From NCBI GenBank assembly GCA_002068015.1, contig MVRV01000130.1, positions 1 through 58,828 of the forward strand: DNA of 58,828 nt, given 5' to 3'. This document shows, piece after piece, positions 1-58,828 of this stretch. The first letter of the stretch is position 1; each line of letters starts with the position of its first letter. The translations under genes and the position numbers were made by a program. The notes under the pieces are model-generated. The model was not told where the DNA came from. It ran no database searches and worked only from the letters and a program-made list of their open reading frames with translations. The DNA is from Smithella sp. PtaU1.Bin162. GTDB lineage: Bacteria; Desulfobacterota; Syntrophia; Syntrophales; Smithellaceae.

Positions 1-471
1 GCCGTACAGTTCTTCCGCTCTTTGATTGAAAACAGAGGTCAGATTCTGCGCCGCTGATACAAGGACGGTTCTTTCGGCTTCCCCTGAGGGATTGGCGGAA
101 AGATTTTCCCAGGCACTCCAGAACCGGTTTAAGGCATCGTTTATCCCATTCCCCGTGCTTTCATTCAATACACCTTCAACCTGAGACAATAAATCATTCC
201 TGGCTGTGGCACTGCCTACCGCTGAATCCTGAGAGACTATTTGGGCTTCCAGAAATTTGTTGTAAATTCTCTTAATTTCGGAAATTTGTACCCCGACCTG
301 CTCCTGACTCGATGTGGGATCTTTTGTCCCGACCGATTCAAATACCGGAACAAGTCTGGAATATCCGGGTGTGCTGACATTGGCAATATTCGATCCGGTC
401 ACATTAATTGCCGTTAAATTACTGAGAATAGCCTGTTTTGCCGTATATAAAACACTGCCGATATTAGACAT
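1..471 (-). CDS. flgK: FlgK, hook-filament junction protein 1 (N-terminal part, cut by window edge)
   Basis: FlgK is one of the two proteins joining the hook to the flagellin filament. Only the first 157 codons are in the window; the frame stays open to base 1. The N-terminus begins MSNIGSVLYTAKQAI and carries the flagellar rod/hook signature in the form NVTGSNIANVSTPGYS, typical of FlgK. The start lies three bases after the flgN stop, and a purine-rich AAGGCAGG within the end of flgN can serve as ribosome binding site, so it is the third gene of a flgM-flgN-flgK unit. Its chaperone FlgN is encoded immediately upstream. The identity is secure; the rest of the gene lies outside the window. Confidence 0.9.
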   Translation of the reverse strand, partial: MSNIGSVLYTAKQAILSNLTAINVTGSNIANVSTPGYSRLVPVFESVGTKDPTSSQEQVGVQISEIKRIYNKFLEAQIVSQDSAVGSATARNDLLSQVEGVLNESTGNGINDALNRFWSAWENLSANPSGEAERTVLVSAAQNLTSVFNQRAEELYG

Positions 472-474
472 GAT

Positions 475-1020
475 TCAGCCTGCCTTATTAAGATAGATAC
501 CGTTTTTTTCTACTGATTTCATTTTGCCGCATTCCAGATAAACTGACTGCGAAGACCTGATTGAATTTATAAAATCCAGCGAGCTTTTAATATTCGTCAT
601 AGAAGCATTAAGCAAATCCTTATTGGCCTCATTCAATGCATTTATCTCCTGTGAAATTAATGTAAGCTCGTTTCTGATAATTTCGATTTCTTTTCTTTGT
701 TCATAACCTGCATATTCCGCCAATTGCATGAGTTTTATCCCGTTTACATTTATATCGAGATTGCGGGAGATTTTTTTTAAGATATTCCCTCTCGCTTCTT
801 CCAGCATGCGCGCCTTCAGAATGATATTCTCCTTAACGGCATTGACATGATTAATTTCGTCGAGCTTTGGTTTTTTTAATATCATTTTTTCGCTGATAAT
901 GGCTTCTTTCAGCTCCTGATACACAATCAATTCTTTCTTCAATACTTCCACAAGAGAAGTGAAGATACTTTCGCAGGAGCACTCGTGCGAATTTGTCAGG
1001 CTCACGCTCTGTTCTAACAT
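475..1020 (-). CDS. flgN: FlgN-family chaperone for hook-associated proteins
   Basis: FlgN-type cytoplasmic chaperones bind FlgK and FlgL before export. The protein is about 181 residues, mostly alpha-helical and charged, with long heptad-like stretches, as expected of the family. An open frame extends upstream to 1233, but that part overlaps flgM. I chose the ATG at 1020 (MLEQSVSLTNS) because AAGGA stands seven bases before it and because the length then approaches the family's usual size. It lies between flgM and flgK, the classic context. FlgN sequences diverge strongly, so the call rests on position, size and helical character more than on motifs. Cys28 and Cys30-like residues near the N-terminus (HECSCES) have no known role. 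Confidence 0.75.
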   Translation of the reverse strand: MLEQSVSLTNSHECSCESIFTSLVEVLKKELIVYQELKEAIISEKMILKKPKLDEINHVNAVKENIILKARMLEEARGNILKKISRNLDINVNGIKLMQLAEYAGYEQRKEIEIIRNELTLISQEINALNEANKDLLNASMTNIKSSLDFINSIRSSQSVYLECGKMKSVEKNGIYLNKAG

Positions 1021-1156
1021 TACAAAATCCTTAATTAATTGAACGTTAATAGATCCGCCGGAGAGCGGACGGAAAAAAGATATACACAAATCAGGTTTAT
1101 CTGAAAGGAAGAATAAAAGATGAGAATAATCAATTAATGCGGTTTCTTGCTTTTCT

Positions 1157-1465
1157 TCAAGCAAAAAGATCGACGATCGATTCTCCCACCATTTTACCGG
1201 CAATCTCTTCTCCACTAACGTTGTATGTACCATTCTCTACCTGATTTTTTATTTCCCGCACTTTTTCCTCACGCACATCAGGTACCTTGGTCAACGCATT
1301 TTTTACTTGCTGAATATCTTTTGCCTGGGTGGAAAGATCAACCTTTTCTTCCGGGTTCACTGCGGCATTAACCGCCCGCTTATCAGAAGCAGCGACATAG
1401 CTGTCGTTTTTCTGATACTGCTGAACCATTTGCGCATTAATATCTGTAATATCGGAAACTTTCAT
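1157..1465 (-). CDS. flgM: FlgM, anti-sigma-28 factor
   Basis: FlgM binds FliA (sigma-28) and blocks late flagellar transcription until it is exported through the completed hook. At 102 residues it has the family's usual length, with the conserved C-terminal half: a VDLS element near residue 43 followed by VREEKVREIKNQVENGTY and an ending IVDLFA. The start ATG follows GGAGAAAGCAAT, a good ribosome binding site. It lies 59 bases after flgJ, and that gap contains a sigma-28-like promoter, so flgM can be read both from the flgF operon and from its own late promoter. The partner FliA is encoded at 10,229-10,939. Confidence 0.93.
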   Translation of the reverse strand: MKVSDITDINAQMVQQYQKNDSYVAASDKRAVNAAVNPEEKVDLSTQAKDIQQVKNALTKVPDVREEKVREIKNQVENGTYNVSGEEIAGKMVGESIVDLFA

Positions 1466-1499
1466 ATTGCTTTCTCCTTACTGTCTTACCTTACTCCAC

Positions 1500-1527
1500 C
1501 TATCGGCAAAATCAACAAATAACTTTA
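1500..1527 (-). promoter_or_regulatory. Sigma-28 (FliA)-type promoter upstream of flgM
   Basis: Read on the minus strand, the gap between flgJ and flgM contains TAAAGTT, 13 bases, then GCCGATAG. The FliA consensus is TAAAGTTT-N11-GCCGATAA, so both boxes match closely and the spacer is one base longer than optimal. It lies about 35 bases before the flgM start. Self-control of flgM by FliA is well known in other flagellar systems; here it is inferred from sequence. Confidence 0.65.
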
Positions 1528-1857
1528 ATCTTTTTGGATAGCCTCCTTCATATAATTTTTGGTCAATTGTTCAAAAAGAATTTTCTGCAAACCCAAACCA
1601 CCGCCTTTATTGGACAATTCCTCAGCTACTTTTTGATCCATCAGCATATTATATGTGCCCTTTCCGGACATATTACCCAAAAGTGTATTTTGCGGAATGG
1701 TCTGACGCATTGTTTTAAAAAGATAATAAGTGAAAACAGATTCAAAATCCTTGCAGGCTTTCTTGATTTTGTGCAAATCTTCCTTTTCCCTGCCTGTGAT
1801 ATTTGTGTTTTTTGTCTGTTCTATTGCTTTTGTTTTCAGATCTATTATTTCACTCAT
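1525..1857 (-). CDS. flgJ: FlgJ-like rod-binding protein (no muramidase domain)
   Basis: This 110-residue protein is the N-terminal rod-binding domain of FlgJ, which caps and assembles the flagellar rod in the periplasm. It has the conserved core KKACKDFESVFTYYLFKTMRQT and the later DQKVAEELSNKGGGLGL. The C-terminal peptidoglycan hydrolase domain of enterobacterial FlgJ is missing, as is normal in deltaproteobacteria, where a separate lytic enzyme is expected. It follows flgI closely, and GGGGGAG lies just before the ATG. Confidence 0.9.
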   Translation of the reverse strand: MSEIIDLKTKAIEQTKNTNITGREKEDLHKIKKACKDFESVFTYYLFKTMRQTIPQNTLLGNMSGKGTYNMLMDQKVAEELSNKGGGLGLQKILFEQLTKNYMKEAIQKD

Positions 1858-1875
1858 ATCTCCCCCTGAATAATT

Positions 1876-3054
1876 TTAAATGATTTGCAAATCCGCCTGC
1901 AGAGCACCCGCTGCTTTTATCGCCTGTAAGATGGTTATTAAATCACGCGGGGAAACACCAAGAGAATTAAGCGCCCGAACAACATCGTATATCGTCACGC
2001 CCTGGGGAACCATAAGTAAGTATTTCTTCTCTTCTGTGGCATTTACCGTAGTTTGCGGTATTATAACCGTCTGCCCGCCGGGAGCAACAACCGTACCGCC
2101 TGGACCGGCAGCCGGAGCCGCCCCGCCCGCAGGTGGCGCCGGAGCAAAAGGCAAAGGCTGAGATACTTTGGCATCTTCTTTGATCTGGATGCTTAAATTT
2201 CCATGGGCCACCGCTACAGTTGATATTCTTACATTATCACCCATAACGACGGTCCCGGTTTTTTCGTTCAGCATGACTACAGCGGCGACATCAACAGGTA
2301 CATCCAGAGATTCAATAAAATAAACAAGTTCCGAAAGTGTTCCTTCAAAAGCTTCTCTGGCTCTGACGGAAACAGAAAATGCATCGATCTGTTTTGCTTC
2401 AACAAAAGATATTGTTTTATTGATTGTCGAGGCCATCCTGGATGCGGTTGTAAAATCAGGACGCTGTAAATTAATTATCAGCGAGCGCCTCTGGTCAAAA
2501 TCATATTTGAGCTCTTTTTCCACAAAAGCACCGTTGGAAATGCTTCCCGCCGTCGTATGATTTTTGGATATACTGCCGCCGGCTCCGCCTGCGGAAAATC
2601 CTCCCAGAGTCATCGGACCCTGGGCTACGGCATATACCTCGCCGTCAACACCACGCAGCGGTGTAAGCAGAAGCGTTCCTCCCAGAAGACTTTTAGCCGA
2701 TCCCAGAGAAGAAACAACAACATCTATTTTCGTTCCGATCTTCGCAAACGGCGGCAGTTTGGCCGTAACCATAACCGAGGCTACATTGTCCGCTTTCATT
2801 GTGGAAAGTTTATCCCTCATTGTCAGCCCTTGCCGGCTCATGATGTTGGCCAGGGAATCTCGGGTATAAAGATTTTTAGTCAAATCATCTCCGGTACCGG
2901 CAAGCCCAACAACAATGCCGTAACCGATCAGCTGGTTGTCCCGGACACCACCGATTGCCGCTATATCTTTAATCCTCGCGGCAAATCCGGCATCAGCCAG
3001 CATTAAAATTACCGCCAGAATGGCTAGACCGATTGTTGTTTTTTCCTTCTTCAT
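1876..3054 (-). CDS. flgI: FlgI, flagellar P-ring protein
   Basis: FlgI forms the P ring around the rod in the peptidoglycan layer. The 392-residue protein has a signal peptide (residues 1-25, ending GFAA), the conserved RIKDIAAIGGVRDNQLIGYG start of the mature protein, and the conserved C-terminal end SLGVSPRDLITILQAIKAAGAL. Residues about 300-340 hold a Pro/Gly/Ala-rich linker (PAPPAGGAAPAAGPGG) that is longer than in standard FlgI. The start follows GGGAG with good spacing. It is downstream of flgH and upstream of flgJ, the usual order, and needs the FlgA chaperone encoded two genes before. Confidence 0.97.
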   Translation of the reverse strand: MKKEKTTIGLAILAVILMLADAGFAARIKDIAAIGGVRDNQLIGYGIVVGLAGTGDDLTKNLYTRDSLANIMSRQGLTMRDKLSTMKADNVASVMVTAKLPPFAKIGTKIDVVVSSLGSAKSLLGGTLLLTPLRGVDGEVYAVAQGPMTLGGFSAGGAGGSISKNHTTAGSISNGAFVEKELKYDFDQRRSLIINLQRPDFTTASRMASTINKTISFVEAKQIDAFSVSVRAREAFEGTLSELVYFIESLDVPVDVAAVVMLNEKTGTVVMGDNVRISTVAVAHGNLSIQIKEDAKVSQPLPFAPAPPAGGAAPAAGPGGTVVAPGGQTVIIPQTTVNATEEKKYLLMVPQGVTIYDVVRALNSLGVSPRDLITILQAIKAAGALQADLQII

Positions 3055-3104
3055 ATTACCGCTCCCGCAATTTTCTTCAATTTAGTGAAAAAATATGTTT
3101 CTGT

Positions 3105-3809
3105 TTAAAATGGCCAGACCCAATCGACAATTCTGGTCAGCCATCCCGGTCTCATTTTATCATTAATAACACCGTCACCCGTGTACATTATCCGTGCATC
3201 GGCTATATACTGGGAAGCAACGGTATTATTAACCGTCACATCTTCCGGGCGAATAATTCCGGAAATAATAATATACTGATCCTCGGCATTAACCGTCAGC
3301 TGTCTTTTCCCTTCGATCAACAAATTTCCATTATCCAAAACATTAAGAACCCGGGCGCTGATCTTTGCTTCCAATGTGCTGTTACGGCTGGTGTCCCCTG
3401 CTCCTTTTAAAGAATTAGCGGACGTTCCACCCAAACCAATACTACCTCCCATAGTAGCATTCTTGGCAAGAATGGAACTGTCAACTCCTAAAAATGATGA
3501 AACGCCGGCCGATGTACTGGTATCCCGGCTGGTATTTGTTGTGGCCTTGTTTCCGCCGGTTGCCGTCTCCGAAATGATAATCGTAACAATGTCACCTATG
3601 TAGCGGGCTTTTTTATCGGAACAAATTAAATTATTTGTGTTTTCACCGGACCAGATGGAACCTGTCGTATTAGGTTGAATCTTCGCAACCGGTGTAGGAA
3701 CAGCTTTTTCAGGACGGAAAACTTCCGCTTTTTGCGTTGCGCAACCGCTGATGGTTAAAGCAACCACTACCAAACTCAATCCCGAAAATAATTGTTTAAC
3801 TCTAAACAT
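3105..3809 (-). CDS. flgH: FlgH, flagellar L-ring lipoprotein
   Basis: FlgH forms the outer-membrane L ring. The 234-residue protein has a lipoprotein signal with lipobox ISGC and acylated Cys23, followed by the family core: GDIVTIIISETATGGNKA near residue 71, SARVLNVLDNGNLLIEGKR, and VRPEDV-like IIRPEDVTVNNTV. It ends with the conserved GVINDKMRPGWLTR. GGAG lies seven bases before the ATG. It lies between flgA and flgI in the flgF operon and shows that the cell has an outer membrane. Confidence 0.97.
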   Translation of the reverse strand: MFRVKQLFSGLSLVVVALTISGCATQKAEVFRPEKAVPTPVAKIQPNTTGSIWSGENTNNLICSDKKARYIGDIVTIIISETATGGNKATTNTSRDTSTSAGVSSFLGVDSSILAKNATMGGSIGLGGTSANSLKGAGDTSRNSTLEAKISARVLNVLDNGNLLIEGKRQLTVNAEDQYIIISGIIRPEDVTVNNTVASQYIADARIMYTGDGVINDKMRPGWLTRIVDWVWPF

Positions 3810-3824
3810 GAGAAAGCTCCGTTT

Positions 3825-4562
3825 CTATTTAAAATCGACTTTAACTTTTGATTCTCCGACAACCCTTGCATAAATAATTTTGTTGGATGAAATATTACGC
3901 ACTTTCACAAAAGCACCTTCCGAACCATCTTCCTCCGAAAGCCCGGTTGTCGTTATGTTCATTACTCCGCTGTCCAGAACTATCTGCACCATTTTGCCCC
4001 TTTTAACGGCAGTTACTTCTTTCAGCATGTTGCGGGTAATTTCCGTATTGGGACGGAGATTGACTGAAAGCAGTTTACCGACAACTTCATCCACACTGGA
4101 AATCGCTTTCGAAGAAAGGGAACGCACCCATTTTTTTTGGACGTATACATCATCTGCGGCAATTACCGAATCCCTGACGAGATTTTTGACACTGACAACA
4201 GATTCCTCGAGTATTTCTATTCTCACTTTAATTGATTCTTCCCGGAACAATACACCATTATTGTATAGCTTCAGCAGAAAGTAGGAATCACCCACATAAT
4301 CTTCATTTCCTTTCACATCCACCTTCCAGGAATTTTTTCCGGCTGGCCAGGATATTTCCGGCAAACGCGACAAAATTTCAAACCGCATAGAGCCTTCGGG
4401 CCAAGGCATGTTTTTTTCAATTTGCAGATTGATGGCTTTATTTATCCGCTCCTGATCAATAATTGCCTTCTCCGATGCCGAAACATTGGTAACAATCAGG
4501 CAAAGGAACAATCCTGAAATAATGGAAAGGAATATTAATTTACCGTCTATCGGTTTTTGCAT
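3825..4562 (-). CDS. flgA: FlgA, P-ring assembly chaperone
   Basis: FlgA is a periplasmic chaperone needed for FlgI polymerisation. The 245-residue protein has a signal sequence at residues 8-30 and a SAF-type C-terminal domain: the segment DSVIAADDVYVQKKWV, then LRPNTEITRNMLKEV, then VKRGKMVQIVLDSGVMNITTTG. Length and domain order are those of deltaproteobacterial FlgA. AGAGG precedes the start with six bases of spacing. It sits just after flgG and before flgH-flgI. Confidence 0.93.
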   Translation of the reverse strand: MQKPIDGKLIFLSIISGLFLCLIVTNVSASEKAIIDQERINKAINLQIEKNMPWPEGSMRFEILSRLPEISWPAGKNSWKVDVKGNEDYVGDSYFLLKLYNNGVLFREESIKVRIEILEESVVSVKNLVRDSVIAADDVYVQKKWVRSLSSKAISSVDEVVGKLLSVNLRPNTEITRNMLKEVTAVKRGKMVQIVLDSGVMNITTTGLSEEDGSEGAFVKVRNISSNKIIYARVVGESKVKVDFK

Positions 4563-4565
4563 TTT

Positions 4566-5348
4566 TTACCTCTTGAGGTTATTGATAATCGACAGCATAC
4601 TGTCCGCTGTTTGAATTGATTTCGAATTAATTTCATAGGCCCGTTGACCAACAATCATGCGAACCATTTCATCGACTACATTCACATTAGACATTTCCAA
4701 ATAATACTGGGAAATCGTACCGATACCGTTTTCGCCGGGATTACCGACAGTCGGCTCACCGGAAGATGTCGTCTTCTCATAGAGATTTCTGCCTATACTG
4801 GTTAACCCGGCCGGATTAATAAATGTGGCGAGCTGCATACGGCCTGTCGCCAATGATGCACCGGACTGGTCCAACGCACTCCAGGTGCCTCCGGAATCAA
4901 CGGTAAAAGATACTGCCCCCGCAGGTATTGTAATGCTGGGAACAAGTTGCAGCCCTTCTGAGTTTACCAAGACACCGGCGGAATTGATTTTAAGGCTTCC
5001 GGCCCGGCTGTAAACCGTAGTACCGTTATTATCAAACTGAAAAAAACCATCCTGTTCAATCGCCATATCAAACTTATTGCTGGTTTGCTGATAATCGCCC
5101 TGGGTAAATATTTTTTGTGTGGACATCGGTTTTACACCCATGCCTACTTCAATACCGACCGGCAACTGAGTACCCTGCGTCGTTTCAGAACCTGATTTGC
5201 TTGTAATCTGATACATGAGATCCATGAAATCAGATCTTGATTTTTTAAAACCAACCGTATTCACATTAGCCAAATTGTTGGCCACAATATCCTGCTCCAA
5301 TTGTTGGGCCGCCATACCCGTTGCCGATGTAAACAAAGCTCTGATCAT
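4566..5348 (-). CDS. flgG: FlgG, distal rod protein
   Basis: FlgG builds the distal rod. The 260-residue protein shows the N-terminal rod/hook signature with LEQDIVANNLANVNTVGFKKS, the FlgG-type inner motif TQGDYQQTSNKFDMAIEQDGFF, and the C-terminal helix NVNVVDEMVRMIVGQRAYEINSK. Length equals the family norm. GGAGGGAAAG stands before the ATG. It follows flgF directly. Confidence 0.97.
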   Translation of the reverse strand: MIRALFTSATGMAAQQLEQDIVANNLANVNTVGFKKSRSDFMDLMYQITSKSGSETTQGTQLPVGIEVGMGVKPMSTQKIFTQGDYQQTSNKFDMAIEQDGFFQFDNNGTTVYSRAGSLKINSAGVLVNSEGLQLVPSITIPAGAVSFTVDSGGTWSALDQSGASLATGRMQLATFINPAGLTSIGRNLYEKTTSSGEPTVGNPGENGIGTISQYYLEMSNVNVVDEMVRMIVGQRAYEINSKSIQTADSMLSIINNLKR

Positions 5349-5358
5349 CTTTCCCTCC

Positions 5359-6087
5359 TTAAATTAACTTGCCTATCCTGCTTACGGAAATTTTATCCAA
5401 ATCAGTCAGCGTTAAAATTATTTTCTGATAAGTTTCAAATGTGCGATGGATATCCATCATGTCCACCATTTCTTTAACGGCACTGGCATTGGATGATTCC
5501 AGACAGCCATTTTCCACTCTATATTTTTCCGCCTTCATTGCGCCGGCATTACCCTTGTCTATGTATTGACTTTCATTGACACGAACAAGTTTATCCGGTT
5601 CCTTAAAATCGGTTATTTTTAATTTTCCCGAGTTAACTCCATCAACAATAACCGTGCCGTCGCTCGCAACCTCTACTGATGTTCCGCTGACTTTTATCGG
5701 TCCGGATTCACCCAAAACAGCCAATCCTTTTTTTGTTACCAGCTCATTATTTTTATTCACGGCGAAACTGCCGTTACGCGTATAAGAGATACCCTCTTTC
5801 TGTTGAATAGTAAAAAAGCCTTCACCTTCAATGGCCATATCCAGTTTATTGCCGGTTTTTCCCAACTGTCCCTGACTGAAATCTATCCTTTTGGTTTCCT
5901 GAAAATTAAGAGTATTTACCGTATTCCTTTTATCTTTTTCCTGATCATTAATTGCCGCCGTCGCATAAAAAAGATGCTCCGATTTAAAACCGGGTGTCGA
6001 TACATTGGCCAGATTGTTGGCCGCTAAATCCAATCGGGTCACTACTCTGTCTCCGGCATGAGCAATATCAGTTATATGGAAATTCAT
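5359..6087 (-). CDS. flgF: FlgF, proximal rod protein
   Basis: FlgF is a proximal rod subunit. The open frame extends to 6162, but I start it at 6087 (MNFHITDIAHAG): AGGAGAGGAAA stands right before this ATG, and the sigma-54 promoter lies at 6117-6132, so the upstream codons would not be transcribed. The resulting 242 residues match the family. It has the rod signature LDLAANNLANVSTPGFKSE, the motif LDMAIEGEGFF, and a C-terminal helix KEMVDMMDIHRTFETYQK. It is first gene of the flgF-flgG-flgA-flgH-flgI-flgJ-flgM-flgN-flgK unit. Confidence 0.93.
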   Translation of the reverse strand: MNFHITDIAHAGDRVVTRLDLAANNLANVSTPGFKSEHLFYATAAINDQEKDKRNTVNTLNFQETKRIDFSQGQLGKTGNKLDMAIEGEGFFTIQQKEGISYTRNGSFAVNKNNELVTKKGLAVLGESGPIKVSGTSVEVASDGTVIVDGVNSGKLKITDFKEPDKLVRVNESQYIDKGNAGAMKAEKYRVENGCLESSNASAVKEMVDMMDIHRTFETYQKIILTLTDLDKISVSRIGKLI

Positions 6088-6116
6088 TTTCCTCTCCTTA
6101 TTTGTTCTGCATAGAT

Positions 6117-6132
6117 TGCAAGCGATATGCCA
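6117..6132 (-). promoter_or_regulatory. Sigma-54 (-24/-12) promoter of the flgF operon
   Basis: The minus strand reads TGGCATATCGCTTGCA, which matches the consensus TGGCAC-N5-TTGCA with GG and GC in exact register. It ends 29 bases before the flgF ATG, leaving room for a start of transcription near 6105 and the ribosome binding site. The remaining intergenic sequence to 6369 is AT-rich; a perfect loopless palindrome lies at 6324-6338, and I see no gene or clear terminator there. Confidence 0.85.
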
Positions 6133-6369
6133 CAAAATGATTATCTCTTTCCACAGGAACAATCTTTAAGAAATAAATTATCCGGAATTTGCTGATACAT
6201 AAAATAAACAATTATTATCAATGACTTAACAAGCAGAGAAATTTATTCGACGCAGAAATAATTAAATTTACTTTAATAGATAGAATTTTTCTTCAAAGGG
6301 AACGGTAGGAATAATATGCCGGAAGGAAAATTTTTCCTGAAGAGAAAATATCAGAATAACCGGGAAAGA

Positions 6370-6684
6370 TTATTTTATTGAATCGGAAAGGTTTTGCGGC
6401 CGCAGGCTTTCATTGAGCGAATAAATATAAGCCAGAATTTCCGCAACGGCCCGATACAATTCCACCGGAATTTCAGCACCGACTTCTAATTTGCTCAGTA
6501 TCTGGATCATTTCGGGGTCATTTTTGATGGGAATATTGTTTTCACGGGCAAGTTCTATTATTTTTTCAGCAATTACACCACGCCCGCGAGCAGTCACTTT
6601 CGGCGCGTTGTCACCGGCACTGTCATACTTTATTGCCGCCGCCAGAATCTGTTGTTCCTTCTTTTTGTCTTTTCCGCCTTTCAT
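6370..6684 (-). CDS. FlhX: stand-alone FlhB C-terminal-domain homologue
   Basis: This 104-residue cytoplasmic protein matches the C-terminal part of the export-gate protein FlhB, the portion left after self-cleavage at NPTH. Residues 13-19 AAAIKYD correspond to LAVAIRYD of FlhB, and APKVTARGRGVIAEKI plus VELYRAVAEILAYIYSL align to the rest of the domain. The NPTH cleavage site and all membrane segments are absent. The full FlhB is encoded at 15,138-16,217. Such paralogues (FlhX/FhlB) are known to replace the cleaved FlhB fragment in some species; its role here is inferred. It is the last gene of the fliL operon, directly after a FliK-like gene whose product normally interacts with this FlhB domain. 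Confidence 0.88.
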   Translation of the reverse strand: MKGGKDKKKEQQILAAAIKYDSAGDNAPKVTARGRGVIAEKIIELARENNIPIKNDPEMIQILSKLEVGAEIPVELYRAVAEILAYIYSLNESLRPQNLSDSIK

Positions 6685-6693
6685 TATCGCCGC

Positions 6694-7854
6694 CTATGCA
6701 AAAAAATTAACCAGTTCCGTTACAGAAAAAGATTGTCCGGCCAGAAATTGCTTCCGCTCATCATTCAATTTTTCCGCCTGTATACAATCAATATAATCAA
6801 AACGGTAGCCCGCGGATGATAGTGCCTTTTTTAGTCCGGTTAGATTACCGTTGATCAATTTTTTTATTTCCTCGCTTTCACACTTAATCAGACAGTTTAA
6901 TGTCCCTTCACGAATACCGGCATTGACGGCAATACTACCCAGCATATCCAGATCCAGAAAAACTCTAACCGTACAGGAAGAAAACTTTGCCTTGCCCTGC
7001 TTGTTCTTATGCTCCGGAGTAATAAATATATCGGCTAAACTAAAACCATCACCCAGCGCCAGGGGAATTTGCAAAATCAAGCCGTTATCGCTATCCTGAA
7101 AAACTGCATTCAGCGCTTGTTGTATTTCCATTACCTGAATTGCCTTATCTACAAATGCAGATATATCAAGTAGTTTAAGAACTATATTAATGTCATACTT
7201 TGACTTTTCCATTACAATTTCCTGGATTGCCGATGATAATTTTAGCAATAATGATTTTATATTATTTTCCAGTAATTTTTCTTTTTCTCCCTTATACGTT
7301 CCGTCAATAAATTGTCTCAATGAACTCTCCAGCAATAGACCTGTTTTGTAAATAAAGTCTTTTATAAACAAATGATTATTCTTTGTGCGCGATGAAAATA
7401 TTATATTGCTGAAGAGTTTCAATAATTTTTCAATATCGCTTTTCACAATTTTTGACGGCAGATCATTGGTCTGTAAAAGTTTTGTCAATTCGCCGGCCTT
7501 ATTGAGAACCTGTAATAACGATTCCGGATTAGTCCTCCATTGCCGCAATTTTTCCTGAATCTTCACATCGCCAGTTTGATTTTTATTTTCGATAATATTC
7601 AGGATAATTTGCGGTTCAATACTGCTTACCTTAACCGTGAGTTTTTCACCGGCATTCAAGACCAAAGTGCTTGTTGCAGGAATATGCTGATTTTTCAATG
7701 CCAGATTATAGTTATTCTCCGCCGTCTTTTCCAAAACCGTGGCCGGCAGAACTTCTCCTATGGCAACTCCCTTTAAAGTTGGAGTGGAAGGCGATACTTC
7801 TATGATGTTTTTCGGTGCAATATTACCGACTGGAGAAATTGTTGCAGCAGACAT
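6694..7854 (-). CDS. Second FliK-like hook-length control protein
   Basis: This 386-residue protein has an N-terminal half rich in Asn, Lys and Ile with no clear domain. Its C-terminal part (about residues 240-360) matches the Flg_hook domain of FliK: LQIPLALGDGFSLADIFI, then VRVFLDLDMLGSIAVNAGI, then SEEIKKLINGNLTGLKKALSSAGY. FliK proteins sense hook length and switch FlhB specificity. The ATG overlaps the previous gene's stop (TGATG), suggesting translational coupling. The gene pairs with flhX immediately downstream, a combination known elsewhere. The main FliK of 567 residues is at 23,475-25,178, so this one may be an accessory or specialised copy. Confidence 0.78.
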   Translation of the reverse strand: MSAATISPVGNIAPKNIIEVSPSTPTLKGVAIGEVLPATVLEKTAENNYNLALKNQHIPATSTLVLNAGEKLTVKVSSIEPQIILNIIENKNQTGDVKIQEKLRQWRTNPESLLQVLNKAGELTKLLQTNDLPSKIVKSDIEKLLKLFSNIIFSSRTKNNHLFIKDFIYKTGLLLESSLRQFIDGTYKGEKEKLLENNIKSLLLKLSSAIQEIVMEKSKYDINIVLKLLDISAFVDKAIQVMEIQQALNAVFQDSDNGLILQIPLALGDGFSLADIFITPEHKNKQGKAKFSSCTVRVFLDLDMLGSIAVNAGIREGTLNCLIKCESEEIKKLINGNLTGLKKALSSAGYRFDYIDCIQAEKLNDERKQFLAGQSFSVTELVNFFA

Positions 7855-8330
7855 CAGGTGTTCTCGTTTTTAATACGGGCAAGATCAATAATCAATCCGA
7901 TTTCCGCCTGGCTAAAACCGGTGGCCCGCGCAGTTTCTTCTTCTGAATATCCCTTATTTATCATGTCTATCACTGCGGAATATTTACTTTGAGAAAAAGC
8001 GGAATCCCTGTTCGTCGCTTTTGCATTGATGGAATTATCTTCCGGCCGGGAGTTTGCCAAAATTGTTTTAACTCTTTTTTCTTTTAACTCCAGTTCCAGA
8101 GCAATTTCCTTAAGTGCCAGCCTGCTTTGCTCCAAAGCGTGCAAAAATTTATCCGCATTAACCTGAGATTCAATAATTAATGATTTTAATTCCGTAATCA
8201 TTTTGCGCTGGGAATCTATCAGGGAAGGATTTTTGATATTGGCATTTACCTGCCAGAGCAATATTATTATGGCCACAAACAGTGCAATATCAATAGCAAT
8301 TTGTATAAAAAGCGGATTTTGAAAGTCCAT
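7854..8330 (-). CDS. Membrane-anchored coiled-coil protein with C-terminal helix-turn-helix-like segment (DUF2802/SwrB-like)
   Basis: The 158-residue protein has one membrane segment near residues 8-27 (IQIAIDIALFVAIIILLW), a coiled-coil middle (about 35-90), a polar linker and a C-terminal segment of about 35 residues (SAVIDMINKGYSEEETARATGFSQAEIGLII) that looks like a helix-turn-helix. This layout resembles DUF2802 and SwrB-type proteins found in flagellar operons, where SwrB promotes export-apparatus assembly. That assignment is by architecture only. It lies between a small charged protein and the second FliK-like gene and overlaps the latter by one base. Confidence 0.6.
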   Translation of the reverse strand: MDFQNPLFIQIAIDIALFVAIIILLWQVNANIKNPSLIDSQRKMITELKSLIIESQVNADKFLHALEQSRLALKEIALELELKEKRVKTILANSRPEDNSINAKATNRDSAFSQSKYSAVIDMINKGYSEEETARATGFSQAEIGLIIDLARIKNENT

Positions 8331-8331
8331 T

Positions 8332-8646
8332 TCAAACCTTGATGTTGATGTGGCCGCCTTCTTCTTCAGCTTCCACGTTTTCCTCTGCGGTAATTAATTC
8401 CGTATTTTCTTTTTTATGATGTTCCTTGCTTTTCCGCTCGCCTTTATCTTCTTCCTTTTCTTTTATTACGGATTTTTCCGACTCCTCCGCCTCTTTAACT
8501 TTCGCTTTTAAAAGACGATCCTGCTCTGACAGGTGCAAGGCAAAATATCTCTGTTGCATATCCGAGTTTTGCTGCTGGACCTGCTGAACCTTTTCCACTA
8601 TGTTCGCTTGCAGGATAACCTGCTGCGCATCTATTGCCCTGACCAT
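8332..8646 (-). CDS. Small, highly charged protein of the flagellar operon, function unknown
   Basis: A 104-residue protein with a Gln-rich N-terminal helix (residues 8-35) and a long Glu/Lys-rich tail. I recognise no domain, signal or membrane segment. The start is strongly supported by GAGGAGGTGATGATTC just before the ATG. It is one base from the next gene and co-directional with the fliL operon, so it is probably a real flagellar accessory protein; low-complexity composition prevents a firmer call. Confidence 0.6.
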   Translation of the reverse strand: MVRAIDAQQVILQANIVEKVQQVQQQNSDMQQRYFALHLSEQDRLLKAKVKEAEESEKSVIKEKEEDKGERKSKEHHKKENTELITAEENVEAEEEGGHINIKV

Positions 8647-8722
8647 GAATCATCACCTCCTCAATATTATTCTCATGAAACAGGACATCCTTATTTATAA
8701 ATCGTCAGAATTATAAATTTTC

Positions 8723-9520
8723 TTAAGTTTCCCGGCTGACAATCTTTTCCGCGCGATAAGGGAAACTTATGGCAATGGTGCTGTAATTTCCCTCGCCGGA
8801 AATATTAATTTTTGCCTGGCAAGCATCAAAAAGAAGTAAAGACAATAAAACTCCCCGATGAGCAGCGGAAGGCATGTTTAAAAAACCGGATTTAATTTTT
8901 TCTACAAAATCCGCCAAGTCGGTCCACGGTATGGAGTTACCGGAACTTTTAATAACGGCACTCACATATTCGGAATCGTGATCGGTTTTAATGGAAAATT
9001 CTTTCCAAGGACTGGCAAGAGCACTCATCATGGCAAAACGAATAATCCGCCAAAAAGCCAGTGACAAGTCCGCCGTATTCCCCTTAAACTCAGGAATATC
9101 TTGATCCCATTGAATATTTTTTTTTATTTCATGTTTGAAATCCAAATAAAAATTGGCAAAGCGCATTTCGGCTTCCAGCAATTGTGAAATATTGATTCTA
9201 TTTTCATTTTTAGCGGCTAAAGCATAAAATTTACCGGCAACATCTTTGAACATCTCAAAAAAATATTCCGATTCCTGGCTGACTGCACGGATGTCGGTTC
9301 GGATACGCTGCAGTTCATCTTTCACTCCCACTGCGGCTTCGGGATACAGATTTTCCAGCTTTTTTACATTTTCTTCGATACGCCGCTGCAGGAGTTTGGA
9401 TCTCCCCATTATCCCGTTTAAAGGATTGGCAAAATTATGAAGAATGCCGGGAATCAGCTCTTCAATGAAAGTTGCCGCAAAATCATCTTCCAATTCCCGG
9501 TAAATTTCTCCTTTATCCAT
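8723..9520 (-). CDS. Histidine-kinase-like protein with degenerate ATP-binding domain
   Basis: The 265-residue cytoplasmic protein has an H-box region near residues 24-40 (GILHNFANPLNGIMGRSK) that closely resembles HisKA domains, followed by a helical hairpin. The C-terminal domain has the general shape of a HATPase_c fold, but the key residues are lost: where the N box should carry Asn there is SLAFWRIIRFAMMSA, and where DxGxG is expected there is KSSGNSIP. It probably cannot bind ATP normally. It may be a phosphotransfer or regulatory pseudokinase acting in flagellar control. No sensor or membrane domain is present. It lies between fliL-like and small genes in the fliL operon. Confidence 0.65.
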   Translation of the reverse strand: MDKGEIYRELEDDFAATFIEELIPGILHNFANPLNGIMGRSKLLQRRIEENVKKLENLYPEAAVGVKDELQRIRTDIRAVSQESEYFFEMFKDVAGKFYALAAKNENRINISQLLEAEMRFANFYLDFKHEIKKNIQWDQDIPEFKGNTADLSLAFWRIIRFAMMSALASPWKEFSIKTDHDSEYVSAVIKSSGNSIPWTDLADFVEKIKSGFLNMPSAAHRGVLLSLLLFDACQAKINISGEGNYSTIAISFPYRAEKIVSRET

Positions 9521-9586
9521 TGCCCGTCTCCTTAAAATATTTATTCAATCTTACTTATCCGTTAAAAAAAATACTTTTAAAACATA

Positions 9587-10210
9587 TTACATTATTACAT
9601 AGTTCAGGAAATATATGTTTTTAACAATTTCACCGCCCAGCATTTTATTCACCTCCTCGCGCAATTCATTTTTCAATTTTCTGCGCTCTTCAATCGATCT
9701 TAAAACTATAGCATTTCTACTCGCCGCAGTCTGGCAAACAAGCTTGCGGATATCTTTCCTGTTTCCCAGTTCGACTGTGTTCTTCTCTTCAGTCAGGTCA
9801 AAGACAATATCGCACAGCAGAATTTTGCTTTTACCTGCCTTATCCTTCAAATCAATGATAAAATCCTTTAAATACGCCGTATTTACTTTTATCGGTTGAC
9901 CTGCCGGCGGCAAGTTGATTTTTTCAGTGTTTACCGTTTTTTTATCCTGAAGTGTCAAAGGTTGTGTAACGGATTTCGCATTGGTAACGGGAGCAGTACC
10001 GGTTCTCATAAAATAAAACAATAGTCCTCCGATAACAACCAAAAGAACTATGAAAACAGGTGCGCCGACGAGCAAAAGCTTATTGAGCGCCCATTTTTTC
10101 CAAAGCGGTGCATAAAGCGGCGTTGCCGGTGCATCATGTTGAAGATTTGCATCCGTTATTTCTCCACCGGGTAAATTTTCCAGAACATCTAATTTTGCTT
10201 TCTGTACCAT
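9587..10210 (-). CDS. Second FliL-like protein
   Basis: The 207-residue protein has a cytoplasmic N-terminus, one membrane segment near residues 46-68 (LLLVGAPVFIVLLVVIGGLLFY), a polar linker and a periplasmic FliL-type domain whose end (EERRKLKNELREEVNKMLGGEIVKNIYF) matches the FliL family. FliL rings surround the stator units MotAB. The standard FliL is at 20,083-20,595, so this cell carries two. It follows fliA by 18 bases. A specialised role in stator control is inference. Confidence 0.82.
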   Translation of the reverse strand: MVQKAKLDVLENLPGGEITDANLQHDAPATPLYAPLWKKWALNKLLLVGAPVFIVLLVVIGGLLFYFMRTGTAPVTNAKSVTQPLTLQDKKTVNTEKINLPPAGQPIKVNTAYLKDFIIDLKDKAGKSKILLCDIVFDLTEEKNTVELGNRKDIRKLVCQTAASRNAIVLRSIEERRKLKNELREEVNKMLGGEIVKNIYFLNYVIM

Positions 10211-10228
10211 AACTTTTCAACCAAATCG

Positions 10229-10939
10229 TCACCGGCTGAATTTCACCATGCTTCTTAACCTCAAAACCGCCTGGGCATGAAGCTGACAGACACGCGATTC
10301 AGTTAAATCCATAACCATGCCCGCCTCCTTCATTGTTAACTCTTCAAAATAATAAAGCGAAAGGACAAGCCTTTCCTTTTCCGGTAATTGGTCGATGACA
10401 TTTTTCAAGTTATTTTTTGTTTCCATGGACAAAAGTAAGTTGAGCGGATTGCCTGCACTTATTTCTTCCATAATATCTTCCCGGCTGTAGTGCTCCAGAT
10501 AATCAGGCGGTAAATCTTCCGTTGATATGAGGGGAATGCATTTGGCATCATCGAGCAACTTGAAATACTCTTCCAGAGAAATATCCAGATGCCGGGCAAT
10601 TTCGTCCTCACTGGGCATCCTTCCCAGCTTTTTTTGCAGCGCTCCCATTGCATTTTCCAGCTTATTATCTTTACTGCGAGTCGCCCGGGGAACCCAGTCT
10701 TTCGCTCTTAATTCATCGAGAACCGCTCCGCGAATGCGAAAACTGGCATATGTTTCGAATTGAACATTTCTGGTTTTATCAAATTTTTCCAGAGCCGACA
10801 TCAATCCCATGATGCCGACATTGATTAAATCCTCCTTGTCCGCCTGATCAATAGGTAATTTAGATGCCAGCCGACCGACGATATTTTTGACCAGCGGAGC
10901 ATATTTCATTATCAGTTCTTCGCGTTCTTTTTTATCCAC
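10229..10939 (-). CDS. fliA: FliA, flagellar sigma-28 factor
   Basis: FliA directs RNA polymerase to late flagellar and chemotaxis promoters. The 236-residue protein has region 2 (YAPLVKNIVGRLASKLP, then DLINVGIMGLMSALEKFD and FETYASFRIRGAVLDELR), region 3 and region 4 (LPEKERLVLSLYYFEELTMKEAG, then LTESRVCQLHAQAVLRLR), all typical. It overlaps the end of flhG by eight bases, the usual flhA-flhF-flhG-fliA order. Its likely target in this window is the promoter in front of flgM, and its inhibitor is FlgM (1,157-1,465). Confidence 0.97.
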   Translation of the reverse strand: MDKKEREELIMKYAPLVKNIVGRLASKLPIDQADKEDLINVGIMGLMSALEKFDKTRNVQFETYASFRIRGAVLDELRAKDWVPRATRSKDNKLENAMGALQKKLGRMPSEDEIARHLDISLEEYFKLLDDAKCIPLISTEDLPPDYLEHYSREDIMEEISAGNPLNLLLSMETKNNLKNVIDQLPEKERLVLSLYYFEELTMKEAGMVMDLTESRVCQLHAQAVLRLRSMVKFSR

Positions 10940-11846
10940 AATTCCGACCGATAATATTTTCCCAGAATAATTTTATGTTGCCGTCTTCATATTCCTCAAC
11001 ATTCTCACTGCTAATATTTTCGGCAATTTTGGCCAGGCACCTGGTTGCAGGAGCGTTCGGATAAATTTCAGCTACGGCTCTTTGTTGTTTAACCGCATCT
11101 TTGACCTTTTCATCTAACAACACATGTCCCAAATACTCAATAGTTAAATTTAAAAAATGATCGGTGGCATGAGCCAGGCGTTCATAAACCTCTTTTGCCT
11201 CCCCAGAATTACGAACCATATTAACAATTAAACGAAACCGTCTTTTTGCATGCCTCTGGTACAATACCTTAATCAGGGCATAAGCATCCGTAAGGGCGGT
11301 CGGTTCAGGAGTTGTAACTACAATAATTTCACGCGCCGCCATATTGAAATACATGACATTGGAAGAGATGCCGGCACCCGTATCGATCAATATAAAATCA
11401 AGAGAGTCATTGAGAACATTCAATTCATCAATCAGAGTAAGTTTCTGGCCGCGGGAGAGATCCGTCATCTCAGGAATTCCCGATGCCGAAGGCAGTATTT
11501 TAATGCCGCCGGGGCCTTCCACCAGCGTATCGGCAAGCAGCTTTTCACCGTTTAAAACGTGATACAGGTTGTAGGGAGAGTTAATACCGAGAATCACATC
11601 TATATTGGCGAGCCCCGCGTCGGCATCAAGCACCATTGCCTTTTGATTCAGCCGGGCAAGCAGATAAGCCAGGTTGGCGGCGATATTGGTTTTGCCGACA
11701 CCGCCTTTTCCGCTGGTAATTGCTATCATTCGTATTTCCTGCCGGGCGGAATAATTTCCTGTTGCACTTAAATTACCGGCTGCCGGTATTTTACCCTGAT
11801 CCTGCTTTTTTGATGCTTTCACAGCCGCTGTTGAATGAATTCTCAT
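10932..11846 (-). CDS. flhG: FlhG (FleN/YlxH), MinD-like ATPase setting flagellar number
   Basis: FlhG is a ParA/MinD-family ATPase that counteracts FlhF and limits flagellar number; in FleN-type systems it also restrains the master sigma-54 activator. The 304-residue protein carries the deviant Walker A ITSGKGGVGKTNIAANLA near residue 43, the Walker A' region VLDADAGLANIDVILG, and DFILIDTGAGISSNV. Before the ATPase is a polar extension of about 40 residues, in the place where the FlhF-activating helix lies in relatives. It overlaps fliA and follows flhF. Confidence 0.95.
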   Translation of the reverse strand: MRIHSTAAVKASKKQDQGKIPAAGNLSATGNYSARQEIRMIAITSGKGGVGKTNIAANLAYLLARLNQKAMVLDADAGLANIDVILGINSPYNLYHVLNGEKLLADTLVEGPGGIKILPSASGIPEMTDLSRGQKLTLIDELNVLNDSLDFILIDTGAGISSNVMYFNMAAREIIVVTTPEPTALTDAYALIKVLYQRHAKRRFRLIVNMVRNSGEAKEVYERLAHATDHFLNLTIEYLGHVLLDEKVKDAVKQQRAVAEIYPNAPATRCLAKIAENISSENVEEYEDGNIKLFWENIIGRNCG

Positions 11847-11885
11847 ATATCTCCTTAAATACTGGCGACATTATAATTTCGTATT

Positions 11886-13049
11886 TTAATGAACCACATT
11901 TCTTACCATCAAACTTGCCACTTTTTGCGGCGTCACCTCTTCTATATCCTGCGGAATATTTTGCCCGCAGGTTAAATAGCTTACCGGTTTCCGGGCTCGA
12001 TTAATTACATCATAAAGAATACCGAAACGGCTTGTTTCATCGATTTTGGTGACAATTAAATTGTCATAATTGAAGGCGGAATATTTTTTAATTATATCGT
12101 TTAAATTATCTTCACTGGCCGTTGTGCTGACGAGCAGGTTTGTTTCGATGCCGCTGTTTTGGATAACGGCATCCACCAGACTAAACCCGCCATCGTCAAC
12201 GCGGCTCCGGCCCGGTGTATCGATGAGAATAATATCCTTGTCGGATAATAATTGGAGCGATTTTTGAAAAGATTCTTTTGTTGAAGCTACCTCCATGCGA
12301 ATTCCCATGATTTTTGCGTACGTCCTTAATTGCTCGGTCGCGGCAATGCGAAAGGTATCAATGGTCACCAAGCCGACACTCTTTTTCTTTATTAATGAAT
12401 AACGCGCGGCAAGTTTGGCCAGCGTTGTTGTTTTACCGACACCGGTTGCGCCGACATATGCCTTGATTCTTTTTTCTTCCTTGAATTTACCATTTTCTGC
12501 CGGTATGGTTTTGGCTATATATCCCTCAATAATTCCGGCAATTTCCTCAAAGCTTACTTGATCCTGCAGGGCTATCCGGGGAACAATTGCTTCCACTATG
12601 CTGCAGGCGCTGGCACGGCTAAATCCGCAAGCCAACAGCTGATAATAAACTTTTTGATTAATATTCCGGTCGTATTTACCTTTACGCGCCCCCAAAATAT
12701 CAAAGAACCTGTCCATCGTTTCCTTGAGCTCGGCAAGCTCCCTGTTTAATGATCTTTCTTTTTCCTGCGAACGGATTATTTCCTTAAGTTCATTTATTTC
12801 ATTTTTGAAAAATTTATAAACATCTTCATTACTTTCCATTAAACGACTATTATCAGGCGGCAATGAGGAAACAACATTCCTTTTCGGCAGTTGCACATTC
12901 TCATCACGCGCCGCCATTACCTCGATTCCGGGTCTGCCCATGCCGTTCATTTTCTTTGCCGAAAGAATGATTGCCTCGGGCCCCATATCCGCCTTAATTT
13001 TAGTCAGAGCCTCATTCATACTGGATACTTCATAGCGTTTAACCTGCAT
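11886..13049 (-). CDS. flhF: FlhF, SRP-type GTPase for flagellar placement
   Basis: FlhF is a GTPase related to Ffh/FtsY that directs where the flagellum is built, commonly at the pole. The 387-residue protein has the N-terminal B domain (MQVKRYEVSSMNEALTKIK), an NG domain with P-loop GATGVGKTTTLAKLAARY near residue 194, the SRP signature DTFRIAATEQLRTYA, the motif LIDTPGRSRVD and TKIDETSRFG. The usual DTAGR is DTPGR here. It lies one base from the flhA stop. Together with FlhG it suggests a controlled, probably polar, flagellar pattern. Confidence 0.96.
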   Translation of the reverse strand: MQVKRYEVSSMNEALTKIKADMGPEAIILSAKKMNGMGRPGIEVMAARDENVQLPKRNVVSSLPPDNSRLMESNEDVYKFFKNEINELKEIIRSQEKERSLNRELAELKETMDRFFDILGARKGKYDRNINQKVYYQLLACGFSRASACSIVEAIVPRIALQDQVSFEEIAGIIEGYIAKTIPAENGKFKEEKRIKAYVGATGVGKTTTLAKLAARYSLIKKKSVGLVTIDTFRIAATEQLRTYAKIMGIRMEVASTKESFQKSLQLLSDKDIILIDTPGRSRVDDGGFSLVDAVIQNSGIETNLLVSTTASEDNLNDIIKKYSAFNYDNLIVTKIDETSRFGILYDVINRARKPVSYLTCGQNIPQDIEEVTPQKVASLMVRNVVH

Positions 13050-13050
13050 A

Positions 13051-15132
13051 TTATATTTCCACCATTCCCAGGGATTTTATATTAGCTTCCCGAATAATTT
13101 CATTGTGCGACAATATCACCAAATTGGGATAAAATTTTTCCAATATCTTGAAAAAATGAATTCTCGTATTCGGTGAGCACAGAATGATCGGCTGTAGGCC
13201 GCTGCCGGTAAATGCATTGATCAGACGCTGCAAACTTACCACCATTTTTTTCACAATGGCGGGATCGGGCAGCACAAATGATTCATAATCAGTGTGCTGT
13301 ATGGAGTGACTGATCTTATCTTCGACATCCGGAGACATCACCATCACTGTTATATTCCCGTCTTTATCCTGATATTGTTTTGTTATAGCCCTGGCCAGAT
13401 TCTGCCTTACATATCCGGTAAGAATATCGGCATTTTTCGTAACCGGAGCATATTCGCCGATTGTTTCCACGATCGTCATCAAATCACGGATGGAAATGCG
13501 CTCCCGCAGTAATCGCTGAAGAACTCTGTGGACCACCGTAATGGGAACAACTTTGGGAATGATATCCTTGACCATTTTGGGATATTGTTCATCCAGATTG
13601 TCCAAAAGCGCCTGTACTTCCTGGCGTCCCAGAATTTCATCGGCACAGGACTTAATTAATTCCGTCAGATGCGTCGTTATCACCGTGGCCGGATCAACCA
13701 CAACATAACCTTTCGACTGAACCAAATCTTTATCCTTTTCAGCTATCCACATCGCCGGAAGCCCGAAAGCAGGTTCTTTGGCGGGGATTCCCTTGATCTT
13801 CATATTCCGTTCATCTGCCGAAATTACAAGATTATGTCCCATCATTATATTCCCCCGCGCTACTTCCACTCCCTTGAGCAAGATATTATATTCGTCCGGT
13901 TTGAGTTTTAAATTATCCCGGATGTGAATCGCCGGAACGATAAAACCCATTTCCGAGGCCAATTGACGACGCAGGGCTTTGATACGCTGCAAAAGCTCTC
14001 CGCCCTGAGTGGAATCAACAAGTGGTATCAGGCCGTAGCCTACTTCCAACCCGATAATATCAAGCGGGGCAATAGTATCCACCGTTTCAGCCGGAGCGGG
14101 AACTGCCTCCTTTTCAGCTTCCTCCTGTTTTTTAGACTTGGCAATATATTGAACAACACGAAAAGCCAGTAAGGCGACAAGTGCCGAGACAATAATAAAA
14201 GATAACTTGGGCATTCCCGGAATCAAGGCAAAAATGAAGAGCATTATCGAAGCGGTGGCAATTACCCGCGGCTGCATGAATAATTGCGACCTTACTTCTT
14301 CACCCAGATCCGTGGAGGCCGTACTTCTTGTGACCAGAATTCCCGCCGCCGTGGAAACAATTAAGGCCGGTACCTGTGTCACCAAACCGTCGCCCACAGT
14401 CAAAAGAGTATAATTTCTACCGGCATCTGCAACCGCCATTCCCTTCTGGAGCACACCGATAATTAAACCGCCGATGATGTTGACAAAAACAATAATCACA
14501 CCGGCAACAGCATCACCACGGACAAATTTGCTGGCACCGTCCATCGATCCGTAAAAATTCGCTTCCTGTTCTATCTCCGCGCGGCGGCGGCGCGCTTCAT
14601 TATCAGTAATCAAACCGGCATTCAAATCAGCATCAATACTCATCTGTTTTCCCGGCATGGCATCAAGGGTAAACCGCGCCGCCACTTCGGCAACACGAGT
14701 TGCTCCTTTAGTGATAACGACAAAATTGATCAGAACCAGAACCAGAAAAACAATTAATCCGACAACGTAATTGCCGCCCACGACAAATGTTCCAAATGAT
14801 TTAATAACCTGACCTGCAGCGGCAGTTCCTTCATTGCCATGCAGCAAGATCAACCGGGTTGAAGCCACATTCAATGACAGCCGCAAAAGAGTAACCATCA
14901 ATAAAATGGAGGGAAATACGGAAAACTGCAGCGGTTTTAATACATACATGGACATGAGCAGGATAATAATGGAAAAAGTAATACTGAGGGAAAGGAAAAT
15001 ATCCAATAAAAAAGTCGGGATGGGAATTATCATGACCATGAGGATAGCAATAACGGCCATCGCCATCATCGCCGAGCTCGATTTTACAGCATCGAAAAAA
15101 GTGTTTTTTCCGACTGCATCAAATGAAGACAT
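13051..15132 (-). CDS. flhA: FlhA, flagellar export-gate protein
   Basis: FlhA forms the nonameric ring of the type III export gate. At 693 residues it has standard length, with about eight membrane segments in the first 330 residues and the FHIPEP signature region RVAEVAARFTLDAMPGKQM followed by SIDADLNAGLI. The cytoplasmic C-terminal half binds chaperone-substrate complexes. A short charged linker rich in Lys, Glu and Ala (about 345-365) joins the two halves. It lies five bases after flhB. Confidence 0.98.
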   Translation of the reverse strand: MSSFDAVGKNTFFDAVKSSSAMMAMAVIAILMVMIIPIPTFLLDIFLSLSITFSIIILLMSMYVLKPLQFSVFPSILLMVTLLRLSLNVASTRLILLHGNEGTAAAGQVIKSFGTFVVGGNYVVGLIVFLVLVLINFVVITKGATRVAEVAARFTLDAMPGKQMSIDADLNAGLITDNEARRRRAEIEQEANFYGSMDGASKFVRGDAVAGVIIVFVNIIGGLIIGVLQKGMAVADAGRNYTLLTVGDGLVTQVPALIVSTAAGILVTRSTASTDLGEEVRSQLFMQPRVIATASIMLFIFALIPGMPKLSFIIVSALVALLAFRVVQYIAKSKKQEEAEKEAVPAPAETVDTIAPLDIIGLEVGYGLIPLVDSTQGGELLQRIKALRRQLASEMGFIVPAIHIRDNLKLKPDEYNILLKGVEVARGNIMMGHNLVISADERNMKIKGIPAKEPAFGLPAMWIAEKDKDLVQSKGYVVVDPATVITTHLTELIKSCADEILGRQEVQALLDNLDEQYPKMVKDIIPKVVPITVVHRVLQRLLRERISIRDLMTIVETIGEYAPVTKNADILTGYVRQNLARAITKQYQDKDGNITVMVMSPDVEDKISHSIQHTDYESFVLPDPAIVKKMVVSLQRLINAFTGSGLQPIILCSPNTRIHFFKILEKFYPNLVILSHNEIIREANIKSLGMVEI

Positions 15133-15137
15133 ATTTC

Positions 15138-16217
15138 TTATCCAAATATCTTAATTTTTTTCTGGTCGTAAACAAATGCCAGAACTTCCGCAACAGCCTT
15201 GTAAAGATCTTCCGGGATCAAACAATCTATGTCAACCATCTTATACAATACCTGTGCCAGAGGTTTATCTTCGACGATCGGAATGTCATTTTCTCCGGCA
15301 ATTTGTTTTATTTTTTCGGCAATCAGGTTTGCCCCTTTTGCCACTACTTTAGGTGCCGTCATACTTTCATGATCATAACGGATGGCCACGGCAAGATGAG
15401 TCGGATTGGTAATCACAACATCCGCCTTCGGTACGGCAGCCATCATTCGTTTTTGTGCGATTTCCCGCTGCAGGCGGCGTATCCTTGATTTAATTAACGG
15501 ATCACCTTCAGTATTCTTGTATTCATCTTTAATTTCCTGCTTGGTCATTCGCAGACTTTTTTCATGTTCCCAGCGCTGGTAAATATAGTCGAGGATAGCA
15601 AGAACAACGAGTATTACCGTGGTAGCCAGAATAATTTTGAAGCAGATGCGTCCCAGATAAGTCATCAGCCCCCAGACACTATTCTGCTCCATTAAAAGAA
15701 TCATGTTGGAAAGCTCTCCTTTAATGACAAAATATGCCACCATGCTGATAATGCAAATTTTAAAGATATTTTTGATTAGTTCCACAATTGAACGTACTGA
15801 AAAGAACTTTTGAAAACCCTTAATGGGATCAATTTTGGAAAATTTAGGAGTTACCGATTCCGCTGAAAACATAAAGCCTACCTGGAGAACATTCCCCAAA
15901 AACGCGGCAATGAGAACAATTAACATAATGGGGAAAAGGATAAAAAAGTATTTAAAGACATAATCATTCAGTAAATAGGGCAGACTATCTTGCGTAAGAT
16001 TAATTTCACCGGCAGATCTAAATCCGGAAGTCATTAATTCCATGATATTTCTGAGCATTCCGGAAGCACCAAAGTAAAAATAAATCAGGCAGGCCACCAA
16101 AATCCCCACGGAAACAAGCTCCTGAGAACGGGCCACCTGACCTTTTTCACGGGCATCGTCACGGCGTCGCGATGTCGCTTCTTCAGTTCGTTCCTGATCC
16201 TGATCGTTTTCCGCCAT
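15138..16217 (-). CDS. flhB: FlhB, export switch protein
   Basis: FlhB is the membrane component that switches export from rod/hook to filament substrates after self-cleavage. The 359-residue protein has the N-terminal motif ERTEEATSRRRDDAREKGQVARS, four membrane segments and the cleavage site NPTH at residues 271-274, followed by LAVAIRYD. It is intact. A stand-alone copy of the post-cleavage part is encoded at 6,370-6,684. It lies between fliR and flhA. Confidence 0.98.
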   Translation of the reverse strand: MAENDQDQERTEEATSRRRDDAREKGQVARSQELVSVGILVACLIYFYFGASGMLRNIMELMTSGFRSAGEINLTQDSLPYLLNDYVFKYFFILFPIMLIVLIAAFLGNVLQVGFMFSAESVTPKFSKIDPIKGFQKFFSVRSIVELIKNIFKICIISMVAYFVIKGELSNMILLMEQNSVWGLMTYLGRICFKIILATTVILVVLAILDYIYQRWEHEKSLRMTKQEIKDEYKNTEGDPLIKSRIRRLQREIAQKRMMAAVPKADVVITNPTHLAVAIRYDHESMTAPKVVAKGANLIAEKIKQIAGENDIPIVEDKPLAQVLYKMVDIDCLIPEDLYKAVAEVLAFVYDQKKIKIFG

Positions 16218-16295
16218 ATCTTACCTATCGTTTTATTTTGACCAAGTTATTTTTGTACGACGGCTTAATGACAGCAGCGTCAAAATTTTGCTCAC

Positions 16296-17075
16296 TCACA
16301 TCAAACGCAAAATTGTTATGACCGTGGTCTCAAAATTGAGGAAAAGGCCTGATGTCAACTTGAGAAACATCGGTGCGGTTATACCCAAAAAAACAAGCCC
16401 GACTGCTATGTGCAGAGGCATACCCACAATAAAGATGTTGATTTGCGGGACTGTACGGGCGACGATTCCCAAGCCGACATTGGTAAAAAGCACTACCGCC
16501 ATGATCGGGGCAGCCAGTTTAAGCGCGATAACAAACATTTCCTTGGAAAAATTGAGCATAAACTGCATCAATGAACCGGAAAAATGGAAAGCCAGAGGAT
16601 TTAAAACGGCATAGCTTTGGATGATTGCCGAAAGGAAAATGTGATGTGCATCAACGGCCAGGAATACAAGCATCGCAACAAGATATTGCAGTTCCGTAAT
16701 GATGGAGACCTGCTCGCTGGTCATGGGATCAATAACATTGGAAATGGAAAATCCCATTTGGAAACCGATCATATCACCGGCCATCCGGATACCGGCAAGG
16801 ATAATCCTTGCCGAAAAACCAATAATCAATCCAATCATAACTTCACCCGCCATCCGATACATTAAAATCAATACGGGATAATTTGCCGGCGGCGGAATTT
16901 TCGGCAAAACAAGGGGAAAAACGATTAAGGTTATCAATATGGATAAGGCGGCTTTAATCCGCAGCGGAACGGATGCTTCACTGATTACCGGAATGGTAAC
17001 AACAATGGCACTGACCCTTAATAAAACCAGGATAAATAATTCTATATGTTCGGCTGATAAGAAAGGCAAATTCAT
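16296..17075 (-). CDS. fliR: FliR, export-gate membrane protein
   Basis: FliR is part of the FliPQR export channel. The 259-residue protein has six or so membrane segments and the family motifs RVSAIVVTIPVISEASVPLRIKA near residue 20 and GEVMIGLIIGFSARIILAGI near residue 75. It follows fliQ and precedes flhB with a 78-base gap in which I see no promoter. Confidence 0.96.
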   Translation of the reverse strand: MNLPFLSAEHIELFILVLLRVSAIVVTIPVISEASVPLRIKAALSILITLIVFPLVLPKIPPPANYPVLILMYRMAGEVMIGLIIGFSARIILAGIRMAGDMIGFQMGFSISNVIDPMTSEQVSIITELQYLVAMLVFLAVDAHHIFLSAIIQSYAVLNPLAFHFSGSLMQFMLNFSKEMFVIALKLAAPIMAVVLFTNVGLGIVARTVPQINIFIVGMPLHIAVGLVFLGITAPMFLKLTSGLFLNFETTVITILRLM

Positions 17076-17130
17076 TTTTTGCTGTTACCTCTTCGGGTAT
17101 TTCCATATGCTTTTTCCCTGCCGCTACTTT

Positions 17131-17400
17131 TCACTTGATATACACTGGTATATTGGCAAATAAATTTTGCGTATAGTTTATCATCAAACTCATCATCCAG
17201 GGCGAAGCAGCCACTAAAGTAATCATAACCGCCACAATCTTCGGTACAAACACCAGCGTCATTTCCTGAATTTGCGTAACTGCCTGAAACAGACTGATCA
17301 AAACACCTACAATCAACCCCACTAAAAGCATCGGCGCAGATACCAGAAGTGTTATTTTGATCGTTTCAACCATTAATCCTGCGATCGCATCTGTAGTCAT
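17131..17400 (-). CDS. fliQ: FliQ, export-gate membrane protein
   Basis: FliQ is the small two-helix subunit of the FliPQR channel. The frame is open to 17,460, but I start at 17,400 (MTTDAIAGLMVETIK) because GAGAGAGGGTAAA stands before it and the product of 89 residues equals the family length. The typical segment SLFQAVTQIQEMTLVFVPKIVAV is present. It lies 17 bases after fliP. Confidence 0.96.
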   Translation of the reverse strand: MTTDAIAGLMVETIKITLLVSAPMLLVGLIVGVLISLFQAVTQIQEMTLVFVPKIVAVMITLVAASPWMMSLMINYTQNLFANIPVYIK

Positions 17401-17417
17401 TTTACCCTCTCTCTGAG

Positions 17418-18191
17418 CTAATGAAAACTTTCCACTAAGGAACCCACGATTAAATACCAACCGTCAACAAGAACAAACAACAGCAATTTAAAGGGCAAAC
17501 TGACCATAATCGGCGGGAGCATCATCATGCCCATCGATAACAAAACAGATGCCACGACCATATCCAAAATCAAGAAAGGCAGATAAATCATAAAACCGAT
17601 TTGAAATGCCGTTTTTAACTCACTGATGGCAAATGCCGGAATCAGTGTTGTCAAAGAAATATCTTCGGGCTTGGCCGGTCTTTTTTCGCGCGCTATTTTA
17701 ACAAAAAGCGCCAAATCTTTTTCCTTCACTTGTTTGAGCATAAATGCTTTTACCGGTGCTGCCGCCTTCTCCAAAGCCTGTTCACCGGAAATCTGTTCCT
17801 CATAGTATGGTTTCAGGGCTTCATCATTAACTCGATTAAAAACCGGTGCCATAATAAAAAAAGTAAGAAATAATGATAACCCGACAATAATTTGATTGGG
17901 AGGCATTGTCTGCGTTCCCAGTGCATGCCGGAGCAAAGATAAAACAATTACAATCCGGGTAAAAGAAGTAGTCATCAACAAAATCGCCGGCGCAAGGGAA
18001 AGAATAGTTAATAATATTACCAGTTGAATGAGCGTGGAAATCTTTTCCGGTTCGTTTGTACCCGCAGACATACTCAAGTTGATATTAGGCAAAGAAAGAG
18101 ACGGGGCGGCCAGAACGCTCGATGAAGTCATCAGCGCAGCCAGTATAAACAGCAAAGAAAAAATTATTATCCGCGTTTTTTCTTTTTTCAT
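17418..18191 (-). CDS. fliP: FliP, export-gate membrane protein
   Basis: FliP forms the core of the export channel. The 257-residue protein has a signal peptide (residues 8-29) and then the family core: LAPAILLMTTSFTRIVIVLSLL, the loop region with RVNDEALKPYYEEQIS, and the signature FLILDMVVASVLLSMGMMMLPP. Its start overlaps the end of fliO by four bases (ATGA). Confidence 0.98.
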   Translation of the reverse strand: MKKEKTRIIIFSLLFILAALMTSSSVLAAPSLSLPNINLSMSAGTNEPEKISTLIQLVILLTILSLAPAILLMTTSFTRIVIVLSLLRHALGTQTMPPNQIIVGLSLFLTFFIMAPVFNRVNDEALKPYYEEQISGEQALEKAAAPVKAFMLKQVKEKDLALFVKIAREKRPAKPEDISLTTLIPAFAISELKTAFQIGFMIYLPFLILDMVVASVLLSMGMMMLPPIMVSLPFKLLLFVLVDGWYLIVGSLVESFH

Positions 18192-18589
18192 TTTTCAATC
18201 TTATCCTTTTGCCTGTTTGCGGAAAGATTGAACCGCGACATATATTTGGCCAATTTATTTCCCGGAAAATCCATTACTCCGGAATCAGTCTTTTGGGCAC
18301 GGATTTTTGCCAGCGCCAGGGGATCATCAATATGCGAAAGAGCGGTCATTTGCTGATTGGAAATTCCCAAAACGATGAGCTGATCCAATACCTCAACCAG
18401 AACAATTTTATTTTTCGGTCCCATATATTTGGACGAAATGATATTAATCAGGCCTTGATTATCCGAGGAAGGATTCATCTGCTGCATGATTTTTTTGACG
18501 AAATACATCCCGCCGATAAGAACTCCCAGGACAATGGCCAGGGCAAAAATCATTTTCAGAAATGAGTAAAAAAGAGAAGCATTATCCAT
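18188..18589 (-). CDS. fliO: FliO, export-gate assembly factor
   Basis: FliO helps assemble the FliP ring. The 133-residue protein has one membrane segment at residues 13-31 (IFALAIVLGVLIGGMYFV) and a cytoplasmic domain with ISSKYMGPKNKIVLVEVLDQLIVLGISNQQMTAL, typical of the family. It overlaps fliP by four bases and follows fliN. Confidence 0.93.
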   Translation of the reverse strand: MDNASLFYSFLKMIFALAIVLGVLIGGMYFVKKIMQQMNPSSDNQGLINIISSKYMGPKNKIVLVEVLDQLIVLGISNQQMTALSHIDDPLALAKIRAQKTDSGVMDFPGNKLAKYMSRFNLSANRQKDKIEK

Positions 18590-18604
18590 TGATAATCTCT
18601 ATCC

Positions 18605-19063
18605 TTAAACCAGCTTATTAACTCTTTCCGCCGGAGAAACTATATCCGTTAATCGCACTCCGAATTTTTCGTTGACGACAACCACTTCACCGCGGGCAAT
18701 CAGTCTTTGGTTAACATACACGTCCATTGGTTCACCGGCCAATTTGGTAAGCTCCAGCACGGACCCCTGACCCAGCTGCAACAATTCGCTGATCAGCATT
18801 TTGCTCCTGCCCAGTTCACATGTTAAGGTAAGAGGAATGTCCAGAATAAAATCCAGATCAACCGTCGATTTTCCGTCCGGCTTTTTCTTTTTCAACTCAT
18901 CAAAATGAACATTGGTAACTTCAGTTCTCTCTTGCGACGGTGTTTTGGATTTTTCCATTTCATCCTTCACATCGTCCCAGCTTATTTTGTCTTCATCCAC
19001 CGACGCAGTCCCCGGGGACAATCCTCCGCCTTTCATCAATTCATCAATTTCATTTTGTTCCAT
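18605..19063 (-). CDS. fliN: FliN, C-ring switch protein
   Basis: FliN forms the lower C ring with FliM and receives export cargo. The 152-residue protein has a C-terminal SpoA domain (ILDIPLTLTCELGRSKMLISE, then LGQGSVLELTKLAGEPMDVYVN and ARGEVVVVNEKFGVRLTDIV). Its N-terminus, MEQNEIDELMKGG, resembles the CheY-binding peptide of FliM and FliY. There is no CheC-like domain, so it is FliN rather than FliY. It lies one base after fliM. Confidence 0.96.
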   Translation of the reverse strand: MEQNEIDELMKGGGLSPGTASVDEDKISWDDVKDEMEKSKTPSQERTEVTNVHFDELKKKKPDGKSTVDLDFILDIPLTLTCELGRSKMLISELLQLGQGSVLELTKLAGEPMDVYVNQRLIARGEVVVVNEKFGVRLTDIVSPAERVNKLV

Positions 19064-19064
19064 A

Positions 19065-20051
19065 TCAACCTTCCTCTTTTTCCGTTACCGTACTAAAAAC
19101 CTGCACAGCCTGATTTCCCTTATAAATACCGGGATACCCTTTAATTTTTTTTATCCCTTCCACATAAATATCCAGCGGATCCGAAGCATAATGTTCCAGC
19201 TGAATAACATCACCTTTCTTAAGATTCATGATATCCTTGGCAAATACCTGTGCCCGGCCCAATTCAACAGACGCATCCACGGATAACTTAAGAAGACTGG
19301 ATTTAAATATGTTTGCCCAGGACTTATCTACTTCCAGCTGTTCGCTCTGAAAACCGGCGGAAAGTTTCTCTTTGATAGGTTCGAGCATGGAATAAGGGAT
19401 GCAAATCGAGACAACTCCCGAGGTGTATTCCACTTCAATTTCAAAGTTCATAACAACAACGACATCCGTAGGCGGAACAATCTGCGCAAATTGCGGGTTA
19501 ATTTCCGCCCGCTGATAAGAGATTTTCAGATCAATTAAAGGCTTCCAGCTTTTTTCCAGATCGGCAAGAGCGCTCAGAACAACCTTTTTGATTAAATTAT
19601 TTTCTATTGCCGTGAATTCACGGCCTTCCACTTTAAAAGCTTCCGTGCCCATGCCGCCGAATATTATATCCACCAAAGTAAAAATTATTTTTGATTCCAC
19701 GATAAAGATGGCATTACCGCGCATGGGATCCATACGGAACAAATGAAGACTTGTCGGAACAGGCAATGTTTTTAAAAATTCGCCGAATTTGATCATGTCG
19801 GCGGATACAGCGGTCACTGAAATAACCTTACGTAAAAGGGAAGAAAGAGTAGCGCGAAAAGCCCGGGCAAATTTTTCATTGGTCATTTCCAGAGTGGGCA
19901 TGCGGCCGCGGATAATTCTATCCTGGCTCGTCAGGTCATAAGCAACCACCTCTCCCGGCTCATGGTATTCTTCCGGCTGCGTTTCAATTTCACCGCCGGA
20001 AATTCCCCGCAACAGAGCATCTACTTCTTCTTGCGAAAGGATATTGGTCAT
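19065..20051 (-). CDS. fliM: FliM, flagellar motor switch protein
   Basis: FliM binds phospho-CheY and reverses or modulates rotation. The 328-residue protein begins with the CheY-binding peptide LSQEEVDALLRG, followed by the CheC-like middle domain (GNAIFIVESKIIFTLVDIIFGG) and a C-terminal SpoA domain (LKKGDVIQLEHYASDPLDIYVEG). Length and order are standard. It follows fliL and precedes fliN. Confidence 0.98.
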   Translation of the reverse strand: MTNILSQEEVDALLRGISGGEIETQPEEYHEPGEVVAYDLTSQDRIIRGRMPTLEMTNEKFARAFRATLSSLLRKVISVTAVSADMIKFGEFLKTLPVPTSLHLFRMDPMRGNAIFIVESKIIFTLVDIIFGGMGTEAFKVEGREFTAIENNLIKKVVLSALADLEKSWKPLIDLKISYQRAEINPQFAQIVPPTDVVVVMNFEIEVEYTSGVVSICIPYSMLEPIKEKLSAGFQSEQLEVDKSWANIFKSSLLKLSVDASVELGRAQVFAKDIMNLKKGDVIQLEHYASDPLDIYVEGIKKIKGYPGIYKGNQAVQVFSTVTEKEEG

Positions 20052-20082
20052 GTAACCTCTCTACAATTGATATTATCTTTCT

Positions 20083-20595
20083 TTATTGAATAACAAACTC
20101 GGTAAAATAAACTTTTAATATTTTTCCCTTGGTCAGATAACCATTGGCCCGTAATACAATCTCCTCACGGAGACGTTGTTTTCCGATGGGATCCATCATT
20201 TCCTTGTATGTTTTCGCCGACAACAAATCGATGATATTATCTCTGACCTTCGGCTTGAGCATGTTTAATTCTTCCACAACCTGCGGATCTGATAATTCCA
20301 TCTGCATTACTACTTTTAGATATCTCTCTCCTTCATTATCGATAAGATTGACAATAAAAGGTTCCACCGGCCAGAAAACCGCCGCCTGAGGCTTTACCGG
20401 TTCTGCATTTTTTTTACCCTCGGCAACCGGGTTGGGCTTCAAAAAGAAAAAATATGCGCCGGCGCCGGCCCCACCCAAGACAAGTACGGCCACTATGGCA
20501 ATAATAATCCATTTTAAAGCAGAACTTTTCTTCTTTTCGGGAACCTGTTCCTCGCCGTCTTTTTCTTCTTCTTTCGCTTTAGCTGCGTCTGCCAT
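20083..20595 (-). CDS. fliL: FliL, stator-associated basal body protein
   Basis: FliL forms rings around stator units. I start at 20,595 (MADAAKAKEEE) because GGAGA stands six bases before it; an in-frame ATG at 20,607 lacks a ribosome binding site. The product of about 170 residues has an acidic/basic N-terminus, one membrane segment (WIIIAIVAVLVLGGAGAGAYFFF) and the periplasmic FliL domain ending GYLTKGKILKVYFTEFVIQ. It is the first gene of the long fliL-to-flhX unit. Confidence 0.95.
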   Translation of the reverse strand: MADAAKAKEEEKDGEEQVPEKKKSSALKWIIIAIVAVLVLGGAGAGAYFFFLKPNPVAEGKKNAEPVKPQAAVFWPVEPFIVNLIDNEGERYLKVVMQMELSDPQVVEELNMLKPKVRDNIIDLLSAKTYKEMMDPIGKQRLREEIVLRANGYLTKGKILKVYFTEFVIQ

Positions 20596-20640
20596 TATTT
20601 TCTCCATAAGTTGGAATATTACTCTATTGACCTGCTATGA

Positions 20641-20656
20641 AGCAAAGAACATACCA
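20641..20656 (-). promoter_or_regulatory. Sigma-54 (-24/-12) promoter of the fliL operon
   Basis: The minus strand reads TGGTATGTTCTTTGCT, with GG and GC ten bases apart as sigma-54 requires. It ends 45 bases before the fliL ATG. It is nearly the same as the promoter before flgB. The stretch between flgE and fliL (20,596-20,942) holds this promoter, a candidate activator site array (20,758-20,782) and a terminator (20,790-20,853). Confidence 0.82.
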
Positions 20657-20757
20657 AAGGACGGATACTTTTCCGGCATTTATTTTATAAAATATTCAGA
20701 TACTTACATTACATAAGATCATGATGGGAATATTTTCGGCAAGACGGATTATTTTTA

Positions 20758-20782
20758 TTGACGAAAAAGTCAAATAATTGAC
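20758..20782. promoter_or_regulatory. Candidate activator (FleQ-like) binding sites upstream of the fliL promoter
   Basis: Three alternating half sites TTGAC, GTCAA, TTGAC lie here; the last two form GTCAAATAATTGAC, which is close to the FleQ box known from Pseudomonas (GTCaNTAAAtTGAC, from memory). They lie about 100-125 bases upstream of the -24 element, a normal distance for sigma-54 activators. A related inverted repeat lies at the same distance in front of the PilZ-motAB promoter. Confidence 0.45.
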
Positions 20783-20789
20783 ACAAGCA

Positions 20790-20853
20790 GAAAAAAAGGC
20801 TGAAGCTAAAAGCGGGAGTCGGGGAGAGAGATACAACTTTTAGTCTTCAGCCT
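20790..20853 (-). terminator. Rho-independent terminator of the fliK-flgD-flgE operon
   Basis: A long inverted repeat, arms 20,797-20,812 and 20,837-20,853, pairs over 16 bases with one bulged base and a loop of about 24 bases. On the minus strand it is followed by seven T residues. It lies 90 bases after the flgE stop and before the fliL promoter region. Confidence 0.85.
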
Positions 20854-20942
20854 GTAAATCGCATCGCAAAAATGCTTGAACAAAGCTTCCGTAAGCAGAG
20901 GGAACAGATTAATTTTTATTATCCGCCCCCCTGATTTACCGG

Positions 20943-22763
20943 TTATCGTTTGAGGTTCATCAGTTCCTGCATAATTTCATCTTCGGTTGTAACAACTCGG
21001 GCGCTGGCTTGATAAGCTTTCTGGGCCGTAATCATTTTAATAAATTCCGTGGCAATATCCGTATTGGACATTTCCAGTGTATTGGAAGACAATGTACCCA
21101 TACCGGATTGTCCGGGATAATTTTGAATGGCTGCACCGGAGGCAACCGTCTCACCAAATAAGTTACCACCCATCTTTTTCAATCCCCAGGGATTCGAAAA
21201 CTGAGCTATCATTAGTTGAGCCAGGTCAGAGGTTTGGCCATTGGTAAAGAAACCGCTGATTTTTCCATCGGAATCAATGGAAAGCGATTTCAAGCTGCCG
21301 GAAGCATAGCCGTCGGCAGTCAATGCCCGGATGACTGATGCGGTGGAATATTGTGTAACACTCAAAGAATTATTACCAATCAGGTTCCAGTTTATATTAC
21401 CACCCGTACCGATTGTTGCTCCGCCACCCAGATCACCGGTATAATTGATAGTAATATCATTAAGGGCTAAAGCCGTATGGGTTAAATCGAATACCGCCGT
21501 ATCGCCTGTTACCCAGGCAGCATCAGGAGTTAAGGTTACATCGGTTGTACCGGTACCGTCCAGGCTGATTGTAACAGGGCCGGCAAGACTGCTCGAAGTA
21601 ATCGAGGCATTGGCATACCCGCCGGTACCTTCTACCGTCCAGGCGGTGGCGCCTTTGGTCAGTCTCAGTTCTCCCGTCTGGTAAACCATGCCCGGCCGGT
21701 CGAGCGCAACTGTTGCCGTAGCCGCCGCTGCCGTATTGGTTAAAGTAAGGGTTGCCGTCTCAGTATCAGCCCAAACACCCGCTATAGTCAAATGCGTATC
21801 CGTCACACCATCCCCGTCGAGATCGACATTTACAGTTGTCGCATCGGCGGAAACAATAGCGGCACCGGTATATCCGCCGTTATTAGTAATAGACCACGAA
21901 TTGGCACTGATATCGTCGCAGGTTAAAATCATTGCACCGGTAAGAGTAACCGTTCCCGGATGATCCAAAGTAGCTGTTGCCGTACCGGCCGCACTTGTCT
22001 CCGCAACGCTAACCGTATTATGCTCGGAAGTAACTGCGCCTGCCGTACCCGTATACATTCCCGTACAAATACCATTAGTATCAAAGGTAAAACCATTGGC
22101 GGTAATTGAATTTACCGGATCAGAATCCATGAAACATTCCACACCCCAGTAACCTTCGCCGTCGTGTTCCGTTTTGGTAAACGTCGTATTCAAGGTATGT
22201 GTCGCGCCGAGCGAATCATAAACCGTCTGGGTAGTATTATACTGGCCGCCGGTTGCAGTTGCCGAATTTAAATTGGCACCTATGGAAAATGTCGTAGTCA
22301 CCTCCGGTGAAGACTGAACGTCGGATAAATTAATATCACCCAGCGCACCGGTCGGCTCTCCGTTGACAACTACTTTACCCTGCACCGTATTTCCGTCGGT
22401 ATCAACCAGCAGACCTGCGGCATTCAAACGAAATGCACCGGCGCGCGTATAAAACGTTGCGCCCGAACTATCGTTCACCATGAAAAAGCCGTCACCATCA
22501 ATGGCGACATCCGTCGCGTTGCCGGTTGTTTCAAAAGATCCGGAGCTGAACTGCGTCTGCACCTCCGACACGGCAACACCTCGGCCAACCTGCATTGTAC
22601 CTGATGCGCCCCCGGAAATGCTCTGGCTTAAAACGTCGGCAAAATAAGTCGTGCCGGATTTAAAACCAATTGTATTGACGTTAGCAAGGTTATTCGCAAT
22701 TACATCCAATTGTTTGGAACTGGCGTTTAATCCTGATATTCCCGCCCATAGTGCACTACCCAT
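20943..22763 (-). CDS. flgE: FlgE, flagellar hook protein with inserted duplicated domain
   Basis: FlgE polymerises into the hook. The 606-residue protein has the N-terminal rod/hook signature (LDVIANNLANVNTIGFKSG), the D1-type motif ATDVAIDGDGFFMV and the C-terminal helix DIATEFIKMITAQKAYQASAR. It is longer than the common 400-450 residues. The extra part, about residues 263-430, contains two similar units of roughly 80 residues: each has LDxPG near its start, GGY in the middle and LDGDG/LDGTG followed by a Thr-rich strand. This would form additional outer-surface domains of the hook. A clear terminator follows at 20,790-20,853. Confidence 0.96.
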   Translation of the reverse strand: MGSALWAGISGLNASSKQLDVIANNLANVNTIGFKSGTTYFADVLSQSISGGASGTMQVGRGVAVSEVQTQFSSGSFETTGNATDVAIDGDGFFMVNDSSGATFYTRAGAFRLNAAGLLVDTDGNTVQGKVVVNGEPTGALGDINLSDVQSSPEVTTTFSIGANLNSATATGGQYNTTQTVYDSLGATHTLNTTFTKTEHDGEGYWGVECFMDSDPVNSITANGFTFDTNGICTGMYTGTAGAVTSEHNTVSVAETSAAGTATATLDHPGTVTLTGAMILTCDDISANSWSITNNGGYTGAAIVSADATTVNVDLDGDGVTDTHLTIAGVWADTETATLTLTNTAAAATATVALDRPGMVYQTGELRLTKGATAWTVEGTGGYANASITSSSLAGPVTISLDGTGTTDVTLTPDAAWVTGDTAVFDLTHTALALNDITINYTGDLGGGATIGTGGNINWNLIGNNSLSVTQYSTASVIRALTADGYASGSLKSLSIDSDGKISGFFTNGQTSDLAQLMIAQFSNPWGLKKMGGNLFGETVASGAAIQNYPGQSGMGTLSSNTLEMSNTDIATEFIKMITAQKAYQASARVVTTEDEIMQELMNLKR

Positions 22764-22788
22764 AATATATTCCTCCTATACATGGAAT

Positions 22789-23451
22789 TTAATCTGTTGA
22801 TTTATTGATTGATACAACATCGGAGAATTCCACCTCCTGGCCGTTAATAGTCAGATATGTAGTATCATCCTTAAACGAAGTACCGGTAACCGTGCCGGTA
22901 ATTAATGTTGCGGCCGTAACCGCGTTCCCGCCGGCATCAGCCGCATTGATTTCAATGGTATATTTACCGGCATCGATACTGCTGGTGTTCCAGGTGATGC
23001 TGTTGATCCCGGCTTCCAAACTGCCCAGATCAGCGCTGCCTACCTTGATTCCACTGGAGTTATAAATGTTCAGAGTACCTGTTGCAATATCCGAAGGCAA
23101 GCTGAAGGATATATCAGTCGACGAACCGCTGACTGTAACTACATTTCCATTGGCAACAGCTTCCTTGCCGATCATACCCACCATTTGAGCATTGCTGAAT
23201 GCTTTGAGATAAGTGGGCAGTGAACTCATCGTCGTATTCAACGCACTTAACTGTGACAGCGAAGAGAACTGGGCCAATTGCGCTGCAAAATCCTTGCCGT
23301 CCATAGGATCCAATGGATTCTGGTTTTCCAGTTCGGCGATAAGCATGGTCATGAAATCATCCGCTCCCAGATCATAAGCGGCGGACGAAGTTGCCGTAGT
23401 GCCGGCCTGACTGCTGACAAGACCGGATATTACATTATTAACGGTAGTCAT
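22789..23451 (-). CDS. flgD: FlgD, hook cap protein
   Basis: FlgD caps the growing hook and is needed for FlgE assembly. The 220-residue protein has the conserved N-terminal element DDFMTMLIAELENQNPLDPMDGKDF, then FAAQLAQFSSLSQL, and a C-terminal Ig/Tudor-like region with a FlgD-type strand NSITWNTSSIDAGKYTIEI. It is between fliK and flgE, its normal place. Confidence 0.97.
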   Translation of the reverse strand: MTTVNNVISGLVSSQAGTTATSSAAYDLGADDFMTMLIAELENQNPLDPMDGKDFAAQLAQFSSLSQLSALNTTMSSLPTYLKAFSNAQMVGMIGKEAVANGNVVTVSGSSTDISFSLPSDIATGTLNIYNSSGIKVGSADLGSLEAGINSITWNTSSIDAGKYTIEINAADAGGNAVTAATLITGTVTGTSFKDDTTYLTINGQEVEFSDVVSINKSTD

Positions 23452-23474
23452 TTTCCCTCCTCCAGTTGCCCTTT

Positions 23475-25178
23475 TCAGGCAAATAAACTTATATTATCAG
23501 TTGATGTTCTCAAAACATTTCCAGGCCTTTCGGGGATAGTTGCAGCGGCCTTAACTTCTTCATCATAATTATTCTCTCTGCGACTGTCCCGGCCTGAACT
23601 CTCCTGGTGATTAAAGGCCTGCTGGCTGAAACTTTGCTGATATTCTTCGCGTTTGTCCTGCAGAAAAACATCGCAACGTTCAATGGTCAGCCCCTGATTT
23701 TGCAAGCCGCCTTTCAATTTGTCGATATGAGTATTCAATGCTTGCTGAACATCCTTATTCTCGGCGACCAAAACAACTTCAACCTTACCATTGCGGATGG
23801 ATACATCCATATCCAGCTTCCCTAAAGAAGGCGGATTTAATGTAATTTTTACTCTCCCGCCGTCATTAGCTGCCGCTTCTTTAATTTCGCTTGTTACCTG
23901 GCTTATTATTTTATCCGGTAAAACAGTATTATTTTTTTCCGAATTTACCGTACCGCTGCTTGCGGTGTTGCCCGATATTAATGAAAATTCTTCATTATTT
24001 TTTTCAACCGCGCCAGTTGCTGCTTTTTGATCCGCCTTGATCTTACCGGATACTTCGCTCAAAATTGTCTGCATTGTATCTGACTGAGCCTTATTGGCGG
24101 CATTGCCCTTTGCCGCATTTGAATATTGATCGTCGGCAAACCGCAGATTATCTTTACCGGCCTGTGTTTCCTTAATTTCCTGCACGGATAAACGGGAATT
24201 ACTGTGAGTATTGTTATCTTCTTCACCTGCTTTTAGGAAAGGAATGTCTTTTCTCGTTTTGTTTTCTTCCCTTCCTTCCGTCAAATTAACGGTAATTTTA
24301 CCGGCATTACTTTCAGAAAGCTGCGCTTCCTGTAAAAGTATTTTTCCCGACTGCAGAGCCTGCGCGTCAGTTTTTAATACAGACTGTGCTTCTTTCTCCG
24401 CTGCTTCACCTTGAATTTCGTTATCCCCAGTTTCATTATTTCGTTGTGGTTGAATGTTTATGCTGTTGTTTTCCGCTTTGTTTGACGGCGTGGCGATTGC
24501 ATTTTTTAAATCCACTCCCGTTTTTTTAATTGAGGCGTCCGGTGATTTTGCAATTTCTGCAACAAATTTGTTTTCACGATCCCCCGATGTTATCAGACCG
24601 GCCTGATTTCGAAGAATATCATTTTCGCTTATTGTTTTTTGTTCATTTTCATTCTCGCCGATTTTTATATTAATCTCTTTATCCAAACCGGCAATTATCG
24701 CTGCAATAGTATCATTTTCACCAGCAGAGACTTCTTTCTTGGCATCGCCGCCGGTCAGATTGTTTTTCAAAAAATCCATTTCCTTTAACCAGGCATTAAA
24801 ATTAACCGCCGGTTGACCATTTTTCCCCGGATCTATCTCCGCAGTATCTCCGGACTGGACAAGATCAGCCAAAGCCTGCTGCAATTCTTTTAAAGAAATA
24901 TCGCCGGGCAGCAATAACATTGCCTGTTCTTGTGTAATTTCTTTTCCATCTATGTTTAAGCCGACATTATCAGAAGATTTCTCTTGGAGGGACATCTGCT
25001 GATTCAAAAACTGAAAAAACGGAAGCAGAGTCCTCTGATCTTCTTCATTACTACCTGATTGGAGATTCCTCTCCCGGGCCGTAACTCCGCTATTATTGTT
25101 CTTTGTCAACGGATCCGTGGAACGGAAAGCATCGCTTAAGGACTTGCCGGATGATGTCAACTGGATAAACTGTTCCAT
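23475..25178 (-). CDS. fliK: FliK, hook-length control protein
   Basis: FliK measures the hook and triggers FlhB switching. The 567-residue protein has a long, polar, low-complexity N-terminal part rich in Asn, Glu, Ser and Lys, the expected ruler, and a C-terminal Flg_hook domain near residues 430-510 (GGRVKITLNPPSLGKLDMDV, KVEVVLVAENKDVQQAL, HIDKLKGGLQNQGL). It is the first gene after the sigma-54 promoter at 25,210-25,225. A second protein with this C-terminal domain is at 6,694-7,854. Confidence 0.92.
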   Translation of the reverse strand: MEQFIQLTSSGKSLSDAFRSTDPLTKNNNSGVTARERNLQSGSNEEDQRTLLPFFQFLNQQMSLQEKSSDNVGLNIDGKEITQEQAMLLLPGDISLKELQQALADLVQSGDTAEIDPGKNGQPAVNFNAWLKEMDFLKNNLTGGDAKKEVSAGENDTIAAIIAGLDKEINIKIGENENEQKTISENDILRNQAGLITSGDRENKFVAEIAKSPDASIKKTGVDLKNAIATPSNKAENNSINIQPQRNNETGDNEIQGEAAEKEAQSVLKTDAQALQSGKILLQEAQLSESNAGKITVNLTEGREENKTRKDIPFLKAGEEDNNTHSNSRLSVQEIKETQAGKDNLRFADDQYSNAAKGNAANKAQSDTMQTILSEVSGKIKADQKAATGAVEKNNEEFSLISGNTASSGTVNSEKNNTVLPDKIISQVTSEIKEAAANDGGRVKITLNPPSLGKLDMDVSIRNGKVEVVLVAENKDVQQALNTHIDKLKGGLQNQGLTIERCDVFLQDKREEYQQSFSQQAFNHQESSGRDSRRENNYDEEVKAAATIPERPGNVLRTSTDNISLFA

Positions 25179-25209
25179 ATTTCCTCTTTAATCTTTTTAT
25201 AATCTCTTC

Positions 25210-25225
25210 AGCAAAAGGCATGCCA
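25210..25225 (-). promoter_or_regulatory. Sigma-54 (-24/-12) promoter of the fliK-flgD-flgE operon
   Basis: The minus strand reads TGGCATGCCTTTTGCT, in exact register with TGGCAC-N5-TTGC. It lies 31 bases before the fliK start and after the terminator of the preceding operon, so fliK-flgD-flgE forms its own unit. Confidence 0.85.
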
Positions 25226-25345
25226 CTGGCAATAATTGTTTTTTATTCAATTATTACGGCATATTAACGATCGCATAGGGTTTTTTATGGCGTCAGTAGG
25301 AAAATATTTCCCGGAAAACAATGCCAATATTGATCATCATCGGGC

Positions 25346-25372
25346 AAAAAAAAGCCCTCTCTCGGAGAGGGC
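25346..25372 (-). terminator. Rho-independent terminator of the flgB-motE operon
   Basis: GCCCTCTC and GAGAGGGC (25,354-25,372) form a perfect eight-base-pair stem with a three-base loop. On the minus strand it is followed by eight T residues. It lies about 40 bases after the motE stop. Confidence 0.92.
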
Positions 25373-25409
25373 CTTTCTGCTGCTGTAATATAATTCAATT
25401 TATTATTTT

Positions 25410-26042
25410 TCAGTTTGTGTTACCGCCGGCACGTGTTATCTCCCGGGTAATGTCAACCGCCTTTTGCGGACTGATAAAGCCCCAGATAGCGCCGGCTTTG
25501 TCCTTTTTCATGTTCATTGTAATACCAGCCGCAGTTTTTATATCCAGCTTTTCCAGCATTGAACCGGCTTTAGCGGGCGGCGTGGCCTCATAGACTTTAG
25601 CCATTTCCTTGTATCTCTTCAGCTCCGAAGTCTGGCTGGCATCCAGTATTGCGGATAATTTTTCCTCCTGAGCCTTCAACAAGGTAATTTTGTCCATTAT
25701 TTCTTTACGTAAAGCCAGCAGTCGTTGCTCCTCTGTGCGGAGAGTATTTTCCCGGCTGTCCAACTCATTTTTTTTGGCTAAAAGTGCCGCAGCCAGATCT
25801 CTTTCGTGGGAGAGATCACCTACTGAATTGTCCTTTACCTTTTGTGCGGTCGCAGCCGGGGCAACGGCGGAAACAATACCGGGCGTCGTTGCAGCAACGT
25901 TTTGCTGTGCCATGGCTTGACCGTCAAAAAAGGACAGTGCGGGCATAAAATCTGATTTTTTGACAAATCCAGCCACTGAAACAACTTTGGCAATAACCAA
26001 GATCAATATGACTATCTGAATCGCAATCAACAGTTTTTTCAT
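25410..26042 (-). CDS. MotE-like protein (MgtE-N domain), stator/motor accessory
   Basis: The 210-residue protein has an N-terminal membrane segment (residues 4-25), a periplasmic coiled coil (about 80-145, rich in Glu, Lys and Leu) and a C-terminal domain resembling the MgtE N-terminal fold (MAKVYEATPPAKAGSMLEKLD, then AAGITMNMKKDKAGAIWGFI). This is the layout of MotE, a periplasmic chaperone-like partner of the stator protein MotC in alphaproteobacteria and a common neighbour of fliJ elsewhere. It overlaps fliJ by four bases and is the last gene of the flgB operon. Confidence 0.78.
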   Translation of the reverse strand: MKKLLIAIQIVILILVIAKVVSVAGFVKKSDFMPALSFFDGQAMAQQNVAATTPGIVSAVAPAATAQKVKDNSVGDLSHERDLAAALLAKKNELDSRENTLRTEEQRLLALRKEIMDKITLLKAQEEKLSAILDASQTSELKRYKEMAKVYEATPPAKAGSMLEKLDIKTAAGITMNMKKDKAGAIWGFISPQKAVDITREITRAGGNTN

Positions 26043-26479
26043 TTTTCTCTCCAGCCAAATCTCAATACGGCCATTTCATCGGAATTTTTTTGTTCCAGAT
26101 CACGCATATTTTTTTCAAATTCTTCCGTATGCCGTTCTTTCAGTTTCTCCATGACTTTTCTTTTTTTAACGGCTTCGAGCAATTCCCTTCTCTTGGCTTC
26201 CAGCTGTTTATTAACCTGATCTATAATTTGCTTTTGCTTTGCCTCATCTTCCCGAATTCGTTCAATATAAGAAACACAACGGGCAATATTCCCGGCCGGC
26301 ACTGGAACATTTTGCATCTTTTTTAATTCGCCGATTAAACTTGTCCTTTCCTCAATCAGGGTTTGCAGTTTTAATCCTTCTGATTCGAGCCGTCTTTTAT
26401 TATCCGAAAACTCATGGAGAATTTTTTCCTCGACATTTTTTCTGTAATCCAAAACCTGCTGGAATTTAAAGACAAACAT
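26039..26479 (-). CDS. fliJ: FliJ, export-apparatus stalk protein
   Basis: FliJ is a coiled-coil protein that links the FliI ATPase to FlhA. The 146-residue protein is two long helices with heptads, starting FKFQQVLDYRKNVEEKILHEFSD and ending with KLKERHTEEFEKNMRDLEQKNSDEMAV, as in the family. It lies 11 bases after fliI and overlaps the motE-like gene by four bases. Confidence 0.9.
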   Translation of the reverse strand: MFVFKFQQVLDYRKNVEEKILHEFSDNKRRLESEGLKLQTLIEERTSLIGELKKMQNVPVPAGNIARCVSYIERIREDEAKQKQIIDQVNKQLEAKRRELLEAVKKRKVMEKLKERHTEEFEKNMRDLEQKNSDEMAVLRFGWREK

Positions 26480-26490
26480 AATTTTTTGTT

Positions 26491-27813
26491 CTACTTAAGA
26501 AGCTCCAAAAGTTGTTTTCCTGCCGTCTCAAAATCAACTTTTTCGTCGATGCTTTGCCGGAGAAATGCATTAACGCTATCAATCATTTTAACGGCGTGAT
26601 CAATTTCCGGATTCGAACCCTGTACATAAGCACCGATATTGATCAAATCTTCCGCCTTTTTATAAGTAGCAACAATATTCAAGAGTTCGCTTGCTTTATT
26701 CTTTTGTTCTTTGCCGACAATGTCGATCATAACTCTGCTGATGCTTTGTAAAACATCAATTGCCGGATAATGATTTTTATTGGCAAGATTCCGGGAAAGT
26801 GAAATATGACCGTCCAGAATGGATCGCGCCGCATCGGATATCGGTTCGTTGAAATCGTCACCTTCCACTAATATTGTATAAAGTCCGGTTATTGAACCCA
26901 CACCTTCCACAATGCCCGAGCGTTCCAGAAGCTTCGGCAACAGGCTGAAAACGGATGGTGTATAACCTTTTGTCGTCGGCGGCTCGCCGACAGATAATCC
27001 TACTTCTCTTTGCGCCATGGCAAACCGGGTTAATGAATCGACCATCAGCAGCACATCATTTCCCTGATCACGAAAATATTCGGAAACCGTTGTAGCAACA
27101 TAGGCGGCACGCATGCGCACCAGCGGGTGCATATCTGATGCAGCGACGACGACAACTGATCGCTTTAAGCCTTCTTCACCCAGGTTCTTTTCCAGAAATT
27201 CGCGAACTTCCCTGCCGCGTTCACCGATCAGGCCGATGACATTCACATCTGCTTTCGTGTTTAGAGCAATCATCCCCATGAGCACACTTTTACCTACACC
27301 GGAGCCGGAAAAGATACCCATCCGTTGCCCCTTACCGCAGGTAAAAAGAGCATTGAGTGCACGAATACCCAGATCCATCGGTTCTTTAATACGCCCGCGA
27401 TCCAGGGGATTAATCGGTTCCGCATAAATCGGATATTCATCGACAAAATCAATGGGGCCTTTATTATCGATGGGGTTTCCCAAGCCATCAATCACTCTTC
27501 CTAAAAGGCCTTTACTGACGCCGATTGCCGCTTTCCTGCCCAGAGAAAGAATTTTACAGCCCGGTCCCAATCCTTGAATGCTCTGCAAGGGCATTAAAAG
27601 CACCCGGCCCTTCTTGAAACCGACAACTTCCGCCTCCAGAGCCGTATCACCGCTCGTCGGCATGATTCCGCAAACATCACCAATTGATGCGGCAGGCCCA
27701 TAACCTTCCACCATCAATCCGACTATTTCGCTTACTTTACCATTCACCCGAACGGGATTAATGTGCCGTAAAATATTTTCGTATCTGGTTAGATCAATAG
27801 CTTCCGTATTCAT
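26491..27813 (-). CDS. fliI: FliI, flagellar export ATPase
   Basis: FliI is the hexameric ATPase of the flagellar type III export system. The 440-residue protein has Walker A (GIFSGSGVGKSVLMG) near residue 170, Walker B (VLLMVDSLTRFAMAQREV), the signature GEPPTTKGYTPSVFSLLPKLLER, and the C-terminal helical domain. It follows fliH and precedes fliJ. Confidence 0.98.
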   Translation of the reverse strand: MNTEAIDLTRYENILRHINPVRVNGKVSEIVGLMVEGYGPAASIGDVCGIMPTSGDTALEAEVVGFKKGRVLLMPLQSIQGLGPGCKILSLGRKAAIGVSKGLLGRVIDGLGNPIDNKGPIDFVDEYPIYAEPINPLDRGRIKEPMDLGIRALNALFTCGKGQRMGIFSGSGVGKSVLMGMIALNTKADVNVIGLIGERGREVREFLEKNLGEEGLKRSVVVVAASDMHPLVRMRAAYVATTVSEYFRDQGNDVLLMVDSLTRFAMAQREVGLSVGEPPTTKGYTPSVFSLLPKLLERSGIVEGVGSITGLYTILVEGDDFNEPISDAARSILDGHISLSRNLANKNHYPAIDVLQSISRVMIDIVGKEQKNKASELLNIVATYKKAEDLINIGAYVQGSNPEIDHAVKMIDSVNAFLRQSIDEKVDFETAGKQLLELLK

Positions 27814-27837
27814 AAGCCGCTCTCGGAAAATTTATCA

Positions 27838-28491
27838 TCATAATTTCAACATCGCCGCCTTGATTTCTTTCAACTGACTTTCCAGCCGGGCATCGACTTC
27901 ACCAAACATGGTTTCCACGACGGCACCGCCGCGTTTGATGGAAACATCTTCTTCGAAAACAACATTGCGCACACCATCGAATGATTGTAAAAAATCTTTC
28001 TTTATTTCCATCATATAACGGAAATCCTGCTGATTAAGCCGAATCTTCATTCCTTCTGTTTCGGAAATGTTTTTCAGTACACCTTTGAGAACCCCCAGAA
28101 TAACGTCTTTGCGTGTCGTGACTTCCTGATTTAATATTTTTTCGGCAATTGCTATGGCCAAACAGACCGCCTGCTCTTCATTTTTTGCCCTGATATCTTC
28201 CCGGACTTTGGGGATCGTTTTAATGAGAGAGGATAGAGCATCCAGTACCGGCATTATTTCCTTTTTTTGGAATTCAATGCCTTCGTTAAATCCCTTCCGA
28301 TAGTGTTCATCACCGACCTGATTTATCCGCTGCTCCATTTCGGCCCGTTTTTTTTCCTGCCGGGCTTGTTCGGATAGTGGCTGCGAATTGGCATCGTCCG
28401 TCATATCGCCGAGAGCATGAAATAACGAAACTGGTTTTCCCGAATCAATTACCGCATCAGCCTTGATAATGCTGGCTTTATACAAATCCAT
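27838..28491 (-). CDS. fliH: FliH, negative regulator of FliI
   Basis: FliH forms the peripheral stalk of the export ATPase. The frame is open to 28,557; I start at the ATG at 28,491 (MDLYKASII) because GGAG lies nine bases before it, which gives 217 residues and a 14-base overlap with fliG. The C-terminal part (about 95-215) has the conserved AIAIAEKILNQEV and later FEEDVSIKRGGAVVETMFGEVDARLESQL, matching the FliH/HrpE family. A charged helical segment (AEMEQRINQVGDEHYRKGFN) precedes it. Confidence 0.9.
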   Translation of the reverse strand: MDLYKASIIKADAVIDSGKPVSLFHALGDMTDDANSQPLSEQARQEKKRAEMEQRINQVGDEHYRKGFNEGIEFQKKEIMPVLDALSSLIKTIPKVREDIRAKNEEQAVCLAIAIAEKILNQEVTTRKDVILGVLKGVLKNISETEGMKIRLNQQDFRYMMEIKKDFLQSFDGVRNVVFEEDVSIKRGGAVVETMFGEVDARLESQLKEIKAAMLKL

Positions 28492-29470
28492 CTTTTTCAT
28501 CTCCGCGCAGAATGACGATTCTGCCTTCCGATTCCAGTTTTTTCGTAATTTCCACAATTTTACGCTGGCTTGCCTCCACTTCGGAAAGTCGAATCGGCGG
28601 CATCAGTGAAATTTCCTCACGTAACATTTCCGCACCACGTTTGGACATGTTTTTGAAAATCTTTTCCCGCATACCTTCATCAACCAGCTTGAGTGCTTTG
28701 GACAGATCTTCGGAACTGACATCTTTCATCAATTCCTGCAAAGATTTATCATCCAGCTTCATAACATCGTCAAAGCTGAACATGAAATTGCGGATTTGCG
28801 AAGCCAATTCCGGATCAGAATCTTCCAGAGACGTCATAATAGCGTTTTCTGTGGAACGATTCATCCTGTTTAAAATATTAGCCATTAATTGAGCACCGCC
28901 CAATTGCTGATCCGTGGTACCGCCAATGATCAACTCCTTTTCCAGAGTTTTGGCTATCTCTTCAATAAATTCCCTGGGTACACTCTTTAAGGTAGCCATT
29001 CGCTTGGAAATTTCGTACTGAATGGCCGGCGAAAAATGTTCCAGTACCTGGGCCGCATTTTCCGGCTTTAAATGAACCAATATGAGCGCGATGGTCTGAG
29101 GATGTTCGGTCTGGGTAAACTCCGCCAGTACTTTGGGATCGATATCCTGCAATCTTTCAATAATTGGATTATCATCAACAGAAGTTATCACTTCACTTAA
29201 AATCGACTGCGCATCTTTTTCTCCCAGGGCTTTGACAACAAGATTCTTCGAAGCGCCTTCGCGCACTGAAATCATTCCGCCTTGTTCTTTAGCCATGGTG
29301 CAGAATTCCTTGGCGACATTACTCAAAGTTTCCGCAGGAATATTCGTTACACGGCTCATTTGTTTACTCAATCTGCGAATTTCCACCGGCCGCAGATTTT
29401 TCATAACATTTGCCGCTAAATCTTCGTCTAATGACAAAAGCAGTATTGCCGCTTTTTCTTCGCCGTTCAT
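28478..29470 (-). CDS. fliG: FliG, rotor switch protein
   Basis: FliG couples the stator to the rotor. The 330-residue protein has the three ARM-like domains: the N-terminal part (EKAAILLLSLDEDLAANVMK), the EHPQ motif region (EFTQTEHPQTIALILVHLKP), and the C-terminal torque helix with charged residues (MFSFDDVMKLDDKSLQELM, and later REKIFKNMSKRGAEML). Length is normal. It lies between fliF and fliH. Confidence 0.98.
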   Translation of the reverse strand: MNGEEKAAILLLSLDEDLAANVMKNLRPVEIRRLSKQMSRVTNIPAETLSNVAKEFCTMAKEQGGMISVREGASKNLVVKALGEKDAQSILSEVITSVDDNPIIERLQDIDPKVLAEFTQTEHPQTIALILVHLKPENAAQVLEHFSPAIQYEISKRMATLKSVPREFIEEIAKTLEKELIIGGTTDQQLGGAQLMANILNRMNRSTENAIMTSLEDSDPELASQIRNFMFSFDDVMKLDDKSLQELMKDVSSEDLSKALKLVDEGMREKIFKNMSKRGAEMLREEISLMPPIRLSEVEASQRKIVEITKKLESEGRIVILRGDEKDGFV

Positions 29471-29500
29471 TAAGCTTTATCCTTCTTAAATGCAGGAATA

Positions 29501-31066
29501 TTATTTAATCCAGTTTCTCAATATGTCGGCAAATTGTTTGGAATCCGCCCGGGCCAACTCCCTGGCGATTTCAGTCTCTGTAAGCGCCCTTCCTTCGGCC
29601 CCCTGCTGCGCCAGTGCAACCTGCTGCGCATATTGCTCGGCACCTGTTGCCCCCGGAATGCTGGCAGGCAGGCGCGCACCGGGTAATTGTCCGACGGGCA
29701 CGGGAGCCGCCCTCATAACGCTTTTAATGAGCGGCCGTACTATAAACAGCAGAATGAATATCACTACTCCGGCAATAGCCAGATAACTGAATATCGGTGT
29801 AAACGTTTCTACTCTTTCCTTTAACGTGGGAGTTTCCACTTCTTCTGTTTCCACTTTTCTAAAAGGCATATTTGTTACGACAATTTGATCACCTCTCTGG
29901 GCATTGATTCCCGCCGATTTACGCACTAAATCCTCAATGGTTTCGATTTCATTTTTTGTGCGGGGTTGATATATTTCTTCGCCTTTATCATTTTTCTTAT
30001 ATGTTCCGTCTACAAGCACGGCGATCGAAAGCTTTTTGGTCTCGCCCACAGGCATAACTGTTTTATTGACTACTTTGTTAATTTCATAATTGACGACTTC
30101 ATCGAGGGTTTCCTTTTCCGGGGTATCCGATACGGTCCCCGTTTTACCTACCGCGTTCACTTTTTCCGTATTGCGTTGCACACTTCTTACGACCGGAGCC
30201 TCCGCATCGTATGACTCTTCCGTCTTCTCCGTCACACGAAAATCCAGTTCCGCCGTAACCCGAACGACGGCTTTACCTTTTCCCACGACATTTTCCAGCA
30301 TCGACTGTATTCTGCCGGCCAGATCTTTTTCCGTATTTCTTTGAAAATCAACCTGCGAACTGGTTAATTTGGAAAGTTTGTTTTCATGCTGAGCGGCTGA
30401 AAGTATTGTTCCTTTGGAATCCACAACCATCACGTCTTCCGGATGCATTCCTTCAATGGAACTCGCCACAAGGTGAACGATTCCCTCTATTTGCGGCGTC
30501 CTTATAGTTTTTCCCGATTTCAAACGCAGAGTCACGGAAGCTGTCGGCCTTTTTTGCTGATCCGAAAAAAGAGAGTCCTTGGGAAGCGCAATGTGCACAC
30601 GGCTGGACTGAATTTCATCAAGCCCATTAATGGTACGCGCAAGCTCACCCTGGAGCGCACGCCGGTAATTCAACTGCTGCTCAAATTCCGTCGCCCCCAG
30701 TGTCTTATTATCAAAAATTTCAAATCCGACACCGCTGCCCTGCGGAAGTCCTGCCGCAGCCAGTTCCAATCGCAATTCCGATACTTTTTCCGCCGGAACG
30801 GAAACTACATTGCCTGATGACGAAACTTTATAAGGTATTTTCTTTTCATTCAACTTCCCGACAATAGAACCGGCATCCTCCACCGACAGATTGGAAAAGA
30901 GTACGCGGTAGTCCACCTGATTTGTGAAATAGACCATAAGTCCGATAGCTGCAGCCGACACCAGGGTAATAAGAACAACGGAAATCTTGCGGCCTGAGCT
31001 CAGCGTATCAAAACCAGCCCAAAATTTCGTTAAAAATTGTAAAATTGAATCCATAGGAATATCCAA
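29501..31066 (-). CDS. fliF: FliF, MS-ring protein
   Basis: FliF builds the inner-membrane MS ring. The 521-residue protein has two membrane segments (near residues 28-48 and 423-445) flanking a periplasmic part with ring-building motifs (VDYRVLFSNLSVEDAGSIVGKL; GSGVGFEIFDNKTLGATEFEQ). The C-terminal tail EIARELARADSKQFADILRNWI is the FliG-binding peptide. It is between fliE and fliG. Confidence 0.98.
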   Translation of the reverse strand: MDIPMDSILQFLTKFWAGFDTLSSGRKISVVLITLVSAAAIGLMVYFTNQVDYRVLFSNLSVEDAGSIVGKLNEKKIPYKVSSSGNVVSVPAEKVSELRLELAAAGLPQGSGVGFEIFDNKTLGATEFEQQLNYRRALQGELARTINGLDEIQSSRVHIALPKDSLFSDQQKRPTASVTLRLKSGKTIRTPQIEGIVHLVASSIEGMHPEDVMVVDSKGTILSAAQHENKLSKLTSSQVDFQRNTEKDLAGRIQSMLENVVGKGKAVVRVTAELDFRVTEKTEESYDAEAPVVRSVQRNTEKVNAVGKTGTVSDTPEKETLDEVVNYEINKVVNKTVMPVGETKKLSIAVLVDGTYKKNDKGEEIYQPRTKNEIETIEDLVRKSAGINAQRGDQIVVTNMPFRKVETEEVETPTLKERVETFTPIFSYLAIAGVVIFILLFIVRPLIKSVMRAAPVPVGQLPGARLPASIPGATGAEQYAQQVALAQQGAEGRALTETEIARELARADSKQFADILRNWIK

Positions 31067-31083
31067 TTAATAAAATAGAATTA

Positions 31084-31386
31084 TCATACCTGCATTCGCA
31101 TAACTTCCTGATAGGCATCAAGAATCTTATTACGAACCTGCATCATCACCTGAAAAGAAACACCGGCTTTTTCCAGAGCTATCATCGCTTCATGAATCGA
31201 ACCGGCATCTTCCAGTTGAACTTTGGCAATTGTTTTATCAGCATCGTTTTGCAGCTTATTGATATCCTGGATGGCATCCTTCAGCGCCGAGCCGAATGAA
31301 TTACTCCCGGATTGCTTCTCGGCATCAGTTTTTTCGGGAGTTACACCTGCTGGCTTTAAACTGCCGTAAATACTTATGTCTGTCAT
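31084..31386 (-). CDS. fliE: FliE, MS ring-rod junction protein
   Basis: FliE connects the MS ring to the rod. The 100-residue protein has the conserved SFGSALKDAIQDINKLQNDADK and the ending SFQVMMQVRNKILDAYQEVMRMQV. Length and location between flgC and fliF are standard. Confidence 0.97.
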   Translation of the reverse strand: MTDISIYGSLKPAGVTPEKTDAEKQSGSNSFGSALKDAIQDINKLQNDADKTIAKVQLEDAGSIHEAMIALEKAGVSFQVMMQVRNKILDAYQEVMRMQV

Positions 31387-31404
31387 ATTCTTGACTCCTG
31401 AATA

Positions 31405-31830
31405 TTATTTACCTATGTTCATGGCTGTTTGCGCCATATTTTTTGCCGCGTCAAAGGCGGTGGCACAGGCTTCGTAAGAGCGATTGGCCACAATCATATC
31501 CGACATTTCCATCATTACATTTACATTCGGGAAAGACACAAAACCTTCTTTGTCCGCATCGGGATGCGCCGGATCATATACTCTTTTGATCCCTTCCTGA
31601 TCTTCCGTTACCTGTTTAATTTTCACCCCGCGCACGGCATCGCCCAGTGTCTTATCAAAGCCTTTTTTCAACGGATCTTCCGTAAAGGTAATTCTTTTTC
31701 TTTTATAAGGACCACCTTCCGGAGTGTTTGTTGTATTGGCATTCGCAAGATTACTGGTAATAATGTCCATTTTGGCCCGCTGGGCCGAAAGCCCCGTACT
31801 GCAGATTTTGAAAGTTGCAAAAAGTTCCAT
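31405..31830 (-). CDS. flgC: FlgC, proximal rod protein
   Basis: FlgC is a rod subunit. I start at 31,830 (MELFATFKI) because GAGTGAGGTTAAATA precedes that ATG; the longer frame to 31,845 lacks such a site. The 141-residue product has the rod signature MDIITSNLANANTTNT, the FlgC-specific PDADKEGFVSFPNVNVM and the C-terminal helix NRSYEACATAFDAAKNM. It begins directly after the flgB stop. Confidence 0.96.
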   Translation of the reverse strand: MELFATFKICSTGLSAQRAKMDIITSNLANANTTNTPEGGPYKRKRITFTEDPLKKGFDKTLGDAVRGVKIKQVTEDQEGIKRVYDPAHPDADKEGFVSFPNVNVMMEMSDMIVANRSYEACATAFDAAKNMAQTAMNIGK

Positions 31831-31831
31831 A

Positions 31832-32212
31832 TTATTTAACCTCACTCAAAACGTTTCTTATACTTTTAAATTTTCTGGCCAGTAACTCCGCACTTAAATT
31901 ATACATCAGGTGATTCTCCGCTAAATTAGCCATTTCTTTATCTAAATCAGCTTTCTCCGCGGATCGGACTATTTTAAAATCATTCCCGGTAATTTCTTCT
32001 TTGGTATTGGGAAAATGTTTCTCGCTTGTCCTCACTAAAGGAATTTTCTTTTCCATAGCCCGGCGCAAATCTTCTTTAAATACATAATCCGCTGTTTTAT
32101 AATCGGGAGAGTCCAAGTTGGCGATATTAGACGTAATCAATTTATTTCGTTCCGAACGATAATCGAGCATTGTGGATAATAAATTAAATGTCTTTCCGAA
32201 TAATGGTTCCAT
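31832..32212 (-). CDS. flgB: FlgB, proximal rod protein
   Basis: FlgB is a rod subunit. I start at the ATG at 32,212 (MEPLFGKTFNLL), six bases after AGAGG; a TTG at 32,218 is in frame but lies next to that site. The 126-residue product has LSTMLDYRSERNKLITSNIANLDSPDYK and the C-terminal NLAENHLMYNLSAELL. It is the first gene of the flgB-motE operon, right behind a sigma-54 promoter. Confidence 0.95.
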   Translation of the reverse strand: MEPLFGKTFNLLSTMLDYRSERNKLITSNIANLDSPDYKTADYVFKEDLRRAMEKKIPLVRTSEKHFPNTKEEITGNDFKIVRSAEKADLDKEMANLAENHLMYNLSAELLARKFKSIRNVLSEVK

Positions 32213-32237
32213 TTTCAACCTCTGTATTTAAATTATG

Positions 32238-32253
32238 TGCAAATCACATACCA
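32238..32253 (-). promoter_or_regulatory. Sigma-54 (-24/-12) promoter of the flgB operon
   Basis: The minus strand reads TGGTATGTGATTTGCA, with GG and GC in register. It lies 25 bases before the flgB ATG and just after the stop of the flrC-like gene, whose product is the most likely activator. Confidence 0.83.
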
Positions 32254-32266
32254 AAGAGCTTTTTTA

Positions 32267-33685
32267 TCATTTTTCTTCCGGAGAAAGATCATTTATACCA
32301 TATTCATGTAACTTATTTCTCATTGTTCTAACACTTATACCTAATATTTTCGCAGCCTTAGTCTTATTCCAGTTAAATTTATTCAGTGTTTCAAAAATCA
32401 TATTTTTTTCCATTTCATAAAGAGTCGATGCCTTTTCATTTTGTTCAGATTTATTTGGCATAATCATTTCCTCTTCAGGTTGTGTATTTTTTTTGACGAT
32501 GGAATCAGTGCCGGTATTTTCCGGAAATAAGTACTCGGTATCAATCGCCGGTTCGTTGCAGATCAATACCGCCCGTTCAATAACGTTCTCTAATTCCCGG
32601 ACATTCCCCGGCCACGAGTATGATTTTAGTGCTGCTCTGGCCGCATCGGTTAAAACCGGTTCTTTTTTTTCATTAACCTGACTGTATTTTTTAATGAAAT
32701 GTTCCGCCAATAAATTGACATCACCATTTCTTTCTCTTAAGGGAGGAACTACCACCGGAATAACATTTAACCGGTAATACAGATCAGCACGGAAAGTTTT
32801 CTGGGCGGTTCGATACTGCAGATCGGCATTGGTCGTGGCAATTATCCGGACGTCGACAGGTATGGGCATTTTCCCGCCGACCCTGTCTACTTCCGCCTCT
32901 TGAATCACCCGTAATAATTTAGCCTGCAGCTGAACATCCATTTCCGATATTTCATCGAGCAGCAGAGTCCCTCCGTTGGCCAATTCGAATTTCCCCAGCT
33001 TTTTCACAGTTGCTCCCGTAAATGCTCCCTTTTCAAAACCGAACATTTCACTCTCCAGAAGCTGGGCCGGTATGGCTGCACAATTTACAGCAACAAAAGG
33101 CATATTGCGACGGTTACTGTGGCGGTAAGTATACCGCGCAAAAAGTTCCTTACCCGTACCGCTTTCTCCCTGAATGAGGATACTGGATTTGCTTTTGGCA
33201 ACATTTTTCAACATGTCCATAATGGCAAGCAGCTTCTTATCCCGCGTGATTATTTCTTTTATTGGGTAAATATTGCTGTTTTCCTCACCTTCTGCCTTGT
33301 CGGCATTTGTCTGTACGCTTGCCGCTAATACATTTTTCACCGCAAATTCCAGATCATCCAGTGAGAAAGGCTTCATAATGAACTCAGCTGCGCCTTCTTT
33401 CATTGCTTCGACTGCAGTATTTACAGTTCCATAAGCCGTAATTAAAATCACCGGTGTTTGCGGTGCTATCTTTTTAATACCCCGCAATACATCCATGCCG
33501 CTCATCATGGGCATACGCATATCGGTAACCACACCGGCAAACTGTCCCGCTTTAAATTTTACCAGGGCGTCAGCGCCGTTTTCCGCCGTTTCCACTTCAT
33601 AACCGCAGCTGGTCAGCGATTCATAAAGAGCTGCCCGCATTGACTGATCATCATCAACAACAAGTAATCTTTCGGCATTATTCAT
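32267..33685 (-). CDS. FlrC-like sigma-54-dependent response regulator
   Basis: This 472-residue NtrC-family activator has a receiver domain (residues 5-125; LLVVDDDQSMRAAL, phospho-Asp in VVTDMRMPMMSG), an AAA+ domain with Walker A GESGTGKE, the sigma-54 contact loop GAFTGA, Walker B LLLDEI, and a Fis-type C-terminal helix-turn-helix (LNKFNWNKTKAAKILGIS). It should open the sigma-54 promoters of this flagellar region. It overlaps the kinase gene at 33,682 by four bases, so the pair resembles FlrB-FlrC or FleS-FleR of other bacteria. Confidence 0.92.
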   Translation of the reverse strand: MNNAERLLVVDDDQSMRAALYESLTSCGYEVETAENGADALVKFKAGQFAGVVTDMRMPMMSGMDVLRGIKKIAPQTPVILITAYGTVNTAVEAMKEGAAEFIMKPFSLDDLEFAVKNVLAASVQTNADKAEGEENSNIYPIKEIITRDKKLLAIMDMLKNVAKSKSSILIQGESGTGKELFARYTYRHSNRRNMPFVAVNCAAIPAQLLESEMFGFEKGAFTGATVKKLGKFELANGGTLLLDEISEMDVQLQAKLLRVIQEAEVDRVGGKMPIPVDVRIIATTNADLQYRTAQKTFRADLYYRLNVIPVVVPPLRERNGDVNLLAEHFIKKYSQVNEKKEPVLTDAARAALKSYSWPGNVRELENVIERAVLICNEPAIDTEYLFPENTGTDSIVKKNTQPEEEMIMPNKSEQNEKASTLYEMEKNMIFETLNKFNWNKTKAAKILGISVRTMRNKLHEYGINDLSPEEK

Positions 33686-34923
33686 TTAGTGGTTTTCTCC
33701 AATTTTGCAGTAATTTCCTTAAGGAGGGGAAAGCTGATACTTACCTTTGTCCCTCCCTGTGGTGAGTTTTCTACAGTAATAGATCCTTTGTGCTGGCTCA
33801 CAATATTATGCACTATAGCCAAACCCAGACCTGCTCCACCTTCTTTTGTACTGAAGAATGGATCAAATATTCTGGATAAATTCTCTTCCGGAATTCCCGT
33901 CCCGGAATCTTGAAATATTATTTCCGCCGCAGATGCTTCTCCCGGCATAATTCCGGCGGATGCAGTCATTGATTTTATGCTTAGGATACCGCCGTCCGGC
34001 ATGGATTGCTGGGCATTTAATATTATGTTTAAAAACACCTGCTTGATCATTTCGGCATCACCTTCAATGAACATTTGATCATCAACGTAAACCGCTGATA
34101 CATCAATATCTCCCTGCTCCATTATTTGCTCGGAAAAATTGAGCACCTCCGTCAATGCCTGTTGCACATCGATTTTTTCCATTTTCGGATTTTGCTTCCG
34201 GGTAAACATCAGCAAATTAGATATCTTGTTATCAACATTTTTTACCGAAGAAATAATTTGAACGACACGTTCCCGGTCTTTTTTCTCCTGTAAATTTTTT
34301 AAAAGCAATGAGGCAAACAATTCAATACTGCCTAAAGGGTTACGAATTTCATGAGCTATATTTGCCGCCATTTCCCCCATTGCGGCAAACTTCTCCGTTC
34401 GTTTAGCCATATCTTCCAATTTTTCAATTCTGGTAATGTCACGCAGAATAAAGACGTTGCCGATGGAAGCACCGACCGGAGACTTAAACGGAGAACAAAA
34501 TATTTCCAATACCCGGCCGTTGATTTTAACTTTATGCCCTGATTCTCCTTTAAAATATTCCGCAAGATTGATTGTCGGCCAATCATTAACCGCTATATCT
34601 TCAAAAAGAATGCTGATGTGTTGTCCAAAGGCTTTTGTCTGGTAAACATTTGTAAAAACTTCAGCACATTGATTCATTGTTTGAATTTTACCGTCGAGGT
34701 CGGTTACCACCACGCCGTTAATTAAGCTTTCTAAAATATTTTGCAGATAATTTTTTGTTTGTTCCTTTTCTTCAACTGTTTTTACGAGTTCATTATTCTT
34801 TTCTTCCAACTCTTTATTCAGGCCGGCAAAACGTTCTTCGAGCCTCCCATAAGCCCGCTGAAGATCCAGCGTAGCCTTGTTAAAACTTTCAAACGACTGT
34901 TGAAGTAAAGTAATATCTTCCAT
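33682..34923 (-). CDS. FlrB-like cytoplasmic sensor histidine kinase with PAS domain
   Basis: The 413-residue protein has an N-terminal coiled coil (residues 10-60), a PAS domain (about 60-170; NGVVVTDLDGKIQTMNQCAE), a HisKA domain with H box AHEIRNPLGSIELFA, and a HATPase domain with N box NIILNAQQSM, DSGTGIPEENL and GAGLGLAIVHNIV. No membrane segment is present, as in FlrB/FleS kinases. It is coupled to the regulator gene by a four-base overlap and should phosphorylate it. Confidence 0.92.
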   Translation of the reverse strand: MEDITLLQQSFESFNKATLDLQRAYGRLEERFAGLNKELEEKNNELVKTVEEKEQTKNYLQNILESLINGVVVTDLDGKIQTMNQCAEVFTNVYQTKAFGQHISILFEDIAVNDWPTINLAEYFKGESGHKVKINGRVLEIFCSPFKSPVGASIGNVFILRDITRIEKLEDMAKRTEKFAAMGEMAANIAHEIRNPLGSIELFASLLLKNLQEKKDRERVVQIISSVKNVDNKISNLLMFTRKQNPKMEKIDVQQALTEVLNFSEQIMEQGDIDVSAVYVDDQMFIEGDAEMIKQVFLNIILNAQQSMPDGGILSIKSMTASAGIMPGEASAAEIIFQDSGTGIPEENLSRIFDPFFSTKEGGAGLGLAIVHNIVSQHKGSITVENSPQGGTKVSISFPLLKEITAKLEKTTK

Positions 34924-34938
34924 GAGTTTTTTTAACCT

Positions 34939-37743
34939 TTAATTTTTTAAATGTTCTCCGTATTTATCCCACCAGTTCTCATCATTTACATAATAATCAA
35001 CAACTCTTGTCCAGAATCCTTCCGCTCCCGATTCATTCTTTATTTTGATAAACGTTTTCTGTGCCTCGTTACTATTATTCATTTTTAAATAAGACCTGCC
35101 GATATGGAATAAAGACCAGTGCTTGAGATCAGTGTTATTGGAAGACTGAACCAAGGCCCTGTTATACATAGACAAACTGTCTCTATAATTATTTACCTTG
35201 AAATATAAGTCGCCGGCCTCTTTATAGGCTTCTCCGGACGCAGCCGCCTGCTTACCATCCTGATTCAGGTATTTAACAGCTAGTAAATAATTTTTCAGGG
35301 CAAGGGAATCCTCTTTCTTTTCTTTCAGGGAGGCCGCATAGTGCCAGAAAGTTGAGCCCGGATTATTGATATCGTGACCGGAGTTGATTACCGCATCGAA
35401 ATCAACAACAGCTTTATCGTACAACTTTCTCTGATAGGCAATCTCGGCCATATTTTTTTTAGCTGCGGTCATTAACGGGGTGTTTTTGACCGCCGGCTGC
35501 ATCATTAATTCGCCTAAAATTTTTTCCGCTTCATCATACTTTTTTCCGGCCATTTCCTCCTCGGCAATACCGAGCATTATCGTGCCGACAACTTTCTCAT
35601 CCCGGCATACATTCCGGTAATTTTTTAAAAGTTTGATGCACTCTTCGGAAAGACTCAAATTACTTAAACTGCTCGCAATTTTATTTACTATTGAATATTC
35701 ATCAGATTGCAGCGGAACGGATCGGTAAGCTTTAAAATAAATATCAGCTACAGTCAGATAATCTTTCTGCTGATAATGTTTATCAACCAGTGTAGCCGCT
35801 GCCTGCTTCAGACTCTTTTTCGCTTCACCGGAAAACCTGCTTTGCGGATAGATTCTCAAAAATTCCAAATATATATCGAATGCTTTGCCGTCATTTTGCA
35901 ACTTATGTAAAGCATTTCCCTTATGCAACAGCGCACTCTGGGCAATTTCGACCGGTGGATTTTTGGCAAGCAAAATATCATAAGCCTCAAGAGGCGCCTT
36001 ATAATAATGGATATTTTTCAGAGCGGAAAATACTTTAACACCGGGCCGATCTATGCCCAACCCGGCCATAGCTATAATACTTTTTGCCGCTTCCCTGCTT
36101 TCCGGATATTTATCGATAATCAAATTATATGTATTTAGGGCGGCGGAGACCTGATCGGCAGCTTTATATGAATCGCCAAGCAAAAGTAACGCTTCTTTTA
36201 TCTTTTCATCATCCGCATACACATTGGCATAAAGAGAAAACAGATTGATTGCTTCATCATAACGGCGCAAAGTTAATTTATGTTGTCCCATATTGAGGAC
36301 AAGCTCTCTGGGAATATCCATAAAATCAGACCATTTTTTTTGTGCATCGCGGTACCAAATCTCCGCAGTTGCCGATTGTTGCATTTTATAATAAGAATCG
36401 GCCACCAGATAAAAAGATTGCCTGGCAAAATCTCCACCCCTATTCTTCATCAGGTATGCTATCAGTTTATCCACGGCCTGATTGTATTTCCCTATCTGAT
36501 GCAACTGTGCGCCGACTTTAAAGGAAGACTCGGGAGCATAAGCTGATTGCGGATATTTATTGAGCAGATTTTCATAATTTATGAGTGCATCGGAATAATT
36601 ATTCAGATATTCATATGCCCTGGCCAACCGGAAGTAAACCAGTGCATTTTCTCTCTTCTCATCAGGGAAGCTCTGTAGTGTGTTTTTATAGAATTCAACG
36701 GCAATACGCAGATTTTCCTTACTTCCTTTTTCCCCCAAAAAAAAGTGGCAATCAGCCATATGGCGTAAAGCTTTCTCTCCCAAATCTTTGGAAGTATCGT
36801 CACGCGCAACGAATTCTTTAAAGGTTGCCAGAGCCTGGAGATAGTTTTTCTCTTTCAATGCACTAAGCGCCCGGTCATAAAGAACCGAACCGGAACCCGG
36901 CTCCTCTTTTTCAGCGGGGAGTTGTTCATTATTTCCGGCCTTGCCGGAATCTTTTCCCAAGATTGCAGGAAGGGAAAGCTGTATTTTTTTTTCCTGTGTT
37001 TTTGCTTTGACTGAACCTGGTTGCTTTTCCGTATTAACTTGGGAAAAATCGCTTTTTGCTGAACTATTTCGGTTTTTCGGCGCTGCCGCCTGTTTTTTCT
37101 GCATCGACCGTTGGTTGACGCCGCTAGCCTTATAATAACCGGCATCAATTGCTTCTTTTTCCGAATTGAACAAGACACGGTGATACGGTTTTACTTTATC
37201 ATAAAACGGCATACCGGCCAGATGATAACGTTTAGAATCACTGTTCGCAATGACAACAGTAGGCTTTTCGGCTGATGAAATTTCCCGGCCGATATTTTCC
37301 TTTTTATCGGGAATTTTCTGATCCGCAGACAACGGAAGAATAAAATATTTGCTGAGCACACTTTTCTTCACCATTTCCGCCGCCGCAAGTCGGGCTTTTT
37401 CTTTTGTTCCATATTTACCGCTCAACACCCTATACCACTTTCCTTTTTCTTTAATTTCCACCGGCATAAAGAAAGCAGGATAACCTTTTGTTGTCAAAAC
37501 CTGAGCATCTTCCGCTGCTTGTTGCTTTGTTTGATAAGAAGCACAATGAATCGTATACAACTCATCGGCAACAGCAATACAGCTGAAATTTGTCATAATA
37601 ACTAAAAAGACGGCCCATATTATAAAATATATCGGGCTATCCTTTATTTCTTTTAATGAGAATTTGTCCGTAGTCTTTTTCCCCCAGAAAGAAAAATATA
37701 TCACTACCTTTAACTTTGAGTGAAATAGCAAATTATATACCAA
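34939..37743 (-). CDS. SPOR- and TPR-repeat protein upstream of the flagellar two-component genes
   Basis: The 934-residue protein has a single membrane/signal segment (about residues 35-58), a SPOR-like domain (about 60-140: YTIHCASYQTKQQAAEDAQ, GKWYRVLSGKYGTKEKARLAA) that probably binds denuded peptidoglycan, a polar linker rich in Lys, Gln and Ser, and from about residue 275 onwards a long array of TPR motifs. It is probably a periplasmic protein. The start is uncertain: the frame opens at a TTG at 37,743, and a downstream GTG is possible. It lies 15 bases before the kinase gene and may link envelope state to flagellar regulation, which is inference. Confidence 0.75.
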   Translation of the reverse strand: MVYNLLFHSKLKVVIYFSFWGKKTTDKFSLKEIKDSPIYFIIWAVFLVIMTNFSCIAVADELYTIHCASYQTKQQAAEDAQVLTTKGYPAFFMPVEIKEKGKWYRVLSGKYGTKEKARLAAAEMVKKSVLSKYFILPLSADQKIPDKKENIGREISSAEKPTVVIANSDSKRYHLAGMPFYDKVKPYHRVLFNSEKEAIDAGYYKASGVNQRSMQKKQAAAPKNRNSSAKSDFSQVNTEKQPGSVKAKTQEKKIQLSLPAILGKDSGKAGNNEQLPAEKEEPGSGSVLYDRALSALKEKNYLQALATFKEFVARDDTSKDLGEKALRHMADCHFFLGEKGSKENLRIAVEFYKNTLQSFPDEKRENALVYFRLARAYEYLNNYSDALINYENLLNKYPQSAYAPESSFKVGAQLHQIGKYNQAVDKLIAYLMKNRGGDFARQSFYLVADSYYKMQQSATAEIWYRDAQKKWSDFMDIPRELVLNMGQHKLTLRRYDEAINLFSLYANVYADDEKIKEALLLLGDSYKAADQVSAALNTYNLIIDKYPESREAAKSIIAMAGLGIDRPGVKVFSALKNIHYYKAPLEAYDILLAKNPPVEIAQSALLHKGNALHKLQNDGKAFDIYLEFLRIYPQSRFSGEAKKSLKQAAATLVDKHYQQKDYLTVADIYFKAYRSVPLQSDEYSIVNKIASSLSNLSLSEECIKLLKNYRNVCRDEKVVGTIMLGIAEEEMAGKKYDEAEKILGELMMQPAVKNTPLMTAAKKNMAEIAYQRKLYDKAVVDFDAVINSGHDINNPGSTFWHYAASLKEKKEDSLALKNYLLAVKYLNQDGKQAAASGEAYKEAGDLYFKVNNYRDSLSMYNRALVQSSNNTDLKHWSLFHIGRSYLKMNNSNEAQKTFIKIKNESGAEGFWTRVVDYYVNDENWWDKYGEHLKN

Positions 37744-37815
37744 GAAAGGTTTGGGCTAATTTGATTCAGTTATTGATCCAAAATGCCTTACTTTCGTCAT
37801 ACTTATAAGTTTATT

Positions 37816-37830
37816 CTGTCAAATAGACAG
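37816..37830. promoter_or_regulatory. Inverted repeat, candidate activator site in front of the PilZ-motAB promoter
   Basis: CTGTC-AAATA-GACAG is a perfect inverted repeat in the 37,744-37,988 gap, about 107-121 bases upstream of the -24 element. It shares GTCAAATA with the site array upstream of the fliL promoter. An activator-binding role is inferred from place and similarity. The same gap should hold the promoter of the minus-strand SPOR/TPR gene, for which I see only a TATAAT at 37,732-37,737. Confidence 0.4.
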
Positions 37831-37936
37831 CGTTATAGCCAATATTTTGACGTAATAACCAAAAGAAACGGAAAGCCCATGGTGTCCGAATTCATGTTTT
37901 ATCTGATTATTTTTAAAGTTTATTCAATAATTAAGA

Positions 37937-37952
37937 TGGCATCGGGTTTGCA
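37937..37952 (+). promoter_or_regulatory. Sigma-54 (-24/-12) promoter of the PilZ-motA-motB operon
   Basis: The plus strand reads TGGCATCGGGTTTGCA, an excellent match to TGGCAC-N5-TTGCA with correct spacing. It ends 36 bases before the PilZ gene start. Confidence 0.87.
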
Positions 37953-37988
37953 TTAAATTGCAAATCATTATTCTTGCGAGGTTCAATT

Positions 37989-38528
37989 ATGGATAACCAA
38001 GATATAAAAAGCATGCAAAATCAGCGTGAATATTCCCGTGTCGATGTTTTTATTCCCGTCGAGTATAAATTACTGGAACCACAACAAAGGCAACATGTTC
38101 GTTCCCGCGTGGCTGGAGAAACAATTCTCGCGGAATTTAAGTCTTTGCCCGATCCTGACGATCAATTAATAGCTGAATGGTTGAAAACAATTAATACTAA
38201 ATTGAATTCCATTATCCGCATGTTAACGATGCATCAGGAAGGCTTTAATCAGTTGACAATGAGAAAAGTTAATATAAGCGGCGGTGGAATCTGTTTTTCC
38301 GCAGATAAACCCTATTCCCAGGGCGATATCCTTGAATTTAAAGTAACATTGACTATGCAATACCCTATGTCGCTTTTTTTGTACGGTGAAGTTATTGAAA
38401 CAAGTAAACACAATCCGGAATATAATACATCGGTTCAGTTTATAGCCATCGATGATTTTGTCCGGGATGAAATTATCAAATTTGTTTTTGAAAAAGAAAG
38501 GGAAATCCTGAGGGAAAAAAGGAGGTAA
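37989..38528 (+). CDS. PilZ-domain c-di-GMP-binding protein
   Basis: The 179-residue protein carries both halves of the PilZ c-di-GMP motif: RxxxR as REYSR (residues 13-17) and NxSxxG as NISGGG (residues 95-100). The two are separated by about 75 residues, wider than in a minimal PilZ domain, with a helical insertion (EWLKTINTKLNSIIRMLTMH) in between. I start at the ATG at 37,989 because GCGAGG precedes it; an in-frame TTG at 37,974 overlaps that site. It is 12 bases upstream of motA, suggesting that c-di-GMP controls the stator, as YcgR does in enterobacteria. Confidence 0.88.
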   Translation: MDNQDIKSMQNQREYSRVDVFIPVEYKLLEPQQRQHVRSRVAGETILAEFKSLPDPDDQLIAEWLKTINTKLNSIIRMLTMHQEGFNQLTMRKVNISGGGICFSADKPYSQGDILEFKVTLTMQYPMSLFLYGEVIETSKHNPEYNTSVQFIAIDDFVRDEIIKFVFEKEREILREKRR

Positions 38529-38540
38529 CCCTCTCAAAAT

Positions 38541-39404
38541 ATGATTATTCTCATCGGTTTTATCATTGTACTGGGAGCCGTAATCGGCGGATACCTCCTG
38601 GAACATGGCAATCTGGCAGTTATCATACAGCCTGTAGAAATTATGATCATTGGTGGAGCCGCTCTGGGCGGTTTTATTATTGCTTCACCAATGAGAGTTA
38701 TTAAGGCTGTAATTTCGGCTGTTTTGCGGATGTTCACCCATAAATCATATTCAAAAAATGATTATATGGATGTTCTCCTGCTACTCAACGGAATCTTTTA
38801 TAAAATAAGACAACAAGGACTTGTCTCCATTGAATCCGATGTAGACAGCCCCCGGGAAAGTCCATTATTCACAAAATATCCCTCGATTCTGAAAAATCAT
38901 GCTGCCATTGAACTGATAACCGATACATTGCGGACCGTCATGACCACTACTATTGCACCGCATGAATTGGAAGCGCTAATAGATCAGGAACTGGAATCAC
39001 ATCACGAGGAAGCAATGACCCCTTCCCACAGCGTCAATACCATTGCCGATGGACTGCCCGGCCTTGGAATCGTCGCGGCGGTTCTGGGAGTCGTTTTGAC
39101 CATGGGCAAGATTAAAGAACCACCGGAAGTACTGGGTGCAAGTATCGGTGCCGCTCTTGTCGGAACATTCATGGGAGTTTTATTGTGCTACGGCTTTGTC
39201 GGTCCCATGGGAAAGCATTTAGAGTTTATTGCCACGGAAGATTTACAATACATGAACGTAATTAAAGTCGCACTGCTTGCCTTTATCGGCGGCGGCGCCG
39301 CACCAAAAGTGGCCGTTGAATTCGGCCGCCGGGTTATACCGGGAAACATGAAACCTTCTTTTCTCGAGATGGAAGACATTTTCCGGGAAGCGAAAAAGGC
39401 ATAA
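38541..39404 (+). CDS. motA: MotA, flagellar stator protein
   Basis: MotA forms the ion channel with MotB and pushes on FliG. The 287-residue protein has four membrane segments (two at the N-terminus, residues 2-22 and 32-52, and two near 175-215) and the conserved motif DGLPGLGIVAAVLGVVLTMG. The cytoplasmic loop between helices 2 and 3 carries the expected charged residues. GGAGG lies before the ATG. It is followed by motB after 65 bases. Confidence 0.96.
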   Translation: MIILIGFIIVLGAVIGGYLLEHGNLAVIIQPVEIMIIGGAALGGFIIASPMRVIKAVISAVLRMFTHKSYSKNDYMDVLLLLNGIFYKIRQQGLVSIESDVDSPRESPLFTKYPSILKNHAAIELITDTLRTVMTTTIAPHELEALIDQELESHHEEAMTPSHSVNTIADGLPGLGIVAAVLGVVLTMGKIKEPPEVLGASIGAALVGTFMGVLLCYGFVGPMGKHLEFIATEDLQYMNVIKVALLAFIGGGAAPKVAVEFGRRVIPGNMKPSFLEMEDIFREAKKA

Positions 39405-39469
39405 ACATCAACTTAAAAAGAACTCATTAATTTTCAGGACAGAATCCTTACTTTTGACGAATTGACCAT

Positions 39470-40309
39470 ATGGATGAACGGCCTCAGCAGATAATAATTA
39501 AAAAAGTCAAAAAAAATAAAGGCGGCGGCGCTCATGGCGGCTCCTGGAAAGTAGCTTATGCCGACTTTGTCACCGCCATGATGGCTTTTTTTCTTCTGTT
39601 GTGGCTTTTAAGCATGGTTTCCGACGAGAAGAGAGCGGCTCTTTCCGAGTATTTCCGGAAATACAGTGTCTTTCAGGAAAGCGGCACCTCGGCGGTAGCA
39701 ACAAAAACCACCAAAATAACCGACCCCCAGTTTATCACCGAAGCCGGCAATGAATTCGCCAAAAGAAATAAGTACGCCGGACAGCGCAACAAGGAATCGG
39801 CCGACGCTTTTGTTCATAAGCAGGTCAAACAGCAGGATATTGAAGCTAAAGATGAAGCACTGGTCAAAAAGATCAGAGCGGCTGTTGATGAAAAGATGGC
39901 GGGAATACGCGATCAAATATTAGTAGATGTAATCGAAGGCGGGGTCAGAATACAAATCATCGACACCGAAGGTAGCATCATGTTCCAGTTGGGCTCCGCC
40001 CAACCGACGCCGAAAGCCAAAGAAATATTGAAGCTGGTCTCGGCAAATCTTCAAGAGATGCCCGGACGAATTGTTGTGGAGGGACATACTGATTCCGCTC
40101 CCTTCAAAGGGGGGCAGATTACAAACTGGGAGCTTTCCACATCACGAGCTTCGGCCGCGCGGAAAGAATTGGAAGAAAACGGAATAGCGCCTTCGCGAAT
40201 CGCCCGGGTTGTCGGTTATGCGGATACGGAATTGTTGCTTCCTCTTGATCCGCGTGATGCCCGTAACAGAAGAATCAGCATAATTATGCTGCAGGCCGAA
40301 TCTAAATAA
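39470..40309 (+). CDS. motB: MotB, stator protein with OmpA-type peptidoglycan anchor
   Basis: MotB anchors the stator to peptidoglycan and supplies the ion-conducting Asp. The 279-residue protein has a Lys-rich cytoplasmic start, one membrane segment with the critical Asp32 (YADFVTAMMAFFLLLWLL), a plug-like linker, and an OmpA domain (VVEGHTDSAPFKGGQITNWELS). The coding strand ends 18 bases from the convergent cheX gene; no terminator is visible between them. Confidence 0.96.
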   Translation: MDERPQQIIIKKVKKNKGGGAHGGSWKVAYADFVTAMMAFFLLLWLLSMVSDEKRAALSEYFRKYSVFQESGTSAVATKTTKITDPQFITEAGNEFAKRNKYAGQRNKESADAFVHKQVKQQDIEAKDEALVKKIRAAVDEKMAGIRDQILVDVIEGGVRIQIIDTEGSIMFQLGSAQPTPKAKEILKLVSANLQEMPGRIVVEGHTDSAPFKGGQITNWELSTSRASAARKELEENGIAPSRIARVVGYADTELLLPLDPRDARNRRISIIMLQAESK

Positions 40310-40327
40310 ATGAGAGAATCAGCGGGA

Positions 40328-40789
40328 TTATTCCGCAAGACAGACATCCACGACAAACGTACCTTCGTTAATTTCAAAAGGAATAATTAAACTGGGCCCA
40401 CCCATAACATGAGTTATGGAATGATTTTTCCCGGCAACAACCGTGGGAATAGCTGCCTGAATATAAAACCCTTCGGCTTCCAGATTTTTTCTGGCTACAC
40501 CGGAAATCATATTGGTAATTTCACCAACTGCGTCCTTAATATCACCGTTCATGCTTTTTATATCTTCCCCGAGCATGTTGGATACTATCTTCAATATTGC
40601 TCCTTCACTGAAACTTAAAGCAAGGGAACCGGCAGCGGAACCGGTCAAGCCGATAATCCCGGAAATATCTCCTTTAGCCAGACTATCTTTTTTAAGATAT
40701 GGTTTACCTGGTCGTGGCTCTACAAAAGCCATTGTCTTTAAGACGCTTATAGTACCCTCTAAAAAAGGATTGATAAATTTTACGTTCAT
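40328..40789 (-). CDS. CheX-type CheY-P phosphatase (first copy)
   Basis: CheX proteins dephosphorylate CheY-P. The 153-residue protein has the family layout (NPFLEGTISVLKTMAF near the start) and the active-site helix with ExxN in DAVGEITNMISGVARKN, followed by a conserved Pro (AAIPTVV). It is the last gene of the chemotaxis operon, 33 bases after a CheY gene. A second CheX is at 44,544-44,996. Confidence 0.88.
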   Translation of the reverse strand: MNVKFINPFLEGTISVLKTMAFVEPRPGKPYLKKDSLAKGDISGIIGLTGSAAGSLALSFSEGAILKIVSNMLGEDIKSMNGDIKDAVGEITNMISGVARKNLEAEGFYIQAAIPTVVAGKNHSITHVMGGPSLIIPFEINEGTFVVDVCLAE

Positions 40790-40822
40790 AGATCTTCCTT
40801 CAATACTTAAAGCTTTTTCTCG

Positions 40823-41212
40823 CTATTTTCCTATGCTTTCCATTATTTTTTTAATTTTCTCATTGAGCACTTCCGCAGTGAAGGGTTTAACAATATAATT
40901 ATTCACGCCGGCCTTTACCGCTGCAACCACATTATCCTGCAATGCTTCAGCGGTGACCATGAGAAACGGCGTTTTGGCCAGATCAGCATCAGCCCGAACC
41001 GCTTTCAATAATTCCAAACCGGACATATTGGGCATATTCCAGTCGGAAACAACTACATCAATCTTTTGCGATTTCAGTGCCTTTAAGGCCATAACACCAT
41101 CCTCCGCTTCCACAATATCATCGTATCCGACTTGTTTGAGCAGATTGCGAACGACTTTTCTCATTGTGGCAAAATCATCAACAACCAGGATTTTGATACT
41201 TTTATCACCCAT
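40823..41212 (-). CDS. cheY: CheY-type response regulator (next to cheA)
   Basis: Single-domain CheY of 129 residues with the acidic pair in VVDDFATMRKVVRN, phospho-Asp in DVVVSDWNMPNMSG, the Thr in LMVTAEA and the Lys in YIVKPF. These residues match canonical enterobacterial CheY closely, so this copy is the better candidate for the motor-binding CheY. It lies between cheA and cheX. Confidence 0.94.
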   Translation of the reverse strand: MGDKSIKILVVDDFATMRKVVRNLLKQVGYDDIVEAEDGVMALKALKSQKIDVVVSDWNMPNMSGLELLKAVRADADLAKTPFLMVTAEALQDNVVAAVKAGVNNYIVKPFTAEVLNEKIKKIMESIGK

Positions 41213-41262
41213 AATTCGACCTCACTTAAGTTTTCTTCCGATAAAAATATGACCATTCTGAA

Positions 41263-43467
41263 TCAACGGCCTTCACTTAATTCAAATAGGCCTTCAATGT
41301 CAATAATTAAACCGATCCGGCCATCTCCTAAAATTGCTCCCCCGGCAACACCTTTAACATTTTTCAACCCTTCTCCAAGGCTTTTGACCACCACTTCAGC
41401 TTTACCGATAATCTTATCAATCATCAAACATTTGGAACCGCTTTCACTATCCACTACAACAACAATTCCATCCCATGGTTCTTTATGTCTTGGTTCAATA
41501 TTAAATATTTCATAAAGTCGTATCAGCGGCATCAGCTGTCCCATTGCGTTGATCATTTCGCCTTTACCGACGACATTGGTATAAGCATCACGTGCAGGTC
41601 TTAAGGCCTGGCGGATTGATATTGTCGGTAAAATATAGCACTCAGCTCCCACCTTCACTATCATTCCGTCAATAATAGCCAATGTTAACGGAAATCTTGT
41701 AATAAAAGTAGTTCCACGACCGGCGGAACTTTCAATCTCAATTTTACCCCGCAGTTTTTCTACTGCCTGGCGTACAACGTCCATACCCACGCCACGACCG
41801 GATACATCGGTTACTTTTTCAGCGGTGGACAAACCGGGCAGAAAAATGAATTTGAATATTTCCGTATCGGTCAAACCTTCTTCGCTTGAAATCACACCGT
41901 TTTTCAACGCCTTTTGCAATATCTTTTTTGTGTCGAGACCTTTACCATCATCCGTTATTTCGATTACAATATTGCCCCCGCGATGATATGCCTTTAACTG
42001 AATGAGACCTTTTTCCGGTTTCCCGAGCTTTATCCGTTCTTCCGGAGTCTCCAAACCATGATCTACTGAATTTCGAATCATATGGACAAGCGGATTATAA
42101 ATTTCATCCACCATGTTTCTGTCTATTTCCGTATCTTCTCCAATTAATTCCACAGCAACAACTTTACCGGCATTCTTCGCCAGATCCCGAACCAAACGGG
42201 ACATGCGCTGGAAAGTTTGTTTGATGGGAATCATTCTCAACGTCATGGAGACTTGCTGCAATGTTGAGGTAATCCGGAAAAATTGGGAGATATCTCTTGT
42301 CAACTGTTTATCAACTGTTAGCTGATTCTTTAAATCCTGTTGAATCATTGATTGCGTAATAACCAATTCGCCCACCATATCAATTAAATCGTCAAGCTTC
42401 GTCGTATCCACGCGAATCGTTGTCATATCAGTGACCTGATCAACTTGCTTGCGCAAAGCCTGGGATATCTGCTTGGGTTTGACGATTCCCTCTTCAATTA
42501 AAGTCTGACCGATTTTTTTATCAGGCGAATTTGCCTTCAACTTCAGAGTCTGTTGCAGCTTATCTTCAGAGATTATTCCTTCCTCAACAAGAATCTCTCC
42601 GATTTTTTTGTGTCCCGCCGAAGTATCAATACCCTTCTCAACTTTATTAATCCTCGCCTTTAGCGCCGGAATATCCAGCACCGAATCATCAACTTTTTTC
42701 CCTTCGAGTGAATCTCTGAGCTGACCGATTAATGTCTTTAGGGCGTCGGCTCCGTCCAGAACCACATCAATCAAAGACGGCGTAACTGATATTTCTCCGT
42801 TTCTGGCTTTATCCAGAAGGTTTTCTAAATTATGAGCCAGATCACGAATTTTTTCCAAATTAAGGAAACTTGCCACCCCCTTAATGGAATGGAACGGCCG
42901 GAAGATGGTGTTGATGTAATCCTTGTTTTCCGGCTCATTTTCCAGATTGAGAATATTGACTTCGATCTCCTCAATATATTCGAGACCTTCGGCAATAAAA
43001 TCCCTGGTCAAAGATTCATCCTGCACTGGAGGCGGTTCTTCTTTTATTACCTCAGCCGGAGATTGAACCACAGCTGATTCCGTTGACCCGGAAGGAACAT
43101 TTTCAGCAATAGTCACTCCGGCAATTTCAGCTAATTTTTCCAGGTACCCCTTAATATTACCATCATATTTACCGGTGTTCTTAAAACTATCGGCAATCTG
43201 CTGCATCAGGTGAATTCCTTCTTCCAATAATCCGGACGCTTGAGGCTTATCCGGAATCGAATCCAGAATAATTTTTTCCAAAATCTGACTCATGCCCTGG
43301 GCACAGCTGTTAATCTGCGAGATTTTATTTTGCCGGCATTCATTGATAATGTTTTCGAGATGATTAAGCAGTTTTCCTGAAGCCGGGATATCGATATTCT
43401 TACAATCCCAAAACAGATACTCCTGTGCCAGTTTATCCAACAAGCCGATCATTCCATCATAATTCAT
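41263..43467 (-). CDS. cheA: CheA chemotaxis histidine kinase with an inserted MshEN-like repeat domain
   Basis: CheA receives receptor signals and phosphorylates CheY and CheB. The 734-residue protein has an extra helical N-terminal region (1-130), an Hpt domain with the phospho-His at 193 (FRPFHSIKG), the dimerisation domain (VDTTKLDDLIDMVGELVITQS), the catalytic domain (LVHMIRNSVDHGLETPEERI; DDGKGLD; GRGVGMDVV) and the CheW-like domain at the end. Between Hpt and dimerisation, residues 287-341 hold two copies of a KKIGxxLxEEGI motif, similar to the MshEN c-di-GMP-binding domain of type II secretion ATPases. This domain is not part of standard CheA. It lies three bases after cheB. Confidence 0.95.
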   Translation of the reverse strand: MNYDGMIGLLDKLAQEYLFWDCKNIDIPASGKLLNHLENIINECRQNKISQINSCAQGMSQILEKIILDSIPDKPQASGLLEEGIHLMQQIADSFKNTGKYDGNIKGYLEKLAEIAGVTIAENVPSGSTESAVVQSPAEVIKEEPPPVQDESLTRDFIAEGLEYIEEIEVNILNLENEPENKDYINTIFRPFHSIKGVASFLNLEKIRDLAHNLENLLDKARNGEISVTPSLIDVVLDGADALKTLIGQLRDSLEGKKVDDSVLDIPALKARINKVEKGIDTSAGHKKIGEILVEEGIISEDKLQQTLKLKANSPDKKIGQTLIEEGIVKPKQISQALRKQVDQVTDMTTIRVDTTKLDDLIDMVGELVITQSMIQQDLKNQLTVDKQLTRDISQFFRITSTLQQVSMTLRMIPIKQTFQRMSRLVRDLAKNAGKVVAVELIGEDTEIDRNMVDEIYNPLVHMIRNSVDHGLETPEERIKLGKPEKGLIQLKAYHRGGNIVIEITDDGKGLDTKKILQKALKNGVISSEEGLTDTEIFKFIFLPGLSTAEKVTDVSGRGVGMDVVRQAVEKLRGKIEIESSAGRGTTFITRFPLTLAIIDGMIVKVGAECYILPTISIRQALRPARDAYTNVVGKGEMINAMGQLMPLIRLYEIFNIEPRHKEPWDGIVVVVDSESGSKCLMIDKIIGKAEVVVKSLGEGLKNVKGVAGGAILGDGRIGLIIDIEGLFELSEGR

Positions 43468-43469
43468 AA

Positions 43470-44510
<1,041 letters not shown>

Positions 44511-44543
44511 CTACCTTCGCAAAAACGAATTAATGCCGTAAAT

Positions 44544-44996
44544 CTAACAAACACTCATTTCTATCCCCATTAAACTGCCGTCTGATTCAAAAGACAACTT
44601 GCATACATTCTCACCTGCTCCAGCTTCCTGTTTTGTAAATACACCGGATTTATTTTTAAACACGGGAATGGAAAGATCAAATACCTTTGATGAATCATAT
44701 TTTTGTAAAAAATTACCGCAGATCATGTTGACGGCTTCTTTTGCGCAATCTTCAATCAGCTTGTCTGTTATGGAATTATCATCAACATTAAGCATGTTAC
44801 GAGTCATAGTTTCAGCCATGCCGCGAGTAAACAACACATCAATACAACCTTTTACGGGTCCGGTAAAATTAATTGACGCAACCATATCGTACTTGACATC
44901 TTCATCTACCGGTTCCAGGAAGACAAAATACATTTTTTCAAATACTTCAAAAATCGCATTCATCAACAGTTCCTGTATCTTCTTTGTATTCTCCAT
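44544..44996 (-). CDS. CheX-type CheY-P phosphatase (second copy)
   Basis: The 150-residue protein has the CheX layout: NAIFEVFEKMYFVFLEP at the start, GPVKGCIDVLF, and an active-site helix with ExxN (DCAKEAVNMICGNFLQKY) followed by a Pro (LSIPVF). It overlaps the upstream cheY by 50 bases, with GGAG before its ATG, suggesting translational coupling to that regulator. Two phosphatases with two CheY proteins implies tight control of CheY-P lifetime. Confidence 0.85.
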   Translation of the reverse strand: MENTKKIQELLMNAIFEVFEKMYFVFLEPVDEDVKYDMVASINFTGPVKGCIDVLFTRGMAETMTRNMLNVDDNSITDKLIEDCAKEAVNMICGNFLQKYDSSKVFDLSIPVFKNKSGVFTKQEAGAGENVCKLSFESDGSLMGIEMSVC

Positions 44997-45378
44997 TTTC
45001 GGAAACTCCTATAACTGAATATAGTATTTTTTTGATTTCCTCCGGCAGAAAAGGCTTTTTTACAAAGCCTTTTGCCCCCCGTTTAAAGGCTTCCTGCATC
45101 CTATTATCACTTCCTTCCGTCGTGATCATAATTACCGGAATTTCTTTCAATGTCTCATTTTTCTTTAAGTGATCCAGGAGTTCCAAGCCATTCATTTCAG
45201 GCATATTTATATCAGAGATTACGACGTCAACCCAATTTTTCGAAAGAACATCCAAAGCCTCCCTGCCGTTGCCGGCTTCCCAACATTGATCCATTTTAAA
45301 TCCGGAAATAGTCACTATTTTTTTAATAACAGATCTCATCGAGTTGGAATCATCTACAATCAGTACGTTGAATGACAT
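44947..45378 (-). CDS. CheY-like single-domain response regulator with C-terminal tail
   Basis: The receiver domain starts MSFNVLIVDDSNSMRSVI; phospho-Asp is in DVVISDINMPEMNG, the Thr in VIMITTEG and the Lys in FVKKPFLP. I start at 45,378 because AAAGGTGA precedes this ATG; the frame is open to 45,411. The 143-residue product has a polar tail of about 20 residues beyond the usual CheY end, which overlaps the start of cheX. It may act as phosphate sink or in a side pathway; its target is not known. Confidence 0.9.
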   Translation of the reverse strand: MSFNVLIVDDSNSMRSVIKKIVTISGFKMDQCWEAGNGREALDVLSKNWVDVVISDINMPEMNGLELLDHLKKNETLKEIPVIMITTEGSDNRMQEAFKRGAKGFVKKPFLPEEIKKILYSVIGVSENGEYKEDTGTVDECDF

Positions 45379-45418
45379 AACGTCACCTTTCTTTTTTTGT
45401 GTTCTACTCAATTTCTAA

Positions 45419-46270
45419 TCATATAATACTTATGAGTTCTTTGGCATGATTCAAATCATCCGACAGCAAAACCATGCTCATTTCCAAATCTTTCATCCGC
45501 AAATTGAATTTTGGCAATACTTCACTTACAGCCCGGTATGATAACCCGTCAACTCCACCGCCGACTCCAAGCATTAAACAAAACTGATCTGCTATATAAA
45601 CAATCCACGGCATTGTCTTTTCTTCTTTTTCCAACAGATCGGGGCGATGATGAAATGATATGGCGTCTCTGATCTCTGCCGGAAATTTCCAATACGTCGC
45701 AATTTTGCCGCCTAAATCGGCGTGATTGATTCCCAGGATGATTTCCTCAGCTTCCAAAAAAGATATATTTTTACTTGATACAAGCTCGGCAATTTTAGTA
45801 AGCGAATCCCGCACAAATTCACCCATAATTATTTTTCCCACATCATGAAGAAGCGCTGCGGTATAAAGAGTTGTATCCTCCTGACCGGTTATTTTCCTCG
45901 AAATAATCTGCGACATCAGGGCTACGGCCACTGAATGTTCCCACAAATCCGTTACCCTATCAAAGTAACCGGATGCACCTTTTTTATAATATTTGGATAC
46001 CCCGGCTGTCTGAATTGCTCTTAATAAATTTTGTTGCCCAAGATAAACCACGGCATCATTGATATTGGTGATTTTATGCCGGGGACCGAAATAGGCTGAA
46101 TTGGCCATTTTTAAGATATTGGCGGTAATAGAGGGATCGTACTTTATTACATTGGCCACTTCATTGACGGAATAATCCGGTTTTCTGAGTAACTGAGCAA
46201 CTTTATTACCGGTTTCCGGAAATGCGGGAATTGTATTGATTGATTTTAAGATACGGTCCACTATTTTCAT
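45419..46270 (-). CDS. HDOD-domain protein
   Basis: The 283-residue protein is one HDOD domain (residues 5-270): start motif INTIPAFPETGNKVAQLL, then YDPSITANILKMANSAYFG, then a His-rich segment LYTAALLHDVGKIIMGEF and FHHRPDLLEKE. HDOD proteins are regulatory and common next to chemotaxis and motility genes in deltaproteobacteria; the molecular activity is usually unknown. The HD residues (LHDVGK) look intact here. It overlaps cheD by four bases, so it belongs to the operon. Confidence 0.85.
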   Translation of the reverse strand: MKIVDRILKSINTIPAFPETGNKVAQLLRKPDYSVNEVANVIKYDPSITANILKMANSAYFGPRHKITNINDAVVYLGQQNLLRAIQTAGVSKYYKKGASGYFDRVTDLWEHSVAVALMSQIISRKITGQEDTTLYTAALLHDVGKIIMGEFVRDSLTKIAELVSSKNISFLEAEEIILGINHADLGGKIATYWKFPAEIRDAISFHHRPDLLEKEEKTMPWIVYIADQFCLMLGVGGGVDGLSYRAVSEVLPKFNLRMKDLEMSMVLLSDDLNHAKELISII

Positions 46271-46749
46271 AATTCTTTCATTTCACCTCCGGAACTACGA
46301 ACAAAAACTTTCCCCGTGGAAATTTCCAAACGAACGGTACGATTATAATTAAGGCCAGTATCCTCCTTATCAATCAGGACATTATTCTTCCAAAATATTT
46401 TCCGCATGGCCATGATGTTTTTCTGCCCGATACGAAAAAAATTGGTATCATCCAAAATGCTTGCGCCACCCGCTGCTTTAACAATCATTCTCTTTTTTTC
46501 GGCACCCAACTTGTAACATGTTTTAAACAGAATCGGGATACCGGTATCCGCAAACATTTCCGGATTTACACCGGCCTTATTCTGATCTAAAGCTGATTCC
46601 GGCAACATGTAATGCAACAAGCCTCCGACTTTCACCAGCGGATCATAAACAATTATTGCAATGCAGGAACCCAAGGCATAAGTTATGATCACATCCGCAG
46701 GATTGTTACTAACCTTAATATCAGATATTCCTACAATTAAATCACTCAT
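46267..46749 (-). CDS. cheD: CheD, receptor glutamine deamidase
   Basis: CheD deamidates receptor glutamines. The protein has the Cys of the active site in YALGSCIAIIVYD, the His in GGLLHYMLPES, and KAAGGASILDDTNFFRIGQKN, all conserved. I start at 46,749 (MSDLIVGIS) by comparison with the family; an upstream start at 46,770 would overlap cheR. CheD is often regulated by CheC; here only CheX homologues are encoded nearby. Confidence 0.93.
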   Translation of the reverse strand: MSDLIVGISDIKVSNNPADVIITYALGSCIAIIVYDPLVKVGGLLHYMLPESALDQNKAGVNPEMFADTGIPILFKTCYKLGAEKKRMIVKAAGGASILDDTNFFRIGQKNIMAMRKIFWKNNVLIDKEDTGLNYNRTVRLEISTGKVFVRSSGGEMKEL

Positions 46750-46753
46750 AAAA

Positions 46754-47581
46754 TCACTTTTGATAAACACTGGGTTCTATGTATTTAAAAGAATGCTGCA
46801 ACCCTGTTAAACTTTCCGAATGTCCCACAAAAAAATATCCGTCTTTCTTCAAACTACCATGATACTTATTCACTAAACGGCTTTGGGTATCTTTATCAAA
46901 ATAAATCATCACATTACGACAGAAAATAACATCGAAATTAAAGCCTGAAGGAAATTCATCCATCAGATTAAATCTCTGAAAGACAACCATATCTCTAATA
47001 TCTTTTTTAACGCGGTAGTATCCACTGGAGCGTCCCGTCCCTATCTGAAAATACTTTCCCAAGACAGGTACATTGATTTTTTTTATCCTTTCTTCAGGAT
47101 AAATTGCCGCTTCGGCTGTCCGCAATACTTTAGTGGAAATATCGGTTGCGAAAATTCTGGCATCTAGCGGCCTCATACCGGCCGCTTCTTTTATGGTTAT
47201 GGCTATTGTATACGGCTCTTCTCCGGTGGAACAACCGGCAGACCAAATATTAAACTGGGGAACCGAACTGCGAGACCCGGTTTTTACCAGCATTGCGGCA
47301 ACAATGGCACGCAATCTGACGAAATGACTTTCTTCCCGGAAAAATGACGTCAAATTGGTCGAAATGGAATCGATCATTGCGACCAATTCATCCGTTCCCT
47401 CATCTGTTGTTACATAGCGATAATATTCGCTGAAGGATTTATACTTGCCTTCCCGTAATCGTTTACCCAAACGGGCTTTTACTAACTCTTTTTTTCCTTC
47501 ATGAAGATTTATTCCACATTGCTCGTAAACAAGATTTCGGATTTTCTCAAAGTCAGCATCTTTAAGTTCCATTGTCATCAT
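46754..47581 (-). CDS. cheR: CheR, receptor methyltransferase
   Basis: CheR methylates glutamates of chemoreceptors using S-adenosylmethionine. The 275-residue protein has the N-terminal helical domain (FEKIRNLVYEQCGINL, KARLGKRLR) and the SAM domain with IWSAGCSTGEEPYTIAI, ATDISTKVL and FDVIFCRNVMIYFD. No ribosome binding site of note precedes the tandem ATGs. It is the first gene of the chemotaxis operon. Confidence 0.95.
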   Translation of the reverse strand: MMTMELKDADFEKIRNLVYEQCGINLHEGKKELVKARLGKRLREGKYKSFSEYYRYVTTDEGTDELVAMIDSISTNLTSFFREESHFVRLRAIVAAMLVKTGSRSSVPQFNIWSAGCSTGEEPYTIAITIKEAAGMRPLDARIFATDISTKVLRTAEAAIYPEERIKKINVPVLGKYFQIGTGRSSGYYRVKKDIRDMVVFQRFNLMDEFPSGFNFDVIFCRNVMIYFDKDTQSRLVNKYHGSLKKDGYFFVGHSESLTGLQHSFKYIEPSVYQK

Positions 47582-47633
47582 AAGTTATTTAACCACGGAC
47601 GAATTCAAATTTATAACAATAACAACAAATATA

Positions 47634-47649
47634 CGCAATAATTATACCA
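47634..47649 (-). promoter_or_regulatory. Probable sigma-54 (-24/-12) promoter of the chemotaxis operon
   Basis: The minus strand reads TGGTATAATTATTGCG, with GG and GC in register; the last base differs from the consensus. It lies 53 bases before the cheR start. The rest of the 47,582-48,003 gap is strongly AT-rich and carries no gene I can support; TTGACA near 47,867 may belong to a promoter of the plus-strand regulator, but I see no good -10 box. Confidence 0.65.
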
Positions 47650-48003
47650 ATCTATGAAAATGCTATTATAGTTTAAGAACATTAATGGAATATAGCATAT
47701 ATTATCATGTAACATATCAATTTATACTCGGCAAAAATATAAAATACTTAAAATTATCCTCGTTTTTTTTCATAAAATAAATAAAATTGCTTTTCTTTAA
47801 TGGAAAATTTTCCTGTTTCACAGTAATTTTTCCTAATTATAAAAAATATTCTGACCGCAAAGTAATTGACATTTCTTACAACGTGTGATTGTTTTTTGAC
47901 GCTTTCGGGATATTTGCCATCGTTTTAAGATTCCTTTTGTCTTAAATAGAAAAAATAACCCATCCACACAAGATTTTATAAATAACAGCTTATAGGACAA
48001 GAT

Positions 48004-49395
48004 ATGGAACAGGGTAAAATTCTCATAGCCGAAGACAATGATTTAAACAGAGAAACTCTCGCACAATTACTCGCTGAAGACGGATATAAAATTAAAACCG
48101 TCGTTGACGGAAGAGAGGGAATCGAAGCTTTTCTGGAAGACAAATTTGATTTAGTAATAACTGACCTGCGGATGCCTAATGTTGATGGTTTGGAGTTTCT
48201 TAAATACATTAAACAGACCAATCGCGATAATCTTGTAATTATGATCACCGGTCACGGTACGATAAATTCAGCCGTCGAAGCAATGCAACTGGGTGCTTTC
48301 GATTTTATTACTAAACCTATCAAAGACGATCTGGTTAAATTATCGGTTAATCGAGCCATATCATTTGCCAAACTGCGTTCTGAAAATATTTCCCTGAAAG
48401 AACACCTCAAAGAAAAACAAACTTTCGATAAATTAATCGGTTACAGCGATTGCATGAAAAAAGTCTTCGATACAATAGAAAAAGTTTCCTCTTCCGACAG
48501 CACCATACTCATTGAGGGAGAAAGCGGCACCGGTAAAGAACTTGTTGCCCGGGCTATTCATTTCAAAAGTGACAGAAACTGCCAACCTATGATTGCCGTC
48601 AATTGTGGGGCGATCCCTGAAGATTTGTTGGAAAGCGAACTGTTCGGCCATGAAAAAGGGGCTTTTACCGGAGCGATTCGCAATAGAATGGGCAGATTTG
48701 AGCTCGCGCAGGGCGGCACAATATTTCTCGATGAAATCGGCGACATGAGCCCGGCATTGCAAGTCAAGGTACTGCGAGTAATCCAGGAAAAGCAATTTGA
48801 GCGAATTGGCGGCATAAAAACAATCAATGCCGATGTCCGCATTATTGCCGCCACTAATCAAAATCTGGAAAAGGCCGTTGCGGAAAAACGTTTTCGCGAA
48901 GATCTTTTTTATCGCATTAATGTTATCCCTATTCATTTACCGGCTCTGCGTGAGCGCGGCTCTGATATTTTGATCCTGGCTAATCATTTTCTGATGAACT
49001 TTAATAAATTAAAAAAGAAAAACGTCAAGCGCATTGCCAATGAAGCAGTTACTTATCTTAAGCAATATCCCTGGCCGGGCAATGTTCGCGAACTGCAAAA
49101 TTTAATAGAAATGATTGTCGTCATGAAAGAAGAAGGTGAAATTTGTGTCGAAGATTTACCTCCTAAATTTCACAATATTCAAAAAACCCGTGAGAATAGT
49201 TCCAACATCGACATAACTGATGAAGGTATCAATTTTAACGACTACGTAAACCAATTTGAAAAAAATCTGCTTATGAAAGCTTTGAAAATGAGCGGCGGTG
49301 TAAAAAACAGAGCGGCAAAACTTCTCAGCCTGAACCGCACTACTCTAGTCGAAAAATTAAAACGGTTGGATATCGGCGATGGATGGGTCGAGTGA
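48004..49395 (+). CDS. NtrC-family sigma-54 response regulator (orphan)
   Basis: This 463-residue activator has a receiver domain (ILIAEDNDLNRETLAQL; phospho-Asp in LVITDLRMPNVDG), an AAA+ domain with Walker A GESGTGKE, the loop GAFTGA, Walker B IFLDEIGDM, and a C-terminal helix-turn-helix (GVKNRAAKLLSLNRTTLVEKL). It differs clearly from the FlrC-like protein at 32,267-33,685. No kinase gene is next to it. It is divergent from the chemotaxis operon, so it may activate the sigma-54 promoter at 47,634-47,649; alternatively it controls the metabolic genes downstream. Confidence 0.92.
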   Translation: MEQGKILIAEDNDLNRETLAQLLAEDGYKIKTVVDGREGIEAFLEDKFDLVITDLRMPNVDGLEFLKYIKQTNRDNLVIMITGHGTINSAVEAMQLGAFDFITKPIKDDLVKLSVNRAISFAKLRSENISLKEHLKEKQTFDKLIGYSDCMKKVFDTIEKVSSSDSTILIEGESGTGKELVARAIHFKSDRNCQPMIAVNCGAIPEDLLESELFGHEKGAFTGAIRNRMGRFELAQGGTIFLDEIGDMSPALQVKVLRVIQEKQFERIGGIKTINADVRIIAATNQNLEKAVAEKRFREDLFYRINVIPIHLPALRERGSDILILANHFLMNFNKLKKKNVKRIANEAVTYLKQYPWPGNVRELQNLIEMIVVMKEEGEICVEDLPPKFHNIQKTRENSSNIDITDEGINFNDYVNQFEKNLLMKALKMSGGVKNRAAKLLSLNRTTLVEKLKRLDIGDGWVE

Positions 49396-49461
49396 AATAA
49401 ATATTTCGTTATAAGTTTTACGCAAATGATGCACGGCAAACTTAAACTGGAGGATTAAGTA

Positions 49462-50259
49462 ATGGAATTCAAGGAAATTCTTTACAATAAAGAAGGTGGC
49501 ATCGCGACAATAACTATTAACCGGCCGGAAAAATACAATGCCTGTACGCCGGTAACAATATACGAACTTTCACAAGCATTCACGGACGCCTGGGTTGACA
49601 CAAGCGTGGGGGTGGTTGTATTCACCGGAGCCGGCGATAAGGCATTTTGTACCGGCGGTGATCAATCTATCCGGGATAAAGGAGGGTATGGCGGAACTGT
49701 CGCTGCCTTGCCGCTGGAAGTCGGATGGCAACAGGTATCTTTACTTATCCGCACGATTCCCAAACCGGTTATCGCCCGGGTCAACGGTTATGCAATTGGA
49801 GGAGGAAACGTATTTCAGGTTGTCTGCGACCTGTCTATCGCTGCCGAAACAGCAAAATTTGGCCAGGCTGGACCAAGGGTAGGAAGTTTTGATCCCGGTT
49901 ACGGTACGGGAGATCTTGCACGGGCTGTGGGAATGAAGAAAGCCAAAGAAATTTGGTATCTCTGCCGGCTTTACACGGCAAAGGAAGCTTTGGCTATGGG
50001 ACTTATTAATGCATTTGTTACTGCAGACAAGCTAGATGAAGAAGTCGAAAAATGGTGCCGGGAACTACTGGAAAAGAGTCCCACTGCCCTTAAAATGCTC
50101 AAATACTCATTTCATGGTGAAACTGATGGTGTCATCGGGATCTCCAATCTGGGAGTTGGCGGACTCGGTATGTATTATGAAACGGAAGAGTCCCTGGAAG
50201 GCAAAACCGCTTTTATGGAAAAGCGAAAACCCAACTTTTCCAAATATCGGAACAAATAA
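49462..50259 (+). CDS. BadI-like 2-ketocyclohexanecarboxyl-CoA hydrolase (crotonase superfamily)
   Basis: BadI opens the ring of 2-ketocyclohexane-1-carboxyl-CoA to pimeloyl-CoA in anaerobic alicyclic-acid breakdown. The 265-residue protein has the crotonase fold with an oxyanion-hole region (AFCTGGDQS, residues 61-69; AIGGGN), the signature KVGSFD-type VGSFDPGYGTGDLAR and the C-terminal KRKPNFSKYRN. This set is shared by BadI and MenB (naphthoyl-CoA synthase), which are close relatives; the DPGYGT form and the lack of other menaquinone genes nearby favour BadI. GGAGG lies before the ATG. It is 66 bases after the regulator. A ring-cleaving hydrolase fits a Syntrophus-type lifestyle. Confidence 0.7.
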   Translation: MEFKEILYNKEGGIATITINRPEKYNACTPVTIYELSQAFTDAWVDTSVGVVVFTGAGDKAFCTGGDQSIRDKGGYGGTVAALPLEVGWQQVSLLIRTIPKPVIARVNGYAIGGGNVFQVVCDLSIAAETAKFGQAGPRVGSFDPGYGTGDLARAVGMKKAKEIWYLCRLYTAKEALAMGLINAFVTADKLDEEVEKWCRELLEKSPTALKMLKYSFHGETDGVIGISNLGVGGLGMYYETEESLEGKTAFMEKRKPNFSKYRNK

Positions 50260-50300
50260 TTTGCCTCTCCATCACTTATTATTTCTTATTTATTATTTCA

Positions 50301-50329
50301 TTGACACATAATATCCTTCTTGTTATACC
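50301..50329 (+). promoter_or_regulatory. Sigma-70-type promoter upstream of the dehydrogenase gene
   Basis: TTGACA (50,301-50,306), 17 bases, then TATACC (50,324-50,329). The -35 box is perfect and the -10 box matches four of six. It lies 87 bases before the start at 50,416 in a 156-base gap, so the dehydrogenase can be expressed separately from the BadI-like gene. Confidence 0.5.
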
Positions 50330-50415
50330 CGCCTGACTTAAACTGTTACTTATACAAATATTAAAATAGATGTGCAGTTCATAAGTCATTTCTAAATAAT
50401 ATTGGCTGGTGAAAA

Positions 50416-51492
50416 ATGAAAAAACTAAATATTAACCTGTTACCCGGTGACGGAATCGGCATCGAGGTAATAAACGAAAGTTTAATTGTAATTCAGAAAC
50501 TCGAAGAATTACACGGTGGAATTTCTCTAAACCTCCGCCACCTCGATTGGGGATGCGAGTACTATCTCAAGCATGGTACTATGATGCCCGCGGATGGTCT
50601 GAAAATTCTTGCCGATTGTGACGCAATCCTACTCGGATCCATTGGAGCCCCGGGAGTTCCTGATCATGTGTCCGTCCATGGCCTGCTCATGCCTATCCGC
50701 CAGGGCATGGAACAATATATCAATATGCGCCCAATAAAATATCTGGACGGCCTTGATTCTCCCCTGAAAAACGCCCGGCCGGATAATATCGATTTCATGG
50801 TCATCCGGGAAAACTCAGAAGGCGAATACTGCGGTTTCGGTTCCCTTCGCAACGAAGGAACACCGGAGGAGATGGCCGTTCAGGAATCCAGATTCTCGCG
50901 AAAAGGAACATCCAGGGTAATCCGCTATGCTTTCGAATATGCCCGAGAGCATAATCTCAATAACGTCATCAGTGCAACCAAATCTAATGTACTTCATTAT
51001 TCCATGGTATTCTGGGACAAAATATTTAAGGAAGTAGCCGCATCTTATCCCGACATTGAATCAAGAAGCATGTATATTGATGCTCTGGCCGGCATGTTCA
51101 TCCTTAATCCGCAGAAGTTAAAAGTAGTGGTATCAAGCAACCTCTTCGGCGACATCCTTACCGATCTGGGCTCCGCCATGCTGGGAAGCATTGGAATATC
51201 ACCGTCCGCCAATATCAATCCGGAAAGGAAATTCCCCAGCATGTTTGAACCAATCCATGGTTCTGCGCCTGATATTGCAGGAAAAGGTATTGCCAATCCA
51301 CTTGGAGCCCTTTGGTCGATGGTCATGATGCTGCAACATCTCAATCTTCCGGACATGGCAGACATTTTGTTGAAGTCAATTACCAGTGTTGTTGCCGATC
51401 GGAAAGTACGGACGCCTGACATGGGAGGAAAAAACTCGACCCGCGAAGTGGTTCAGGAAATCTGCAAAAGACTCGACGACACAAATCGATAA
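50416..51492 (+). CDS. Tartrate/D-malate-type NAD-dependent beta-decarboxylating dehydrogenase
   Basis: The 358-residue protein belongs to the isocitrate/isopropylmalate dehydrogenase family: LLPGDGIGIEV at the start, the substrate loop region MRPIKYLDGL, VIRENSEGEYCGFG, the Mg-binding Asp in SSNLFGDILTDLGSAM, and the cofactor segment EPIHGSAPDIAGKGIANP. The segment WGCEYYLKHGTMMPADGL and the length match the tartrate dehydrogenase/D-malate dehydrogenase (TtuC/DmlA) branch rather than LeuB. Substrate is not certain. It converges on the M16 gene at 51,513 with a 20-base gap. Confidence 0.78.
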   Translation: MKKLNINLLPGDGIGIEVINESLIVIQKLEELHGGISLNLRHLDWGCEYYLKHGTMMPADGLKILADCDAILLGSIGAPGVPDHVSVHGLLMPIRQGMEQYINMRPIKYLDGLDSPLKNARPDNIDFMVIRENSEGEYCGFGSLRNEGTPEEMAVQESRFSRKGTSRVIRYAFEYAREHNLNNVISATKSNVLHYSMVFWDKIFKEVAASYPDIESRSMYIDALAGMFILNPQKLKVVVSSNLFGDILTDLGSAMLGSIGISPSANINPERKFPSMFEPIHGSAPDIAGKGIANPLGALWSMVMMLQHLNLPDMADILLKSITSVVADRKVRTPDMGGKNSTREVVQEICKRLDDTNR

Positions 51493-51512
51493 ATAATAAT
51501 TTTCGATTTGGT

Positions 51513-52787
51513 CTATCGGCAGCTTGGACGCATAATGGCGATTTTATGGTTAGCAAAATAAGTATTAGCAATTCTATAAACTTCTTCTCTTGTCACCTCA
51601 TTGATATGCAGAGGATATGTCTGCGGGAAATTATAATCAATACCATATAATTCATAGAGCGCAGCATCAGCAGCTCTATAGGATAGTTTCTGCATCTCGA
51701 CCAGATAAGCCATCTTGGCATTTGCTTTTCCCTTATCCAAGTCTTCTTCGGCTACAAAATTCTTTTTTAATTTTTCTACATTATCCAAAATAACATCTAT
51801 CACGTCCTCGGTCATTTCAGGCCTTGTTGCAGCAATAATCTCAAAAGAACCCGGCTCAACATTCATGGAATTTATTGACTTAACCGAATAAACAAGTTTT
51901 TTTTCTCTCAGTTCCTTGTGTATTCGACCGCCAGGATAATTCACTCCGGAGAGTATCCCCTCCAAAACCTGAAGGGGATACCTGTCGCGGATATTACTGA
52001 TTCGAATACCTGAAAAACCAATATTGATGAAAGCTATGTTATTTTCATGAATTCTTGTTTGCCTTTCACTCGATAGCAGCGGATCTTCTATCGTGATAAA
52101 AGGATATTGAAATTCATGATCAGATGCAAAATCAGCAAAATATCCCTGCACGACTTTTTGTATTGTTTCAGTATCTATATCACCAAACACGGACATTACC
52201 AGGTTGCTCGGTATCACGTACTTCCTGAAGAACTCAATAACATCAGTAATTGTCATTTCACTCAGCGATTCTTCGCTACCCAGCGGATTCAACCGATATG
52301 GGCTTTTCTGAAAAAATATTTGACGGAAGAAATTACATATCTTCTTTTCCCAGGAATCTTCTTCCCTCTTCAATGCATTTATCGATATCTTTTTTTGGAT
52401 ATCAAGTTCCTTATCATCAAGAAAAGGATTTTTAATTATTTCAGATATAATTTCCAGATTTCTTTCGATTTCCGAACTTAGTGATTCACATTTTATTAAC
52501 AATGTATTCTTCCCTGAAAAAGCAAACAGACTTCCACCGCCTGCTTCTACAATTTCATAGTTTCTGTATGGAGTATAGTGTTTCGAATTTCTCAACATCA
52601 TTCTGGCAAGAAGCTGTGAAACACCATTATTTTTATCTGTCTCCAGAAGAACGCCTCCTAGAAAATAAGCTTGGATTGACACCAGAGGACTATGATGGTC
52701 CTCTTTTAATAGGACCCTCATTCCGTTGGAGAAAGTGCTTTTTTTTATCGGCCTTTCCTCTTTAATGGCTCTTTCTTTCATTTTCAT
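51513..52787 (-). CDS. M16-family peptidase homologue lacking the zinc motif
   Basis: The protein of about 425 residues has the M16 clamshell fold: NGMRVLLKEDHHSPLVSIQAYF at the start, two homologous halves, and SGVNYPGGRIHKELREKKLVYSV carrying the Arg/Tyr pair that the non-catalytic partner of heterodimeric M16 enzymes supplies. Where HxxEH should be, there is QLLAR (Gln58, Ala61, Arg62), so it cannot bind zinc. It is therefore most likely the partner subunit of the enzyme encoded just upstream, as PqqG is of PqqF. Start chosen at 52,787 (MKMKERAIK); 52,781 is also possible. It overlaps the neighbour by about 26 bases, indicating coupling. Last gene of the set. Confidence 0.85.
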   Translation of the reverse strand: MKMKERAIKEERPIKKSTFSNGMRVLLKEDHHSPLVSIQAYFLGGVLLETDKNNGVSQLLARMMLRNSKHYTPYRNYEIVEAGGGSLFAFSGKNTLLIKCESLSSEIERNLEIISEIIKNPFLDDKELDIQKKISINALKREEDSWEKKICNFFRQIFFQKSPYRLNPLGSEESLSEMTITDVIEFFRKYVIPSNLVMSVFGDIDTETIQKVVQGYFADFASDHEFQYPFITIEDPLLSSERQTRIHENNIAFINIGFSGIRISNIRDRYPLQVLEGILSGVNYPGGRIHKELREKKLVYSVKSINSMNVEPGSFEIIAATRPEMTEDVIDVILDNVEKLKKNFVAEEDLDKGKANAKMAYLVEMQKLSYRAADAALYELYGIDYNFPQTYPLHINEVTREEVYRIANTYFANHKIAIMRPSCR

Positions 52788-54033
52788 TTGATTTTGACGG
52801 CGGAGTAATAACTGCCACAGTAAGCTGATCATCGCAAAAATATTTTTCAGCAGCCTCTTGGATTTGAGAAGCTCGCACGCTTTCGATTTTACTTACATAG
52901 TCATCTACAGAGCAGAAATTATGACTAGCTAAGGCGTTATTTCCCAATTCCATAGCCTCATCTCTCAATGTTTGATTATTAAATAGATACTGGCTTATCT
53001 TTTTATTTTTTCCCCTTCTCAAATCTTCATCTTTTACAGGAATTGTTTTCAAACGGGAAAATATTTTCAATATTTTTTCTCTGGCATCATCAAGATAATC
53101 AGTTTTCATCGTTGCGGAAACAGCGAAATATCCGGGAACAAAATAAGGTGTAAAGGAAGATGATGTAATGGAAACAATCCGTTCTTCCTTTGTTGTATTA
53201 AGCTTCGACAGTAATGAATTCCTACCTGCACCGAGAATGGAAGACAAGAGGTCGAGAGGATATTTATAATGATCGGAAAGTTTAACAGTCCTATAACCGA
53301 TAATCATACGTGCAGCTTTAATATTCATTTCTTGAACAATAATCCGTTTATTACATTGTGGAGGTTCATCGGGAAGGTAATCCGATAATTCATTTTTTCT
53401 TTTAAAGGCATCGAAAACTGATTTAATTTTTTGCAGAGCGTCTTCAGCATTAATGTCGCCGACTACTGTAAATATCATGTTATGAGGGATATATTTTTTT
53501 TTATAATATGCATCTATTTCCTCCGGTGTCAGGCTTTTTAATCTATTCTTATAACCGATAACCGGGAATTTAATGGGATGGACTCTATACATATTTTCCA
53601 CAAACAACCGCCAGAGAGCTTTATCAGGATTATCTTCATCCTGTTCTATCTCTCTTTGAACAACTCCCATTTCCCTCTGGAATCTGTCCTCCTGAATAAG
53701 CGAGTTCATCAGACAATCAACAATTAATTCTAAAGCCACACCGAAATGTTCTTTAGAAACGATGATGTAGTAAGAAGTGTGGTCATTAGTCGTATAAGCA
53801 TTGGCGGAGTTTCCAAGCAATTCTAAAGTATTAATGACTTCTTCCTCCGACCTGTTTAACGTCGGACCTTTATAAATGATATGCTCCAGCAGATGAGAAA
53901 TACCCGTTCCCAGATGTTCCCCTTCATGTATTGCTCCCGTCCTTACAAATGCCTGCAATATAATCAAGGGTACACGATGATTTTCTTTAATGATAGCCTT
54001 AAGACCATTATCTAGGTTCAGTTCAAGAATCAT
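52762..54033 (-). CDS. M16-family zinc peptidase, catalytic subunit
   Basis: The protein of about 423 residues has the M16 signature HLLEH (His47, Glu50, His51 from the start at 54,033) within GTGISHLLEHIIYKG, the distal Glu region VVQREIEQDEDNPD, and a second half without HxxEH. It does not carry the Arg/Tyr pair in full; that is present in the partner gene 51,513-52,787. A two-gene arrangement of a catalytic and a non-catalytic M16 protein is the one of PqqF/PqqG, which trims the PQQ precursor. I start at MILELNLDNGLKAII by family alignment; the frame is open to a TTG at 54,081, and no strong ribosome binding site supports either. Confidence 0.85.
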   Translation of the reverse strand: MILELNLDNGLKAIIKENHRVPLIILQAFVRTGAIHEGEHLGTGISHLLEHIIYKGPTLNRSEEEVINTLELLGNSANAYTTNDHTSYYIIVSKEHFGVALELIVDCLMNSLIQEDRFQREMGVVQREIEQDEDNPDKALWRLFVENMYRVHPIKFPVIGYKNRLKSLTPEEIDAYYKKKYIPHNMIFTVVGDINAEDALQKIKSVFDAFKRKNELSDYLPDEPPQCNKRIIVQEMNIKAARMIIGYRTVKLSDHYKYPLDLLSSILGAGRNSLLSKLNTTKEERIVSITSSSFTPYFVPGYFAVSATMKTDYLDDAREKILKIFSRLKTIPVKDEDLRRGKNKKISQYLFNNQTLRDEAMELGNNALASHNFCSVDDYVSKIESVRASQIQEAAEKYFCDDQLTVAVITPPSKSNENERKSH

Positions 54034-54093
54034 ACATAATAGATGAACGACAACGTCTAGACCTAAACTTTCAGTGAACAAAAGTGCTCTAAC

Positions 54094-54702
54094 TCATATA
54101 TTTTCAGCTAAAGGATTCAGAGTTCCAAGACGGAGGACTTTCGGCTCTCCTGTAACATCGAATATGGTTGAAGCCACCCCGATTTCACATTTTCCGCCAT
54201 CCAGAATAAGATCAACATCCAATTTTACATCATCGGCGGATATAGCGGCTTCCTCTCCGGATATATTAACAGAAGTTATAGCCAGCGGCACACCCAGTTC
54301 CTTAAGTATTGCCTGATTTACCGGATGTTCAGATATTCTTATGCCAACAGTCTTTAATCCGGCAGATACTATATCTGAAACAGCATCACTCTTTTCAAAT
54401 ATCATAACAAGTGGTCCGGGCCAATATTTTTCCATATACTTTTCAGCTTTCGGAGTTATATTTTTCACAAGAGTTTTAATTTGTGATTTATCTGCAACAA
54501 ACACATTAAAAGGTTTATTGTGTGGTCTTTTTTTTATTTCATAAGCTTTATTTACTGCAACTTCATCACCAGCCACAGCCATAAGACCATAAACAGTATC
54601 AAAAGGACATACGACTAATCCGCTGTTTTTTAACACATTCACTGCTTCTTTAATAATCTCCGGTTCTGGCGCCTTTGTATTAATTTTTAACTTTCTGGAC
54701 AT
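54094..54702 (-). CDS. Sua5/YrdC-family protein (canonical motifs)
   Basis: Sua5/YrdC enzymes make threonylcarbamoyl-AMP from threonine, bicarbonate and ATP for tRNA t6A37 modification. This 202-residue protein keeps the expected motifs: PFDTVYGL near residue 33, the KxR element in YEIKKRPHNKPF, and SxN in TSVNISG. AAGGAGGGG lies before the ATG. It has the short YrdC form with no Sua5 C-terminal domain. Its place in this operon, next to a divergent copy, suggests a role beyond tRNA modification, or simply a housekeeping gene within the unit. Confidence 0.85.
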   Translation of the reverse strand: MSRKLKINTKAPEPEIIKEAVNVLKNSGLVVCPFDTVYGLMAVAGDEVAVNKAYEIKKRPHNKPFNVFVADKSQIKTLVKNITPKAEKYMEKYWPGPLVMIFEKSDAVSDIVSAGLKTVGIRISEHPVNQAILKELGVPLAITSVNISGEEAAISADDVKLDVDLILDGGKCEIGVASTIFDVTGEPKVLRLGTLNPLAENI

Positions 54703-54827
54703 GATTTTCCCCTCCTTATATTTTACGTTAATTATCTTGCTGTTTAATTAAATTCCTATTGTTTAACATCTTCTAACATCAAGTAAATCATTGTTTTAAA
54801 GTATTCATTAGTAACTAGTATCGGGAA

Positions 54828-55460
54828 TCATTTTTCACTGTTACTGTATTTTTGAATCAATTCCGTTATTTTCCTGGCAGGAACAATGCCTTCCCGAATA
54901 ATCTTAATGTCATCGGATGACATATCAAGAATTGTTCCACTTCCTTCTTTATATTTACATGATCCATAATCCAAAGCTATATCGACTGCATTTTCACCGA
55001 ATTCCTTAGCAGATTCAAAAGTTCTACTCAGTTGTCCTCCTGACTTTGCTGCCCTAGTAAATGCCAAAGGAATTTTTATAACATTATAGATAGCAGCCAC
55101 AACCGGGTTTTCGTTCCAGGAAACTCCCAAAGAGGAAAGTCCCGGTGCCAGCAGATCCAATGTATTTTGTTTTTTTCGCAAGATCAAAACCATCGGCGCC
55201 GGTAAAATTTCTTTTATAATCTTTCTGGAAAGTATTGAGAGATCTGCATATTTATCGATGTCATCCGGGTGAATAAAAGCCTGAACCGGATAATCCTCTG
55301 GAACATCGATAATTTTTCTCATTTTTTTTAAAGATAGTTCCTGCATGGAACTGCATACCAAGGCATAAGCAACATCGGAAGGCAAAAGAGCAACAGCTCC
55401 CTTTTCTATTGCCTGTGCTACTTTAATAATATTTGATGGTGAAGACTTCAAAATTTCCAT
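54828..55460 (-). CDS. Divergent YrdC-like protein with altered active-site motifs
   Basis: The 210-residue protein has the YrdC fold (start ALLPSDVAYALVCS; end region LDYGSCKYKEGSGTILDMSSDDIKIIREG) but the active-site motifs are changed: PSDVAYAL instead of PTDTVYGL, KKMRKIIDVPEDYPVQAFI instead of a KxRP...KPL segment, and FTRAAKSGG instead of TSANxSG. The ATP- or carbamate-handling is therefore probably altered or lost. It lies between an isopropylmalate-synthase-like gene and a canonical YrdC gene, 26 bases from the former. It may be a specialised carbamoyl-AMP-type enzyme or a regulatory partner; no function is established. Confidence 0.75.
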   Translation of the reverse strand: MEILKSSPSNIIKVAQAIEKGAVALLPSDVAYALVCSSMQELSLKKMRKIIDVPEDYPVQAFIHPDDIDKYADLSILSRKIIKEILPAPMVLILRKKQNTLDLLAPGLSSLGVSWNENPVVAAIYNVIKIPLAFTRAAKSGGQLSRTFESAKEFGENAVDIALDYGSCKYKEGSGTILDMSSDDIKIIREGIVPARKITELIQKYSNSEK

Positions 55461-55485
55461 GTATCACCTCTTGTAGTATTTTTAT

Positions 55486-56685
55486 TTAAATCGATTTGGT
55501 TATGACACTTTCCGCCACTTCTTTTAATTTAATATCAGTAATTTTTTCTTTAGTATTTCCCAATTTCTTTATTATTTCTAAAATTTCTTTTAACTGACTT
55601 TCTTCAGGATACATACCCATTTTATTCAAAATAAATCTTATTCCATGGGATCCCGTGTGTTTACCAATTATAATTTCCCTTTTATGCCCAACCAACTCTG
55701 GTGTTAATGGCTCATAAGTTGCCATATGCTCAAGCACACCATGAACATGAATTCCTGACTCATGAGCAAAGGCATTAGCACCCACAATCGGTTTATTCGG
55801 TGGCACCGGCATTCTCGAATATTCAGCAACAAGCTCTGACAGAGGAACTAATTGACGGAACTCTCTTATTGTCTTGATTCCGTATAAGATTAATAAGCTT
55901 GCAGATACTTCATCCAATCTTGCATTACCTGCTCTATCACCTAAACCATTGACCGTAACCTGGACCTGTTCCGCGCCAGCCTCTATTCCCGCCAATGAAT
56001 TAGCCACAGACATACCGAAATCATTATGGCAATGAACACTCACCGGTACTTTAGCTATAGTTTTAATTTCACTTATCAGCTGATACATTGCTCTGGGAGT
56101 CATTACACCCACGGTATCATTCACGCTGATAATAGAAGCGCCGGCATTCTGGACTTCTGAATAGAACTCCTTTAAATATTCCGGAGAACTTCGAGTCGCA
56201 TCTTCGGCTGAAAACTCTACCTTAAGTTTATTTTCCAAAGCATACTTTGTTGATGCTATAGCCCTCTTTATTACTTCATCACCCGTCATCTTTAACTTAT
56301 ACTTCATATGCAGGTTCGAAGTTGCAATAAATAAATGGACATAATCCACTTTACATTTAATTGCCGCATCTATATCTTCTTCCAAAGCTCTAGCTACCCC
56401 CGCAATTTTCGCATGAAGTCCCGCATCCGTGATCATTTTGATTGCAGTAAGTTCATCACTGGAAACTATCGGGAAACCCGCCTCAATAATATCCACTCCA
56501 ATGTCGTCTAGCCTCTGAGCAATTCTCATTTTTTCTTCAGGTGAAAAATAAACCCCCGGGGTTTGCTCACCATCCCGCAGAGTCGTATCTAATATTTGGA
56601 CATTTCCAGGCAATCTCAGATATTTCGCTGTCTCTTTAATATAAGAATGTACTAATTCTTCCGACATACTAATATCTTTTATCAT
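55486..56685 (-). CDS. Homocitrate/isopropylmalate-synthase-family enzyme (DRE-TIM, short form)
   Basis: The 399-residue protein is a DRE-TIM metallolyase-family acyltransferase: the DTTLRDGEQ motif (residues 33-41), SVNDTVGVMTP, the metal-binding HCHNDFGMSVANSL, GLGDRAGNARLDEV, and AHESGIHVHGVLE. The long LeuA allosteric domain is missing. The family includes homocitrate synthase (NifV/AksA), citramalate and isopropylmalate synthases, and Re-citrate synthases of anaerobes, and I cannot choose among them. It lies 119 bases after the repeat peptide gene and 25 bases before the divergent YrdC gene, so it may act on a small-molecule donor used in peptide modification, which is inference. Confidence 0.75.
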   Translation of the reverse strand: MIKDISMSEELVHSYIKETAKYLRLPGNVQILDTTLRDGEQTPGVYFSPEEKMRIAQRLDDIGVDIIEAGFPIVSSDELTAIKMITDAGLHAKIAGVARALEEDIDAAIKCKVDYVHLFIATSNLHMKYKLKMTGDEVIKRAIASTKYALENKLKVEFSAEDATRSSPEYLKEFYSEVQNAGASIISVNDTVGVMTPRAMYQLISEIKTIAKVPVSVHCHNDFGMSVANSLAGIEAGAEQVQVTVNGLGDRAGNARLDEVSASLLILYGIKTIREFRQLVPLSELVAEYSRMPVPPNKPIVGANAFAHESGIHVHGVLEHMATYEPLTPELVGHKREIIIGKHTGSHGIRFILNKMGMYPEESQLKEILEIIKKLGNTKEKITDIKLKEVAESVITKSI

Positions 56686-56804
56686 CTGCTTTCATTACCG
56701 ACTTTTTATAGATTCATTAAATTTATTTGTCCTCAAATGATCAAAAGGGGAGGCTATCTTTTTCTCATTTAAGGCAGCTTCTTGGCATTTTTGTTAATTA
56801 ACGT

Positions 56805-57053
56805 TTATGGGGTGACACCAATTCCACCACAACCATCATTCGTCGCAGGGGTAACACCGATTCCACCGCAACCATCATTCGTCGCAGGAGTAACACCGAT
56901 TCCACCGGAGCCATCATTGGTTGCAGGGGTAACACCGATTCCACCGCAACCGTCATTCGTCGCAGGAGTGACACCGATTCCACCGGAGCCATCATTGGTT
57001 GCAGTTTGAATTACATTTTCGATCTCTATATCTCTAATTTCATACTCTCCCAT
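56805..57053 (-). CDS. Putative multi-core RiPP precursor: short leader plus five 13-residue repeats
   Basis: The 82-residue peptide starts with an acidic 17-residue leader (MGEYEIRDIEIENVIQT) and then consists of five perfect-register copies of ATNDGxGGIGVTP, with x being Ser in repeats 1 and 3 and Cys in repeats 2, 4 and 5. The last repeat ends the protein. AAGGAGG lies seven bases before the ATG, a very strong ribosome binding site. It stands 81 bases after a radical SAM/SPASM gene, the normal arrangement of peptide-modifying radical SAM systems. I interpret it as a precursor with several identical product units, released by proteolysis. A TATAAT at 57,120-57,125 could give it its own promoter, but no -35 box is visible. 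No homologous family is known to me. Confidence 0.8.
   Translation of the reverse strand: MGEYEIRDIEIENVIQTATNDGSGGIGVTPATNDGCGGIGVTPATNDGSGGIGVTPATNDGCGGIGVTPATNDGCGGIGVTP
56808..57002 (-). repeat. Five 39-bp tandem repeats encoding the peptide cores
   Basis: Five units of exactly 39 bases without spacers. Two sequence classes are visible: the Ser class (units 1 and 3, 56,964-57,002 and 56,886-56,924; codons GCA-ACC, GGC-TCC, ACT-CCT) and the Cys class (units 2, 4 and 5; codons GCG-ACG, GGT-TGC, ACC-CCT/CCA). Units 1-2 and 3-4 thus form a duplicated 78-base pair, and unit 5 is an extra Cys unit. The protein sequence is constant apart from Ser/Cys. Confidence 0.95.
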
Positions 57054-57134
57054 TTATTTTCCTCCTTGGAGTTTATTACCTGATTTGAGAATAAGAATAA
57101 AAGCCTCCCCCCTTACAAAATTATACCGGCCTAT

Positions 57135-58550
57135 TTATGATTCGCTGAGAATTTTTCTTGTTATTCCTCTATATATTTCACAAAATCTTTCATCCGGTTG
57201 ATAAATATCATTAAATTTATATTCCGAATGCCCAAGACATTCTCCCTGGCAAACACCCTCCAGGGCACAACCTCTACAATGATTAACATTCATATATGTT
57301 CTCATCACTAAACTTCGATAGACGTCAGATTTCAGCATTTTATCAAATTCGTCGATATGGCCAAGATGAAGTGACATTGCCCTGCAGGGGAAAATATCAC
57401 CTGACGGTTCTACTGCAAGTAACATCCCTGTTCCAGGACATGAATTATGGTCCTCATTGACAGCATCCCAAGGCGATATTTGGTAGCTTTTGGAAAAAAG
57501 GAGTCTTCTTAATGGATTATGCCAATAACCTGCAATATTCATTCTCTGATCTACTGCATAGCGATAAAGAGAATAGAATTTATTCACTATCTCTTCTGTA
57601 GTGTGTGTCCTTTGATTCATTAAATACTCATTACCAAAAGCCAACAGCAAAATAAGTGTCTTGATTCCTTTGGATTTGGTATAATCAGTCATCCGATTAT
57701 CGAAATGATCGAAATTCAGACTGCTAATGACAGAAGAAGTAAAAACCTCTACTCCATGTTTCAGCATCAAATCTATACCCTTCTCTATCGCTTTGAATGT
57801 ATTTTCCCCTTTGGTTGTAATCCTGTTCACATCATTCGTTTCAGCTAAACCGTCAATACTGATATAAACTTTTCCCTTATATTTGCTGAAGAGTTGAGCA
57901 CATTCTTCGGTAATTAATGAACCATTTGTTGTCATATCCCAACGAATATAGAGACCATGCTCTTCCCCATTACCAAAATGTTCCATCACACGTTTTATTA
58001 CTCTCCAGTTAATTAGAGGTTCACGACCAAAAAATTTAATTATTAGACGTTTCTTTCCATTAGCTTTTAGAACATCAATAACCGTCTGAATTGTTTTACT
58101 GGCCATTTCAAAGCTCATCAATTTTTCCGTGTAATTCTTTAGTTCTAATCTTCTTTTCGAACCATTATCCGACCAATCCGCAAAACAATATTTACAGTTG
58201 AAATTACAGGATTCAGCTATGCTCAATTGCAGCGCACCGATATAATATCCTGTAGTCAGCTTATTTTCTCTCTGTGCAAGCTTCTCATTAAAAAAAGTCC
58301 TCTCATCATCTCCCAGTGGAACTAAATAATGAAGCTTTGTAAGCTCATTTATTGTTTTGCCAATACCATTTCCAGATTGTTCCCGGAATAATATGGCAGG
58401 ACTTATTGGATTTTTGAATTTATTTAAGAGTTCTAAAATATTTTGATTGATTTGTTTCAGATTACCATAAAGGGAATGATAAACTACATATCCCCCTTTT
58501 GCCCTTGGAATGATTTGCAAATAGTCTGATTGTTTTAATTTCGCTTCCAT
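57135..58550 (-). CDS. Radical SAM/SPASM peptide-modifying enzyme with PqqD-like N-terminal domain
   Basis: The 471-residue protein has an N-terminal region of about 90 residues (GGYVVYHSLYGNL, NELTKLHYLVPLGDDE) that resembles the PqqD-type leader-binding domain (RRE), the radical SAM core with CxxxCxxC as CNFNCKYC (Cys115, Cys119, Cys122), and a SPASM domain whose cysteines fit the two-auxiliary-cluster pattern (Cys371, 389, 425, 428, 434, 438, 457). FGREPL stands where FGGEPL is usual. Such enzymes form C-C, C-S or other crosslinks on peptides. The likely substrate is the repeat peptide encoded next. GGGGGG precedes the ATG. No promoter can be read reliably in the 278 AT-rich bases upstream. 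Confidence 0.9.
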   Translation of the reverse strand: MEAKLKQSDYLQIIPRAKGGYVVYHSLYGNLKQINQNILELLNKFKNPISPAILFREQSGNGIGKTINELTKLHYLVPLGDDERTFFNEKLAQRENKLTTGYYIGALQLSIAESCNFNCKYCFADWSDNGSKRRLELKNYTEKLMSFEMASKTIQTVIDVLKANGKKRLIIKFFGREPLINWRVIKRVMEHFGNGEEHGLYIRWDMTTNGSLITEECAQLFSKYKGKVYISIDGLAETNDVNRITTKGENTFKAIEKGIDLMLKHGVEVFTSSVISSLNFDHFDNRMTDYTKSKGIKTLILLLAFGNEYLMNQRTHTTEEIVNKFYSLYRYAVDQRMNIAGYWHNPLRRLLFSKSYQISPWDAVNEDHNSCPGTGMLLAVEPSGDIFPCRAMSLHLGHIDEFDKMLKSDVYRSLVMRTYMNVNHCRGCALEGVCQGECLGHSEYKFNDIYQPDERFCEIYRGITRKILSES

Positions 58551-58828
58551 AAGATCCCCCCACCCTTATCTTTATTAAAAGCGTTTCATTTTTATATTAA
58601 CAATCTGTCCTGATGAAAGTTCCCCGATTTTTCATCAATTTTTTTTCAATATTTTTTTACCGGCACCTCCTAATATTTTATATATTTATAGTTAATAATG
58701 TTAATAATAAACACTACCCTGTTTTCAGGCTAGCAACATAATACTTTTAAGAAAAAAAATAAACATATTTTTCTCCAGATAAGGGTTAGTCTTTTTCTCA
58801 TTTTTTTATTCGTTAGACAGCTCCTTGA
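58551..58828. other. AT-rich region upstream of the radical SAM gene, no gene recognised
   Basis: These 278 bases contain long A/T runs and no open frame of useful size. An AGGAGGTG on the minus strand near 58,664-58,671 is not followed by a start codon at proper distance with a frame worth reporting. The promoter of the radical SAM operon should lie here, but I cannot fix its boxes. Confidence 0.6.

Follow-up and report, generated by a model that had tools for sequence, protein, structure and literature searches.

A five-unit repeat peptide and an adjoining GYW-type radical SAM/SPASM maturase in Smithella sp. PtaU1.Bin162: a predicted cyclopropyl-synthase RiPP cluster of a new precursor type

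Organization of the locus

The window, i.e., the whole stretch of 58,828 nucleotides of contig MVRV01000130.1 that was analysed, contains near its end a gene for an 82-residue precursor peptide, built up from a short leader followed by five 13-residue units which make up the C-terminal four fifths of the polypeptide (Table 1). The open reading frame possesses a strong ribosome site, AAGGAGGAAAATAAATG, and its stop codon falls exactly at a unit boundary (GVTP-stop). The gene of a radical SAM/SPASM enzyme occurs just upstream on the same strand, and five other genes of that strand, encoding a LeuA-like protein, two YrdC/Sua5-like proteins and two M16 peptidase subunits, are located downstream. 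The tartrate-dehydrogenase-like and BadI/MenB-like genes that follow (positions 49462-51492) occupy the opposite strand and were taken as unrelated. Between the enzyme gene and the end of the contig, which is also that of the window, 278 nt remain on the upstream side, and a transporter or a second maturase could thus be missing from view.

Table 1. Positions in the window of the precursor gene, the maturase gene, their predicted functional elements and the neighbouring genes. Units and per-unit positions are listed from the N- to the C-terminus.
Feature	Position	Strand	Basis
Precursor peptide gene, 82 aa, MGEYEIRDIEIENVIQT-(ATNDGxGGIGVTP)x5	56805..57053	(-)	ORF and ribosome site; homologue L199:1512-1598 (-)
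Leader MGEYEIRDIEIENVIQT, 17 aa	57003..57053	(-)	IRDIEIE aligns with IKDLEIE of L199
Five 13-residue core units	56808..57002	(-)	Unit analysis and tandem repeats
Units 1 to 5	56964-57002; 56925-56963; 56886-56924; 56847-56885; 56808-56846	(-)	
Variable Ser/Cys codon, units 1 to 5	56985..56987 TCC; 56946-56948 TGC; 56907-56909 TCC; 56868-56870 TGC; 56829-56831 TGT	(-)	
Predicted target Ile, units 1 to 5	56976..56978; 56937-56939; 56898-56900; 56859-56861; 56820-56822	(-)	Ile-Gly common to TigB-type and other relatives
Radical SAM/SPASM peptide maturase, 471 aa, cyclopropyl-synthase family	57135..58550	(-)	TigE (8vpo) best by sequence and fold; GYW clade
Radical SAM motif CNFNCKYC (C115, C119, C122)	58185..58208	(-)	Alignment
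GYW motif G341-Y342-W343	57522..57530	(-)	Aligned with GYWH of 8vpo
LeuA/homocitrate-synthase-like, extra copy, possible tailoring enzyme	55486..56685	(-)	Profile search
Divergent YrdC/Sua5-like, below family cut-off	54828..55460	(-)	Profile search
Extra Sua5 (threonylcarbamoyl-AMP synthase family)	54094..54702	(-)	Profile search
M16 peptidase subunit, extra copy, candidate excision protease	52762..54081	(-)	Profile search
M16 peptidase subunit, second of pair	51513..52832	(-)	Profile search

Separate copies of the downstream genes occur elsewhere in the genome (LeuA on C121, Sua5 on C67 and C124, and an M16 pair on C184), and in a comparison with 19 other genomes of the family, the majority contain the usual set only of LeuA, Sua5 and M16 genes. 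The enzyme was absent at E <= 1e-30 from the 197 genomes searched, its own genome excepted, and the phylum sample yielded homologues at 25-28% only. Owing to these separate copies and to the absence of the maturase from the relatives searched, the stretch is accessory. Judging from strand, spacing and co-absence, the precursor gene, the enzyme gene and their neighbours would form a single operon and, with respect to their position, strand and shared absence in relatives, the M16, LeuA-like and YrdC-like genes may participate in the same pathway. The divergent YrdC-like protein is devoid of the KRPxxKP stretch present in the neighbouring Sua5 and may therefore have changed function.

The repeat array and its one-unit homologue

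The array comprises 195 nt, distributed among five exact 39-nt units, at precisely the coordinates assigned to it in a previous reading of the letters alone (the sequence-only reading). The units, ATNDGSGGIGVTP, ATNDGCGGIGVTP, ATNDGSGGIGVTP, ATNDGCGGIGVTP and ATNDGCGGIGVTP in order, share the consensus ATNDGxGGIGVTP, in which x successively corresponds to Ser, Cys, Ser, Cys and Cys; unit coordinates and translation confirm that they are in frame and alike except at this position. The alternation of Ser and Cys, as previously claimed, holds for units 1-4 but not for the whole array, the order of which ends Cys-Cys. Similarly, the two codon classes said to follow the Ser/Cys state are real at codons 1, 2, 5 and 12, which fully track it, but strict tracking is restricted to these four, since codons 4, 9, 11 and 13 do not follow. 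Tandem Repeats Finder gives a score of 287 for a 39-nt period and a better score of 324 for a 78-nt period, which fits the duplicated two-unit block proposed earlier, and a single nucleotide difference separates unit 1 from unit 3, and unit 2 from unit 4, vs seven between units 1 and 2. Units 1-2 and 3-4 are a recently copied pair, the direction being either way, and unit 5 is a Cys-type unit that diverged separately and further than the others.

Among the units, ten nucleotide columns vary: one corresponds to the Ser/Cys change itself (TCC to TGC/TGT), and the nine others are silent differences at third codon positions. Ten randomly placed substitutions would include a mean of 7.1 non-silent ones, compared to the one observed, and the probability of obtaining at most one is about 5e-5. 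In units 1-4, the coding frame displays one variable amino-acid column vs 2-9 in the five other frames. A plain minisatellite located in or beside a gene, without any peptide function, would account for tandem 39/78-nt repeats and for their recent duplication, but the predominance of silent changes, the coding frame being the least variable one, the proximity of a gene encoding a peptide-modifying enzyme, and the conservation of both leader and unit in a distant genome with a single copy, where no repeat exists, render such an origin extremely improbable. The array is thus viewed as encoding a selected peptide, as the sequence-only reading had proposed.

This distant genome, which encodes a 53% homologue of the enzyme (L089), contains on another contig (L199) than its two L089 synthases the gene of a 29-residue precursor, MIKDLEIEVLDDVNASVVNDGSGGIGVAP, for which the second of the in-frame GTG codons was chosen as start, AAGGAGG being normally spaced from it. 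The peptide exhibits the same leader pattern (I-K/R-D-L/I-E-I-E) followed by one unit, VVNDGSGGIGVAP, with Ser at the variable place. The number of copies consequently differs, five vs one, with the unit kept and Ser alone being possible; homologous repeats that vary freely or are frame-broken, which would have pointed to a minisatellite, did not occur. The L089 and L199 contigs belong to a MAG labelled 'Acetobacteraceae', a lineage label that looks doubtful, and the taxon should not be leaned on. A second genome match to the precursor, DnaJ of Clostridium sp. KNHs214, was discarded as a Gly-rich chance similarity; the precursor query gave a single chance-like match among plasmids, and the viral contigs contained no match to the core pattern.

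With respect to the Ser/Cys variation, the Ser residue of the one-unit relative and the lack of Cys in the family's other repeat precursors indicate that Cys is not the shared target, in agreement with one of the two earlier suggestions, namely that another residue is modified. The simplest account consists of a single TCC-to-TGC change, or the reverse, tolerated and spread via duplication; if the units are cut apart, it would give at most two congeners. Alternatively, Ser and Cys units could be deliberately distinct substrates leading to two functional products in a two-component manner, a reading compatible with the explanation preferred below and suggested by the duplication of the S-C pair as a block and by the occurrence of both types in several copies with the remainder unchanged. 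This remains doubtful, however, because the single-unit homologue has Ser only, the order ends C-C, and selection is not needed to account for the pattern, for which one TCC/TGC change followed by duplication is sufficient.

Family and predicted fold of the radical SAM/SPASM enzyme

The three cysteines of the CX3CX2C radical SAM motif, together with the SPASM residues C371, C389, C425, C428, C434 and C438, are invariant across 12 homologues. Among solved structures, the best match by sequence is 8vpo, 'TigE from Paramaledivibacter caminithermalis' (2.9e-68), followed by 5wgg (2.9e-22). The AlphaFold model of the enzyme (mean pLDDT 84.8) matches 8vpo with a TM of 0.88/0.92, an rmsd of 2.5 and an E of 2.1e-35, compared to 3.4e-19 for the next match, and is far closer to it than to 5wgg, the thioether-forming CteB. 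The N-terminal part of the model, organized as strand-strand-strand-helix-helix-helix, looks by inspection like a PqqD-type leader-binding domain.

All NCBIfam matches of the enzyme are sub-threshold. The best profile, PapB (NF047865), corresponds to ranthipeptide maturases that also associate radical SAM and SPASM, and this match, along with the occurrence of Cys near Asp in three of the five units, would be expected from a ranthipeptide or sactipeptide in which a thioether links Cys to a nearby residue, e.g., the Asp of NDG, the Ser units being unmodified or acting as spacers. Such a product is nevertheless quite improbable: the score of 130 bits lies far under the PapB cut-off of 340, Cys is missing from two of the five units (Ser in units 1 and 3), from the one-unit homologue and from the precursors of the related loci L090, L092 and L093, and the nearest structure is TigE and not CteB. 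GrrM/OscB and other cyclophane RiPPs were also rejected, taking into account the absence of Trp, Tyr, Phe and His from the units and a score of 57 bits with TIGR04261 (GrrM/OscB), for a cut-off of 310.

The window enzyme also carries a Gly-Tyr-Trp (GYW) motif, which Lien et al. reportedly described in 2024 for TigE, its Tyr being a ligand of auxiliary cluster I; the G341-Y342-W343 stretch of the window enzyme aligns with GYWH of 8vpo. To our knowledge, cyclopropyl synthases alone possess this motif, which TigE requires, and TvgB and TigE are the only characterised enzymes of this kind that we know of. Homologues were searched for in about 85,000 genomes and, among the matches listed, identities with the window enzyme amount to 53% for L089, 41% for L090, 30-35% for L091-L093 and about 27% for the Streptomyces group; plasmids, phages and viral contigs contain distant homologues only. 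A tree of 47 rows, consisting of 23 GYW enzymes and 24 non-GYW relatives, with TvgB left out, gathers all 23 GYW enzymes, including that of the window, in a single clade (support 100/99), with the 24 others outside. Within this clade, the window enzyme and L089 are sisters (100/99), L090 probably groups with them (93/88), and this set stands beside a clade comprising the enzymes of L092 and L093 and the Streptomyces group. By sequence, predicted fold and phylogeny, the enzyme groups with the cyclopropyl synthases. As the branch of window, L089 and L090 is distinct from that of TigE, this subclade, the activity of which is predicted from sequence, may no longer have quite the same chemistry.

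Predicted target, related systems and possible fate of the peptide

The precursors found in relatives have in common an Ile followed by a Gly in the repeats adjoining the maturase. L090 (Bacteroidales) encodes five PAIGVG units joined by TI (PAIGVGTI), the L092 precursor (Planctomycetes) ends in GGTIGGTIGGTIR (GGTI), and that of L093 (Maledivibacter) consists of GTIGSVS repeats, all of them with a core devoid of Cys. The L093 precursor reaches 131 bits with NF047709 (TigB), named by NCBI a 'methyl-cyclopropylglycine-containing RiPP'. In the TVGG repeats, each TvgB event removes 2 Da and converts a Val into cyclopropylglycine, an assignment established with MS and NMR data and with a synthetic standard (PMC9062424). 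In the window unit, Ile9 occurs directly before Gly (GG-Ile-Gly-Val) and Val11 before Thr, so that the Val or Ile before Gly characteristic of a precursor neighbouring a cyclopropyl synthase is found in the five GGIGV units. Because a beta-branched residue directly before Gly is common to the Tvg and Tig systems and to the window, Ile9 is the predicted target; Ile belonged to the candidates of the sequence-only reading and is now singled out by the enzyme family. By analogy, the best prediction is a conversion of Ile9 to methyl-cyclopropylglycine, once per unit and up to five times per precursor, and it is quite likely that the locus is a RiPP cluster in which the adjoining enzyme of the cyclopropyl-synthase family acts on the Ile of each unit.

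Val and Thr, which also occur in the unit, could be targets instead. The same fold might catalyse another modification at a Gly-flanked beta-branched residue, e.g., epimerisation, desaturation, or a cross-link of the ether or C-C type on Ile, Val or Thr. The conserved Ile-Gly and the Val near Gly in repeat cores, the separation of the window subclade from the TigE clade, and the wide variety of radical SAM/SPASM reactions are all consistent with such an event, which is however unlikely given the retention of GYW, a motif which, as far as we know, is found exclusively in cyclopropyl synthases and is needed by TigE.

In the preferred cyclopropyl reading, the leader would be bound by the N-terminal domain of the enzyme, which would act once per unit on GG-Ile-Gly-Val by joining Ile side-chain carbons into methyl-cyclopropylglycine. 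A peptidase would release the units after modification, most plausibly the clustered M16 pair, a choice in keeping with the leader cleavage that such pairs carry out in some class III lanthipeptides (PMC10885120). A single gene would thus give a small modified peptide in multiple copies, some with Ser and some with Cys, a single-gene, many-product logic that has been proposed for TVG as well (PMC9062424). Tailoring of this product may be the role of the additional LeuA-like and YrdC-like enzymes. A more elaborate scheme, conceivable but rather speculative, is a new branch of cyclopropyl RiPPs in which a dedicated M16 pair excises the 13-residue units as small molecules, in Ser and Cys congeners, and in which enzymes of primary-metabolism origin, LeuA-like for acyl condensation and YrdC-like for carbamoyl transfer, build on them.

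The TIG pathway (TigB/TigE) resembles the window in the enzyme fold, the full-length similarity and the GYW motif, and in a short leader followed by tandem Ile-Gly units, encoded by an adjacent precursor gene. It differs by units of 7 residues (GTIGSVS) vs 13, and the window differs in turn by its Ser/Cys variation, its other accessory genes and its one visible synthase gene vs two in L093. In front of the predicted target, the window has Gly, vs Thr in both TIGSVS and TVGG. The window precursor is recognised by none of the NCBIfam and Pfam profiles, contains neither TIGSVS nor TVGG repeats, and gives no match with NF047709; this missing match and the Gly before Ile argue for a separate precursor type. 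The TVG pathway (TvgA/TvgB, Halomonas anticariensis; PMC9062424) shares with the window a many-unit precursor and a beta-branched residue before Gly, but Val is converted into cyclopropylglycine, whereas Ile is the predicted target in the window, and its accessory genes encode a dioxygenase and peptidase/transporters instead of the M16 pair, LeuA-like and YrdC-like proteins.

The locus is thus predicted to encode a cyclopropyl-synthase RiPP whose precursor represents a new type and whose neighbouring genes are unusual, the exact chemistry being itself a prediction. The window/L089 subclade offers natural one-unit and five-unit substrates with one leader pattern, along with a natural Ser/Cys series, which makes processivity, leader use and sequence tolerance directly testable. 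If the extra paralogues from primary metabolism belong to the pathway, they would show the fate of the peptide after cyclopropanation, a point left open for tvg.

The GYW enzymes of Streptomyces (L007, L094-L106, L111) belong to the same clade as the window enzyme but are preceded, unlike the latter, by a conserved peptide of ~54 residues without repeats, TASSRPC[GA]FVSPDKGNAPTITP (L007 3546-3710, L094 5557-5721, and others). These loci are candidates for a non-repeat cyclopropyl-synthase cluster. The L007 maturase is followed by genes for a carbamoyltransferase, PhyH and MFS; compared with the YrdC-like genes of the window, this carbamoyltransferase gives a hint, and no more, of a carbamoyl chemistry recurring with the enzyme family.

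Two GYW maturases occur in tandem in L089 (1-2010, the first one cut by the contig end), L092 (535-3433) and L093 (4607-7416), vs one in the window, and a partner of the window enzyme could lie past the contig end. Genes for B12-binding radical SAM proteins adjoin the precursor or the GYW maturase in three lineages (L199 4-1395 (-); L090 2580-3866; L091 7366-8724 and 9079-10530), which suggests a further tailoring step, e.g., a methylation; in the L092 genome, the region around a B12 radical SAM gene contains neither a GYW enzyme nor a repeat. Viral contigs (L008, L026-L028, L031, L032, L034, L037, L041-L047, L053) associate a distant radical SAM gene with Cys-rich repeat proteins of the CTCNCNY type, possibly a phage peptide-modification system. 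Close to their maturase, Desulfobacterales relatives without GYW encode peptides with PCGG(D/G/E) repeats (L108 247-534, L109 3473-3748), and a 105-residue Gly-rich peptide (L003 3035-3352) occurs after a non-GYW relative fused behind other domains.
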